64,000 nucleotides of DNA from Phyto melanocephala. Lineage: Eukaryota > Arthropoda > Insecta > Diptera > Rhinophoridae. The notes beneath the pieces were generated by a model. It was not told the origin of the DNA. It saw only the letters and a list, made by a program, of their open reading frames with translations, and did not search any database. This document shows positions 1 to 64,000 of the stretch, piece after piece. The stretch is from the NCBI GenBank assembly GCA_941918925.1, contig OW799233.1, positions 132,896,333-132,960,332 of the forward strand. The letters are read 5' to 3'. Position numbers and translations under genes: made by a program. Numbering within the stretch: the stretch's first letter is position 1; the number at the start of each line of letters is the position of its first letter.

Positions 1-1148
1 AACCTACTATCTTTGTTTTATTTTATTTTTATTTAATTTTTGGATCTTTCTTTTTTCGCATTTAAGTAATCGCCTTTACGACGCGCCTTTTTAATATTTT
101 AGATATAAAAGCTTCTTTTGCTTTTTGACAATAAAAACGAGACGATCGTTCAAAATTTTTGTTTTAAGTTTAAACGTTTTTTTGTTTTTATTTTTTTTTG
201 CGGAAAGTATGTGTAAATATTTATATTATACATGTGTATGTGTTTTAGCACAATTCAACATGTGAAAAAAGTTTTGCGTTTGAATTTCGATATTTCTTCT
301 TTTTGTTTGTTTGTTCCCTCTCTTTGTAAAATGCACAAATTTCAGCTGTATGAATGTTTGTGTGTATGCATGTACTCGCATGTATATCCTTTTTTGCGTT
401 TTGTTTTTCTTTTGACAATTGTTTGCCTATTGTGCCAAAACTAAATGTCTATCCTTTTGTTTACCTAAATATGTAAAAAAAACTCACATGTTTATGCGTA
501 TGTATGTATGTGCGTTTGCATTTTTTTGTTCATTTTCTAAATTTTTATTTTATGTATAGATTTGCTGGTTTTGTTTGCTTTTTTTGTAGTAAATTATTTT
601 TTCGTTGGTTTTCATTGTTCCTTAATGTTTGTTGTAAATTAAGCTCTGTTTTTTCTTGAACATTTATGGCTTTTTTTATACAATTGTTATATGTAATTTT
701 GATACCATGGCAGAAAAAGTGCAAAAATAAAAAAACTTGAATGATTTGTATAATATTTTTTTATTTTTATATGATGTATTTTGGTTTTATTCTTTCTACC
801 CATTTGCCTCTTTTTAATTTGTTTGCGTTTTTTAAAATTAGTGCTTTAGAATTTGTAAAAAAGAGCAGCATGTTAGTGGGTTTTGTAGTGAATTCAATTC
901 AATTTAGTTTTTTTTTTTTTTTTTTTTTGTATAAAAAAACAGGGTTTTAATCCTGGGAATGAAAGTGAAAAATCCCTAAAACTTGGGATATTAATTGTAT
1001 GTAAAAATCACGCTTGGGTTTTGAACTATATTTTTTTTTCTAGAATCTTTATAAAATGTATTAACAGTTAATGGGTGCAAGGCCAAATGCTTTTCCTCAT
1101 TTTAAGCGTAAAATTCTAAGCAATAAAGGCGAAACCCTTAGAAAAACT
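1..1148. other. AT-rich non-coding stretch
   Basis: T-rich sequence with long T runs (for example near 910-928) and scattered TGTATG motifs. Open frames here are short, low in complexity and match no family I recognise. No RNA gene, repeat boundary or promoter could be supported. Confidence 0.6.
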
Positions 1149-1360
1149 CAAGGCATATTTATTCATCAGGTAATTGCAGTTCGGAGAGAATTTTTTGTTT
1201 ATATTTTTTATATATGATGTTTGACATTTGAAATTAATTAGAAAAGCGAGGAAATTGTTTTTTATTTATGTATGTATTATGACAGCTGAAATTACAAATA
1301 AGTAATAAAAAAAATAATCAGCTGACGAATCAAGAGTACCTGATGAATAAATATGCCTTG
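1149..1360. mobile_element. CAAGG MITE, family A, 212 bp
   Basis: The element begins CAAGGCATATTTATTCATCA and ends with the reverse complement of that sequence, so the terminal inverted repeat is over 20 bp. An internal CAGCTGA motif lies near the right end. It has no coding capacity. The flanks gaaaaact (1141-1148) and acaaaact (1361-1368) look like a decayed 8-bp target duplication. The same family recurs at 12160-12754 and 13139-13346 in the opposite orientation. CA...TG ends with an 8-bp duplication suggest hAT-type mobilisation; that superfamily assignment is inference. Confidence 0.85.
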
Positions 1361-3709
1361 ACAAAACTAAAGAGTTATGATGTTTCAATTATCAAGATAT
1401 GTTTTCAGACCTTTTTGATTTGTGTAAAAAATATAAGTCCACTTAAGGAATGAAGAAAATAATAACAATTTGTTTTGGTGTTATTGTTTATGATATCGGA
1501 AAAGTTACATTCTTGTGCAGAAGATTAAGGTTAAACAAAAGTTTATTGACTACAATGATCATGCGGTTTCATCTTCCCTGACATTCTATTGTATGAATTT
1601 TGCAGGTAAAAAATCCATGATAATAAGCGAAAATTGAACAATGCCTTCAAATAAAACACAATCAAGATCATCGCTCAAACAGCTCAAACGTAGACAGGAT
1701 CATTATAAGTATAATATATGCCGAGATTAATAAGATGTCATATTGTATACATAAATAGTTCCGGGCAATATCGCAAAAAAATAAAAATAAGAAATGCAAA
1801 AAGCAGAAATAAACGAATAACTTCCCAAATTTTTTACAATAGCGGATTTCACTCTTCACTCTTGCAAATAAGGGATTTTAAAAGGTTTCGATTCAAAAGT
1901 ATTGTAGACAGTATGTGGTTTGATTAATGTCAGGACTGGAATCATGTGCCATAATTTGACAGAGATGGCAATCCTATCTAGGTTAATTTTAATGCAACTT
2001 GCTAAGGAACTCGGGCTATCTATCCCTTATTCATTGTTATCCGCTACGAGGCTATGTAGTTAATATGCAACAGAATCTGATGTGAGGTACGAAAGAAGCC
2101 CAACAATTCACCAACTAACTACTTCTATTGAAAGGCAACAGCACCTCTTAAAAATATATAGTTACCTATTAAACTATCATTCTTTGTTTCTGCTTAGGCG
2201 GGAACACCACCACAGATACTCAAGTGGTTGCCCGAAGTTCGATCAAGGTCGACAATCAGTTAATAAAGCACGCTGGAGTCTATTTACCCTCTTGGGATTA
2301 ACAACGACCACCACGACGAGATGTTAACTATAATCAGTCTATAGAACGAGTCATAAGAACATATTGATTTTCGCGGTACCAGTAAGAATTTGACCAGAGC
2401 TTTTTCTGAGAGAAACCAGAAGATTGATCCCAACTCTCTATCCAATACTGACAATACACCTTGGTTTAAAACTAGCTAAAAAGGTATGCCCTAGAGGGAA
2501 GCTTTGTAGACAGTCGGCTTTTTAGTGGGTACAGGTAACTTCAAACTTTCATAAACTTAAAACTCTTGCGGACTTTTAATTCTGGGAAAATTACAACGAC
2601 GATTTAAGCAAATTTTTAATTTTTAATGATATTCATCCTTGTTTTGAACATCAGTACCAATGCATATTTATTCAACATCGTTGATTATCTTAACATATAC
2701 TTGAATTTATACACAATTTTAATCTTAGAATGGTTGTTTATGCTTTTTCTAAATCAATTATTTTCTGTATTTAATGCTCTAAGGATTGCGATTTTTACAT
2801 AAACAGTTTCAGAAGTTGTCTCCTACTTGTTTCGGTTTTAACGCAACGTATTGGAAGGCCATAGTAATGCTGATAAACAAAATAGCGTATCTGTTCTATG
2901 ATACGGGTGTCTAAATATGAACTCTTATTTGTACTAAAAGAAATAATGACTGTTACTAGTTTATGGTTCTTCAAATTGGCTTTTAATTGATAGAATAGAA
3001 ATATTTGAAATTAATAGGAGGGACCACAAATGATAAAAAAAAAAAACTCTGCTCTTTTACACTACTGTTGGTTTTGCTAGAGATCAACATTTTTTAATGA
3101 CGAAAATTTTATTTTATAGATTGTTTCATTCAATTTATTAAAAGGATTTTTGTACTTTCGTTACTGAACTTTGTTTATTTGCTTGTTTAAGTTTTGTTCT
3201 GAAGGAAATGAGTTATTTGCTTTCACAGAATTTTCAGCCGACCAGATGCGGCAGGATGCTGCTCAATTCGTTGAGCAATAAGTAAGTTATTATTCAATTA
3301 ACTAATAAAAAAAATAGCAACTTTTAAACATAAGTTATTCAAGAAAATCGTTCTTTCGATTCATCGTCTTTCCTTGATATCTCTATATGTATTTAAATTT
3401 CTTGACATTAACTTGTTTTTTATCAAGCCACAATTATACAGGTATATGCGAACAACAAAGCAACTTTATAGGGGATTTTTTCAGTCAAGTCAAATTCGTA
3501 TATACAGAAATGGAAGAGTTGTTATAATCTATTTTACTTAAAAAAATTTCTTATAAAATGATATCTATAACTGAAACTAATAACTAAGGATGGTAAAACA
3601 AAAATATAAATAAAATTATTATATTTGTTGTTAACGAAGTACACTTAAGTTAATTGTTCAGTACCAAAACGAAAATTCCATTTACCATCAATGCATAAAT
3701 AAATGAAAT
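1361..3709. other. Unassigned stretch with a less AT-rich island
   Basis: Most of this is AT-rich and featureless. From about 1950 to 2560 the base composition is visibly more balanced, with phrases such as ccaccacgacgagatg near 2309-2324. That texture can mark an old retroelement LTR or an exon. I found neither LTR ends nor a long frame (best about 80 codons, unrecognised), so the island stays unexplained. Confidence 0.4.
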
Positions 3710-3782
3710 CTAGGTGAATTCAACATACATTATGGTTCCCGATCAGCTGTTTCCACGGGGTTACCAGTATGAATATGCCTTG
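3710..3782. mobile_element. Short CAAGG-type MITE relic
   Basis: The right end, ccagtatgaatatgccttg, closely resembles CAAGG-family termini, and the left end ctaggtgaattcaac resembles the family B left end. Between them is a CAGCTG-containing core. At 73 bp this would be an internally deleted family B copy. No target duplication is visible, so the assignment is tentative. Confidence 0.4.
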
Positions 3783-4930
3783 ATTTTTTCAAAATGTTTT
3801 ATTTCTATTATATGTTTGTATGTATATGTATGTAATTTTTTCACAAAATTTTTAGAGAAACTTTTTTAAATTTTTAAGTTTTTTTTCAATCTGACAAACT
3901 GCATTTCTATATAATCCCCTTACGAAACTCATAAAATTATAAACGTTTTTTTTTGACAGATTTCCATTTACTTTAAATGGTTATTTGTGATTTTTCTGTT
4001 TGTTTCCTTTCATATTTTAATTTATTTTTCTTTTGTAAACTTTGTAATATTATACATAAAACACGAACACATAAACATGAACACATGTACACATCTAAAA
4101 AAGCTAAAAAATTAATTATAATATTTGGTGTGTGTTTGTATGCCAGTGTATACAATACGAACTTGTTTTCATATTATTTTGGCAAAATAAAAAATTCACA
4201 AATAAAAAGGGTGTAGCCTAGAGGGGCTTTTCTTTTGTAAACCTTTGTATTTATCATTATAAAGGGATTGTTTGTTTGTTCGGTAGATTTTTGTGTTTTT
4301 TTTTTCTCAATTGTCATACATATGTAACATGAACGAGTTTTTTAAGTAAATTTTACTTTGTAAAAAAGCACCAATACATACAAAAAATCCATTTAGAAAT
4401 TGTAACTACAATGATTGAGTATAACAAGGGCATACAAATATTAAATAGACATTGTGAAATTTATATTTTCAACAACAAACAATAATAAAATAAATCTTTG
4501 AAATATCCGCAATTAATTAACATGAAATTCAAACAATTGCAATATAAACGTAAAATTACGATCAATATAAAAATATGTAATAAAAATTAGGGATTTTATG
4601 AAAAAAAAGTTCAAACAGTTGTATTTTTAAATTAAACAAAAATATATGTAATGCGAAGAAATGGTTTACAAGCAAAAAGGTTATATTTTGAGACAGAGGG
4701 CTTAAAAAGTAAGTGTTTTCACCTAAAGAAAAAACATGGTTGTGATAATCATAATCTAATATTGGAATATTGGAAGCAATTTATTTCAGCTCAATGCTGC
4801 TTGTAGGAGTTTACTGAAACAAATGTATTAAAAAAATTAATTAATATGACCATTGTGTATAAATTTAGTTAAATTATAATCATGTGATGGCAATAGGTTC
4901 GTATCCCAGCCACTCCCACTAAAACATACG

Positions 4931-5561
4931 TTTTTATACCCTTCACCTGTGGTGCACAAGGGTATATATAAATAGCTTTGTAATTCCGTTTGTAATTTCT
5001 ACAATTTTCATTTCCAACCCCATAAAGTATATATTTTCTGAAAGCCTCTGAATATAGGAGTCAATTAAGCCCTGACCGTCTGTCTGTGTGTTGGTTGAAA
5101 TCAACTTTTAAAAGCAACTATATGTTCCTCAGATCTGAGTATGGTATCAATCTCTTGGAAATATCCGGGAATGAATCGCTATTGAAACTCAGCACAATCG
5201 CCCTATAACTTTCTGAGATATGAGCAAAAAACCACGACCACCTGGCATCGAGCCAGCTGAGCCATTTTTTAATTTAAAAAAAAAAAAATTTTTTTTTAAT
5301 TTTTTAAAATTTTTTTTTATTGTTGTTTTTTTGTTTTTAATACATTTTTTTTTATTTTTTTAGAAATTTTTTTTTTGGAAACATACATATGTACGTAAAC
5401 TCAATTTATAATTTTGCAATGGGATGTTTTGTATATGTATGTACGTATTTCATATGAGTTGAATAATACAATGAATGATACATACAATTGTTATTGCATG
5501 AATACACGTTGTGAAGGGTATATAAGATTCGGCACGGCTGAATATAGCACTTTTACTTGTT
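4931..5561 (-). repeat. TATACCC-ended interspersed repeat (copy 1)
   Basis: It runs from tttttatacccttcacc to gaagggtatataagattcgg, followed by a CGGCTGAATATAGCAC-like end and ttttacttgt. Inside are the phrases also seen at 15785-16222: a tract related to the GACGGACAGACGG motif, the cataaagtatatattttctg segment and accacgaccacc. The central part is an A/T homopolymer-rich stretch. It has no coding capacity. The repeat is non-autonomous and of unknown class; similar sequences are familiar from higher flies, but I cannot name the family. Confidence 0.7.
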
Positions 5562-5669
5562 AGATATATATATGTTTCAGTTACTTATTTTATGTTATAA
5601 TTATAATTGTGCGGAATGAACCATTTAATGATAAATATATATGCTGCCACCTATAGAAGTTTCTTCGCT

Positions 5670-5806
5670 CTGAACATACTTCTCAATAAAGTATATATTT
5701 CTCAATTTAAAAGTAATTTCTAGTATGGTAAATTGAGCTCAATAAGTCCTTCAATTGCGATAACATTATAAATTGACAATTAAGGCGCGTGTGATAACAA
5801 AGTTAT
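5670..5806. repeat. Unclassified repeat family E, copy 1
   Basis: Shares an extended alignable block with 52866-53037: catacttctcaa, aaagtatatat, ctcaattta, then ataaattgacaattaaggcg. The ends are not defined by inverted repeats, so the class is unknown. Confidence 0.6.
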
Positions 5807-8800
5807 CTTACTATGGTTTTTTAATACTAATTTGTTTACTAATGCTCTTCTCCTTACTGAATTAATTTTGTTCATATAAAAGTCTGATTTGTGTAAAAAT
5901 TAAACACAAATTTTGAAAAGATTTAAAATATTGAAGAAATAATAAAAAACGATTAAATGTAATATAATATCGGTATAGACATTTGTGTTTGTAAAGTTAA
6001 CTATAGTCAATATAGAAAAATATTAATCTTCTTTAATTGTTGAACTGTTGATTGCATTTGTAACATAATAATATAATTAAATATTGTAGTTTTATTTATT
6101 ATCTCTTAGAATTGAAATATGTATATGACAGATCGAAAAAATAAACAAAATTAAGATTTAAAATTTTTGTTTTTTATATAGATTAGTCTACTTTGTATTT
6201 CAGGAAAACATTAAGACTAAATTCAAGATTAAGTGTTTGTTGTGTACCATCTCTGTTTGTCTTATGTTAAAAATGAAACTTAACAAATAAGTTAAATTTT
6301 TGAACACACAATATAAGATTTTGAATGCACGCATAAAACGTAATTTTTAGAGCATGAACTTTATTTCCTTGCGTAAAACTTTTATAAGTATTTGGTGGTA
6401 ATGAGTTCTAAAAATTGCTTGAATTAAATATTTAAGACAGAATTATTGTATGTTATGAGCTATCCCAACAACAAAGTTCATTTCCAAAAGCTCTTCTTGA
6501 ATCGCTTATTTTGTGCTTACCTATTGCTAATAGCACTTATAATAGCCATGATTCTCACTTCTTAGGTCTCTATTATTCAATTAGTAAATGCTAATCTCAA
6601 GCATGAGCAGCTTAACCATGTCTAATCATACACATGGCTGAAAGATGGTAGCGAGAAATAGAATAAAATACTATTGCATTAAATTTTTCTGCTGCTGATA
6701 TAATAAGCTTTGTTGTGCTTTCGTATAAAAACAGAATTAATATTTCCATGTATACAATACGGCAAGTGAATGATTTACCGCTTAAGAAATTTGAACAAAT
6801 TTTTGGTGGGATATGTCATGTATTCTTTTTGAATGTGATTCCAATAGTCTATCAAAGCAACATGTTGGCAAAATAAACCAATAAACCATTTAAATATAAA
6901 CAAACAGCTACAGCTAAATCAATTTTTTTACATAAAAAATAAATAAATAATAATTAGTTCCAATTACGTTCAAATCTTGTAAAAAAAATTTGAGTTTATA
7001 AATGTTTTAAAGTTTCATAATTAAAAGTGTGAACGTATCTAAAACAATTCAATATTATTTGAAGTCAAAATTATTTATTTTTTACCTTCTGCTTAAAATA
7101 ATATTTTATATACAGGATTTCTGGTTTCTGTTGAAAGCTAAGATCCAATTTTTTAAATGCTTAATTGGTGTAATGGTATTCAATACACCGAGTTTGTAAC
7201 ACAAATAAAATTTATTATTATTTTTTTTTTCTTTTTATCAATTTTGAAACATTTTATATAAGTTTTTAAGATTTTTAAAATTAAGTATTGCACACATTTC
7301 ATAAAAGAATATAAATTTTTTTTAATAATTATTTTTTATTTTATAATTTTGCATATTTTTTTGTTTATTATTTTTTGTATAGAGATCTTTTAAATCAAGC
7401 TGTTTTGTCTTATTTAGTTTTAAAATGAATGTTTGGCTTAAGTTTTTTTTGTTTTTATTATTTTTTTTTTAGTTTTAAGCGCCACTTGAAAAATGTATCT
7501 TAGAAATATTGAAAGTTGTCCGTATGATTCGCGTGCCACAACGTTGCGGATGCAGTTGTTTTAAGCGAGTGCTCGTTGCAAATATTGAAAATAACACTAA
7601 AAGTCTAAAAGGCATTAGAAATAAGTACTTGCAACAAACCTAAACATGATTAAGTTTATTCTGGTTGTTGTTATTGTCTTTCTATTCTTCAGGTTGTTGC
7701 AACAGTAGAAAGAAACAAGCCAGACAAACGCAATGCAATGTTCTTTCAATTATACGAGATGGATGCACTTAAGCAGCAGCAACAACAACACCACATACAC
7801 GAGAAAAATCACAATTTTCATAGAAGAAGGAAGACATAGCCAAGGAAAACATGCCGTTTTAAGTTGTTGCACCGTTTAAAAATGCAGCTGCAGCATTAAG
7901 ACTAACAACAACATACTGCAAACAGTAGTGCATTAAACCGCTTTTTGCAGTTAGAAAAGATTGTTTTCTGGACGTTGTTGTTGCTGTTAATGTTTGAATG
8001 TGTGTGTGTGTGTTGTAGTTTACCAATAACAGTGTATGTTTAAGTTTAATGAATCAGGTTCCTCTAAGTCAAGATGTTCTTGATACAGGTTCCGTGCATT
8101 TAGAAGGCAATATGAACAAGAAAAAATAATAAAAAAAACAGTTATAAATGACCAGTATCAAACAGTTTTTTTTTGTACTTCGTTACGTTCAAAGCAATAG
8201 AAGTGTTTATTGAAAAATGGAAGAGGCTAGCAAAAACAAACATGTGCCACATGTAGCATATACATATATAATGAATATGATGTTAATCTTTCAGCTACAT
8301 TAGCACACTCTCAACAAGGTACAAGTTGATGTCATCCAAATTCAAACTATCTGCGAGTCTTTATGACAAAGGGAGTGTAACAGATACAACAATAAAAATA
8401 ATCTTTATTTCTCCCTCAAGAACTTAAATCTAACGTCTAAAGTTTACGAATTTTGTATCTTCCAGAATATTTCGCTTGACTGCAAAAAGTATCTGAAAAC
8501 CAGAAATACATACAATTAAACGAGAAAAAAAGAACAGTTGTTGATCAACGAAAGGCGCGATGTATTATAATATAATGCGAATAAAAAAAATTCGCAATAC
8601 AGATAGATACACACACACACACATTCTAGCAACGCTCCACTGTAGCCACCAACCACCACCAAATGCTAATCATCGTTTTTTTGTCTTTCTTCTATTCTTT
8701 AAAATATTTTTTACATTCTTTCTGTAAATCTATAAAAGATCACAAAAACAAATACACACACATACTTTTAACATAAACAAAACGTTGTGCAAAAAAATAA

Positions 8801-9877
8801 ATAAATAAATGCCTGCTTTTTAATAAAAACCTTTAAGATACAACTTGTACTACTAGAGCTCATACGATGTGAGTATATAGTAGATATACTATACATGAGT
8901 ATCTGTTAGATCGTTTATTGTTTGGCGAAGCGCATAGATCGCAAAATTTAGCAAAACGCACACCCATACAGAGAAACAGGGAGTGTAATTTTAATTAATA
9001 CTGATCTTAGATTATGAGTAACATTGTTAGAAATGAAAAAAGAGAGCAAAGAGTGATTTTAAAACAACTGTGCGAAATTACGAGAGTTTGCAAAAATTAA
9101 AAAAAAAATATACAAAAATAAAAATAATAAAAACATATACAAATGCACATATGAATACGCCTCAGTTCAGCTAACGTTTATGTGAAGTTGACGTTTACGC
9201 TAACGTCTGCATGGACTATTTTTTACATAAATACATTATTCTCTAATTCAGCATATATTTTGTAAATATATATACCAGTTTTTGGAGATAAAAGAGATTG
9301 GCGAAAAATCTTGTTTTGTCTTTTTGAAAGAGCAAATTAAATTCATAGTGCAGATTTTAGAAGAAATGTTAATAGAGGTTTTTGTTAAATTTCTTAAGGG
9401 ACACAATTATAATAAAATTGAGGAATAAAAAACGGGTGCCCCGTTTATGTAATAAAATATACAAAAAATTAATATTATTTAAAAAAATTAAGCAACATTT
9501 TATATACTAAATGTATTTAAAACCAACAAATATTCATTTAAGACCCAACAAATCATGTTGATCCTCTTGACTTTCTGAATCAAAGTAGCTATGCCCGCCT
9601 GTTTGTTCAAAATTATCTACTGAAATTGAGTTCGAGTTTCTATACAAAGTCTGATATTAACTATTAGTTTAATCGCTTGATTGAGATTAAAAGCCTGGTA
9701 TGAAAAAAATTATTAAAATATATGCAAAGGCGAAGAAGGAATTATATGCAATTTAACCACTTACCTTGAAATTTTTCAAATCAACTTGGTTAAAATCCAA
9801 TTTTATCGGCTAGAGAGAAAAATTAATGAAGCAATGTATGGACCAAAATACTCAATATACATATACATACTACGTAG
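5807..9877. other. Four-kilobase stretch without recognisable genes or elements
   Basis: AT-rich sequence with few repeats. From about 7480 to 8900 it has the texture of fly intron or untranslated sequence: gttgttgttattg-like and caacaacaac tracts, (GT)n near 8000-8014 and (AC)n near 8609-8624. I see no convincing splice-bounded open frame. This could be unique host DNA, but no gene can be supported. Confidence 0.5.
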
Positions 9878-10480
9878 GTAGGTAGGAAAGGGGGATGCAG
9901 TAAGCAATAATTACCTCCAACACCTACACTCGGAGACCAATATGGTCCATTGTGTTTCCCTTTTTATATGAAAGATAGAGGATTGATTAGAAAAAGAAAG
10001 AAGGTTTCTGAAGATTTAGTAAATGAAAATAATATGAAAATAATTAGTAAGAAATATAATAGAAGAAAGAAACACAGATTCCCTCCTAGCCCCATTGTAT
10101 GTTCACCAGCCACACGATCCCCATGATGAATCCAATGATATTCTCCAGTTTGCACTCCGAAACATCACCCAACTCATTGTGGAATCGTCTACCTAACCAC
10201 TTAAGCCTGTGATTCTGTACCCTCGGTCAGTGACAGACAATGTGTTCCATTAGCTCCTCCTTAACTTCGCACATCTTACAATAATCCGGAGTGCCACGAT
10301 TCCATATAGTAATCCTAGCGCTCACAGGACAGTGTTCTGTTAAAACCCCGAGAAGTGGCCCTCAGACATACCCTATCCAGGCCCAGAAATAATGTAGAGG
10401 ACGCTGAATTTAACTTGGGCCATACAGCCCTTGACACTATGCAGCTATAAAGAGCAAATATTTGGTGCAGATTTTTGTCA
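9878..10480 (-). pseudogene. RNase H-bearing LINE 3' end, decayed
   Basis: Minus-strand frames, broken by stops, read LTEHCPVSARI, then CKMCEVKEELMEHIVC, then a basic tail. This is the usual order after the RNase H domain in I/LOA-like non-LTR retrotransposons: a TGHC-type motif, then a CCHC zinc knuckle (CX2C...HX2C). In the knuckle the expected final HC is H-stop. The 3' flank on the minus strand contains atggaccatattggtctccg and ends in ctacctacctacg, a short-repeat tail expected of such elements. Reverse transcriptase and most of RNase H are missing, as in 5'-truncated copies. Clade assignment is tentative. Confidence 0.7.
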
Positions 10481-10484
10481 GGCG

Positions 10485-10825
10485 GCGTGATTGAGCTTTA
10501 CATTTTTGGGGATTAAACTGAACATGCATGTTGACATTATGTGGTATCAGCGAGATGGCGCAAATTTACAAAACAACAACAATCCATATATTACTTAAAG
10601 AAATGTCAACTGGCCACCAAGATCATGCGATTTGAAACTGTGTGAATTTTTTTAGGGCCTTGTGAAACCCTAAGTTTATGTGATTAAGCCAGAAACAATT
10701 TCTGGGCTCAAGTCCGAGATCCAATGCGTCATCGGTGAGACACAACCACACATCATAGCTATGGGGCCATACCAGAAAAGTGCATAAATACCATTCAGGC
10801 AGTGAAGCCTGAGTTATCACTTAAC
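10485..10825 (+). pseudogene. mariner-type transposase C-terminus, relic
   Basis: The frame starting near 10530 reads DIMWYQRDGAN (the family's WFQQDGAT block), then VNWPPRSCDL, then a GLVKP segment matching the LWGYVK region, followed by VYVIKPETI. In mariner transposases these blocks hold the second catalytic Asp and the region around the third acidic residue. Internal stops show it is dead. Only about the last third of the gene remains, without terminal repeats. It lies between a LINE relic and a hAT relic. Confidence 0.75.
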
Positions 10826-11138
10826 ATAATTTAAAATATAGCTGACATTGCATGATTCATAAGAGCAATTGGTTTGTTACAAAATGCTTGTTATTGCTTG
10901 CTTATTCAGTAAGCTCTTTCCATTCACAAAAGCATTGAATCAGTTTGAGTGTTTTGAATATACGCAGAGCTTTTACAGTTAATATACACTTTCCTATATA
11001 ATGATGCGGTAAGTAATTTAAGACTGCATTTAAGGTGGTATTTATTACATTATATTATATTTATTACATATATTATATTTATTACATAGTGTATTTGTTG
11101 TTTTTATTAATTATTGTAATTGGAAATGAAACTATATT

Positions 11139-11462
11139 TTATTCATATTTGTACACCGAATTCAAGAAAATCAAATTTTTTACAGTTTTTGGCCCAATAC
11201 GGTTACGTTTTTCAGTTATTATGTTACCTGCGCCAGAAAAAACTCGTTCTGAAGCTGCGCTGCTTGCAGATATAGCCAACATTTTTTGGGGAAACTTATA
11301 TAACCGAGGGTATTCCGATTTATGACTTTCCCACAACTGCATAACATCAAAATTAAGATCAACTCGTATTTTTAGATAGCTGTAACGGTTTATTTCATCA
11401 GACAACAAGACGAAAAACATCATTTTCAATATTTTTTTTATTTCAGAGTTCATCTTAAACAC
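11139..11462 (-). pseudogene. hAT transposase C-terminal dimerisation domain
   Basis: The 107-codon frame contains LAISASSAASERVFSGAGNI followed by ITEKRNR. This is the conserved hAT dimerisation block (hydrophobic-SSAASERVFS-G-I-KRNRL). The N-terminal BED finger and the catalytic RNase H-like core are absent. Nearby, an imperfect inverted pair (atgattcataagagc near 10852 and gcttttatgaatcat near 11518) and ATTGCTTG motifs on both sides suggest a deletion derivative roughly 10850-11700 long, but I could not fix ends or a target duplication. Probably inactive. Confidence 0.8.
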
Positions 11463-12151
11463 CTATTAAACAAATTAAGGCACTAATTTTGCACTATGCA
11501 ATCAACTTATCACTGAGCTTTTATGAATCATTTAAATGGTTCGTATACAAATCAAAAGATAGTTATAATTTTTGAGTGGTTATTGCTAACGGCATTCAAA
11601 AAGTGACTAAGAAAAGGACAAGCAATTGTGAGAGCACAAACAATGCAAGCAATGTTATTAGTACATATTGATGATTGAAAACAAAACAAAGGCAGTGAGT
11701 TCATACATATAGAAAAAAAGTGAATCAACTCATGAACATCACTGGGCCATACCACGGATGTTTTGTCTTAAACTTAATCGGAAAATTGTCTTTTTTATAA
11801 TTCGATAAAAAGAATGACAACTACTTAAAAAAATACGTGCTTTGATTTTAAAATGAAAAGTCAATTTTTTTAAGGCACAGAAATACATGCGTAATTTTGG
11901 TTCGTAAAAAATTTATTCCTTAAAATGTCACCTTCCGTAGACACAAACGAAAAAGATATAAAAAAACAAAATATTAAAAATCACAGCGAAAAAAGGCATT
12001 CAGCCATACCGTGTAGCTAATAAACAGTAATAGACCAAGTACTGATAAAAATCAAACCAACGGCCTTCGATTTGTCTAAGAATTCGACGTCCTAGATCCT
12101 AAAAGAAGCATATACATACATTTTAAAAATCATTCTTTAATTTTAAAATAA
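11463..12151. other. Flank of the hAT relic, no gene seen
   Basis: Contains subterminal-looking AAGCAAT and ATTGC motifs up to about 11700, then featureless AT-rich DNA. No frame here is recognisable. Confidence 0.5.
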
Positions 12152-12159
12152 GGTAGAAG

Positions 12160-12754
12160 CAAGGCACATTTATTCATCAGGTAGTATTATTTCGTCAGCT
12201 GATTATTTTTTTCTTTACTTATTTTAAATTTCAGCTGTCAAAGTCTATAGATAAAAAACAAATTTCTCTCCTCTCTCCTTTATTTCAAATATCAAACTTC
12301 ATATATTAAAAATATAAACAAAAAAATTCTCTCCGAACTGCAATTACCTCAAGGCGAATTCATACAGGTGAAATTATCAGCCCAGCTGATTGTGAAACAT
12401 TTTGTCAAAATTGGTTGAATTCGCTTTGATTTCATTTATTAATGCAGGGATAGGAAATATGATTTTGGTTTCGGTATTAAACAATTAACTTGAGTGTACT
12501 TTTTTGACAATAAATGTGCTTAATTTATGTATATTTTTTGCTTTTGCGTCATTAATACTGTGTTTAAAAAATTTATATTCTGTTTTTAATCAAATTTTAT
12601 TATATTTAATATGTAAAAACAACTTTTCCATCCCTAATATACGAATTGGCCTTGACATAAAACATCCCATGAAAAGTTGCTTTGTTGTTTCAATTCGCCG
12701 TTGCATATACCTTATGGATATGCCTTGAATTACCTGATGAATTAATATGCCTTG
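12160..12754. mobile_element. CAAGG MITE family A (A1), interrupted
   Basis: Begins CAAGGCACATTTATTCATCA and ends aattaatatgccttg. Without the nested element and its duplicated target it is 209 bp, close to the 212-bp copy at 1149-1360, but in the opposite orientation. Internal landmarks are shared: cagctgattatttttt, then aattctctccgaactgcaat. The nested B1 splits it just inside the right terminal repeat. Confidence 0.9.
12350..12727. mobile_element. CAAGG MITE family B (B1), nested in A1
   Basis: 378 bp, beginning CAAGGCGAATTCATACAGGT and ending ccttatggatatgccttg. It is flanked by perfect 8-bp duplications aattacct at 12342-12349 and 12728-12735. That octamer occurs once in the intact family A copy at 13139-13346, which confirms the insertion. 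There is no coding capacity. Confidence 0.92.
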
Positions 12755-12762
12755 GGTAGAAG

Positions 12763-13130
12763 CAAGGCGAATTCATACAGGTGAAATTATCAGCCCAGCT
12801 GATGGGGAGACTTTATGTCAAAACAGGTTGAATTTGCCTTATTAATGCAGGGAAGGGAAATGTGATTTTGAGTTATGTATTAAACAATTAACTTACGTGT
12901 ACTTTTTCGATAATAAATGTGCTAAATTTATGTATATTTGTTGCTTTTAGGGCATTAATAATGTGTTTCAAGCAATTATATCCTTTTTTAAATCAAATTT
13001 TATTATATTTAATATGTAAAAACAACTTTTTCACCCCTGATATACGAATTGGCCTTGACATAAAACATCTCATGAAAAGTTGCTTTGTTGTATCAATTCG
13101 CCGTTGCATATACCTTATGGATATGCCTTG
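12763..13130. mobile_element. CAAGG MITE family B (B2)
   Basis: 368 bp, same ends as B1 and highly similar along its length, including ttggccttgacataaaacat and a right end with the cgccgttgcatatacc block. Flanked on both sides by ggtagaag. Non-coding. Confidence 0.92.
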
Positions 13131-13138
13131 GGTAGAAG

Positions 13139-13346
13139 CAAGGCATATTTATTCATCAGGTACTCTTGATTCGCCAGCTGATTATTTTTTTCAACACTTA
13201 TTTTAAGTTTCAACTGTCAAAATGCATAAATAAAAAACAATTTTCTCTCTTTTCTAATTTATTTCAAAAGTCAAACTTCATATATAAAAAATATAAACAA
13301 AAAATTCTCTCCGAACTGCAATTACCTGATGAATAAATATGCCTTG
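13139..13346. mobile_element. CAAGG MITE family A (A2)
   Basis: 208 bp with both terminal repeats (CAAGGCATATTTATTCATCA and its complement) intact. Flanked by ggtagaag on both sides. It is the best-preserved family A copy in the window and serves as the empty-site reference for the B1 insertion in A1. Confidence 0.92.
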
Positions 13347-13354
13347 GGTAGAAG

Positions 13355-15784
13355 TCTATAAAAGGGAAACATAAATTTTTAAGAAGAATATTTTTAAAAC
13401 TTTTATTTACTTTATTTTTATCTGAAATTGGCTTAAAATAATAGAGGAAGATGGTTGTATTTTCAACTTGTAAAATTTTTATTAATAAATACATATGTAT
13501 TGTGTTGTGTGTATTGCAAATTCTTCACATTTGTGTTTTTGGATGTATGTCGTGTAAATCTGCTGAAACAATGCTTGTGTGAATTACATATGTAAAAGTT
13601 ATATGACAAACTTTTGACTGGAGTGCATTCTATTTGGATCTGACAAAGTATTTGATATAAAATATTTTTGGCGCTTAGTGACACAAGATAAAGCAAATAG
13701 GGAAAAATTAAATAAATTAACAAAAACATAGACATTTTTAGTTTGCTGATTAAAAAAGAAAACAGAACATAAATGTTTATTTAATTTAAGGAATGTTTGT
13801 AGATAATATTGTGACGAAATTTTTTTATCCCATTATTACATGCTTTGTTTACAAAAATCATTTTTAATAAAAAACAAAGTAGAAACAAAATTCGCCTACA
13901 AAAAGACATTGAGTTATCTGTATGCTCAAAAAACAAATCAAGTAATCCGTACTTTATTCATGTAGTAGCGGTGTCAGAAGTACGATAAGTATGGATTTTC
14001 TTAAGCCAAGTACAAAATGCTTGATTTAAGAATAAATGTGTCAGGTACGAATTCTTTAATTTGGGAACAGTTAAGCCGAAAAAAGTGTGATTTTAAGAAT
14101 TATTAGATTGACTTAAGCCCGAAACCGTTCTTGATGAAATCTTAGAACAATATTAATTGAAGTATAAACGAGATTGAATTAATTAATCAAAAGCGCTTGT
14201 TTCAAGAATTCGTAACTTGGTTGGATCGTTGGATAGTACAGTAAGTTTATTAGTTATGCTTTGACATTTATACAGCGATACGTTTTATTAAAACTAAAAA
14301 GGAAAACTAACGGACATGGCATAAAACGTAAATTAACTCGTAAACTGCTACAGCGTTATTGTTGTAAACATTATTACTTATAGCTAAAGTATGATAAACA
14401 AAATGAGAATTATAAAAACATATTTGAAAAGTTACAGAGTGTATTTACCTAAGAAATTTTTTTTTATTTTGAGAGAACATAGACTTAATTTAAGAATTTA
14501 ATTCTTATTTAAAAAGTGTTGTACTTGAGTCTGTAAATTAAGCCCGTTTTGTACTTGTTTTAAGAGAGTCAGCAATAAATCTTACTTGAATTTTAAGCAC
14601 GATTTCGGACTAGACTTAAGAATTTAATTCTTGGATTTAGAACTCCATTTTATGTAATTATATACGCACTAATGAAAGTAAAACTTATAAAATATCTGTA
14701 AAAAGACAGTTTTGATAGACATACTCAACAACAGATGCATCAAAAAAGTCATATGTCATATATAAAATATTTACATAACGTCTGAAAGAGGCTTTAGCAA
14801 ATACTCACTTCTAATAAAATTCTTTAACATAATTTGTTCACTTAATTAAGGGTGCTAGAGAACTATATCGGTTGTATTCATATGCATACATAAATACCTA
14901 TATGTGGCAATAAAATTATTGTAAAATAGTTTTACAAAAAATCCCATCTAAATACATTTATTAGATTTAATTGCATAAAACAAACGTTTACGTTGCACAC
15001 AACGGAATAAATAAAATTTGAAATAATTGTGAAGAACCCAAAAGTAAAGTATCTTTTACACAGCAACACAAACCGCAAGGTCGTTTGTCGTATTGGCGAA
15101 ACAATTGTTGGTGGTGCAAATCTTTTTATTAATAAAACAAACAATAAAGAGAAACGAAACTTAAGAGAATGCAAACCTAATCGTAAGAGATTTTTTTTTT
15201 TTTAGTTTTAGACTAAAGAGAATTTTGTTAATTATTAAAGAGGCTTGTTTTTTTATTAACAAATACTACTAGTATATTTTTTTGTATTTTTTAAATTAAT
15301 TTATATTTTTTTTGCACAAATTTGTTTATGTGTGTATGTGTGTATTTTTATATGTAAATTTTTATGTAAAATAGTTATGATTTTCTCGAACATTAACAAA
15401 ATTTATTATTATTTTGTATGTATTTGGTTTTTTATGAATTATTTATTTTCTTTAGACGCAGAATTTTTAAAGCATTAGCAATTTTTGTTGTTGCTAGTTT
15501 TCAAAAAAAAAAAAAACGATATGGTTTTTGTAAATATTGTTTTTTAGATTGGCACGTTTGACGTCGTCAGTATGTTAAAAATAAACAATTAAAAATTTAC
15601 ATTTTAAATTGAAGAATTTAGCAAAATTTGGTTTTTGCAAATGAAATGTGCCTAAAATAAAGTTGTGTATTATGAAAAATTGAATATATTAGATAATTTG
15701 CTATACATAAGACTTTAATAAAATGTTTTTAATTAACTTATGTATTGCCAAATTGTATTCAAAAACAACATCTTAGAAAATACC
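13355..15784. other. Unassigned stretch with an imperfect large inverted repeat
   Basis: Mostly AT-rich. Between about 13990 and 14640 there are mirrored motifs: cttaagccaagtacaaaatg near 14001, against ttaagcccgttttgtacttg near 14537 on the other strand, and the phrase aagaatttaattctt occurring twice (near 14491 and 14617). This could be an old foldback or MITE. Poly-T tracts lie near 15190. No coding frame is recognisable. Confidence 0.4.
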
Positions 15785-16222
15785 TATGGCTCAGCTGGGA
15801 TTCAATGCCACGTTTTCTCTAACCAGTATACACGTTTGTATGTATGTATGTTGATGTTGTAATGTTGTTTTTGTGAAAAAAAAATCGAGGTGGTCGTGGG
15901 TTTTTGCTCATATCTCAGTTGTTTATGCACCGATGTTTCTGATTTTCAATACCGATCTACTCCCGAATATTTCTGATATTTAAATACCTCACCCGAGTCC
16001 AAGCGATGTCGGGGGGCTTCAAAAAGTTGATTTCAACATACACACGGACAGACGGACAGACGGTCAGACGGACAGACTGACAGACTGACAGGGCTTAATC
16101 GACTCCCCTATTCATAAGCTTTCAGAAAATATATACTTTATGGGGTCGGAAATCAAAATTGTAGAAATTTCACACGGAATGACAAACCTATATATACCCT
16201 TTTTCACTGTGTGAAGGGTATA
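15785..16222 (+). repeat. TATACCC-ended interspersed repeat (copy 2)
   Basis: Carries ggctcagctggg, gaggtggtcgtggg, a (GACGGACA)-like tract at about 16045-16091, atatatactttatggggtc and the end gtgaagggtataa. The same blocks occur in reverse order and orientation at 4931-5561. The left end is truncated or undefined. Non-coding. Confidence 0.7.
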
Positions 16223-17658
16223 ATAAGGCGAGATATTTTTATTTTCAGCCAGCTTTTTTTTACTTATATGTAATGGGTATATTCAAATATAAAAATCCTT
16301 ATTTTTAAATGTTACATTCAATAAAGAATATGGCTCTACCACTGAATGCAACGATGTTAATTAAATCTTACTAGAAAAACGAAATATTCGAAACTCGAAG
16401 AAGCTTGAAAATTATGTAGATGCAGGTCAATGTTAGCTTCCATTATCTACCGTTTGGCTGGCACCAACAAAGTTTTGGCATTGTATTCAGTAGGACCATT
16501 TTTGACTCAAATTAGATAATTGTTATCAAAAGTACCTCGTGGCTAAACAGAGCTTTAAGTTTTCCATCTCATCTAATATGATGCTATCGATTTTGCGCCA
16601 AAAAAAACTAATATTGTAGCCGATTACACAAAACAAAAAACCTATAAGAATTATAGTTCCGCAGATATGCCATTTTAAATATGTTCTTGTATGGAAAGTA
16701 CAACGCTCCCCAATTTGAAGTCACATAATTATTATAATGAAATATTAAATTTTCTATTAAGAATTATGATTTATTATTTTAAGGGCCATTATTACAACTT
16801 GCCGTTAGTTAAAGGCAGGATTTTGTCGGACCGATTAATGGCTTTCCATTATAAGGCCTTCATTTATTATTTCTCTTCCCCTGCTCCGACTATATCGATG
16901 TTTGGTTGGTATAAGACAAATGAGATAAAACACACAAGGTGTTTATATTATAGATGTAAAAGCTTTCTAGATATCTCATAAAATATATATTATTTAAATT
17001 GAAAATGACACGTCTACTGTTATTTTCCAGAATTTTTTATGATAACACTTGATTCGAATTTAAACATTAAGGTATTATGTATTAGGTATTACCATTAATA
17101 TGCTACAAAAATCGTTGTTTTTTTATTGGTGGTGGGTGTGGCACCCACTTAATATTTAAAGCAAAATGCACGTTTATATATACATATATTAAAACAAAAA
17201 AAAAAATCAATTCGGTCCAGCCGTTTTCCGATTTAGATTATTAAATCAATGAGCTTAAGAGTGGTCGTGGTCGACTTTCATTTTCGTAAGAATCAAAGCT
17301 GCAGTCGTTCTTAAGTGATGCGAATACTAACAAACGAGATTGTATTCTTATTAATATACAGTTATAAAAGATAAACAATATCTATTGATAAACTGTAACT
17401 AAAAATGTGTGCAAACAAGTAAACAACTTTAACTATGCAATAGAAAAATTTTATATGTTCGTAATTTGAATAATTATTCAATTTAATTCTTGAACTCTGG
17501 TAATGATATCAAAATTAATGCAATCTTAAGTATATTGGAAGAAATATAATAAAATTCTTGTACTTGTTCAATTAAAATACTGTAGCTTGAAGTTATTAAT
17601 TTGTGTACAAAATTTATGTGTTCGGAAATCGACGAAACTGTAACAAGTTATTTAATAA
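16223..17658. other. Unassigned stretch
   Basis: No recognisable gene. The phrase cggtccagccgttttccg near 17213-17230 is the kind of sequence seen inside dispersed fly repeats, so part of this is probably old repeat. The longest frame (about 96 codons at 16691) has no recognisable motif. Confidence 0.4.
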
Positions 17659-18316
17659 TACCTGTGCTGCCATGGGTATATATAGCTTTGTCATTCTGTC
17701 TATAATTTCTACAGTATACAATTCTGACCCAACAATGGTAAACTAGTGCATGTCGGTGGCTCCATCTATTTGTCATACCGTCCGAATATCCATATGTCTG
17801 TCCGTTTATCTCTCTGTCAGTAAATTACAGTTTTGGTTAAAGTCAACTTTGAGAAGCTGCCACATGATGTACAAATCTATATGTGTTGCAAGTATTAAGC
17901 ATATATTTTGAAATAAATTGCTACTAGAATTTTGAACTATCGCCAAAAAACTTTCTGAGATATAAATCCATAAACACGAATGCCTCTGTTTTTTCCTATT
18001 TTTTTTTTCATAAAAACGATAATTTTACAGCCCTGCAATACTTTAGAGAAACACTTGTTGCCATTTATAGATATAGTACGTCTTGATGAGAAAAAATGCC
18101 AAATAGGTTCGAAACTTACGGAGATATAGAAACCAAAATAAAACAACGTCTGTGTTTTCCTAAAATTTACAAGCAAATTTAAATTTTTTTCAGCTTCCAA
18201 ATAATCGAGATGATCAAATATAATACAAAATATACTATCTAATACAGACAACACTATAGGAAATAAAAATTCCGTGATGGCCGCCATTAAAAAGTATCTG
18301 AGGAGTCTAAAATAAA
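17659..18316 (-). repeat. TATACCC-type repeat (copy 3), truncated
   Basis: Starts at a decayed end (gctgccatgggtatatatag) aligned with copy 1 and shares actttctgagatat with it. It runs straight into the start of copy 4 without its own second end, so copy 4 was inserted into it or joined to it. Confidence 0.55.
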
Positions 18317-18619
18317 ACAAGTAAGAGCACTATATTCGGCTGTGCCGAATCTTTTATATCCACCACCAATTTTGTGTACATTTAAAGTACATTATTTATT
18401 ATTTTGTTAATCACTATGGAATAATCTCTTTAAAATTAAATATGTATTACTTTCTTTATAGAGGGTGGTTAATTTTTAGGGGCCCCTGTTGAAGGTGAAC
18501 CACACATAAGCAACAAGTTTTTTTTTGCATTTCATTTGACATTTCTCAATCTCAGACTGACTTAATTTGAACAGTAGAAAGATACCTATATGAGCAACGC
18601 GTTAAAGTTATTCAGGTTT

Positions 18620-18811
18620 AATTATTTATTTTATTTGATCTCTTTTTTTAAATTTTCATATTTAAATATCCAATTTTTGTATTTAAATTCTCAATATTTC
18701 GCTACTCCTTCGTGTAGCATCTTCAGGAAAATTCATTATTATTAATTAGTAATTAATTAATTAATTAATTATTATTAATTAATTATTTGTAAATTAATTT
18801 TCAGGTTTAAT
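18620..18811 (-). mobile_element. Short Penelope-like fragment with 10-bp duplication
   Basis: This 192-bp insert lies inside the mariner relic, flanked by attcaggttt on both sides (18610-18619 and 18812-18821). The uninterrupted relative at about 24840-24860 has a single attcagttt. On the minus strand it holds a CTGAAGA...GAAA core around a GCTAC/GTAGC hairpin. That resembles the hammerhead motif known from Penelope-like pseudo-LTRs. Family assignment is inference. Confidence 0.45.
18697..18726 (-). ncRNA. Hammerhead-ribozyme-like core (degenerate)
   Basis: Minus strand: CTGAAGA (18726-18720), a T, a five-pair stem GCTAC/GTAGC with an 8-nt loop, then GAAA (18700-18697). This matches CUGANGA-stem II-GAAA of the hammerhead, with one extra base before stem II. 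A short AT stem III can be drawn, but stem I is weak. Cleavage is not established. Confidence 0.3.
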
Positions 18812-19079
18812 ATTCAGGTTTTTTTATGAAAATGGGCGTTCAAAACAAAATGCATTTTATGCACTTCGTAATTCTTTTGATCAACATAATCCTGCCTTCT
18901 TAGTTCGTTGAATGGGAACCACTGCTGGTTTTTGCGATAGTGTGGCAAAAGAGCAGTCAACATCGCCTCATCATCATGCCCAACAATTGAGCATCAACAT
19001 TGTCATTGAAAATTTGGACCATCAGATACTTCGATATGCTACTAAAATGCTTTTGCAAATGTAGTCTTTCAATGAAAGT

Positions 19080-19860
19080 GGGCGTTAAAGTAGGAGTGTC
19101 AATAAAGTTTCTGCTAATAAATACAACTTAGATATTTCAATATAGTCCTTTATTTTCCAAAAAAACATTGTCAATAGAGAAATTACATGAATTTAAGACG
19201 AACCGTTATATGGGAGGTAGGCATTAAAGTGGACGTGTCACCTAAACTTTTTGGCACAACAATTACATTGATTAGAAGGATATACGCAGCAAATTTGATC
19301 ATCAAACCTCTAACTTTGGCGGTTTTATGAGCTTTTAAATTTCATGAACGGTAAATAACGTGAAAAGTGGGCGTTATAGTAGGCGTGTCAAAGTTGTTTT
19401 TGCGAACGAGTACAACTTAGATGTTTCAATATAGCCCTTTTTTATTCCAAAATTTTTATTAATAGAGAAATTATATGAATTTTAGGTAAAGCGTTATATG
19501 GGAGGTGGGCGTAAAAGTGGGCGTGTCACCTTAATTTTCTGGCACAGTAATGGCATTGCCTAGGGGGCTATACGTAGCAAATTTGATCATCATATCTCTA
19601 ATATTGCTGGTTTTATGAGCTTTTAAATTTCAATAACGGTGGATAACGTAAAAAGTGGGCGTTATAGTAGGCGTGTCAAAGTTATTTTTACGAATGAGTA
19701 CAACTAAGGTGTTTCAATATAGCCCTTTATTATTCCAAAATCTTTATTAATAGAGAAATTATATGAATTTTAGCTAAAACGTTATATGGGAGGTGGGCGT
19801 AAAAGTGGGCGTGGCATATTGATTTTCCGTTACAAAAAAGCCCCTCACCAGAAAGCAAAG
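19080..19860 (+). repeat. 288-bp tandem units, three copies
   Basis: The phrase tgggcgtta.agtagg starts at 19080, 19368 and 19656, exactly 288 bp apart. Each unit includes ttatatgaattttag, a gttatatgggaggt phrase and a tgggcgtg block. The last unit runs into the family's conserved tail. Non-coding. Confidence 0.85.
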
Positions 19861-20608
19861 TGTGCAAAATTTCAGAGTCGTACATCCAATTTTGTTGCTT
19901 TTATGACGTTTTTGTTTTTAAATATACCGAAAAATACACTGTGCGGTATAAATTTTCGTACATTTTGATAGATAACTCCTTTCCTAATGCATAGATTTAT
20001 ATAATTTTCGGGGAAAAATATTTTTTTTAGTCGGGAAATATATATTCGAAGTTTCATGAGTCTACGTTAATCCGTTTGGACACAATTCCATTTTATTCGA
20101 TGTTCGAAGGACACGGTTTTTTCGACCTACTCTTGCTTTTCGAGCTATAACTCACTTCCTAATATTCCGATATTGCCTATTTTCAATACCAAACAAGCTT
20201 TGTCTATAAGAAAGATTCTGGCAAAATTTGAGCCCCCTAGCTATTTCGGTGCGACCTCTATCGTGCTTTCAACAGACGGACAGACGGACGGACATAGCTA
20301 GATCGTCATCAAATCAAACCCTGATTCAGAATATATATACTTTATGGGGTCTAAAATGGATATTTCGATGTGTTACAAACGGAATGACAAAATGAATATA
20401 CCCCCACCATTTTGTTGGTGGCGGGTATAATTAAAGATTTATTTTCTTTTAATTTGTTGTAATATAATTTCAGTTCTCTTAGTTCAAAGTAAGAATGAAT
20501 TTTGAAAGTATTTGCACTGAAGACGTTTAGAAGTTGAAAATCTTTTTAAATTATCAATGTTTATAACTTTAGGATGTTTTTGCTAAACTAAAAAAAATTA
20601 AATCATAG

Positions 20609-21394
20609 CAGGGATGAAAATCATGGTACAATTGTACTTTTTTTGGTACATTTTTGACTAGGTTGATACCGTGGTACTACCGCGAGCTACTTGGTACAAT
20701 TTAAAAATTCCAATGTCTCACTACATGGCAACAATAATTTTGTCTATGCTCTCTTTAATTTTGTTTGTATATGCCTTTTTTTATACTGTCAACTTCTCTG
20801 TTGTTGGTTCAATGCTGTTGTCAAAACGAATTCGTGTACCAAGTCTGCAACAACAAAATCTGTCTAGTACTTTATTTCATTGAACTTAGATCACACAAAG
20901 ATTCAAATATTTCCTATTTTTGGTCTGAGGTATCTCAGATGAAAAATGAATTAAATGAGTTCATGTTCCCAGATATTTCAAGAAGAGAAATTTTGTCTAT
21001 TCCGCATTCCTCGACCATTGTCGAACGAGTTTTTTCTTTCCAAAACCTAATTAAAACAAAGGATAGAAATAGAAATAGGATAGAAACTATTTCAAATTCG
21101 ATACAAACAAAGGATTAACTAAAGTCAACAAATTCTTGTTGCTTTAATTTGAAAATAACAGAAAATTTATTATCTAAAAGTATTTAATAAATAAAATTTG
21201 TTAAACAAGCGATCTTTACGTATGTATCTATGAATGTAATATTTTTTATTGTATACTTCTGAATTTTTATAAACATTTTTGTTAAGTTTATGTTTTTATT
21301 AATAAATATTAAAAAAATGGTACCGTCATGACCTAAAAAGTACATTTTGTTTTCATATGTGGTACAAAATCATAAAAGCCATTTTCCTTCCCTG
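20609..21394 (+). mobile_element. hAT deletion derivative with perfect 8-bp duplication
   Basis: 786 bp. The left end is cagggatgaaaatcatggta and the right end complements to cagggaaggaaaatgg, giving imperfect terminal repeats that start CAGGGA. Perfect target duplications aatcatag lie at 20601-20608 and 21395-21402. Subterminal ggtac motifs recur at both ends. Inside is only the C-terminal part of a transposase. The length is far below a full hAT element, so it is non-autonomous. Confidence 0.92.
20915..21118 (+). pseudogene. hAT transposase C-terminal fragment
   Basis: Reads FWSEVSQMKNELNEFMFPD and then REILSIPHSSTIVERVFSFQ, ending KTKDRNRNRIET. This is the hAT dimerisation region, with the ERVFS block and the basic KRNR-like end. 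The upstream half of the gene is missing. It sits inside the element with CAGGGA ends, so it marks that element as hAT. It differs clearly from the fragment at 11139-11462 and represents another family. Confidence 0.8.
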
Positions 21395-21402
21395 AATCAT
21401 AG

Positions 21403-21960
21403 TCAGCTAAAGCTTAAAATGCGATTGTGTTGGTGAGCGAATAACCCAGCAAACAAGAACTCAAGAATTTGATACATGATGTGAGTTATATATTCTTAAT
21501 AAATATTTTACGCTTTCGAACTAAACAAATAATTTTTAAATGGTTTAAATCAAAGAAAAAAATCATATTTTTTATAAAAGTTAAAACACATACAATTGTT
21601 ATTTTTTTTAGAAGAAATAAATATGCAATGCATTTTATTTTTTAAGATTAATTCAATGAAAACAACAAAAACTATTTAAATTTCATTTAAGTTTTTGTAC
21701 TCAAATCTTCCAAAAGCTTATCTTACATCCTTTAGCACACTCTAACTTGATCCGAAATTTGCTTATTATTCTATTATTATTTATTTCTAAAATTAAGCTT
21801 TAAATAGTTTTTTGTAATTATAATGATTTTAAACTGTGAAAGGAAATAGTTTTTTAGTTTATAATACTTCTTTTTTTTTTTTTTTTTTGTCAATACTGTT
21901 TTTGTTCCGAAAAATTTGACAAACGTTAAAACGAATGTTTGTTTATTTATATCTTAGAAA
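21403..21960. other. AT-rich spacer
   Basis: No gene or element could be supported. Poly-T at about 21871-21888. Confidence 0.5.
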
Positions 21961-23316
21961 CAACAAGAAAGAGCGCTATATTCGGCTGTGCCGAATCTTT
22001 TATACCCACCACCAATTTTGTGTACATTTAAAGCACAATATTTATTATTTTGTTAATCATTATGGATAAATCTCTTGCTTTTGGCCGATATTTTGTTAAA
22101 TACATAATTGAACCATACAAATATTATAATTACAAAAAGAAATAATAATAATAATAATTTTCTAAATAATTTTTGTTTTATTTAAATTCAACATCGACCC
22201 TTAAAATATAACCACTCTTTATAACTTCGATATGCTACTAAAATGCTTATGTAAATGTAGTCTTTCAATGAAAGTGGGCGTTAAAGTAGGCGTGTCAATG
22301 AAGTTTCTGCAAATAAATACAACTTAGATATTTCAATATAGTCCTTTATTTTCCCAAAAACTTTGTCAATAGAGAAATTATATGAATTTAAGATAAACCG
22401 TTATATGGGAGGTAGGCGTTAAAGTGGGCGTGTTACCTAAACTTTTTGGCACAACAATTACATTAATTAGAAGGAAATACGTTACAAATTTCATCATCAT
22501 ACCTCTAATTTTAGCGGTTTTATGAGCTTTTAAATTTCATTAACGGTAGATAACGTGAAAAGTGGAAGTTATAGTGGGCGTGTCAAAGTTATTTTTGCTA
22601 ATGAGCTCGACCTAGATGTTTCAATATAGTCCTTTTTTATTCCAAAATCTATATTAATAGAGAAATTATATGAATTTTGGGTAAAACGTTATATGGGAGG
22701 TTGGCGTAAAAGTGGGCGTGGCACATTGATTTTCAGTTACAAAAAAGCGCTTCACCAAAAAGCAAAGTGTGTTCAGAGTCGTACATCCAATTTTGTTGCT
22801 TTTATGACGTTTTTGTTTTTAAATATACCGAAAAATACACTGTGCGGTATAAATTTTCGTACATTTTGATCGATAACTCCTTTCCTAATGCATAGATTTA
22901 GATAATTTTCGGGACAAAATATTGTTTTTACTCAGAAAATATATATTCGAAGTTTCTTGCGTCTACGTTAATTCGTTTGGACACAATTCCATTTTATTCG
23001 ATGTTCGAAGGACACGGTTTTTTCGACCTACTCTTGCTTTTCGAGCTATAACTCTCTTCCTAATATTCCGATTTGGCCCATTTTCAATACCAAACAAACC
23101 TTGTCTATAAGAAAGATTCTGGAAATTTGACCCCCCTAGCTTTTTGGTGCGACCTCTTTCGTGCTTTCAAGAGACGGACAGACGGACGGACATAGCTAGA
23201 TCGTCATAAAATCAAAATATATATACTTTATGGGGTCTAAAATGGATATTTCGATGTGTTACAAACGGAATGACAAAATTAATATACCCCTACCATTTTT
23301 TTAGTGGCGGGTATAA
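21961..23316 (+). repeat. TATACCC repeat (copy 5, 1.36 kb)
   Basis: Same start palindrome and closing hairpin as copy 4. It has two 288-bp units (22275 and 22563). The end of the shared mariner relic survives as a right terminal repeat, cgacccttaaaatataacc at about 22196-22214, but the mariner left half is deleted. That places it in the same lineage as copies 4 and 6. Confidence 0.8.
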
Positions 23317-24550
23317 AAATGGAACATTTGAAACATCTGTGCTGTATTTTGGAAATTCTGAATGTTGTGTATTCAGTAGAATGAAATAAATATTAAAACT
23401 TTTGTACTCTTTAACACTTTATTAAACAAAAAAAAAAAAAATGATTGTTTAGTAATTCTAAACAACTGTATTATTCCACTGTTGTTATGTACTTCTTAAA
23501 GTTTAATCTATAAATAAAACAATAATTACTGCGTTATTTTAAGCAAAAATTATTTCATCAGTTTATGGTAAAGAAAAACAATGAGTATCTTTAGGAGATT
23601 CGTGTCAACGACTTTTAAATAATGATTAAAACAACTAACGAATTGTATACTTATAAGTTTTAGATAAACTTTTAACATAAATTATGTATAAAAAAAAATT
23701 ATAGAAAAAACAGTTTAAAAAAAATTGTAAGAAAATAATTAAATACATTTTTTTTCTCTTTACACAGAAAAATTTATAATTGATGAAATAAATAAAATAA
23801 ATAATATGTGAATTGCTTTTAATTCTACTAACACTTTTAATTTACGTAATATATTTTTTAAGATATTTTGTATACTAGCCAAACCCGGCGCGCGTTGCTA
23901 CGCCCCTTAATGAATAAAAATGCATTCAGAATTTTAATTGAATATCAAGTGCAAAACGCTAAAAATTATAACTTTTTTTTAATGGTTTTGCTATAGTTTA
24001 AAAAAAAGATACACAAACTTTTAGTTTCTAGGCAGTTTATTTCAAAAAGATCTGGATAGATTTTTCATAAAAAAAATTGTGTATTATTATTTTATTATTT
24101 AAGTTCCAAATATGGGTGTATCTATGCCATATAGAATTGGTTTTGAAGATTTTGAAAGCATTAACTATTTACATTGAATATAAATTTTTTATTTATTCAG
24201 TTTAAGATTTTGCTAGAAAAAATTTTTTAAGCATTTGCTACTCCCTGACAAAATATTTAGCTACGCCAATGGTTCCAAACAAAATAAGTGTGATAAATTT
24301 TGATTTTATAAATTTTATTTTTTTAAACTTATAAATGTCGTACAAACTTTTGATTTAACTCATAAACATATAAATTTATCCAAATTATGAGATAGTTTTT
24401 TATAAGACAATTAATTTACTAAATAGCATTTTGTTTTCAACGCTTTTATTGTAGTCTCCCTTAGAAACTTAATTTACAAAAACAGTGTTTAAAGCTAACA
24501 GAACAGCGTATTAAACCAGTTGAATACACCCAAAAATGATTAAATTTAAA
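23317..24550. other. AT-rich spacer with a short GC-rich motif
   Basis: Very AT-rich except tactagccaaacccggcg and the following cgcgttgctacgcccc (about 23873-23908). Such phrases typically mark the end of dispersed insect repeats. The rest is unassigned. Confidence 0.4.
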
Positions 24551-24689
24551 ACAAGTAAGAGCACTATATTCGGCTGTGCCGAATCTTTTATACCCACCAC
24601 CAATTTTGTGTACATTTAAAGCACAATATTTATTATTATTATTATGCTATGGAATAATTTCTTTATAATAATATATGTATCACTTTCTT

Positions 24690-25306
24690 TGTAGAGGGTG
24701 GTTAAATTTTAAGGGCCCATGTTGAAGGTGAACTACACCTAGTCTTTAAATTTGTTTTCTGCATTTCACTTCAAATTTCTCAATCTCAAACTTACTCAAT
24801 TTGATCCGTGGAAAGATACTCAAATGAGCAACGCTTTAAAGTTATTCAGTTTTTTTATAAAAATGGGCGTTCAAATCAAAATGCATTTTGTGCACGTCGT
24901 AATTCTTTTGATCAACATAATCGTTCAAATTCGTCCACAAACGGGAGAATTGTAAAAAATATTAAAATTTTTGCAAAACAGGTCTGTATAAAATGTTAGA
25001 AAATCCGTAAATGCCTTCTTAGTTCGTTGAATGGGGACCATTGCTGTTTTTTGCGATAGTGTGGCAAAAGAGCAGTCAACCTCGACTCATCATCATGCCC
25101 AACAATTGAGCATCAACATTGTCATTGAAAATTTGGACCATCAGATAGAGTAGAGGCGCCAAGGATGGGGGGGGGGGGTCATTTGGCCGATATTTTATTC
25201 AATACACAATTGAACCATAAAAATATTATCATTATAAAAAGAAATAATAATAACTTCTTTAACAATTTGTGTTTTAATTAAAATCAACATCGGCCCTTAA
25301 AATTTA
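24690..25306 (+). mobile_element. mariner-like relic with both ends, in copy 6
   Basis: Left end gagggtggttaaattttaag and right end complementary (cggcccttaaaatttaacc), so the terminal repeats are recognisable. The frame from 24808 starts MERYSNEQRFKVIQFFYKNG, a mariner-type helix-turn-helix start, and decays after about 50 codons. The catalytic domain is absent. Copies at 18462 and 28453 are close relatives. Confidence 0.8.
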
Positions 25307-25372
25307 ACCTTAACCTTAATAACTTCAATATAATAGTAAAATGTTTTCGTAAATTTAGTCCTTCAATGAAAG

Positions 25373-26520
25373 TGGGCGTTAAAGTAGGAGTATCAATAAA
25401 GTTTCTGCTAATAAATACAACTTAGATATTTTAATATAGTCCTTTATTTTCCCAAAAACATTGTCAATAGAGAAATTACATGAATTTAAGATAAACCGTT
25501 ATATGGGAAGTAGGCGGTTAAGTGAGCGTGTCACTTAAACTTTTTGGCACAACAATTACATTGATTAGAAGGATATATGTAGCAAATTTTATTATCATAC
25601 CTCTAATTTTGTCGGTTTTATGAGCTTTTAAATTTCATTAACGGTAGATATCGTGAAAAGTGGGCGTTATAGTAGGCGTGTCAAAGTTGTTTTTGCTAAT
25701 GAGTACAACTTAGATGTTTCAATATAGTCCTTTATTATTCCAAAATCTTTATAAATAGAGGAATTATATGAATTTTAGGTAAAACGTTATATGGGAGGTG
25801 GACGTAAAAGTGGGCGTGGCACCTTAATTTTTTGGCACAGTAATGACATTGCCTAGGGGGATATACGTAGCAAGTTTTATCATCATACCTCAAATTTTGG
25901 CGGTTTTTTGAGCTTTTAAATTTCATTAACGGTAGATATCGTGAAAAGTGGGCGTTATAGTAGGCGTGTCAAAGTTCTTCTCGCTAATGAGTACAACTTA
26001 GGTGTTTCAATGTAGTCTTTTATTATTCCAAAATCTTTATTAATAGAGAAATTATATGAATTTTAGATAAAACGTTATATGGGAGGTGGGCGTAAAAGTG
26101 GGCGTGGCACCTTATTTGGCACAGTATTGACAGTGCCTAGGGGGACATACGTAGCAAGTTTTATCTTCATACCTCTAAATTTGGCGGTTTTATGAGCTTT
26201 TAAATTTCATTAACGGTAGATAACGTGAAAAGTGGGCGTTATAGTAGGCGTGTCAAAGTTGTTCTCGCTAATGAGTACAACCTAGGTGTTTCAATATAGT
26301 CCTTTAATATTCCAAAAACTTTATTAATAGAGAAATTATATGAATTTTAGGTAAAACGTTATATAGGAGGTGGGCGTAAAAGTGGGCGTGGCACATTGAT
26401 TTTCCGTCAGAACAAAGCATTTGACCAAAAAGCCATGTGTGCAAAATTTCAGAGTCGTACATCCAATTTTGTTGCTTTTATGACGTTTTTGTTTTTAAAT
26501 ATACCGAAAAATACACTGTG
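25373..26520 (+). repeat. 288-bp tandem units, four copies
   Basis: Unit starts at 25373, 25661, 25949 and 26233: spacing 288, 288, 284. The first unit is the most divergent (aaagtaggagtatcaataaa) and corresponds to the first unit of copies 4 and 5; the extra units resemble each other more. This fits expansion of the inner unit. Confidence 0.85.
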
Positions 26521-27014
26521 CGGTATAAATTTTCGTACATTTTGATCGATAACTCCTCTACTAATGATTAGATTTAGGTATTTTTTGGTGAGAAATATTG
26601 TTTTGACTCGAGAAATATATATTCGGAGTTTCATGACTGTACGTTAATCCGTTTGGACACAATACCATTTTATTCGATGTTCGTAGGACACGGTTTTTTC
26701 GACCTAATCTTGCATTCCGAGCTATAACTCACTTCCTAATATTCCGATATAGCCCATTTTCAATACCAAACAAACCTTGTCTATAAGAAAGATTCTGGCA
26801 AAATTTGAGCCTCCTAGCTTTTTCGGTGCGACCTCTATCGTGCTTTCAACAGACGGACAGACGGACAGACGGACGGACATAGCTAGATCGTCATAAAATC
26901 AAACCCTGATTCAGAATATATATACTTTATGGGGTCTAAAATGGATATTTCGATGTGTTACAAACGGAATGACAAAATGAATATACCCCCACCATTTTTT
27001 TGGTGGCGGGTATA

Positions 27015-27318
27015 AAAAGTAAATGTCGTATTGGGTTGTCCCGAATTATAAATACCCTTTAGCAACGTATGGGTATGCAATAATTAGTATATTTACTTTT
27101 ACGTGTGTATGTAAATATATGTCATTATCAGTAATATTTTCTAGAAATTAACGTGAAAGTATATGAAATCGGAAAATTTATTTTAAGTTTTTCGACGTGT
27201 ACATGTGCCCATCGCTAAAGCAATTACTTTGTTTATAACAACTCAATATTATTAATAGTGGAGGTTGCAAATGATATCACAACTTATGTATACCGTACAC
27301 CTAAGTGAAGGGTAAGTA
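27015..27318. repeat. Degenerate TATACCC-type relic
   Basis: Begins with a decayed version of the usual start (tgtcgtattgggttgtcccgaa, then taaataccctt) immediately after copy 6 and ends aagtgaagggtaagtaaaag. Probably an older member into which copy 6 was inserted, or next to which it landed. Confidence 0.45.
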
Positions 27319-28096
27319 AAAGAATAAAATTAAAAGTAAAAAAAAAGAAACTAGTGTAGCTATGTAACTCTGGTGTGGAGTATTTTTCTACATGTCTGCT
27401 CTTTATGTTATTGTCCATAAAATTCTATATTCACTGCTAGAAATTTACGTCATTTACCCTTGAAAAAAATATTTGAAAATTTGCAAAAATAAAAAAATTA
27501 ATAAAATTTACGAATTTTTTAGTGTTTTTTTTTTTTAAAGCAACAGAATTAATTTGCCATTTGTTTTTAGTTAAGTTCTTTGTTTATGCTACTACATATT
27601 AGTGTGTTTTTGTTTGTATGTAATTTGAAATAAGTAGAAAACACAAAATAGAATTAAAAAACTAGTTTCGAACCTTTAAATAATTTTTGCAAAAATTATG
27701 CACGTCTTTAAAGCTATTTGCTGTTGTTGGTTTTTGTTAAATATTTGGGTTCTCGTTTTTGGTTTCTGGTTGAAACTCGCCAACTAGCCTCTGGTTTGTG
27801 CGCAATTTTAAATGTTGAATTGTTTGTGTATTATTTTGTTAAAAACATAAACATTTTTTGAAGGTTCATTGTAATAATTTATTTTTGCCCAAAGTCTAAT
27901 AGAATGCCGGAAGTAAATCGCTTATGCGTTTGTTTTGCATTCATTTAAATTTTTGCATTAATTTTTTGTATTTTGTTTTTCTGTTGTTACCCTATAAAGT
28001 ATATGTACGTACAATACTTATGCTTTTATGTATGTATGTATGTGATGTATTTGTGTATTTTTGTATGTATGTAACTGATCTAATCTACTTCTTCAG
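27319..28096. other. AT-rich stretch, possible intron
   Basis: No element recognised. The end near 28075-28096 reads ctgatctaatctacttcttcag, which resembles a branch point, pyrimidine tract and splice acceptor. Confidence 0.35.
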
Positions 28097-28253
28097 CTTT
28101 AAAGCTCTTCCAATCTACGAAGTTCAATCAGATTCGATTTCACAAAATTACATACATTCGTCCATTTGTATAAAGATGACAACATGGCCGGTACTATGTT
28201 CTCCGGAGCCAAGCCATGACGTACTCTACTTTCCTAATTCGCCCTCCCAATGA
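28097..28253 (+). CDS. Candidate 3' terminal exon, unrecognised
   Basis: After a good-looking acceptor (cttcttcag, ending at about 28096) there is an open segment of about 52 codons starting FKALPIYEVQSD and ending YFPNSPSQ-stop. Base composition is more balanced than the surroundings. An AATAAA follows at 28261-28266, seven bases after the stop. These features suit a last coding exon with a very short 3' UTR. I recognise no domain, the upstream exons are not visible, and the segment could be chance or a retrocopy. Low confidence. Confidence 0.22.
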
Positions 28254-28452
28254 AGAGATAAATAAAACATGTCAGAAATCTTCTACTAAGTATGTATGTA
28301 TAATTTTTCCGTTCCAGGTATGTTCATTTGAAAAGTTTTGAGCAAGCTTGCATTGTTTTAGCAAAACGTTATTTAGAAAATTTACTTTTAAAAGCTCTGT
28401 TCTGATCAAAATGCATTAAGTAAGGTAAGCTTCGCTTAAATCCACAAAATAA

Positions 28453-29003
28453 AGGGTGGTTAAATTTTAAGGGCCGATGTTGAATGTGAACCACACCTTA
28501 ACGTCAGGTTTTTTTTTCTGCATTTAATTTGACATTTCTCAATTTTAGACTAACTCAATTTGAACCATGGAAAAATACACAATCGAGCAACGTATTAAAG
28601 TTATTCAGGCTTATTATGAAAATGGGCGTTCAATAAAAAATGCGTTTCGTGTACTTCGTGATTCTTCTGGTCAACATATTCGTTCAAATTCGTCCACAAT
28701 CGGGAAAATTGTAAAAATATTTAAATTTCAGCAAAACTGGTCTGTGTGAAATGTGAAAACATCTGTGAATGCCATATTAGTTCGTTGAATGAGAAACATT
28801 GCTGTTTTTCGCGATAATGTTACCAAAAGAGCAGTCAAACTCGACTCATCATCGTGCCCAACAATCGAACATCAACATTGTCATTGAAAATTTGGATCAT
28901 GGGATAAAGGTGTGCCGCCAAAGGCTGCCACTTTGTTCCATATATAATTGAACCATGCCAAATTTATCATAATAATTTCTTCAATAATTTGTGTTTTAAT
29001 CCA
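28453..29003 (+). mobile_element. mariner-like deletion derivative
   Basis: Left end agggtggttaaattttaagg, then a transposase start at 28567: MEKYTIEQRIKVIQAYYENG, continuing to VLRDSSGQH before decay. This copy is cleaner than those at 18462 and 24690. Like them it lacks the catalytic domain, so the family appears to move or persist as a short derivative. The right end is degraded: the expected terminal repeat is missing near 29003. Confidence 0.75.
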
Positions 29004-30419
29004 ATCTCACATATTGCATACATCTGTAGCAATCTTTTGAAAATTTTTGAAAAGGAATTGTTATAAAATCCAAGACAATGGACCTATTATTTTAGAGATA
29101 CGAACAACCAAACACGACTGTTTCTATCACCACAATAATTAACAGATATGGTATGACTCCAAGACTAATTTTTAGTGAAAACGGTCTCAAATCGGCAAAG
29201 TTCTAAACTAAATTAGTCTGGAGAAATAATAAAATAATAATTAAACATTAAAAAACGAAATTGTTGCTGAGAACAGCTAATAAATCACTTTTGAACTAAC
29301 TGACAAAATACAAATAAAGCTACAGTATGTTTGCAAATGCATATTTGAAAACGAAAATCCAGAGAGAGAATACACCTTTAAAATTTAATATTGCTTGTAA
29401 GCCACATATCTTGTGATTGTGCAGCTCTTTATTATGTATGTACGCTTGTGTGTGTATTTAACATCTTAATTAAAATTTTCATTGATTTTTTTATTTTTTA
29501 TTATACATTTAAATTAGTTATTTTATTTCCGATCTTATTATTTTTTACAATCTCGTGCAAGTTAAAAGCAAAAAATTACAATCTATATTTCTTAACTTTA
29601 TAATCAAAGATGTCTTAAAAAGTATCAATATTTGGCATATTTCGAAGCCACACCATCGATATTGGCGGATGAGCTCACTTTTGATGTTTTCCGAAGATAT
29701 AAATTTATCAAATTTTATTTAACGTTAAACATAAATTTATCTTTTTTGAATGGCATACATTTAGGCGTTTGTAGTTTCTTGTTAATCAATTGGAATATGT
29801 TAAGAACATAAAATATGTTAGTTATATATATAAATATGAATAAGTTAGTTTTTTGAAACGTGAGTGAAATGTATTAACTGGAAGACCACCCTTGAATTAT
29901 AATCCAAAGTGAAATTTGGATTTCTGACCATCATTTTTTATAAAATGGATATGTCGCGATATCAAGAACTTCAAATATTGTTGCTTTTCAAGTCTTAACA
30001 AAATATTTTATTATATTATAATTTCTCTAAATTGTCGTATATTTACACCAAACAGTTACAGATTGTGATAACTACACTTTTCAATAATTTTTCTAAATTT
30101 GGTGACTGGTCGCAAACATAAATATGTTTTGTTTTTAATATAATAAAAATTAATTGTAGAGGTGTCCAAAAGCAATATTTCTTGAAACTTGGTATAATCC
30201 ACAGGATTTTCATATTAATTGGTAAGTTAGTTGAATTCTTTCACGCTTCTCTGTTCAGGAATTTTACTGGTAAATAAATTTTCCTTTACGTCTGGGCGCT
30301 CATGTCTACAATTATTTTTCGAAATCCGGCATTTGGTAAAGTATGTGTACTTGTGAAATCTCAACTTCTTATACTTCATTATAATAGTAAAAAAGCAATG
30401 AAATGTAATTTAAAATATA
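29004..30419. other. Unassigned stretch
   Basis: No gene, RNA or element could be supported. Open frames are short and low in complexity. Confidence 0.45.
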
Positions 30420-31020
30420 CAGGGCAGTCCAACAAAAACACACGATGTTATTTGTAAATAAAATAAAAAGTTGGATGAGAATTATCTTTATAGATTTTTC
30501 TGTTATAGAAGGATCTATGACAATTATGTGTGAAATAAAATATTGGGCAAATGCTCGCAATAGTTTTATCCGATGGGTTCAATGTATATTAACGACATTG
30601 AATTATTGACGTACATTTTGTATTTAAAATATACCCAAAAAAAGAAGTCTAACTGTGTCAAGTCACAAGATCCTGACAGGCAATTAACATGAACACGACA
30701 TAAGATATCAGGGACATTGAATTTTTCACGCTAGACAGGCATTGTTTCTTTGGCTGTTTGGAAACTCGCTCCATACGTTTGGTAGCGTATATCATCCAGA
30801 TCCATATCCTCAATGGCTACAAGAAGTCCGTTATTATATAACGATATCGAAAACCATTCACGGTAAATACTTGAGCGACCTCATTTTCAAAGAAGTGCGC
30901 TCCATAAATCACACAAATAGTCACTCTCTGTGAATACATCGGATTTTTAACAATCACTCATAGATTTTCATTTGCTCAAACGCGACATTTCTGATTGATA
31001 ACGAATCCACTGAAATGATA
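30420..31020 (-). pseudogene. mariner transposase catalytic-region relic
   Basis: On the minus strand the blocks read YGAHFFENEVAQVFTVNGFR, then a degenerate stretch matching the WFQQDGAT region, then segments like RPPRSCDLT...LDFF (here VT.HS.TSFFGYI). This is the mariner DDE domain with many stops and frameshifts. The element's downstream end is the left boundary on the plus strand: TA (30418-30419) followed by cagggcagtccaac, a mariner-like terminal sequence. The other terminal repeat is not visible. Confidence 0.65.
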
Positions 31021-31207
31021 GTTTGCCCGTTTCTAAAAATGACTTTCTTTGTAAAGTCATCTTATTTTCTTCAATAAATAAATGAAATGTATAATATTTA
31101 CTTAGGTTTTATTATTTCCTTACTAAAAATATAAAAAGTAATCAACAAACGAAAATTAAATAAGAGGAAATTTTGGTTAAAATGGATCATTTAAAAAACA
31201 CCTTTGT

Positions 31208-31345
31208 TAAGTCTGTGGTTCTCATGGGTAGTCGCGTATGTCCATGTTTCAGGATTTTGAGTAATTAATGGTTGTGAAAATTTCTGAAATAAGGTAGACT
31301 CATTCTGTTTTTTAATGGAATAACAACGTAGCTTTTATACATAAT
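31208..31345. mobile_element. Inverted-repeat family D, partial copy
   Basis: Has one terminus, tctgtggttctcatgggtag, then cgcgtatgt, and an internal block gaaaatttctgaaataagg...taacaacgta that matches the reverse complement of about 40090-40155 in the full copy at 39996-40254. The second terminus is lost. Non-coding. Confidence 0.55.
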
Positions 31346-33489
31346 AAAAATTGCGTTGAGCACTAAAGCAGTATGTTGACTTACGTTTACTAATTGGCAA
31401 AGTTTTTAATTTTCTTAAAAACACACTAACACAACGTTGCTATTGCTAAGCACATTTAAAAATAATTTTTTGATTATTTTGCAGATTACTAGAGCTTTTA
31501 ATTACTTGTGTACAACACAAGATTCCTTGGGTGATTGCAGTCTAACATTTGTATTCACAATTCTTAATTTTTAAGTAGAACCTCTTTGTAATAAATTGAA
31601 ATAAAAATATTTTCAATATATCAAAAGAATTATATTTGTTTAGTAAATTTAAAATAATACTTCGAATTACCATGCCCTATTTAAATAGTTTTTTACCTTA
31701 GTTATGTAACCGTATTGCGATAAACCGTTTAGCACCAGATATAAAACATTTCAATTTTCATGGCAAATTTCACGAATAAAATTTTTAAACAGAATTCCGA
31801 TATAACGAAATTTTCTACACAAATTATAATCTAAAATACGTTGCAGAATTTACCGAAAAATGACACAACAAAGAAATAAGAATGCACAAAATTAAAAAAG
31901 ATTAAAATTAGAATATTAAAAGCTACAGTCGTCCACTTAATTATGGGCCTTATTCAGTGCAAGGTATTATTATGAAACATGTTTATTTAGGAAATTAAGA
32001 CATTTGGCGATTTAGATAACCCTTTCGGTAATTTATAAAAGTATCTTCAATATCAATGTAAGTTCTACATCAAGTACGTTAGCGATATTTTTGGAGTTTG
32101 GAGTGTGTTTATTATGTTAGACTACGTAATTACAATAAATTTAGAACAAATCAATTTAAAATTTCAGAAGTCCGAAAGAGAATGTATTTTTTTTTTTATT
32201 TTGTGGATTTAATATTGGCAAATGTTTCTTTAATTATACAAACAGTTATTTCTATTAAGCTCTGATTAAAATACTCTACTGAATTAAAAATATCAGTCCA
32301 CATATAATGACAGTAATAAAGTGGCATTAAAAAATCAATTAATTGATTGTGAGAACTACAATAAAAAAAGATAAAATTATCAAATATTTAAAAAAAAAAC
32401 TTTTTTATTCTAATGTCACATGCAATAACATTTACTAGCAAATTTAGTTTGCAAAAAAATGTACAATTAATTGAAACCAAATTGATTTTAAACAATTAAA
32501 TTGAAAGTAATACGGAAAAACAAAATAACAAACTATAAAAAAACAAAACAGTTACACACGCATACACTCACAGACACACCTAAAGTTTAAAATCTGTTGG
32601 TATTGTTTAGGTTTCACATCATAGCTGTTTGTTGTGTTAAGTGAACACATCTTTGTGTTTATTTGTATTTTTAAAGTTAACCGGTCATTTAATGCAAAAA
32701 AAAAAAAAGAAATGTTTGTTGGTTTGGTCGAAAATCATTATTTTCTCTGTTATTTAAATGTTCGTTGTCCGTTTTTTTTACTTTTTTTCACCCATTGCTG
32801 CAATGTGGAGAATGTTACTGATACAGATGACGATGACGTCGATGATACTTTTCGTGAATACGGCAATTAAGCTTTTAACTAATTTAATGCAAAAAAACAT
32901 AGTTACACTGCTCTGTTTTGATGCTGTTGTTGTAATTTAATGTGGCAAAAAGATGCAATAGGTGGACATTAACCTTCTTCTTCATACATATAAAGAATAA
33001 AATAAGGTGAGATCTCATATAAATTACTCAAACACATATAAACACACATACGCTAGGCAATACTTATATTCCATATAAGAAACCACACACAGACGCACAT
33101 TATTAAATTAGAAAACATAAGGTTTTCATCCAGTTTAGTTACACGGAAAAACAAAATAAGTTCAAGACTAAGATTTATATATAGTATAGGTATAGACTTC
33201 TCAGCGTAAAGGCGTGTCGTAACACTTTTAAAATAGAGACTCGCTGTGGGTTCTAGGGACTTTCGAGTGTACGTATGAAAGTGTTTTTTTTCAAGCTTCC
33301 TGCATCTTCTTCCAAACCTAATATTTTTCTTTTCATGTTTCTTGTTTCTAAAGGAGTTCCTCGATTTTCTTCGCCCCAATTTACGCTTTTTCGATTAAAG
33401 TCGTCAAAATGTTCTTTCATTAATATTGCCCTAGATATGAACAAAAACCGCAGAATCCTAAATTACAATTGATTAAATGTATGTGGTTT
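31346..33489. other. Unassigned AT-rich stretch
   Basis: No recognisable gene or repeat. Frames up to about 108 codons (33053-33379) show no domain and overlap each other on both strands, as expected by chance. Confidence 0.45.
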
Positions 33490-34730
33490 TTGCGGTATCT
33501 TGGACTAAAGCTATCCTGGCTTTGAAACGCTGAATTGAACGTTTCTAGGCAAAAAATAGCCATAACAAGAAGGTCCATTGGAAAAACATGGGCATAGATC
33601 TGAGGAACACTGCCTGGCTGCTTAAGGTGAATGTTAAATCAATTCTTATGTAAACAACTTCGGTATATTGGTATTAATTTACCCGTTCTATGTAAAGAAA
33701 TGTCCTGCGTAGCACAGTACTGCTTGTTACAAGTAATTTTTTCCTGATACCCGAAAAGGTATTACATACCATGTTAAACTAATTAGCTGAGGAGTTGATG
33801 GATAAGCAAGCGCCCGAAATGGAGCGAATGGACTACGCGTTTTTAATAAATAGAACTCGTATTTTTATGGATATGTGGCTATAATAGAATACAATTTCAA
33901 TATACTCTGATATATAAACTGTTGCATCCGAAATCCCTTCTTTGACAGAAGGAAGGGGTATGGCCTATTTATCTTTTATGACAGAATGGTGTCTTTTATT
34001 CTACCGGATTAGAATAGGCTGAAATATTTGTTATAAAACGGGCGGTAAGCTGGCTAAGATACTGCAGTTACTTTTTATATTATACACAAATTCGTATCTT
34101 CCTTGACAGTCATGCTCTTATTAAAGACGCTGGCAGCTGTCCATCCAATATGATAATGGAATGCCGGGCATATCTAAATGAGATCTCGAGATATTTTACT
34201 GTTGAATTAAAATGGATACTTGGCTACTGGGGAATGTCAGCAAACCGCATTGTAAAGGGAGTAGCGAAAAATGGGACTCTCCTACACGGGAAGAGTTTGA
34301 TACATCCACTGGTTCACTAGAATTCAAAAAAGAATTATACAGATCCGCACAGACTAGGTGGTCTGCGGGAACTGCTGCTTGTGAAATAGCCATAGAGACG
34401 TGGCCAGCAATGGGCTCTTATTGGTGGTCTAATAGGACACTGTGTCTTGCGAATACACATCAGGAGATTAAATTTCCCTTTCAATGACTTTTACAGATAT
34501 TGTAACGAAGAGGAAGAGGTTGAGATCCTGCAATATTTTCTCTGCCATCGTCGAGCTTTGGTGGGTCTTGGATCGTGCATTTGGGGAAGTTTTCTTCATG
34601 GCCTGGTTAGTACATCTTACGCTGATGTCTGAAAATAATGCTTGTTTCCTCATGTGTTGAATTGGTTTTAGATTACGAAAACCGAAATGGACCCAATTGT
34701 AATAGTCTTCGGATCTGTTCAACCTTACCT
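33490..34730 (+). pseudogene. RNase H-bearing LINE relic (RT end, RNase H, zinc knuckle)
   Basis: Plus-strand pieces in different frames follow the order of an I/LOA-like ORF2. A reverse-transcriptase thumb-like block (about 33520-33640, VHWKNMGI...) comes first. RNase H follows (from about 34100, LDSHALIKDAG, then LKWILGYWGMSANRIVKGVA, where family members have a WVPGH-GN-AD motif). The last piece, from about 34430, reads LIGHCVLRIHIRRL and then a knuckle-like YCNEEEEVEILQYFLCH. Catalytic residues are largely lost and stops are frequent. The 3' end reads caaccttacctac. The 5' half of the element is absent. Confidence 0.7.
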
Positions 34731-36889
34731 ACATGTGTTTTGATATTTTTATATTATATTTTTAAATTTTAACTGTAAAACCTATAACAAAAAGTATAGA
34801 CAATGTCTGTGTTAGCGCAATATCGACCGGAGCTTATGATTATGTTGTATATTCATAAAAAATTTTTTATTTTCTAGAACCCAATACGACATAATTCGAG
34901 AGATAACTGTGTTGCCGGACACCGAGCTTTATTTACTTCAGTCTTGAATTCCCCTCTGGATTATACCAATTGCTTTGTTCTGTTCTATAAGCATAATTTT
35001 AGAAAATGTTTATTATTTAGAATCACTTCAAAAACCTTTTTCAAAGTATGAAGTTTACATGACTTTAATCACATACTGTTATCCTGTGTAACTATTTAAA
35101 TTACACTAGTGCTTTAATTCAGGTTTCAAGTACTTGAATTCAAGTGTTATCTAAAGTACGGAACATTTTTTCTTTTATATATATATATATTTATATGCCT
35201 ATTTCTTTTTGTTGTAGTTACACCTTTTTTTCTTTGATGAGAAGGAAGAGAAATAATTGCCACATACTCGAACATAATCCAACATTCATATAAAAACGAT
35301 ACAATATAAATGCGAACGAAAAAAAAGAACTGGATTTTAAACCAAATACCAATTTGGTTACAGAAAAAGGTATGGTATGTTACTACAGATACATACTTAG
35401 AGATACCTAGATAGATTTGTGTTTGTATGTTCGTTAGTTAGCTTAAAATTAAAGCTGGAGCTGGTGCTGAAGTCAAAAGCTTACGTAAAGTTGCTTGCTT
35501 TTGAGTATAATGCGAGTACACCTGAATCTAACACCACCTGTGCGCTCTACCACATTAAAAATATTCCTACGATTTACATTGCAGATACTGTTTTGAACGA
35601 CAACAGCAACAACTACAGTAAGAACATAAAAATTGTTAAGACAACCTTAGGAAAGAAAAAAATAAACAGGAATATTTAAGCACACAATAAAAAGAACAGC
35701 ATCTTAAAATTGCACTGCATATTTAGTAGCTCCATATAAATGTTCGATAGCTAAGAAACTAAGCGTTGTTGTCCCTCTGCATGATCAAGGCGTCTATGAT
35801 GTTTATGTTGCAATTTCTGGTGGTGCTGCTGCTGCTGCTGCTGCTGCTGATGACGACAACGATGATGACGATGATCAGTTCATTAGAATCAGGAACCTAA
35901 CTGAACTAAACATGAACAAAAATATGTGTGTTTTTTTTTTATTTTGATATTGCGTTAGGAAAAAAAACGATATAAATAAAATACACATGCATCGTCAAAG
36001 GCGACCAGATAGTAGGAAATTTGCGCTCCGCCTATTCTTGACAACATTATTTTATACATTTAAGTTTTTTAGTTGTACTTTATTTTAAATTTTACATATT
36101 TGACCCTCGCTTACAAATGTACTACAAAAAGCAATCAAATAAGTAGTTACCAATAAAGCTGAATTATACCTCTATGTTTTTTTTTACTGTTGCGATACAA
36201 AAAAATATAAAAATTATAATATTGTTCATATTATAGTATTTATAAAGTTAATTTTAAGCTAAAAACTAATTCGCTTTTTAAAAACGTATAAAGAGTATTT
36301 ACGAATGTCACTACCAACAGACCATTACTCTGTATTTTAAAATAATGATGTTGGTAACGACACCTAATTACTATGTAATGAATGCAATAATGGCAACCTA
36401 TTTCATAATTTAAAAACGATTTTGCTGGGTTATAATAAGATTGTAAAAAATGCGTATAGATAGAATATATTTCAGGCTTGTATTTCTTAGAGAATCTAGA
36501 ATAAAAAATAAAAAAATTTAATTTTCCCTTCTGTCTGTCTGTCTTTCTGTTTATATTTCTAATCTCGATTGGCTGAAAACCTACTAGATAATTTTTGATA
36601 AAAATAAATATTAGGGCATCTTGAATCCTCAGTTAACGAAAAGAGGAGTTTTTAATGCGAAATAATACATATTAAGAAAAAAAAAATAACAAACAAAATG
36701 ATAGATAATTAATATACGGACACCACAATAAGAATAATTAGAAATAGGTTCCACTATCAAAAACAAACTATAAGTTTTTACTCACAACCAGAATCTTTCT
36801 TAAATCTAAAGCAATAGAAATACATTGTACGACCCTGCAAGAATTTACTTTTTCAATTAAGTGAAACTCTAAAATTTGGCAGCTGTCAC
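34731..36889. other. Unassigned stretch
   Basis: AT-rich, with the GCT/GAT microsatellite described separately. An 86-codon frame at 35419-35679 has no recognisable motif. A (TCTG)n-like tract near 36532-36549 resembles the GTCTG tracts of dispersed repeats. Confidence 0.4.
35823..35875 (+). repeat. GCT then GAT/GAC microsatellite
   Basis: About nine GCT triplets followed by gatgacgacaacgatgatgac. On the minus strand one frame is a short Gln/His-rich run of about 43 codons (eight Gln, then HHQKLQHKHHRRLDHAEGQQ). Such opa-like repeats occur in fly exons and UTRs, but the frame has a stop just upstream and no start, so coding is not supported. Confidence 0.7.
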
Positions 36890-37480
36890 ATACGCTTATT
36901 CTGTTTATTAAAAGCAGAGCGCTTCATGAAAAAACAATGCGTTAAAATTGGGAAAATTTATTACAAAAATGTGGAAAGTTATGATGTTAACTTCAAAGGA
37001 ATTTCGTGCACCTAATGTGTCAACCACTTGAAGTGGTAACAAATTTGAAGAAACTGAGTCAGTTTTAGAAAGTAAAACTCCTGTGCCTGAACGTACCGTC
37101 GGAATTTTGAAAACATTGCTGTTAAAAATTAAATTTTGAAATGAAAGTGTCGCCGAAAACCTGAAAATATCGATTCGGTATCGTTCTCCACAACATCAAA
37201 TTTTGCAAAGAATTATTCGTTCTAATGATAACAGAGTAAAGTGAAGTCTATGCCAATTATTAGAAAAATTGCATCTTTTTCGTTACAGCGCTTTTATAAA
37301 CACATGGCTTCGAAAATACTAAAAATTGTAAAATTTGTGGCTGAGAAAATCCTTATGCAGTCCATGATAATACATACCCAGCAAAATAACACATTACAAA
37401 ATCATAAGTTGAAAGTACTAGAAAATAGTTCTTCACTACTTATAATTTGGCATCTTAACCCATTATTTTAACACGGCGAT
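36890..37480 (+). pseudogene. mariner-like transposase N-terminal relic
   Basis: Broken frames read a helix-turn-helix start (KKQCVKIGKIYYKN.ES), then ISIRYRSPQHQILQRIIRSN at about 37170-37230. The latter matches the second helix-turn-helix (TSIRRRSQ...LQRILR) of mariner transposases. The catalytic region and terminal repeats are not recognisable. It belongs to a different mariner group from the EQRIKVIQ family elsewhere in the window. Confidence 0.6.
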
Positions 37481-38398
37481 GTCATTGGAGGCAAGTACTT
37501 ACTACCCTCGCTTACAAATAGGTGCTCGAATAAATACTTAAACCGTTCGCTTAAATAAGTACTTACTTTTATAGCAATAAATAACTATTAGTATGGACTT
37601 ACAGAAGACGTTCGGTTCTTCTAAGGACGAAAAATCGGTTAGATTATTCTACGATACCTTAATTTAAAATTCAGTGAAAACCTATAAGTCATCACTTTGT
37701 TAATGAGATGCTTTGCCTCTGTTGTGAAAATAATTATTACTTATACCCTAACCGTGTTAAACTAAATGAGAATTGTAGAAAGTTATGTATTTGAATGGTA
37801 TGTTGTTTAGTAAGAGCAAGTCATTACCTAGTTTTTGCTGGATATGTACACCCAAGCTACTGATTGCTATGGATTTTTTAAGACTAGGCTGAAGTTGCAA
37901 TGACTGTGAACGGCATTTGTTGCAAGAATATATTAGCGGAATTGTTGTAGCTTTAACTGAACGTCACGGTTTTGAACGACATGTGTGTCATGATTGAGAT
38001 AAACGAAGATCACTGTGAAAAAGTCATGAAAAGAATAATGATCCTTCATTAAAGCCGTATTGACCTCAGAAAAGGTAAATAAATACAATCGTATGTTGCA
38101 AGTTACAAAGCGGCTGTTTTATTCGTCATATGGCAGGGATAATAATTTTTTTATATCTCTTATGTGAATTCACAAGATGTTCTATGGGTCGTATAGTTAA
38201 ATATTTTTATAAGAACATCATTTGCATATTGGTTATCGATCATATTTATGTACTAAGTGTCATATCTCACTCAATGTTATTTAATTCTAAAAGAACTTTG
38301 CATGTAACTTAAGATGAAGAAAGACATAGAATGCGTTGATACGAAAACGGATAGTGTGGAATTACAGTTTAAAATTATATTTAGGCTACGGTTAAATA
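37481..38398. other. Unassigned stretch
   Basis: Begins with a small mirrored motif, caagtacttactacc and gcttaaataagtacttac (37490-37567). The phrase ccctcgcttacaaat here also occurs near 36105, hinting at an old shared repeat. Nothing coding. Confidence 0.35.
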
Positions 38399-38519
38399 GG
38401 GTGGACCACAAGTCACCATGAGGCTTCAAATTATTAATTTTTTTTACTGTAAACGAGAATATGTTTTAGTAAATAAAATAAAAAAATTTAAAACCCTTGG
38501 TGACTTTCGGTCCACCCTG
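38399..38519. mobile_element. Short mariner-type MITE, 121 bp
   Basis: Terminal repeats gggtggaccacaagtcacc (left) and, complemented from the right, cagggtggaccgaaagtcac. TA sits at both borders (38397-38398 and 38520-38521). The termini resemble those of the mariner relic at 56414-57691, so that family is a plausible source of transposase (inference). No coding capacity. Confidence 0.8.
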
Positions 38520-39995
38520 TATTAAAGTATTAGCAGTTTATCGTTTATTGACGAGATTTACCAGCTATTGTTTGTATACAAGACCCAGCTTACTGTCTTT
38601 AATATATATGTATTACTGAATTCAACTTCTAAATCCTAAACTTTTAAGTATAAGTAACAAGCTTTTAAACCTTAATATCTATTATACTTCAATATATATT
38701 TATTGTCTTATAAAGTAATTTTTTTTTTAATTTTTTCCTTAAACTGATTATTATTTTACAATTTCTTTCCAAAAGTTGGCCTGGTCACCCACCTGAAATA
38801 GAAATAGTTAAGCCAAACTAATGCTAGAATATGGCTTAAGCTGCTCTCTGCAAAAAGTTGATAATAATGCAACAGCGATGCTGCACAAGAAGACACTTGT
38901 CTCGTACCAGGCCAGAAAAAATAAAAAAGCAAAAATAATAATAACAACGACAGTAACAAAAATCGCCTCTGCATGATGTTAACTATAGATGAGTGTAACG
39001 CTCAATACAAGCAAGTGCACTTGTGTGTTTGTATGAATATGTTTGTTCTGATGCACAGCCTTCTTCCTTTTTGCTATTTAATTTCAAAGTAACAGAACTT
39101 TTGTTAAAACGTTGTAGCCAACAATAAGCCGTTATCAATATCTGGTTTGTCCACTTAGTCATTTTATGCATAAATGTTTGTCTCGATCTGTGAGTGTGTG
39201 TGTGTGTGTGTGAGCAGTCATACTTAAGTACGAATATTTTACGTATGTTGCAACTTGGTAAGATTGACTATTTTTTTATTTATTTTTTTTTGTTCAATGT
39301 TGTTTTTTTTATTACTTTTAAACGTAGCGGGTTGCTGAAACTGCTGCTTTCTTGAATGAGGATGAACCTACTGATGAGCAGACAGACAAACGGACAGACA
39401 TATATACAGCTAGGTAAAGGTAGGATATGAGTGTGTGCAACAAATGGACATTAAACATAAATAGTTGGGTAACAGTTGTTTACGAGGTTCGCTAGATATT
39501 TGTGAGAAATCTGAAAGAACTTTGGTATTCTATTTCTCCTTGAAGTTTTGCTTTCTTATTTTCAAATGCTTGCATTTACTGAGAGAGTTGTCTGGGCCAT
39601 TGTTAAAAAAGTGGAAAAAATTCAGTAGTTTTTGATGATGGAGGATGTCTTGTAGCTCTCTTGCTGTTTACTTCACTTATTCTACGAGAATTCAGAACTT
39701 TAAAGGTTTTGCCTACTTGTTTTGCTCGAGTGCTGATTTGGCAATCCGTTACTTAGAGAATTGGTCTGATTTGGTCTGACATTTGTTCGAAAGAAAGCGC
39801 TTTTCAAGACAGTATTACAAATATGTTTAGATGCGAAGTTTATATGCTTTCGAAGAGACTGTGGTGTTTATTAATTGCCAACGGTTGTCTGTAAAGCAGT
39901 TTGCGAATTTTAGATTCATAAGACTCACCGAATATATGTTAAAGAGCTGTTTTTTTCTTTGCAGAATAATGTGTCATATTCGGTGCAGGGTTAAA
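38520..39995. other. Unassigned stretch
   Basis: AT-rich, with a (GT)n run at 39191-39212 and a cagacagacaaacggacag phrase near 39380. No gene supported. Confidence 0.45.
39191..39212 (+). repeat. (GT)n microsatellite
   Basis: Roughly ten GT units with one GA variant near the start. Confidence 0.9.
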
Positions 39996-40254
39996 TCTGT
40001 GGTTTTCATGGGCAACCACGTATGTCATAAATTCAAATTTTTCAGAAAAGCTGCAAAACCGTGTTAGTGATGAACGATTTTTGAATATATATAGAAGTTA
40101 CGTTGTTATGCCTTCAAAATAGTCGGAATGGGTCCATCTTATTTAAAGAAATTTTTAAAACCAAGTAAAGGCCGTTTAAAACCAAGCAATATGACATTAT
40201 TAACTCAAAATCGTATTAAATGAACATACGCGGCTGCACATGAAAACCACAGAA
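39996..40254. mobile_element. Inverted-repeat family D, full copy
   Basis: Left end tctgtggttttcatgggcaa then ccacgtatgt. The right end complements to tctgtggttttcatgtgcag then ccgcgtatgt, an inverted repeat of about 30 bp with few mismatches. About 259 bp, non-coding. No clear target duplication. A partial relative lies at 31208-31345. Confidence 0.75.
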
Positions 40255-42525
40255 ATATAGTATGGCTTACGTACTCACTTATATGTGGATCCATATTGGC
40301 GACAACGTAATAAAATTCGGTTTCATACTGCAAATATTCTATATCGAACGTTTTTCAAATAGAAGAGCAATCAACAAAAACAAAAACGTTAGCATATACA
40401 TATATTTGAAAGAGAAAACTTATGAAGAGCTCTTCAACAACTTGATTTTACTAAAGCATTTCTCCAAACTCTTTCAAGTGATCCTCCTATTTCAAAAGTT
40501 TAAGTCATTGGGCAGGTTAACTATGATGGTGAAGTTGAAGGTACCTTGTTTAAGGATTACATCGTTCAATGTACCCTAGAATATAAACACACAGATGCAC
40601 ATACGATCACACATACCAATACATCTATGCATTGTTGCATAACAAATAATCAGGAACTTGAAACAAACTACTTTAATGCTGCTATTCGTATAAGAATTTT
40701 ATGAACTTTTTTCTTTGACTTCTTTTTGAAATTATTTTGCGTAAAAAAGATTTGCTGGTTGGTTAGCTAGGCTGATTGGTTGGTTGACTGGCTAGTTGTT
40801 TTGGGGTTATTTGACTGAAGTAGGCTTGAATAATTTTCATTCTTTTCTATATTTTTTTTTTGCTTATTCGGTAGACTTTTGTAACATGCGTTACCTCGCA
40901 GGGAGCTAAGCAACTGGCTCCAGTGCCAGTGTGTTGTACTTTAACTACCCAGTGCTTCTTTTAATAGCCATACGTCCTGTGTAGGTACTTAGTCTTTTCT
41001 GCATTAAATACTGTCGTCATCTCTTGTACCTTTTCGATGGACTGAATATGTAGATGGTTTAGGTCTGATACTTAGCCATACATAACTTTACTCCTAGAAG
41101 CAGACATATATATTGTTATTGTTGTTGTGCTGTCTTCTATCCTATTACAATGCTGATGCTGCAAGTAGATGATGCTGTTGGAGGAATCGTCGTTAACTTT
41201 AAAAATGCAAAAATTTGTGTTATTTTTTTTTCAACAGTTGTTGTTTCTATTATTTTTCCTAAAAGCTTATACATAGTTTAGTTAAAGGTTCGCAATGTTT
41301 TTGACTGTTTTCTTTTTTATATTACTTTAGTTTGTTTAAACCGGCTAAACAACGGTTTTCTATTAAGATTAAAATCAAGGTATTTTTATGTTGTTTTCTA
41401 TTTATTTTTTTATTATTTTGCTGTAGTTGCAGCAATTGTTGCAAGCAACAGTGTTCTGTTGTTTAGTTTTTTTTTTATGATTGCACTTGCGTTAGTAGGC
41501 ACTTTATTTTAGTACAATTACTGTGAGTAGCTTTAACTGGTGTCCAGTGGTTGCAGTTTCAATCTTTTTGTCTGTTTGTTACTTTTAAAAAAAAATAAAA
41601 GAAAATACCAAAAACACAGTAACAGCAGGAGCTCCATATATGTATGAAATTGTTTAATTCTTAGTCAAGTGGAAAATTGTTGTTGGCCAGCAAAAAATAA
41701 GAAGTAAAATAAAGTAACAAGAAAATCTTGTGGAAAACAGACAAAATTAAGTTGGTAATAAAATTCTGGTCATAATTTTTGGGGAGAAATTTGCCTTCAT
41801 TGGTGAGCATTTTATTATCCATGCACTAAAATATTAGCATGAAAAATTGGCGCTTAAAATTTATGTCAACTTTGAGTCTTAGAAATTGGTTTCCATTTAC
41901 ATAAAATGTTTTTTTTTTTTAATTTTATGATGAAAACACACCTTAAAGAATAAGCAAATTTTTATCGATTTTTAATGACATTAATTTTAAAATGAGTTTG
42001 GTTATACTTTGAAGCCTCTAGATATGTTAAATAAAGCACAAACGTTTAAGTGATTGCTATTGGGAAATAATTTTTATTACACTTTGGACTATAAAAAAAA
42101 TGTAATTTAAGAAACTTTTTTAAAAAAACTTTTTAAGGATAAAGATCTGGATAAGCAGAATTTTATTTACAAATTCTATATGCAAAATATTTCACTAATT
42201 TTATAAAAGATTTTTTGATAGAAAATTATTGTGGAAAGATGGAAATTTGGAATGCTGCCTAATAAAGCAAAATCGTAGAATCGCTGACTGGCGATGTTTT
42301 TATTGTCGATATAAACATAGTCTTTAATTTATAATTAGACGACATTAAGAGGACAATACTAGTGATAATAGAAAGTTAGTAATAAGTAAAAGAAAAAGGG
42401 TTGCTGTTGGTATTTTTTGATCTAACTTGTTGTGGTAGGATAATATGAAAGGAAACATATAAGTTACCGAATTCAATTACCTTCAAAACCTGAGTTAAAT
42501 AGATGATTTTTACAACCAACACTTA
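40255..42525. other. Unassigned stretch
   Basis: No recognised element. From about 40890 to 41170 base composition is more balanced, with no long frame. Tracts of ttgttgttgtt and gctgatgctg type occur near 41115-41170, as in fly introns and UTRs. Confidence 0.45.
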
Positions 42526-42684
42526 CTGCCTGTTCAACGATGTCGAAAGAAAACCCAAGCGAAATTTAATTCGCACAATAACGTTGAAAACAAAAACAAA
42601 TTTTTAGTTTTTGTTGTTGTTTTTAATATATTTGTACGAATGAAATTTTGCTTGTGTTTTCTTTCGACATCGTTGAACAGGCAG
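42526..42684. mobile_element. TTA-flanked MITE with long inverted repeats, 159 bp
   Basis: The left end CTGCCTGTTCAACGATGTCG continues gaaagaaaac; the right end is its complement, and the similarity extends about 45 bp inward with few mismatches. Both sides carry tta (42523-42525 and 42685-42687). A 3-bp TTA duplication is typical of PIF/Harbinger elements, so a Tourist-like MITE is a reasonable inference. The very similar arms imply a recent insertion. Confidence 0.85.
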
Positions 42685-42705
42685 TTAATCACCGATCAAA
42701 GAGTG

Positions 42706-42736
42706 CTGATGATGAAAACTGTACCTGGTTTCGAAA
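42706..42736 (+). ncRNA. Hammerhead-ribozyme-like core (degenerate)
   Basis: CTGATGA (42706-42712), a T, a stem GAAAAC/GTTTC with one bulge and an 8-nt loop, then GAAA (42733-42736). Flanks aaagagtg (before) and catacttt (42768-42775) can pair in seven of eight positions as stem I, but extra bases separate it from a candidate cleavage site. It lies about 350 bp upstream of Penelope-like reverse transcriptase sequence, where a pseudo-LTR with such a motif would be expected. Confidence 0.35.
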
Positions 42737-43084
42737 ATGCATTCCACTCGGCTAGTGTCGGTAAAACATACTTTTCCAGATAATTCTTTCATTATCACAT
42801 CATCAGATTTAAGATTCTTAAAATCAACGTCTGAACTTTTTGAATCAAAATTATAGCAATAAAATTCGTTGGGTAGGAGCATGAAGGTCTTATATTTCTG
42901 AAATAATCAAGAAAACTTTCTGGGCTATATTGGAAAATAAATCGACTTAGCAATTATGCAAAAAAAGCAAATCTGAATAAATTTTTTTTTAGTAGTATTT
43001 ATATTAAGAAAAATTTGTGTTTAAAATATACGTTCTTATATTAAAATTGGAAAAAAATTAAATTTTTTAAGTATTTTCCTACGT

Positions 43085-43576
43085 ATTTCAAAATTTTGTA
43101 CAATACATAACAGATATTTTAAATATGTAGATAGAGCATATATAAAACTCAAGGGACTCCCAATGTGATGATCTCCAGATTCCCCAATTATAGCAGATAT
43201 TATTATGGAGAAATTATTGATTGTTGTAGAGAGAAATTAAATGTTAAGCCAAAGATAATTACAATATATGTCGACGATTTGGTTTGTATTGTTCCAGGTC
43301 ATTCAATTGATGATATTTTGAAAACATTTAATTCATTTCCTTATAATATAAATATTACAATGAGATAGACTGTAACTCTAAAATTTCATAAATATTAGAT
43401 ACAATTGTGATAAAAAGGGGTAATAATTTGAAAATAGATTGGTTCCACAAACCTACTTCATCTCGAAGAATCATAAATTATTATTCAAAACACCCCAAGT
43501 GAGTTATTATTAATACAGAAAAGAATCTAATTGAGAGAATTTTGAAGATTAGTGGTACAAAGTTTCATAAAAAGAT
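43085..43576 (+). pseudogene. Penelope-like reverse transcriptase, decayed
   Basis: Pieces in shifting frames give GLPM, then stop codons, then SPIIADIIMEKLL (motif before the catalytic box), then KIITIYVDDLVCIVPGHSID with the catalytic YVDD, and finally IDWFHKPTSSRRIINYYSKH, a thumb-region signature of Penelope-like elements. Several stops and frameshifts make it inactive. A LINE insertion at 43577 cuts the gene; the remainder, with the endonuclease, resumes at 45927. The upstream part of the element is not visible apart from the hammerhead-like motif. Confidence 0.8.
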
Positions 43577-44055
43577 ATAAAACCTCTTCAAAAGATTCAG
43601 AGACAGTGCTGCTTTAGTATTTGCGGTGCCATGAGGACCACATCGACAATGGCCATTGAGAAATACTATCAATTTGGCCAATAGAAATACAGGTAAAATA
43701 TGAAGCGGCTTTGCCTGCGACGAGATTAAGGGCAATAGATGAATGGCTTATAAGAAAACATAAGACCAGATACCGAAGAATAACGGATATCTTACCGATT
43801 GAAAATATTACGGAAGTAATATGTGACAAAATCCCGATGAGATATGAAAATACTAACAGCAGCACCTTAATACCGGAAGAGGGAGAATGGGATGAAATAA
43901 CCAGGATAGGAAACACCCATAGAATCGATTTTTATACAAAGATTGGTCAAAGATTGGTGACCAAACTGGAGTGAGCTTATACCACATAAGCCGAAACAGA
44001 AGCAAATACTTATGTACGTCTACCAGATCACAATACCATTTTCCAGTCTAAGATC

Positions 44056-44757
44056 ATGGCAATTACGGAAGGAATTAAATGGATTAAGGAAACGAATAGC
44101 AAAGCCCTGATTTGTATCTTTACGGATAGCCAATCAGTGATGAGGACATTGGAAAAGGAGAAAGTTGAGTTCCGGAACGTTCTGCAATGCAAGAGCGAGA
44201 TAAACTCATATGCAAATTGTGAACATCTGGAGATAATATGGATACCAAGCCATCACGGGCTGATCGGAAACGAGAAAGCCGACAAATTATCCAAAATGGG
44301 AGCTCTTCTGAGTACTACAACTTTGGAGAAAGCTAAACCCCTTAAACGATTCAAGGATGAACTTAAATGTTGGACGACGGAGGAAAATGTCAGAAAATCA
44401 CAAGGCACTGATGTTGGTAAAGTGACAAAAATACTATGGGGTGACCCAAATCTTGGGAAATCAAAGGAAATTTTGAGACTAAGTAGACCAACACTAAGGA
44501 GACTAACTGGTGTGATTACAGGTCATACGTAGTTGAGAACTCATCTAGCTCGCATGAAATTGTCTGAGGAAACGACATGTAGAGCATGCGAGAAGAAGGA
44601 AGAGACTTTGATACACTATCTCTGTCATTGTCCTGTGTTTGGGCATATTAGACGCGAGAACTTTACAGTGAATAATATGCCGAATTTGGAGTACCTGGGG
44701 AACTCGAACTGGAGATCAATAAGGAATTACATTAAGGGTACTGAGTTCTTAAGCTAG
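44056..44757 (+). pseudogene. LINE RNase H and zinc knuckle, inner copy 1
   Basis: RNase H blocks: MAITEGIKWI, IFTDSQSVMRTL (catalytic Asp in TDSQ), IIWIPSHHGLIGNEKADKLS (last catalytic Asp in the GNEKAD block). The first Asp block (TDGS) upstream is lost to a frameshift and the usual E before MAI is K. A stop at 44530 separates this from the zinc knuckle CRACEKKEETLIHYLCHC. Unlike inner copy 2, the knuckle is complete. A 4-bp insertion (tgta, near 44012) breaks the frame upstream. Not functional. Confidence 0.85.
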
Positions 44758-45018
44758 TCCGATATTTATGCGAAAATATGATTATGGTTTTTGTTTGGGA
44801 ATTTCGTTTCCCACATGGAGCGCACAACATGCCAACTGGGCATAAGTGTATACCTGTCATAGGGTAATATGTGACCAAATCCCGATGATATATGAAAATA
44901 CTAACTGCAGCACCTTAATGCCGGAAGAGGGAGAATGGGATGAAATAACCAGGATAGGAAACACCCATAGAATCGATTTTTATACAAAGATTGGTCAAAG
45001 ATTGGTGACCAAACTGGA

Positions 45019-45591
45019 GTGAGCTTATACCACATAAGCCGAAACAGAAGCAAATACTTACGTCTACCAGATCACAATACCATTTTCCAGTCTAAGATCA
45101 TGGCAATTACGGAAGGAATTAAATGGATTAAGGAAACGAATAGCGAGGCCCTGATTCGTATCTTTACGGATAGTCAATCACTGACGAGGACATTGGGAAA
45201 GGAGAAAGTTGAATTCCGGAATGTTCTGCAATGCAAGAGCGAGATAAACTCATATGCAAATTGTGAACATCTGGAGATAATATGGATACCAAGCTATCAC
45301 GGGCTGATCGGAAACGAGAAAGCCGACAAATTATCCAAAATGGGAGCTCTTCTGAGTACTATAACTTTGGAGAAAGCTAAACCCTTTAAACGATTCAAGG
45401 ATGAACTTAAATGTTGGACGACGGAGGAACATGTCAGAAAATGGCAAGGCACTGATGTCGGTAAAGTGACAAAAATACTATGGGGTGACCCAAATCTTGG
45501 GAAATCAAAGGAAATTCTGAGACTAATTAGACCAACACTCAGGAGACTAACCAGTGTGATTACAGGTCATGCGGAATTAAGACCCTTCTAG
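45019..45591 (+). pseudogene. LINE RNase H, inner copy 2
   Basis: A 190-codon open frame from MSLYHISRNRSKYLRLPDHN through IFTDSQSLTRTL to IIWIPSYHGLIGNEKADKLS. It lacks the 4-bp insertion of copy 1, so the frame is longer, but the expected E is again K (QSKIMAI) and the His of the PSHHG block is Y (PSYHG). About 30 bp of the zinc knuckle are deleted after 45613. Copies 1 and 2 differ by several per cent by eye, so the inner duplication is older than the 3,466-bp one. Confidence 0.85.
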
Positions 45592-45926
45592 CTCGCATGA
45601 ATTGTCTGAGGAAACGATTTGATACACTATCTCTGTCATTGACTTCGTTTGGGCATATGAGACGCGAGAATTTTACAGTGAATAATATGCCGAATTTGGA
45701 GTACCTGGGGAATTCGAACTGGAGATCAATAAGGAATTACATTAAGGGTACTGAGTTCTTGGGCTAGTCCGATATTTATGGGAAAATATGATTATGGTTT
45801 TTGTTTGGGAATTTCGTTTCCCACATGGAGCGCACAACATGCCAACTGGGCATAAGTGTATACCTGTCATAGGGTTGGGCTTTTAGTGCCCCTCCTTTTC
45901 AATCTAACCTAACCTTCATAAAAAGA

Positions 45927-46520
45927 ATATTAAAAAAGAAAAAATATTTTAGATGATAACAATTATCCAATCCAGTTAATTTGTAAATTGAGAAATAATT
46001 AAAAAATGGGAATATTTATGGCACAAACTCAACAATCTGAATCTGAAACTTATAAATCACTCACTTATGTTCCTTTTTTATCTGAAAATATAAAACACAT
46101 AAAACACGTTAGGTAGACTATTTAGTAAAACAATAGACAAAATAGATAAATTTGAAATGTCTAATTTAGTTTATAAAATACCATGTAGTTGTAATGACAC
46201 TGAGAGTTGTGATAAGGTTTATGTAGGTACAACAAAAAATAAACTTAAAACTGGAGTTGCTGGACATAGATCTGATCAGAAATACAAGAACACTACATTG
46301 ATACAGAAAAAAGCATTATCATTGCATTGCGCCAATTCTAATCATTGGTCTGATTTCAAAAATACATAAATTTGAAACAAAGAAAAAAATTACAAACGCA
46401 GAAATATGTTAGAAATTTTGCAAATTATTAAAGTACCATCTACACAGCGAATTAACTATAAGACAGATACTGCAAATGTTGTAAAATATTGTAGATTTTT
46501 AATTTATAAGATCTGAAAAC
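45927..46520 (+). pseudogene. Penelope-like GIY-YIG endonuclease region
   Basis: The frame at 46157-46369 reads MSNLVYKIPCSCND, then CDKVYVGTTKNKLKT, then AGHRSDQKYK and LHCANSNHW. This has the order of the GIY-YIG endonuclease of Penelope-like elements: VYKIPC, a cysteine pair, YVG, a KLKTR-like Arg region (Gly here where Arg is expected) and a Cys-His end. Downstream, MLEILQIIKVPSTQRINYKTD matches the C-terminal tail. Stops upstream and the changed Arg position indicate loss of function. It continues the reverse transcriptase half at 43085-43576. Confidence 0.8.
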
Positions 46521-47143
46521 GATACTCTAATAGGGTTTTTTATTTGTGTAATGTAAAAGTTTCTAATTTTTGACTGGCTATTGCATACCAAATTTGAAAG
46601 TCCTACGAAAACTTCTTATATTTTTGCCACATTGTTATATGGAGTTAATGCAATGGTTTTGCGTAGTGTCATGAATACAACATAATTTATTTTCAAGTAC
46701 TCTGACCATGGTTTGGGCATAGTTTGTAAATTTTATCTTTAAGATCTGCTACCCAACCAGAAAAAGTCGTCAATAATTAAATCACAAAATATTGGTGAGC
46801 TATTTTTTTTTAATAAATAATTATTTCATTTTATTTGAACTTTCCTGCAAAAAATAAAGTTTGAACTTATTATAATGAATTGATTTTACAATGATATTAT
46901 ATTTAGAAAATTTTTAAATATAAAAACTTTTATTAAGTCAAGCAGAAAATAATACTTTTTAGTAGTAACGTCCTTTTTGGCATATATTGTCATGATGTAG
47001 GCATACATTTACACTCATTTCAAAAGCGAAGTTTCTTTATTTATATATATAAAACATGTTCAAATAAAACAGCTTAACTAACATGTCCCCTATATCTTCC
47101 CCCTCTTATGACCTAATATTATATTATAACTCCACACTTTCCT

Positions 47144-47289
47144 TCATCTCACATACAAATGATCATAAATAACACTCCATAAAAATTCTTTTTTAAGACA
47201 ACCTCCTTCACACCTTCGAATATCTACTTCATCACTGCAAGACTTCCTTAAAAACTTTCTAATTTCTTTTTCACTGCAAATTTTAAATT
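47144..47289 (-). CDS. Candidate host exon, cystine-knot-like
   Basis: The minus strand has a good acceptor (acaatttttgcag, AG at 47291-47290). An open segment follows: FKICSEKEIRKFLRKSC, SDEVDIRRCEGGC, then LKKEFLWSVIYDHLYVR-stop. The spacing of cysteines with a C-x-GGC motif recalls the start of C-terminal cystine-knot domains of slit or von Willebrand type proteins. The segment may end at a donor-like gtatgtgag within the final codons or at the stop; AATAAA lies about 100 bp beyond (47042-47037). No neighbouring exon was found. Low confidence. Confidence 0.28.
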
Positions 47290-47521
47290 CTGCAAAAATT
47301 GTTTGTTTTATAACTAACCAAAGTATACGATGCATTTACGTGTGTAATGATAGACACTGTGAATAACCAGGATAGGAAACACCCATAGAATCGATTTTTA
47401 TACAAAGATTGGTCAAAGATTGGTGACCAAACTGGAGTGAGCTTATACCACATAAGCCGAAACAGAAGCAAATACTTATGTACGTCTACCAGATCACAAT
47501 ACCATTTTCCAGTCTAAGATC

Positions 47522-48223
47522 ATGGCAATTACGGAAGGAATTAAATGGATTAAGGAAACGAATAGCAAAGCCCTGATTTGTATCTTTACGGATAGCCAAT
47601 CAGTGATGAGGACATTGGAAAAGGAGAAAGTTGAGTTCCGGAACGTTCTGCAATGCAAGAGCGAGATAAACTCATATGCAAATTGTGAACATCTGGAGAT
47701 AATATGGATACCAAGCCATCACGGGCTGATCGGAAACGAGAAAGCCGACAAATTATCCAAAATGGGAGCTCTTCTGAGTACTACAACTTTGGAGAAAGCT
47801 AAACCCCTTAAACGATTCAAGGATGAACTTAAATGTTGGACGACGGAGGAAAATGTCAGAAAATCACAAGGCACTGATGTTGGTAAAGTGACAAAAATAC
47901 TATGGGGTGACCCAAATCTTGGGAAATCAAAGGAAATTTTGAGACTAAGTAGACCAACACTAAGGAGACTAACTGGTGTGATTACAGGTCATACGTAGTT
48001 GAGAACTCATCTAGCTCGCATGAAATTGTCTGAGGAAACGACATGTAGAGCATGCGAGAAGAAGGAAGAGACTTTGATACACTATCTCTGTCATTGTCCT
48101 GTGTTTGGGCATATTAGACGCGAGAACTTTACAGTGAATAATATGCCGAATTTGGAGTACCTGGGGAACTCGAACTGGAGATCAATAAGGAATTACATTA
48201 AGGGTACTGAGTTCTTAAGCTAG
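47522..48223 (+). pseudogene. LINE RNase H and zinc knuckle, outer duplicate of copy 1
   Basis: Same translation as 44056-44757, including the stop before the zinc knuckle, so the break predates the 3,466-bp duplication. It lies in unit 2, which lacks the reverse transcriptase end present before unit 1. Confidence 0.9.
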
Positions 48224-48484
48224 TCCGATATTTATGCGAAAATATGATTATGGTTTTTGTTTGGGAATTTCGTTTCCCACATGGAGCGCACAACATGCCA
48301 ACTGGGCATAAGTGTATACCTGTCATAGGGTAATATGTGACCAAATCCCGATGATATATGAAAATACTAACTGCAGCACCTTAATGCCGGAAGAGGGAGA
48401 ATGGGATGAAATAACCAGGATAGGAAACACCCATAGAATCGATTTTTATACAAAGATTGGTCAAAGATTGGTGACCAAACTGGA

Positions 48485-49057
48485 GTGAGCTTATACCACA
48501 TAAGCCGAAACAGAAGCAAATACTTACGTCTACCAGATCACAATACCATTTTCCAGTCTAAGATCATGGCAATTACGGAAGGAATTAAATGGATTAAGGA
48601 AACGAATAGCGAGGCCCTGATTCGTATCTTTACGGATAGTCAATCACTGACGAGGACATTGGGAAAGGAGAAAGTTGAATTCCGGAATGTTCTGCAATGC
48701 AAGAGCGAGATAAACTCATATGCAAATTGTGAACATCTGGAGATAATATGGATACCAAGCTATCACGGGCTGATCGGAAACGAGAAAGCCGACAAATTAT
48801 CCAAAATGGGAGCTCTTCTGAGTACTATAACTTTGGAGAAAGCTAAACCCTTTAAACGATTCAAGGATGAACTTAAATGTTGGACGACGGAGGAACATGT
48901 CAGAAAATGGCAAGGCACTGATGTCGGTAAAGTGACAAAAATACTATGGGGTGACCCAAATCTTGGGAAATCAAAGGAAATTCTGAGACTAATTAGACCA
49001 ACACTCAGGAGACTAACCAGTGTGATTACAGGTCATGCGGAATTAAGACCCTTCTAG
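48485..49057 (+). pseudogene. LINE RNase H, outer duplicate of copy 2
   Basis: Same 190-codon frame as 45019-45591, including K in place of the expected E and the PSYHG variant. The LINE 3' end of this unit is at 49380. Confidence 0.9.
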
Positions 49058-49392
49058 CTCGCATGAATTGTCTGAGGAAACGATTTGATACACTATCTCT
49101 GTCATTGACTTCGTTTGGGCATATGAGACGCGAGAATTTTACAGTGAATAATATGCCGAATTTGGAGTACCTGGGGAATTCGAACTGGAGATCAATAAGG
49201 AATTACATTAAGGGTACTGAGTTCTTGGGCTAGTCCGATATTTATGGGAAAATATGATTATGGTTTTTGTTTGGGAATTTCGTTTCCCACATGGAGCGCA
49301 CAACATGCCAACTGGGCATAAGTGTATACCTGTCATAGGGTTGGGCTTTTAGTGCCCCTCCTTTTCAATCTAACCTAACCTTCATAAAAAGA

Positions 49393-49986
49393 ATATTAAA
49401 AAAGAAAAAATATTTTAGATGATAACAATTATCCAATCCAGTTAATTTGTAAATTGAGAAATAATTAAAAAATGGGAATATTTATGGCACAAACTCAACA
49501 ATCTGAATCTGAAACTTATAAATCACTCACTTATGTTCCTTTTTTATCTGAAAATATAAAACACATAAAACACGTTAGGTAGACTATTTAGTAAAACAAT
49601 AGACAAAATAGATAAATTTGAAATGTCTAATTTAGTTTATAAAATACCATGTAGTTGTAATGACACTGAGAGTTGTGATAAGGTTTATGTAGGTACAACA
49701 AAAAATAAACTTAAAACTGGAGTTGCTGGACATAGATCTGATCAGAAATACAAGAACACTACATTGATACAGAAAAAAGCATTATCATTGCATTGCGCCA
49801 ATTCTAATCATTGGTCTGATTTCAAAAATACATAAATTTGAAACAAAGAAAAAAATTACAAACGCAGAAATATGTTAGAAATTTTGCAAATTATTAAAGT
49901 ACCATCTACACAGCGAATTAACTATAAGACAGATACTGCAAATGTTGTAAAATATTGTAGATTTTTAATTTATAAGATCTGAAAAC
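49393..49986 (+). pseudogene. Penelope-like GIY-YIG region, outer duplicate
   Basis: Repeat of 45927-46520 at +3466, with the same 70-codon endonuclease frame at 49623-49835 and the same downstream tail block. It has no adjacent reverse transcriptase of its own. Confidence 0.85.
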
Positions 49987-50609
49987 GATACTCTAATAGG
50001 GTTTTTTATTTGTGTAATGTAAAAGTTTCTAATTTTTGACTGGCTATTGCATACCAAATTTGAAAGTCCTACGAAAACTTCTTATATTTTTGCCACATTG
50101 TTATATGGAGTTAATGCAATGGTTTTGCGTAGTGTCATGAATACAACATAATTTATTTTCAAGTACTCTGACCATGGTTTGGGCATAGTTTGTAAATTTT
50201 ATCTTTAAGATCTGCTACCCAACCAGAAAAAGTCGTCAATAATTAAATCACAAAATATTGGTGAGCTATTTTTTTTTAATAAATAATTATTTCATTTTAT
50301 TTGAACTTTCCTGCAAAAAATAAAGTTTGAACTTATTATAATGAATTGATTTTACAATGATATTATATTTAGAAAATTTTTAAATATAAAAACTTTTATT
50401 AAGTCAAGCAGAAAATAATACTTTTTAGTAGTAACGTCCTTTTTGGCATATATTGTCATGATGTAGGCATACATTTACACTCATTTCAAAAGCGAAGTTT
50501 CTTTATTTATATATATAAAACATGTTCAAATAAAACAGCTTAACTAACATGTCCCCTATATCTTCCCCCTCTTATGACCTAATATTATATTATAACTCCA
50601 CACTTTCCT

Positions 50610-50755
50610 TCATCTCACATACAAATGATCATAAATAACACTCCATAAAAATTCTTTTTTAAGACAACCTCCTTCACACCTTCGAATATCTACTTCATCA
50701 CTGCAAGACTTCCTTAAAAACTTTCTAATTTCTTTTTCACTGCAAATTTTAAATT
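50610..50755 (-). CDS. Second copy of the candidate cystine-knot-like exon
   Basis: Same as 47144-47289 at +3466, with acceptor, frame and AATAAA retained. If this is a real exon, the duplication would give two tandem copies in one transcript. Identity between the copies says nothing about selection because the duplication is so recent. Confidence 0.28.
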
Positions 50756-50831
50756 CTGCAAAAATTGTTTGTTTTATAACTAACCAAAGTATACGATGCA
50801 TTTACGTGTGTAATGATAGACACTGTGAATA

Positions 50832-52005
50832 TAGGAAGAGAACAGTTTAAAATAGCTAATTGTATATTATCTGGTTGAATTTAAAAATCATTAATATTGC
50901 ATGCAACATTATTTTTTTGTGGCATAAGACAAAGAACGAATAAACTTGATTTTGTGCAAAGAAAAATACAATAATACAAAGAGAAGAAACAACAGTAAGA
51001 AAAACACTTGCAAATAAACAATTTAAATATCAAGGTCCAACGATGTTTTGTTATTGTAATAGATTAGCTGGAAGGGAACAAGTTTTTTTTTTTGTAGTGC
51101 TGGCAGTGTTCTTACATAAACAATTTCCTTATGGAGAACACAAACCTACGAGAAGATGCAGCGAAGGCGCAAATGAAAATAAATTGTTAAGCGGAGTAAA
51201 AGATTCCTTAAAAGGAAAAAATATTCGCAGCGCAATTTTGTTATTGTTTGTTGGTGTGTGGAATTACACTGTTTCCAATGAAAAACAATTTTTGAATGCA
51301 AATGAAAAAGGATGAAGCTTAATAGATAAATTTATAAAATAAATACAAATCTATTTTCACAGAAGAATATGTTACAAGCAAAAAAAAAAAAAAAATAAGT
51401 GAAGTCAATTAAAGAAAACTAAAGAAAAAAAATTATAGAAATTATAAATAAATATTAAACCTTTTTTATATTTGCAACTTTTAAATCCCATTTTTTTGTA
51501 GAAAATTTTGAAAGTTTTATTAACAATCAATAGTTTTTTTTTATTTATATGGCTCGAGATCAGTTTTTTATATTAATAATTTTATTTTATTCTAATATTT
51601 TTTGATGAAAAATTTCCATGTTGGTAATTGTTTCTAATTGTTTGTATTTTTCTTGAAGAAGCTACCCAATGTGATTATATTGGATTAAAATAAAATTATT
51701 TTATACAAAACTGATCTCAAGGCATATCTATAAGATATATGCATCGCGGCAACAAACACAACAAATAAAAAACACTTATTTTTTGTTTTTATATATATGC
51801 CGGCATATGTGACACAATTTTTTTATTTTCTTCTTTAATTGGAATAATTTTTAAAACACTTTAAAGCGAAAACTTTTATTAACGGTTTTGTATTTTTTAA
51901 AATGTTTTAAACCAACTAAAACTGCGAATTATTTATTGTATAATTAAATTAAAAAAATTAAGTTTGACAAATGCAGGCAAGACTTTTAAAAAAGTTGGTA
52001 ACGCT
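50832..52005. other. Unassigned AT-rich stretch
   Basis: A 90-codon frame at 51043-51315 has a hydrophobic start (VFFFVVLAVF) but no recognisable domain, and I do not call it. Homopolymer runs near 51381-51395. Confidence 0.4.
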
Positions 52006-52391
52006 CCAGACGAATTCATACAGGTGAAATTATCAGCACATGATGATGGGGAAACATAATGTCTAAATTTGTTGAATTCTCCTTGATTAAATTTATTAAT
52101 GCAGGAATGGAAAATTAGATTTTGGATTCCGTATTGAACATTTAACTTAATTGTGATTTTTTGATAATAAATTTACCAAATTTATGTATATTTGTTTTTC
52201 TTGCAGCATTTAAATATAATGTGCTTCACAGACACATATCCTTTTTCTAATAAAATTTTTTTTTGAATTAAATATACAAACACAACTTTTCCATCCCTGT
52301 TATAAGAATTGGCCTTGATAGAAAAAATCCCCTAAAAAATTGCTTTGTTGTATCGATTCGCCGTTGCATATACCTCTATGAATATGACTTG
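52006..52391. mobile_element. CAAGG MITE family B (B3)
   Basis: 386 bp. The left end is mutated (ccagacgaattcatacaggt) and the right end is tgaatatgacttg. Perfect 8-bp duplications gtaacgct lie at 51998-52005 and 52392-52399. The core aligns with B1 and B2 (tgatgatggggaaac, ttggccttgata, cgccgttgcatatacc). Older than B1 and B2 by its substitutions. Confidence 0.88.
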
Positions 52392-52440
52392 GTAACGCTT
52401 AAAAACTGTATATAAAAAAACATTCAGCCGATTGGATACG

Positions 52441-52560
52441 AGTGCCTTATGGATATGCCTTGAATGATCTCAAGTTTAAAAAAACAATAACTATTGATAT
52501 AAATTAAGGATAACTTGAGAATACTTTAAAAAAAAATTATAAAAACTGAATTTTTATAAA
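52441..52560. mobile_element. Short relics of a family B end and a mariner 3' region
   Basis: gccttatggatatgccttg (52443-52461) is a family B right end standing alone. Immediately after it, gatctcaagtttaaaaaaac and aactattgatataaatt match 57531-57570 inside the mariner relic at 56414-57691. Both are fragments without partners. Confidence 0.5.
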
Positions 52561-52865
52561 AATTTTTTTTACTTCAAAATTTTTTTAATTAGACTCTGTT
52601 TACAGATTTTTGTTTCACTTGGTCCCAGTTTACATTGACCAATTTTTGTTCCGAAAATTTGATAGCTGTAAAAATCCGATGTTTTTACACCAAATAAAAA
52701 AATGTCTTCTGTTCAGTTTTTTTTCCTGTTAATAAAATATATTTACAATTATATTTATACTTATGTGTATATATTTGAGTTTTATTAAATTTCCATCAAA
52801 AATTTTCCATTTTCTTAATTTTTATTTTTTGTATTTTTATTTGTTTGACATTAGAAATGCCACTA

Positions 52866-53037
52866 AACATACTTCTCAAAAGTTGTATTTCGAGTTTTGA
52901 ACAATAAGTGAAACAATAAAGTATATATTGCTCAATTTATGGTAATTTTTAGTATGATAAATTGTGCTCAATAAAGGCCTTTAATTGCGAGAATATTATA
53001 AATTGACAATTAAGGCGCGTTTGTGAGCAAAGTATAA
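52866..53037. repeat. Unclassified repeat family E, copy 2
   Basis: Aligns with 5670-5806 over aaagtatatattgctcaatt, tagtatgataaattg and ataaattgacaattaaggcg. Non-coding, ends undefined. Confidence 0.6.
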
Positions 53038-53700
53038 TATAACGTTCATACAAAATTGTCTGTTTCAGCAATATTCGTATTTTGACTGTCATGTTCCCGT
53101 ACGAGTTCTGTTCTAGTTTTGCATGCAAATATTGTAAATACTTAAATAAAAAAAAAAATAAAAATCCATAAATATTTGAGGTCAATGAAAATCTACCTGA
53201 AGTTCGGTTCTAACTGATCCATTTTACTTTTTTAAAATACTATGAAAATTAACTCTTTTTTCCAGTTACAAACGGTGCACGTGCTTTGTTTAATTCGATT
53301 TGGTGTCATTAGAACTAGTTTCAAAAAGTACTACAACAACGCAAACTAAGAAAAATATTTCATCCTTTACCTATACCATCTACATACAGGTCTAATAGTT
53401 TTTATATAGAATTTCTAAGCGGAATTGTCAATGCTGCTATACAATATATATAGCAACACGCAGATTTTTAAGTTAATATTGATGTTGATCCTCATCAGCG
53501 TCAGTTGCATTTTGACAATGATCTGTTGTGGTGTATTATTGACTGTTACTGTTTGTTGCACAACAAGTTGATATCAACTGGACAAGCTAATACCGTATGT
53601 CCATTAGAAAAATAACAGAACAAAAAAAATATAAATAGTACAGCACAACTGTCGCAATAAATAAATGAATAGAATTGCATCAGACATACATATGTACATA

Positions 53701-54901
53701 CAGTGCCAGTCAAAATAATAGCACCAGTTACTATTATTTTTTCTTAAGAAAAATAAATTAAGTTTAGATATGAACTTTTTTTGAATAAATCTCAAAACTT
53801 ATTATTTATTTTTTTGGTTTCTTGAAGTGCAACAAGTTTTGTAAAATCTCATAAACATGATATATAGAGATGGCACGTGACAAACTCTGCACAAAAAAAA
53901 AATTACCTATAGAAATAAGATTGTTATTTCAAGGTAAATCGTATTCCAAAATAACGAAAATACTTAACTGGTCAAATAAATGAATTTAAATGAATTTTAA
54001 TATGAGACTAAAGTAGAATCATATAACAAAAAATTAATGCTGCCAGCCACATCTATGTTAGCTATGGAATATGTGACCAAACGCTTATCTTTTGCAAAAG
54101 CTTATGTAATTTGGCCACTTGAGAAATTAAGGAACATTCTATGGATATGTGATTAAAAAATCAACTTACAAAATGGTAAAAGTTCCAGGACGATTATACG
54201 AAGGCCATCTAATTACGAATTCAAGCCGCAGTTCACAGGAAAATTCATAAAAGATATCATAAAAAGTATATTGAAACAACTACGAATGTAGCTGTATATG
54301 CAAAAATCCTGCAATGGGTTACATTACGATAAACCTCCGATTAAATGCTTATGATATAGATCTATCAACAAGTCAATTACTCCAATCTTAATAGCGAAAC
54401 TGCCAACACCTGCACATTCGCCAGATTTGAACCCCATTGAATAACTAAAGCCAGACGTAAAGAAGGCAGTATCTGCGATGATATTTGAAAGAAAAAAGTC
54501 TTTTGGAAAGTTCTATCTAAAATATGGTATTCGATTCCTGTAGGATATCAAAATCTAAAAAAGACTGTAAAGCACTAGGTGTGTGCATAAATTTATGTAA
54601 AAGGCAAAGTATTACAAATTCAATTCAATATTATTGTGGACACACAAAATTGAAATGTTTTAGTTTCGCTTTTTTTCAAGAAGAGTCGATTGTTTTTTTA
54701 AATAAATAAATCTTAAAAGTTTATTTTTATTGCCGTTTTCAAGCCTTTGAAATAAATAAATAAATATTTGTTGTTGTTTAAACAAACGACACACATTAAA
54801 GAATTTTTTTATAGCATTCTGGGTGAAATTAAAACATTAAAAAAATTATAAATCAATTAACTAAAACTTTTAAGTTAGTGCTATCATTCTGACCATAGCT
54901 G
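53701..54901 (+). mobile_element. Tc1-like element, 1.2 kb, decayed
   Basis: Terminal repeats: cagtgccagtcaaaataata on the left; the right end complements to cagctatggtcagaatgata. TA flanks both sides (53699-53700, 54902-54903). Inside, broken frames show a helix-turn-helix start (MARDKLCTKKKLPIEIRLLF...GKSYSKITKILN) from 53872 and the late Tc1 signature PTPAHSPDLNPIE near 54402-54440. Much of the catalytic domain is gone or unreadable. Length is below the usual 1.6 kb, so it is a deletion derivative with dead coding sequence. Confidence 0.85.
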
Positions 54902-54903
54902 TA

Positions 54904-56411
54904 CATATGTGCATGAATATAGCTAAAGAATCATGATTATATACAAAAATGTGTTTATGCATTTATGTGTGTATGCCTGAGTGCATGCATGCAAGCCAAG
55001 AAAAAGTACTTGTTTGTGATTGTGCCAGTTAAATTGTACTTATGGAGGGACAACTTGACTTTAATTTCATCATGCAGCATCAGTGCACTTTGCTTGGCAT
55101 CGACTTTAAATTGATGCGATCCCAAATGTTGTGTGTTGTTGTTTGATTTCCTATACCAAGACAGGCAATATCAAGCTAATGCATGTGTGGAAAATGAAGG
55201 AAAAAAAAACAGAATGAAAAATAACTGCAAACATTTACAGGCACATGAGTGAAAATCGTTACTTTTGCATTTTATGTATCATGGGCCTACTTGTAAATAC
55301 TTTAACTTGTATGTACACTTGCGCAAAAATTGTTTTCTAGTTGCTGTTTTTGTTGTTGGTTTTAGTTATAGTTAGAACCTTGAGGCATTAATAGATACCA
55401 AATTCCTAACTGCAAATACAACATACGACTACGATTTTTTTTAAAACACAAACACACGTGCATGTGTTCACTTATACAACATGGATATTTGTGGGATATA
55501 GCAGCAGCAACATTTATGTAGCAATGTTGTTTAATACCTGTTGGAGTTTTATCTTGAATTCATTATTGTTTTTGTTGTCGCTGTTATAGGTTTTTATATG
55601 TTTCGTAATGAATTAAGATTCAGTTGTATATACACAAACACATACGCACGTAGTATATCGGTATTGTGTTTTATGGCCCTAAAAGTGTGGAGCAACTGTT
55701 CGTTTGTGCAAATATATTTGTGCGTTCGCTGAAGTGTTTCTTAATTCAAATTTAATCGAATAAAGTTGATTTAATAACTTGTTCTGATCAAAGCTTTTTT
55801 CAATATTTTAAGGTTCTTATTTGACTAAGAGGATCAGATGATCTTAGGTTGTTATTTGAGAAAAAAGTTCGATTTATAATATTTTTTGTTAGCTGCTAGT
55901 CAATGTATAAGGGACTTTAGATAAATATTTTAAGAAGGTAGATAAAAATTAGAATATAAAATACACAGCTCATTTCAAATGTTCATTCTTATTAATTGTA
56001 GAATATTTAAGAGATCATTGTTCATATAAAATCAGTAGCAAAAATATTGGAACTGAAATATAATTCATCAAAGCTACTGTAGTATGCTTTACTAAGATCA
56101 ATTTTTAGTCAAGGGATTTTATAGCGTATTAGTATTAAACCTCAACGTGAATGCAACTTTTAATCTTTAGTGAATTCTAAGATTAAATTGTTCATTTATA
56201 ACTTCACCAGTCGTTACTTAACCGTCTGTTGAATGTTGTAGAAAGCAAATTCATCACTAAAAATAATATAGTGCTCCTTCCTCTAGCCAACTGTAATACA
56301 AAAAATAAAGTCTACTGAGCTTTGTAAGTAAACGTTAGTTTCCATTACATTCCCATACTGGTTATATCCTAATAGTCCTAGAGGCACGATCAGGACTCGA
56401 TCTCTCATACA
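54904..56411. other. Unassigned stretch
   Basis: Includes gttgttgtttga and tgtgtatg-like tracts but no recognised element or coding frame. Confidence 0.45.
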
Positions 56412-56413
56412 TA

Positions 56414-57691
56414 CAAGGTGGGACAAAAGTCTCCATAGATCTTCAAAATTTAATTACTTTTTCTTTTATATATTTTTTATTTTTATTTTTTCAGATAATA
56501 TTTATACTCAACACCAGGAGAATAAATAAGGAAATTCACACTTAAATAGGAAATTAGAATAACAGAATTTTATTGTTTAAGTCAGCAATCAATTATTTAA
56601 ACGCAATGAGCATATTGTCGATATAGAACATTAATAAATTTTCCCTCTGACAGAATGATTCGTTCTTGGTTCATCGTTACCCCCAACATGGCTCGATTAA
56701 TTCGCACTGCGGAAAATATTGAACGCGTAGAGCAAAGCTACCAGAAGTCGCTATGCACAGCTAGTAATGGCTCACAGGCACAGGCTCATGGTGAATTAAA
56801 AAAAAAAAAAACATTTACTATTATACCCATAGAGGACGCAATTGGAGCAAGAACTTAACCTACAAATCATCGGCAACGTATAAGTTTAGAAGTTAAATTT
56901 TAACAGTTGGAAAAAAAATGAAATTACATTTATTGTCAAGCTGATTATGAGTGATGAAGTATATTTTCATTTGAATTGTAGAACTGCAGGGGCTTTTACA
57001 TATGAATGTATCACTGGTCTTAATTGTCTGCAAATGTAGATGGAAGTGCTGTAACCATAAAGGGAAAGTGGTATTGTGATTCATGAAAAATTTTTTTTAC
57101 GACTTGCTCTTGAAATTATATGTCAGATGTGGTTTCAGCAGAGTAGAGCCTCATATGCATTCTAGCCGAGATACATACACTTTTAAGCGAAATTTTTGAA
57201 GATTCTAGATACTCAGAGGTTGAATCCTCATCATGTTGACAGGGTTTGTGCACACGACTATATTCTTTAAGGTTATATGAATGAGTATGTGTATGTAAGC
57301 AAGCCCAAGACGATCCTTGAAATGAAATTCAATATTGTAGCAGAAATTCGAGCAAGACACCCAAAAATTTTTAAAGATGTTATGAAAAATACTCAAGAGT
57401 AATTGCGAATCTTAAAACGGCGATCATTTAGGAGCGAATGGAATGGAATTCTAAGTGTCAACAATTTTCTTTTGTTAAATATAATAATTTGAAAAATATT
57501 GGAAAATAAAATTATTTTTATAAAAAAGGTGATCTCAAGCTTAATTTAAAAAACAACTATTGATATAAATAAAAAAGATCGAAAACATTTATTTAATACT
57601 TGAAAAAATAGAAAAAAAATATTTTAAAAATATATAAAAACGAAAAAGTATCTAAATTTTCATACCACATGGTCCGTTTTGGCCCACCCTG
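56414..57691 (+). mobile_element. mariner element, 1.28 kb, decayed transposase
   Basis: Borders: TA (56412-56413) then caaggtgggacaaaagtc; the right end complements to cagggtgggccaaaacggac, with TA at 57692-57693. The length suits a full mariner. Transposase pieces in order: ARLIRTAENIERVEQS (56693-56740, before the second helix-turn-helix), IMSDEVYFHLN (first catalytic Asp block, from about 56945), MWFQQSRASYAF (WFQQDGAT block with the second Asp lost), then WGYMNEYVYVSKPKTI and NTQE near the end. Multiple stops and frameshifts make it inactive. Confidence 0.88.
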
Positions 57692-57693
57692 TA

Positions 57694-59912
57694 TATAAAA
57701 AAATAATTTTTTTTTTGTTAAGGTAACACGTTTTTTAACGAGAAGTTAAACGAGAGCTGTCTAAAAATTTTTTTTAAGGATTAATAAATTAAATTAAAAG
57801 TTAAACTTGGTTGTTGTATCGCAGATAATTCACTAGGCACTGAATTAATTTTCAGTTAAACTCTGTTGGATAAATAAAGCAGATTCAATATATTATTCTA
57901 TTTTGCTTTGGTATCGAGCAATTGGTGAATTTCGTTTTAAAGACTTCTAAATCCAAAATGCAAAAGCCTTTATTATAAATGCCTCTCTAAGTATGAAATA
58001 ATTTTTCATATATGATGTTATTTCAAATGAATACAACATTATGGAAAATATCGTAAACAATTCATGTAAACAAACAAAATTAACTTAGGCAACATCGGTT
58101 GCTTTTCGCCAAATATGCATGAGTTCTATGCACTTATTAGAATGGATTATATTTATAACAGCACATGATCATCAATGACATTCTAATGTTCAAATTATTA
58201 GTAATTTCACAAAAAATCATCTCATCGGCATATGTGTTTTGCTGAGTAAGAAATTGGAATTTTTATAATTTTCTAATTAAGCAGGCGTATTAGTAATATT
58301 GATTAAAAAGAAACAGGAAGTTATGCAGCATTCATTCGCCTTCAAGAAATCGAAATCCCCTGCATTGTTTAAAGAGGGTATCAAAACGCATTGTCATAAT
58401 TACAAATAAACCTTGTGGATCATTAATCCTTTTACACGACCACAGTTATTCGATTAAATCATATTATTTACACAAATAAGTTTCCACCTCACTACCTTTC
58501 ACCAATTGTAAATATGTAAAACGTATATAAATAATTTAAACCCTACACATCTAAAGATAACGGTATAAAGAAGAATATATTTTTGCGTTATTTCGTATAT
58601 ACCAGTTGCTTTGCGTTTGTAGTATTTTCCTGTTATGTCCAGTTTTTATCATAAATATGGCATCAAGAATGAAAGGGATAAACTGCAAGACTAAAATTCA
58701 CAGCAAAAAAAAATTATAGAAAATAACACTAACAAAAAGTAGCTTAAGTTCCAGCAAACAATTACTCTATGATAAAAATCATTTATCATAAAAAAACTGA
58801 ATTAATGTAGGAGAGAGCATAAGATGCGAAAAATAAAAAAAACTATACTTTCTAATAATAATATAATAAAATGAGTTTATCATATAAAAAATAAAATAAA
58901 AATAAATACAATAACGCTCCAAAGCATCTCTATATGAAGGAGTCGAAAATAATTTTGAAGGCCTTGCAGCTCAACTTGTACTCAGTCAATTCTGTTTGTA
59001 CGTGCTTAAAGTTTGTCTTAATATTTGCATAGATAAAATAATAACAAAATAGTAAATAATACTAAAGTGTTGTTGTCTATTAAATCCCTAAAGGTTTCGA
59101 AAGAAACAAAAAATTCATACATACTTACTTGTATATATTTATGCGGATATATAAAAATCTAAACGTTTATCGATCTTTACTCTAGGCCAACAATCAAGAA
59201 AGTTTATTTAACCAAAAGGAGAGTCACACAAAGAGAAGGACGCTAAAGAGGAAGTGTAATAAGTTCAAACCTTTTGACTTCAAACATTTTTTTCTGTGAC
59301 TATTTTATATATAAAAAATTTCCTTCAAGCCGATATGTAATAAACGCATTTGTTGTGCCGGTCTGTGTTTTAAAACTCACAACTTGAAAACAATTATTTA
59401 TTAAAGGTGGTGTGTACGTCTAAGTTCTTTCTTTAAAAATTCTTCATTTCTTTACATAAGATCACTCAAAGGCAAGACTAGGCCTGCCAATGGAGAACGT
59501 GTGCCAATCGAAAAATTTCAGAGATATATCCTAACAGCCGGTTTCTTAAAAAGGAAATTTTGTCCTACACTTTAGTGTGTCTGTTATATAATAGTGGATG
59601 GTAAAACTTATTGTAAATTTTGTGTAATTAAGAAGCTTTCTGCAATATATCTTTAATATCGTAAAATCAAATGTAATAATAAATTTATTATGAAAATATT
59701 TTTAAGAAATTTAAACGAAAATATATATTTATGTATAAGGAAACTTTAAAAATATAAAAATTTATGACGAAAGCATTTATACAAAATTCAAAAAAAAAAA
59801 AAAAAATTAAAAACTAAAAAAGTAAAAATTAAAAATAAAATTATGAAAAATATTATGAAAAGGGGAAAAAACTTTCAATAAAAAAATAATGAAAATAAAA
59901 TCTTTAAAAAAA
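57694..59912. other. Unassigned AT-rich stretch
   Basis: No gene or element supported. From about 59640 onward the sequence is extremely A/T-rich with A homopolymers (for example 59792-59807). Confidence 0.5.
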
Positions 59913-60729
59913 TATGGAGATTAAAAAAGGATAAATAAATAGAAAATTTTCCAAAGTTGTTTCTTTAATAATTAAAAAAAAAACAATAATTTAAAATTTA
60001 ATCCAATTAAAAAAAAAACTCTTAACATTGTTTTTTCATAATTCACAAAAAAAAAAAATTAAATAATTTACAAAATGGTTGTTTGTTTTTAAAATAAAAT
60101 CTTAAAAATATTATTTTCCATATTTTCAAAAATAAATTGAAATCTTTTTGTTTTTGATAATCAGTAATTTAAATAAACATACAGAAAAATTATTGAAAAT
60201 ATTTAAATATTTAATATTGAAATAATTTTACTAAGTTTATTTAAGCGATGATAATTTCTTTAATTTTAAAATTTTTGAAATTCTAAAAATTTAATTTTTT
60301 TTAAATATGGAGATTAAAAAAGGAGAAAAGAGTAGGAAATTTTTCCAAAATTTTTCTATTAATACTTAAAAATATATTAAAATAATTAAAAAAAAATAAT
60401 AATTTAATATACAAATAAACTCTTAACAATCATTTCACAAAAAGAAAACAATATGAAGTGTTGTATAAAATGGTTGTGTGTTTTTAAAATAAAATCTTTC
60501 TATAAATATTATACATTTAAATTTTTAAAAATAAATTGAAATCTAAGGCATATTCAAGGTCTATTAAATAAGGTCTGTTCAACTAATCAGCTGATCGTTT
60601 TTTGCTCCCCTATGTTTACTACTCGAATTTGTCAAAATTTGTTTACCTTTTTATGGCGACATTTATGTTTTTCAATTTTATGATTGATACTTTTTCAACT
60701 TATGATTTATATTCAAAAGTGCAATGCAG

Positions 60730-60974
60730 TGAGCCGGACATGCTGGGAAAAGGCGTTTCTGTACCCAAGGACTGAGCCACACCAACAGCTATAGCAGCCT
60801 TGCCATTACTTGGCTCACAGGCCAAGAAAATACAACGATTAGCTATTTTGCCTTCACGCACCATTTGTACAACACCAGCAGCGAAACGAGCATCTTTCTG
60901 GCCCAACATACCTTGTGAAACAGCACGCTTCTTCAAGACATCGTCTAGACTTCGATTTTATCTTTATCAGCCAT
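60730..60974 (-). pseudogene. rept: Captured fragment of reptin (RUVBL2-type AAA+ ATPase)
   Basis: Minus strand from the ATG at 60974: MADKDKIEV, then a deletion that shifts frame, then LDDVLKKRAVSQGMLGQKDA, RFAAGVVQMVREGKIANRC, IFLACEPSNGKAAIAVGVAQ, SLGTETPFPSMSGS, where similarity stops (60730). This is the N-terminus of reptin, the RuvB-like 2 helicase of INO80, Tip60 and R2TP complexes. The Walker A motif, usually GEPSTGKT in flies, reads CEPSNGKA, losing the Thr needed for Mg-ATP binding. About 20 residues after KIEV are missing. No intron is visible, but the fragment is too short to prove an RNA origin. The copy is non-functional; whether it is transcribed as antisense is unknown. Confidence 0.85.
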
Positions 60975-61065
60975 ATTTTTAGCAAATATTTACTATTAAC
61001 ACAATTTATTTTTGTTGTCTTGAAAAAATTGTTAAACAAAATGAAAACACAAAATTTAATAGGCG

Positions 61066-61213
61066 TTGGGCATATTCATACAGGTATATGCAACGGCGAA
61101 TTTGCTGTACTGCTCTCTGTCAAATACTTCATAAAAAATAATTTTGTATACATAGAGTTTGATAGTAACGTTTCCCATCAGATGGACTGATAATTTCACC
61201 TGGATGAATTTTT
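61066..61213 (-). mobile_element. Internally deleted family B copy inside element C
   Basis: Starts ttgggcatattcatacaggt with atgcaacggcgaatt, and ends cccatcagatggactgataa then tttcacctggatgaatt, the two ends of family B with most of the middle removed. About 148 bp. No clear target duplication. Confidence 0.65.
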
Positions 61214-61780
61214 TGGTATTTTAGTCAGCTGTTTTTGACTACCTTACAGTAATTTTACACTAACAAAATGCCCGTATATTTTTTTTGCTTTTTGTTTTTG
61301 TAGAGTTGCACAGACCTTATTTAATAGACCTTGGGCATATTCATACAGGTACATACAACGGCGAATTGATACAACAAAGCAACTTTTTACTGAATATTTT
61401 CTGTCATAGCCAATTTGTATAACAGGGACTGACAACTTATTGTGATGTGTTTAATTTAATAAAATTCTACTTAAAAAAGCATACATATTTGTGATACACA
61501 TTATGAATGGTGAAAAACAGTAAATATACATCAATTTGACACATTTATTATCGAAAAAGTACATTTAATTTAATTTCTTAATACTGAAATAAAAATCTCA
61601 TTTTCAATCTCTAATTTAATAATAAATATCAAGCGAATTCAAAAAATTTTGATAAAATGCCTTCCCATCATCTGGGCTGATAATTTAACCTGTATGAATT
61701 CGCCTTGTTGAAATCTTTGTGTTTTTAATAATCAGTAATTTAATGACTGAAAATATATTAAAAAAAGTTATTAAAAAATT

Positions 61781-62269
61781 TTTAAAATTTTTTTTATAAG
61801 TTACGATAAAATCGAGTAAATTATTAAAAATTTTAGAAATTTTTGTTCCACAAAAAATTTAAAAAGGAAATAGAAATTTTTTATTAACTATTATTTTGTA
61901 TCTTAATAAACCAAGAATTACATATAAAGATATTAAAATTGTTTTAAAAAATGATTATTACAAACATACTTAAACAAATACATTTAACACTTTCTATAAA
62001 AAGATTTATCGAAAATGCAGTTTAAGAGATATAAACATTTTTTTTTTATTTCTGTAAAAATTTTATTAACTAATATTCCAATAAAAAATGTCAAATTTAT
62101 ACGAAATGTGAAATTTTGTCATAATAAAAAATCTCCTTTTGAACATATTGTTTGTTGGTTACGGTTAAAATTTGTTTCCTGGTGGAATATCTCCAATAGA
62201 AAAATCATTAAAACAAATAGAGAAAGTTAAGCCTCTATTTTTTGCTATGACCAGGAATTAACATTACTT
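61781..62269. other. AT-rich spacer
   Basis: Very A/T-rich. A 71-codon frame at 62015-62230 lies just upstream of piggyBac sequence and might be a degraded part of it, but I cannot match it. Confidence 0.4.
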
Positions 62270-62830
62270 TCATTTATACTGAAGGCAAAATACGTAGTGT
62301 GTTGGCTGTAGTCTTGGAATGAGGAAAGAACTTTGAATTTTGAAGCAAGTTGACCTCATATGATCGTGTTTTACAATGAAACAAAAAATGAAGTTGATAC
62401 ACTGCACCCAATGTACCATGAAATATCGTGCTCTCGGAAGACTAACAGATGGTCAATGTGCATATTTTATAGTATTCAGAACATTGAATTTATCAATAGT
62501 CATATCATTTATGCCCATAATATGCTCAGTCTCAATAAAAAAGCCTCGTGTGTGAAGGAAAGTTTTAAAATGCCTACTTTGATAAATACAACTAGAGCAA
62601 ATATTGAAAAAGTTTTTACAGAAGTTGAAATAAATACCGACAGCGAAAAAATAGAGGAAACGAAGTATGTGTAGATGCTATCAATACCAAAAAAAAACCG
62701 AATGACAAAGTTACTCTTGCGAAAATCAAAGCATGTGTAAGGCGAAGATTTAAAGCAACGAATACGTGCTTCTACTTATTTTTAAGAATTATATAAAATA
62801 ATTGTACCATTTTCTACCGATTTCCCTAAT
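62270..62830 (+). pseudogene. piggyBac-like transposase C-terminal relic
   Basis: The 104-codon frame at 62360-62674 opens MIVFYNETKNEVDTLHPMYH, then EISCSRKTNRWSMCIFYSIQ, then NIEFINSHIIYAHN. It matches the conserved piggyBac block YN.TK.GVD..DQ.C..Y...R.T.RWP...FY...D....NA.., which follows the catalytic Asp region. The GVD Asp, itself part of the active site in this family, is retained as EVD, while the following DQ is changed to HP. Flanking frames are degenerate. No TTAA-flanked ends were found. Inactive remnant. Confidence 0.8.
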
Positions 62831-63558
62831 CGCGTTACTTCCCTATTTAACGTGTTATATAGCTGTATGTTCTGTGTGTTGTTGTTGTTTTTTTTTACAA
62901 GAAGTTGCTTTAGGAAGTTAAGTAATCTTGCGCAGTAAGAATGAAAAATACACTAACAGCAGTAAAAATATTCCTTTATAAACAAACAGTCTCTAATAAA
63001 ATTCAGTTGATTCGAGACGAACATGAAGAATACTTCGCATATATATACTCAATATAATTTAAATATAATTTAACTGACTAATTTATTCTAGAATGTTCTG
63101 AAGAGGAGCTTGGCCATTAACAACGTTTAATTAATTTCATATTAGCTTAATTTGGGTCTTTAGCGATTTAAACATAATCTTTTACAAATTGAAAATTAAT
63201 TAAATATAACTGAGGAAATTATTGATTGTGCAATTCTAAAATAATAACAAACTAAGTAATAAAAGTAGTAAAGCTCGAAAAACTACTACAAAAGCTGAAA
63301 CGCAAACTCAACATACCAATAATCTTTTTCCTAAATATATAAAACAGGATGTGTGTATGTATGTATGTAACGTATGGACTCAAAAACGGCTGTGTCGATT
63401 TTGATGAAATTTTCACGGAATCTTCAGAATATTTAGGCGGGTGGCACTGTAAAGTCTGATTTTTGATTTTTGGTCTGCGGTAAGAAATACGTTAATTTAT
63501 CTAAATCCAAAAATATGTAGATATATCAACCGTTAAAATATTGGCATATTCCTCGGTA
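62831..63558. other. Spacer with a dispersed-repeat phrase
   Basis: Contains caggatgtgtgtatgtatgt, gtatggactcaaaaacggct and ttttgatgaaattttcacgg (63346-63421). This style of sequence recurs in many insect genomes near repeat ends. I cannot name its family. Otherwise AT-rich and unassigned. Confidence 0.45.
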
Positions 63559-64000
63559 TATAAAGGGTCCGCCATCTAACGTTTTTTTAACTAGTGCTAA
63601 TTTCGTGAATGGTAACACTTAGCTCATGTCTGATTTGACAGATAATTAGTTTTATCCTTCCGCTGAACGAGTATGGTTGTGTATGCGCTTGAACAACGCT
63701 GGGAAATATTGCGACATTACTTTGGCCGATTTTGCCAAAAAAAAAATCTTTTCAGATGAAGCTCATTTTGATCTTGGCGGGTATGTAAACAAGCAAAATT
63801 GTCGCATTTGGGCCACAGAAAACCCGCACACATACACTGAAAAGCCGATACACCCAAAACGAGTCACTGCTTGGTGCGGATTTTGGTCCAGAGGCATAAT
63901 TGGGAACTTTTTCTTCGAAATTGAGCAAGAAGTGGCCGTAGTCAATGGCGAACGTTATCGGGCCATGTTGAACGAATTTTTGTTCACAAAAATTGAAGAG
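63559..64000 (+). mobile_element. mariner deletion derivative running off the window
   Basis: The left terminal sequence is taaagggtccgccatctaac after a TATA-type target. The transposase starts at 63673: MVVYALEQRWEILRHYF. A deletion then joins this directly to the catalytic region in another frame: ADFAKKKIFSDEAHFDLGGY (first catalytic Asp in FSDEAHF), then HPKRVTAWCGFWSRGIIGNF and VNGERYRAMLNEFLFTKIEE at the edge. The N-terminal DNA-binding region and nuclear localisation part are missing, so it cannot encode active enzyme. Good sequence preservation of the rest implies a fairly young insertion. Confidence 0.9.

Follow-up and report, generated by a model that had tools for sequence, protein, structure and literature searches.

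A short P-superfamily element in the Phyto melanocephala genome carries a piece of the host reptin gene and probably derives from reptin-bearing P elements

A 779-bp element at positions 60555-61333 of the 64,000-nucleotide stretch of Phyto melanocephala DNA analysed here (the window; unless a contig or locus is named, positions refer to it) harbors, between its terminal repeats, a piece of the reptin gene in antisense orientation. This arrangement raises the question of which kind of element this is, how it came to carry part of a host gene, and whether the fragment has any role at the sites to which it has spread.

A short element carrying reptin and its copies across the genome

The boundaries of the element and the reptin sequence within it were delineated as follows.

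60547..60554, no strand: left target-site duplication, GGCATATT, identical to 61334-61341
60555..60584, plus strand: left terminal inverted repeat, starting CAAGGTCTATTAAATAAGGTCTG, from inverted-repeat comparison
60731..60950, minus strand: captured reptin coding fragment with one codon deleted, corresponding to 672-894 of the native stretch, from Pfam, PDB and DNA alignment
60949..60991, minus strand: reptin ATG, the 17 bases before it and the first codons, corresponding to native 573-615, 77% identity
61304..61333, minus strand: right terminal inverted repeat, from inverted-repeat comparison
61334..61341, no strand: right target-site duplication, GGCATATT, an exact match to the left one

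A sequence-only reading of this locus had described perfect 24-bp terminal repeats, a perfect 8-bp target duplication and no transposase. The duplication is indeed a perfect 8 bp, the same on both flanks, and no transposase ORF was found in the window copy; the repeats are present, but they span 30 nt and contain one mismatch (29/30, 97%). The window contains a 23-nt end sequence at two places, the two termini of the element, and 100 shuffles of the window gave no match to it with up to 3 mismatches allowed. An Rfam scan of the window returned no match.

The minus-strand ORF of the element matches the Pfam TIP49 family (E = 1.3e-19), and among PDB entries RuvB-like 2 (reptin) outscores RuvB-like 1 (pontin). 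Intact native reptin was found at one place in the genome (C3:21025739-21027063), with two exons, an ATG at 590 and a stop codon at 2318 of the native stretch, and its first exon likewise ranks RuvB-like 2 first (4.6e-74 versus 4.8e-42 for RuvB-like 1). A better-scoring TIP49 place on C1 is pontin (RuvB-like 1, 5.2e-196). Aligned to the native gene, 60731-60950 is 88% identical at the DNA level (196/223 columns, with one 3-base gap) and 60949-60991 is identical at 33 of 43 positions. About 56 native bases between the two pieces are missing from the element, its Walker A motif is altered, and the window copy holds exon 1 sequence only, with no intron sequence. The TIP49 match, the two alignments and the 17 bases preceding the ATG, all on the minus strand, bear out the earlier proposal of an antisense reptin N-terminus with its ATG and an apparent 5' leader. 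That proposal had been made to depend on the insert aligning to reptin, which it does at both the protein and the DNA level, and on copies existing beyond the native gene, which occupies a single place on C3, with hundreds of copies elsewhere. The locus thus shows the arrangement that defines a Pack-TIR, host gene sequence between terminal repeats with the parent gene elsewhere in the genome.

The genome searched comprises 739.75 Mb in 9 contigs. The exact 23-nt end is present in 642 copies (324 + 318), and a 25-nt reptin tag that spans the 3-base deletion, and is absent from the native gene, occurs at 289 places (127 + 162); the reversed control gave 0 in both cases. From these counts we estimate about 300 elements, and the 289 derived-tag places outside the native gene substantiate the suggestion that the reptin piece had spread to other loci. 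The best 40 of 813 candidates from the DNA search are all full length or nearly so, at 95-100% identity. Exact duplications flank 36 of them (34 of 8 bp, 2 of 9 bp), the duplications of the other four being inexact; all 40 start with CAAG and 39 finish with CCTTG. Two loci, L017 and L025, have a common flank and are probably one insertion that was duplicated. Complete short elements with exact duplications number 54 when each is counted once. Their lengths run from 580 to 960 bp, with 44 at 762-788 bp; an exact reptin 15-mer is found in 47, and the remaining seven are partly deleted or mutated there. When 51 elements with exact duplications are oriented from the left end, their target sites give the motif A-T-R-GTTNNAAC-Y-W-T, which is palindromic without imposed symmetry; the published P target motif is the 8-bp GTCCGGAC (PMC3276498).

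Searching the terminal repeat for copies with and without the insert, as the sequence-only reading had proposed, showed reptin at most of the places sampled. It is present at all of the first 30 end places, many of which are the two ends of one element, and at 15 of 20 end places picked as unpaired or oddly spaced, to which inspection of more flank added three (L075, L076 and L083); it was not found at the other two (L078/L095 and L081/L096). A 242-bp derivative at L096:6822-7063 retains both ends and a duplication, CACTACAC, and lacks reptin.

Transposase-bearing relatives and the origin of the short form

The family includes larger members. A 1993-bp copy, L071, has a longer reptin piece and an ORF with a THAP domain. 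This THAP sequence was used as a genome query, with the best 150 of 407 candidates scored; the genome matches to reptin comprise 118 listed, with 117 of 523 candidates scored. Counted by eye among the listed matches, at least 15 THAP places lie within 11 kb of a reptin match, and in all 15 pairs so counted the two are on opposite strands and face each other. Ten THAP places reach 95% identity or more: eight are paired with reptin in this way and a ninth (L101) contains it, while the tenth, at C5:23725383, was left out. Among the matches listed, at least 14 THAP-domain places occur within 71 kb at C5:23718309-23789112, which may be either a graveyard of P elements or a cluster of THAP genes.

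Two of the larger loci have the structure of complete elements. L100, on C3, extends over 5241 bp between the same ends and is flanked by an exact 8-bp duplication, GTTTGTAT; L102, on C4, shares 98.6% identity with it across 5258 columns and has an exact 8-bp duplication of its own, CATAGATA. Both carry reptin, and their terminal repeats are nearly the same as those of the window element. L100 contains a THAP domain (2.1e-10) and the P RNase H N-terminal (1.1e-17), GTP-binding (3.6e-10), RNase H C-terminal (2.9e-9) and C-terminal (2.3e-5) domains, with an HTH match just under the cut-off, and its longest ORF matches the solved P transposase in the PDB with an E value of 4.7e-64; a further match of L100 to solved P transposase has an E value of 3.2e-22. 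Reptin and a piece of a second MITE family, MITE-B, lie within the last kilobase of L100, opposite to the transposase. Judged by these predicted products, L100 and L102 are full-length elements that encode a P-element transposase and carry the captured reptin. The 8-bp duplications, the terminal repeats of about 30 bp common to the transposase bearer and the THAP-containing P transposase are the features by which the P superfamily is recognized. Classical P elements also have 11-bp subterminal inverted repeats; no such pair is among the four inverted pairs of the window element, where only CAGCTGA was seen, by eye, near each end.

Compared with L100, the window element resolves into two segments.

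60555..60726, plus strand: P element 5' end, corresponding to L100 bases 1-172, 95.9% identity
60731..61333, plus strand: P element 3' end, including the captured reptin and MITE-B pieces, corresponding to L100 bases 4639-5241, 98.3% identity

The window element has no match to L100 between bases 172 and 4639. The same holds for all 54 complete short elements, in which the left match to L100 ends at 125-195 and the right one begins at 4419-4934, with no match between. Because nothing but the two ends of L100 matches in any of the 54, the short form is best read as an internal-deletion product, and the window element as a P element minus about 4.5 kb. A different deletion, from 688 to 3473, is common to L071 and L101. 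We therefore consider it very probable that the window element is a non-autonomous MITE of the P superfamily, internally deleted from a transposase-bearing P element that had captured reptin. Internal deletions of about 4.5 kb would have left some 125-195 bp of the left end and some 600 bp of the right end, removing the transposase and most of the remaining reptin, and the resulting short form would have been moved in trans by the P transposase and risen to about 300 copies. Such mobilization by the transposase of the family is suggested by the ends and duplication length that the short form shares with the P element. The earlier description of a gene-capturing MITE accordingly holds insofar as a mobile element captured host reptin, but P elements that bear transposase already contain the capture, and the MITE appears to be a deletion derivative of them.

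The capture of reptin and the fate of the captured piece

The end of the native intron is kept in all nine larger relatives with reptin (L071, L091-L094 and L099-L102). In each it joins exon 1 at native position ~989, and eight of the nine have the extra bases TTACCTGC, which are not present in the native stretch, with a two-base variant in L093. L093 and L094 align, with internal deletions, to native 506-2464 and 498-2464, thus starting 84 and 92 bases before the ATG and running about 146 beyond the stop codon; L094 is a 1433-bp element with both ends and no matching duplication. In the window element, L071 and L100-L102 the match to native exon 1 begins only at 672, except for the short piece at the ATG, which the window element and L071 have. 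L100 (native 2018-2170 and 1304-1441) and L102 (2018-2170 and 1304-1485) contain reptin stretches not found in the short form. Aligning the insert to the reptin locus, another check that had been proposed, hence gives a divided answer on intron retention: there is none in the window copy, and the larger relatives retain the intron end in nine of nine cases.

Since the intron end is retained, the source would have been genomic DNA and not an mRNA copy, in keeping with the capture from DNA that characterizes Pack-TIRs. The one junction, with its intron end, in all nine relatives argues for one event. Thirteen of 220 columns differ from native reptin in common across five element sequences, and the evidence pointing to a single capture is thus one junction plus shared sites polarized by the native gene as sole outgroup, some of which possibly changed in the native lineage. 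We found no evidence of a second, independent capture, the junction being shared. The tandem reptin places at C3:44531454/44535503 were evaluated as intact elements and rejected; they represent an old copy within a tandemly repeated stretch that has copia-like ORFs in between (copia assigned by eye). A triple of reptin places also occurs at C3:50080840-50089171, and one old, large element has a tandem duplication of the 3' part of reptin (L091:5092-5691).

The following course of events would account for these observations. A transposase-bearing P element would have taken up host DNA with most or all of reptin, from before the ATG to the 3' flank and including the intron, which came to lie in its 3' end in opposite orientation to the transposase gene; the captured gene would later have decayed, and one descendant lineage would have gained part of a different MITE. 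Double-strand breaks left behind by P elements are mended by copying, for which an ectopic template can serve. The uptake may have occurred by copying from reptin during break repair at a P element (template switching). Quesneville et al. (2006, PMC1562414) proposed break repair from an ectopic template to account for the inner part of P-MITEs, and Tan et al. (2021, PMC8277862) suggested either gap filling or template switching at replication forks as the source of animal Pack-TIRs. The reptin capture is compatible with break-repair copying and with replication-fork template switching alike.

Three other accounts of the element's origin were weighed against this one. An already short element might have captured reptin and passed the piece on to larger elements afterwards; among the reptin carriers seen, short forms are by far the most numerous, and the inner part of Anopheles P-MITEs is described as unrelated to P masters (PMC1562414). 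The larger elements, however, hold reptin stretches absent from the short form (up to native 2464 in L093 and L094), these are joined at one shared junction, and the five larger elements compared are all somewhat more diverged from native reptin than the majority sequence of the short copies (83.2-88.1% versus 89.5% identity, over different column sets), so that we regard this order of events as very unlikely. Whether the gene or a retrocopy of its mRNA was captured cannot be told from the exon 1 sequence of the window copy alone, but a retrocopy is made exceedingly improbable by the end of the native intron, which all nine larger elements with reptin preserve, and by the reach of L093 and L094, 84 and 92 bases before the ATG and about 146 past the stop. 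An assignment to the hAT superfamily would fit the length and motif of the target duplications about as well as the P superfamily, hAT elements also generating 8-bp duplications with a GT....AC motif (GTNCGNAC in hobo); with P transposase domains encoded by a full-length element with these very ends, and no hAT domain reported in the L100 ORFs scanned, it too has next to no likelihood. Descent of the short form from a reptin-bearing P element is therefore retained as the preferred reading.

Divergence of the reptin piece among short copies was calculated on 59 rows (loci L001-L090 without L071, excluding rows with fewer than 216 bases of the piece). It amounts to ~1.0% from their own majority and to 1.8% in median pairwise comparison, rough figures because overlapping loci of the same element were kept. 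Changes private to single elements distribute as 26/10/15 over the three codon positions, an inequality (p 0.02) toward first positions; with no third-position excess there is no sign of protein constraint, and a coding function was rejected. The longest exact match to the native coding sequence is at most 20 nt in 51 of the 54 complete short copies (20 nt in 41 of the 54) and reaches 21 nt or more in three. Five older elements have 10 to 86 21-mers in common with the native transcript plus flanks and L100 has six, whereas none was found in L071 and L101. As judged from the codon positions and match lengths, a coding or simple small-RNA role of the captured piece is unlikely, and small RNA against reptin is not favoured.

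These data also bear on whether the piece might be functional, with read-through from the P transposase or transcription near genes yielding antisense or small RNA that lowers reptin expression. The facing arrangement of transposase and reptin in 15 of the 15 pairs counted by eye, and the 21-mers of the five older elements, would suit such a role; the scarcity of matches of 21 nt or more in short copies and the few or no shared 21-mers in L100, L071 and L101 would not, and the orientation is explained by retention through descent. We consider it very unlikely. It is likewise very unlikely that reptin has been useful to the P element itself, its 5' region at the element's 3' end serving as an open-chromatin promoter or as a source of antisense reptin RNA; if true, this would explain why overlapping parts of exon 1 were kept in the larger relatives examined.

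A second MITE family and relation to known elements

The insertion site and the interior of the element both involve MITE-B.

60536-60543 and 61708-61715, no strand: 8-bp duplication TTGAAATC of the interrupted MITE-B copy, read in the sequence
60544..61707, no strand: MITE-B copy (pieces 60544-60554 and 61334-61707), its left end interrupted by the element, from sequence comparison
61069..61218, plus strand: MITE-B fragment inside the element (matched stretches 61069-61102 and 61158-61210; right edge approximate)

The bases immediately left of the element complete the end of the same MITE-B copy that forms its 3' flank. Because both flanks make up one copy with its own TTGAAATC duplication, the element evidently went into the left end of a MITE-B, which identifies GGCATATT as the true target duplication. 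The internal MITE-B piece is missing at the same place in the older elements L093 and L094 (an empty site), suggesting that it was gained after the capture of reptin. MITE-B sequence on both sides also accounts for a direct repeat in the window (61054-61102 and 61319-61367). Left of the internal piece, the element's own terminal repeat recurs at 13 of 15 bases (61054-61068 versus 61319-61333), as though an earlier P end had perhaps adjoined MITE-B in the founder; a compound derived from two neighbouring P ends within a MITE-B would be a guess. Four further MITE-B copies in the window (3452-3875, 12343-12724, 12725-13127 and 52008-52386) show 64-77% identity, two of them arranged head to tail at 12343-13127. 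MITE-B starts with CAAGGCRWATTCATACAGG, and the single copy checked is flanked by an 8-bp duplication; with a CAAGG start and a CAGCTGAT motif that resemble P ends, the family is possibly a P-MITE too.

KP and other shortened P elements of Drosophila melanogaster derive from a full-length one by loss of internal sequence and are moved in trans. The short form resembles them in its making, and we know of no host gene inside any of them. Plant Pack-MULEs likewise hold a gene piece between terminal repeats in many copies; they belong to the MULE superfamily, with another transposase and 9-bp duplications. Membership in that group was rejected on the duplications (8 bp in 34 and 9 bp in 2 of the best 40 copies) and on the P domains of L100.

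The P-MITEs of Anopheles gambiae are described as non-autonomous elements of 205-2450 bp with P ends, 8-bp duplications and a non-P middle, in 5 to 310 copies (44 to 571 elsewhere in the paper) (PMC1562414). The window family shares their ends, duplications, short non-autonomous copies and non-P inner sequence. In Anopheles that inner sequence resembles no P element and its origin was called controversial, the question left in 2006 being whether it is degenerate P sequence or host DNA copied during break repair (PMC1562414); here, in contrast, the inner sequence goes back to a host gene and also occurs in the family's full-length P elements. The window family is also similar to animal Pack-TIRs, including Ssk-FB4 of Drosophila, in which a host gene piece within a TIR element has been transposed with distinct duplications (PMC8277862). 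Surveying 100 animal reference genomes, Tan et al. (2021) found no insect Pack-TIR and only four multicopy cases; the frog multicopy Pack-TIR occupies three sites, Ssk-FB4 has four copies and no known transposase, and most animal Pack-TIRs are hAT or Tc1/mariner (PMC8277862). The family described here differs in belonging to the P superfamily, in its approximately 300 copies and in having transposase and captured gene together in the full-length form, and it represents an insect DNA transposon that has spread a host gene piece to hundreds of sites. The literature on MITE gene capture, Pack-TIRs, P elements with host genes and transduplication, to the extent available, yielded no reptin-carrying P element or MITE; P-MITEs and Pack-TIRs are each known there, and a P carrier with transposase, captured gene and hundreds of short products was not found. 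The order of events can be followed here because a single genome contains the inner sequence and its host gene together with carriers that bear transposase, deletion intermediates and about 300 short products.

The window contains traces of other mobile elements. At 44056-49057, RNase H-type ORFs are repeated with a 3466-bp shift, by comparison of the sequence a tandem duplication of a retroelement stretch; the one such ORF scanned matches Pfam RNase_H just below the cut-off. ORFs at 20765-21118 and 62360-62674 match hAT dimerisation and DDE_Tnp_1_7 transposase domains barely above the cut-off.
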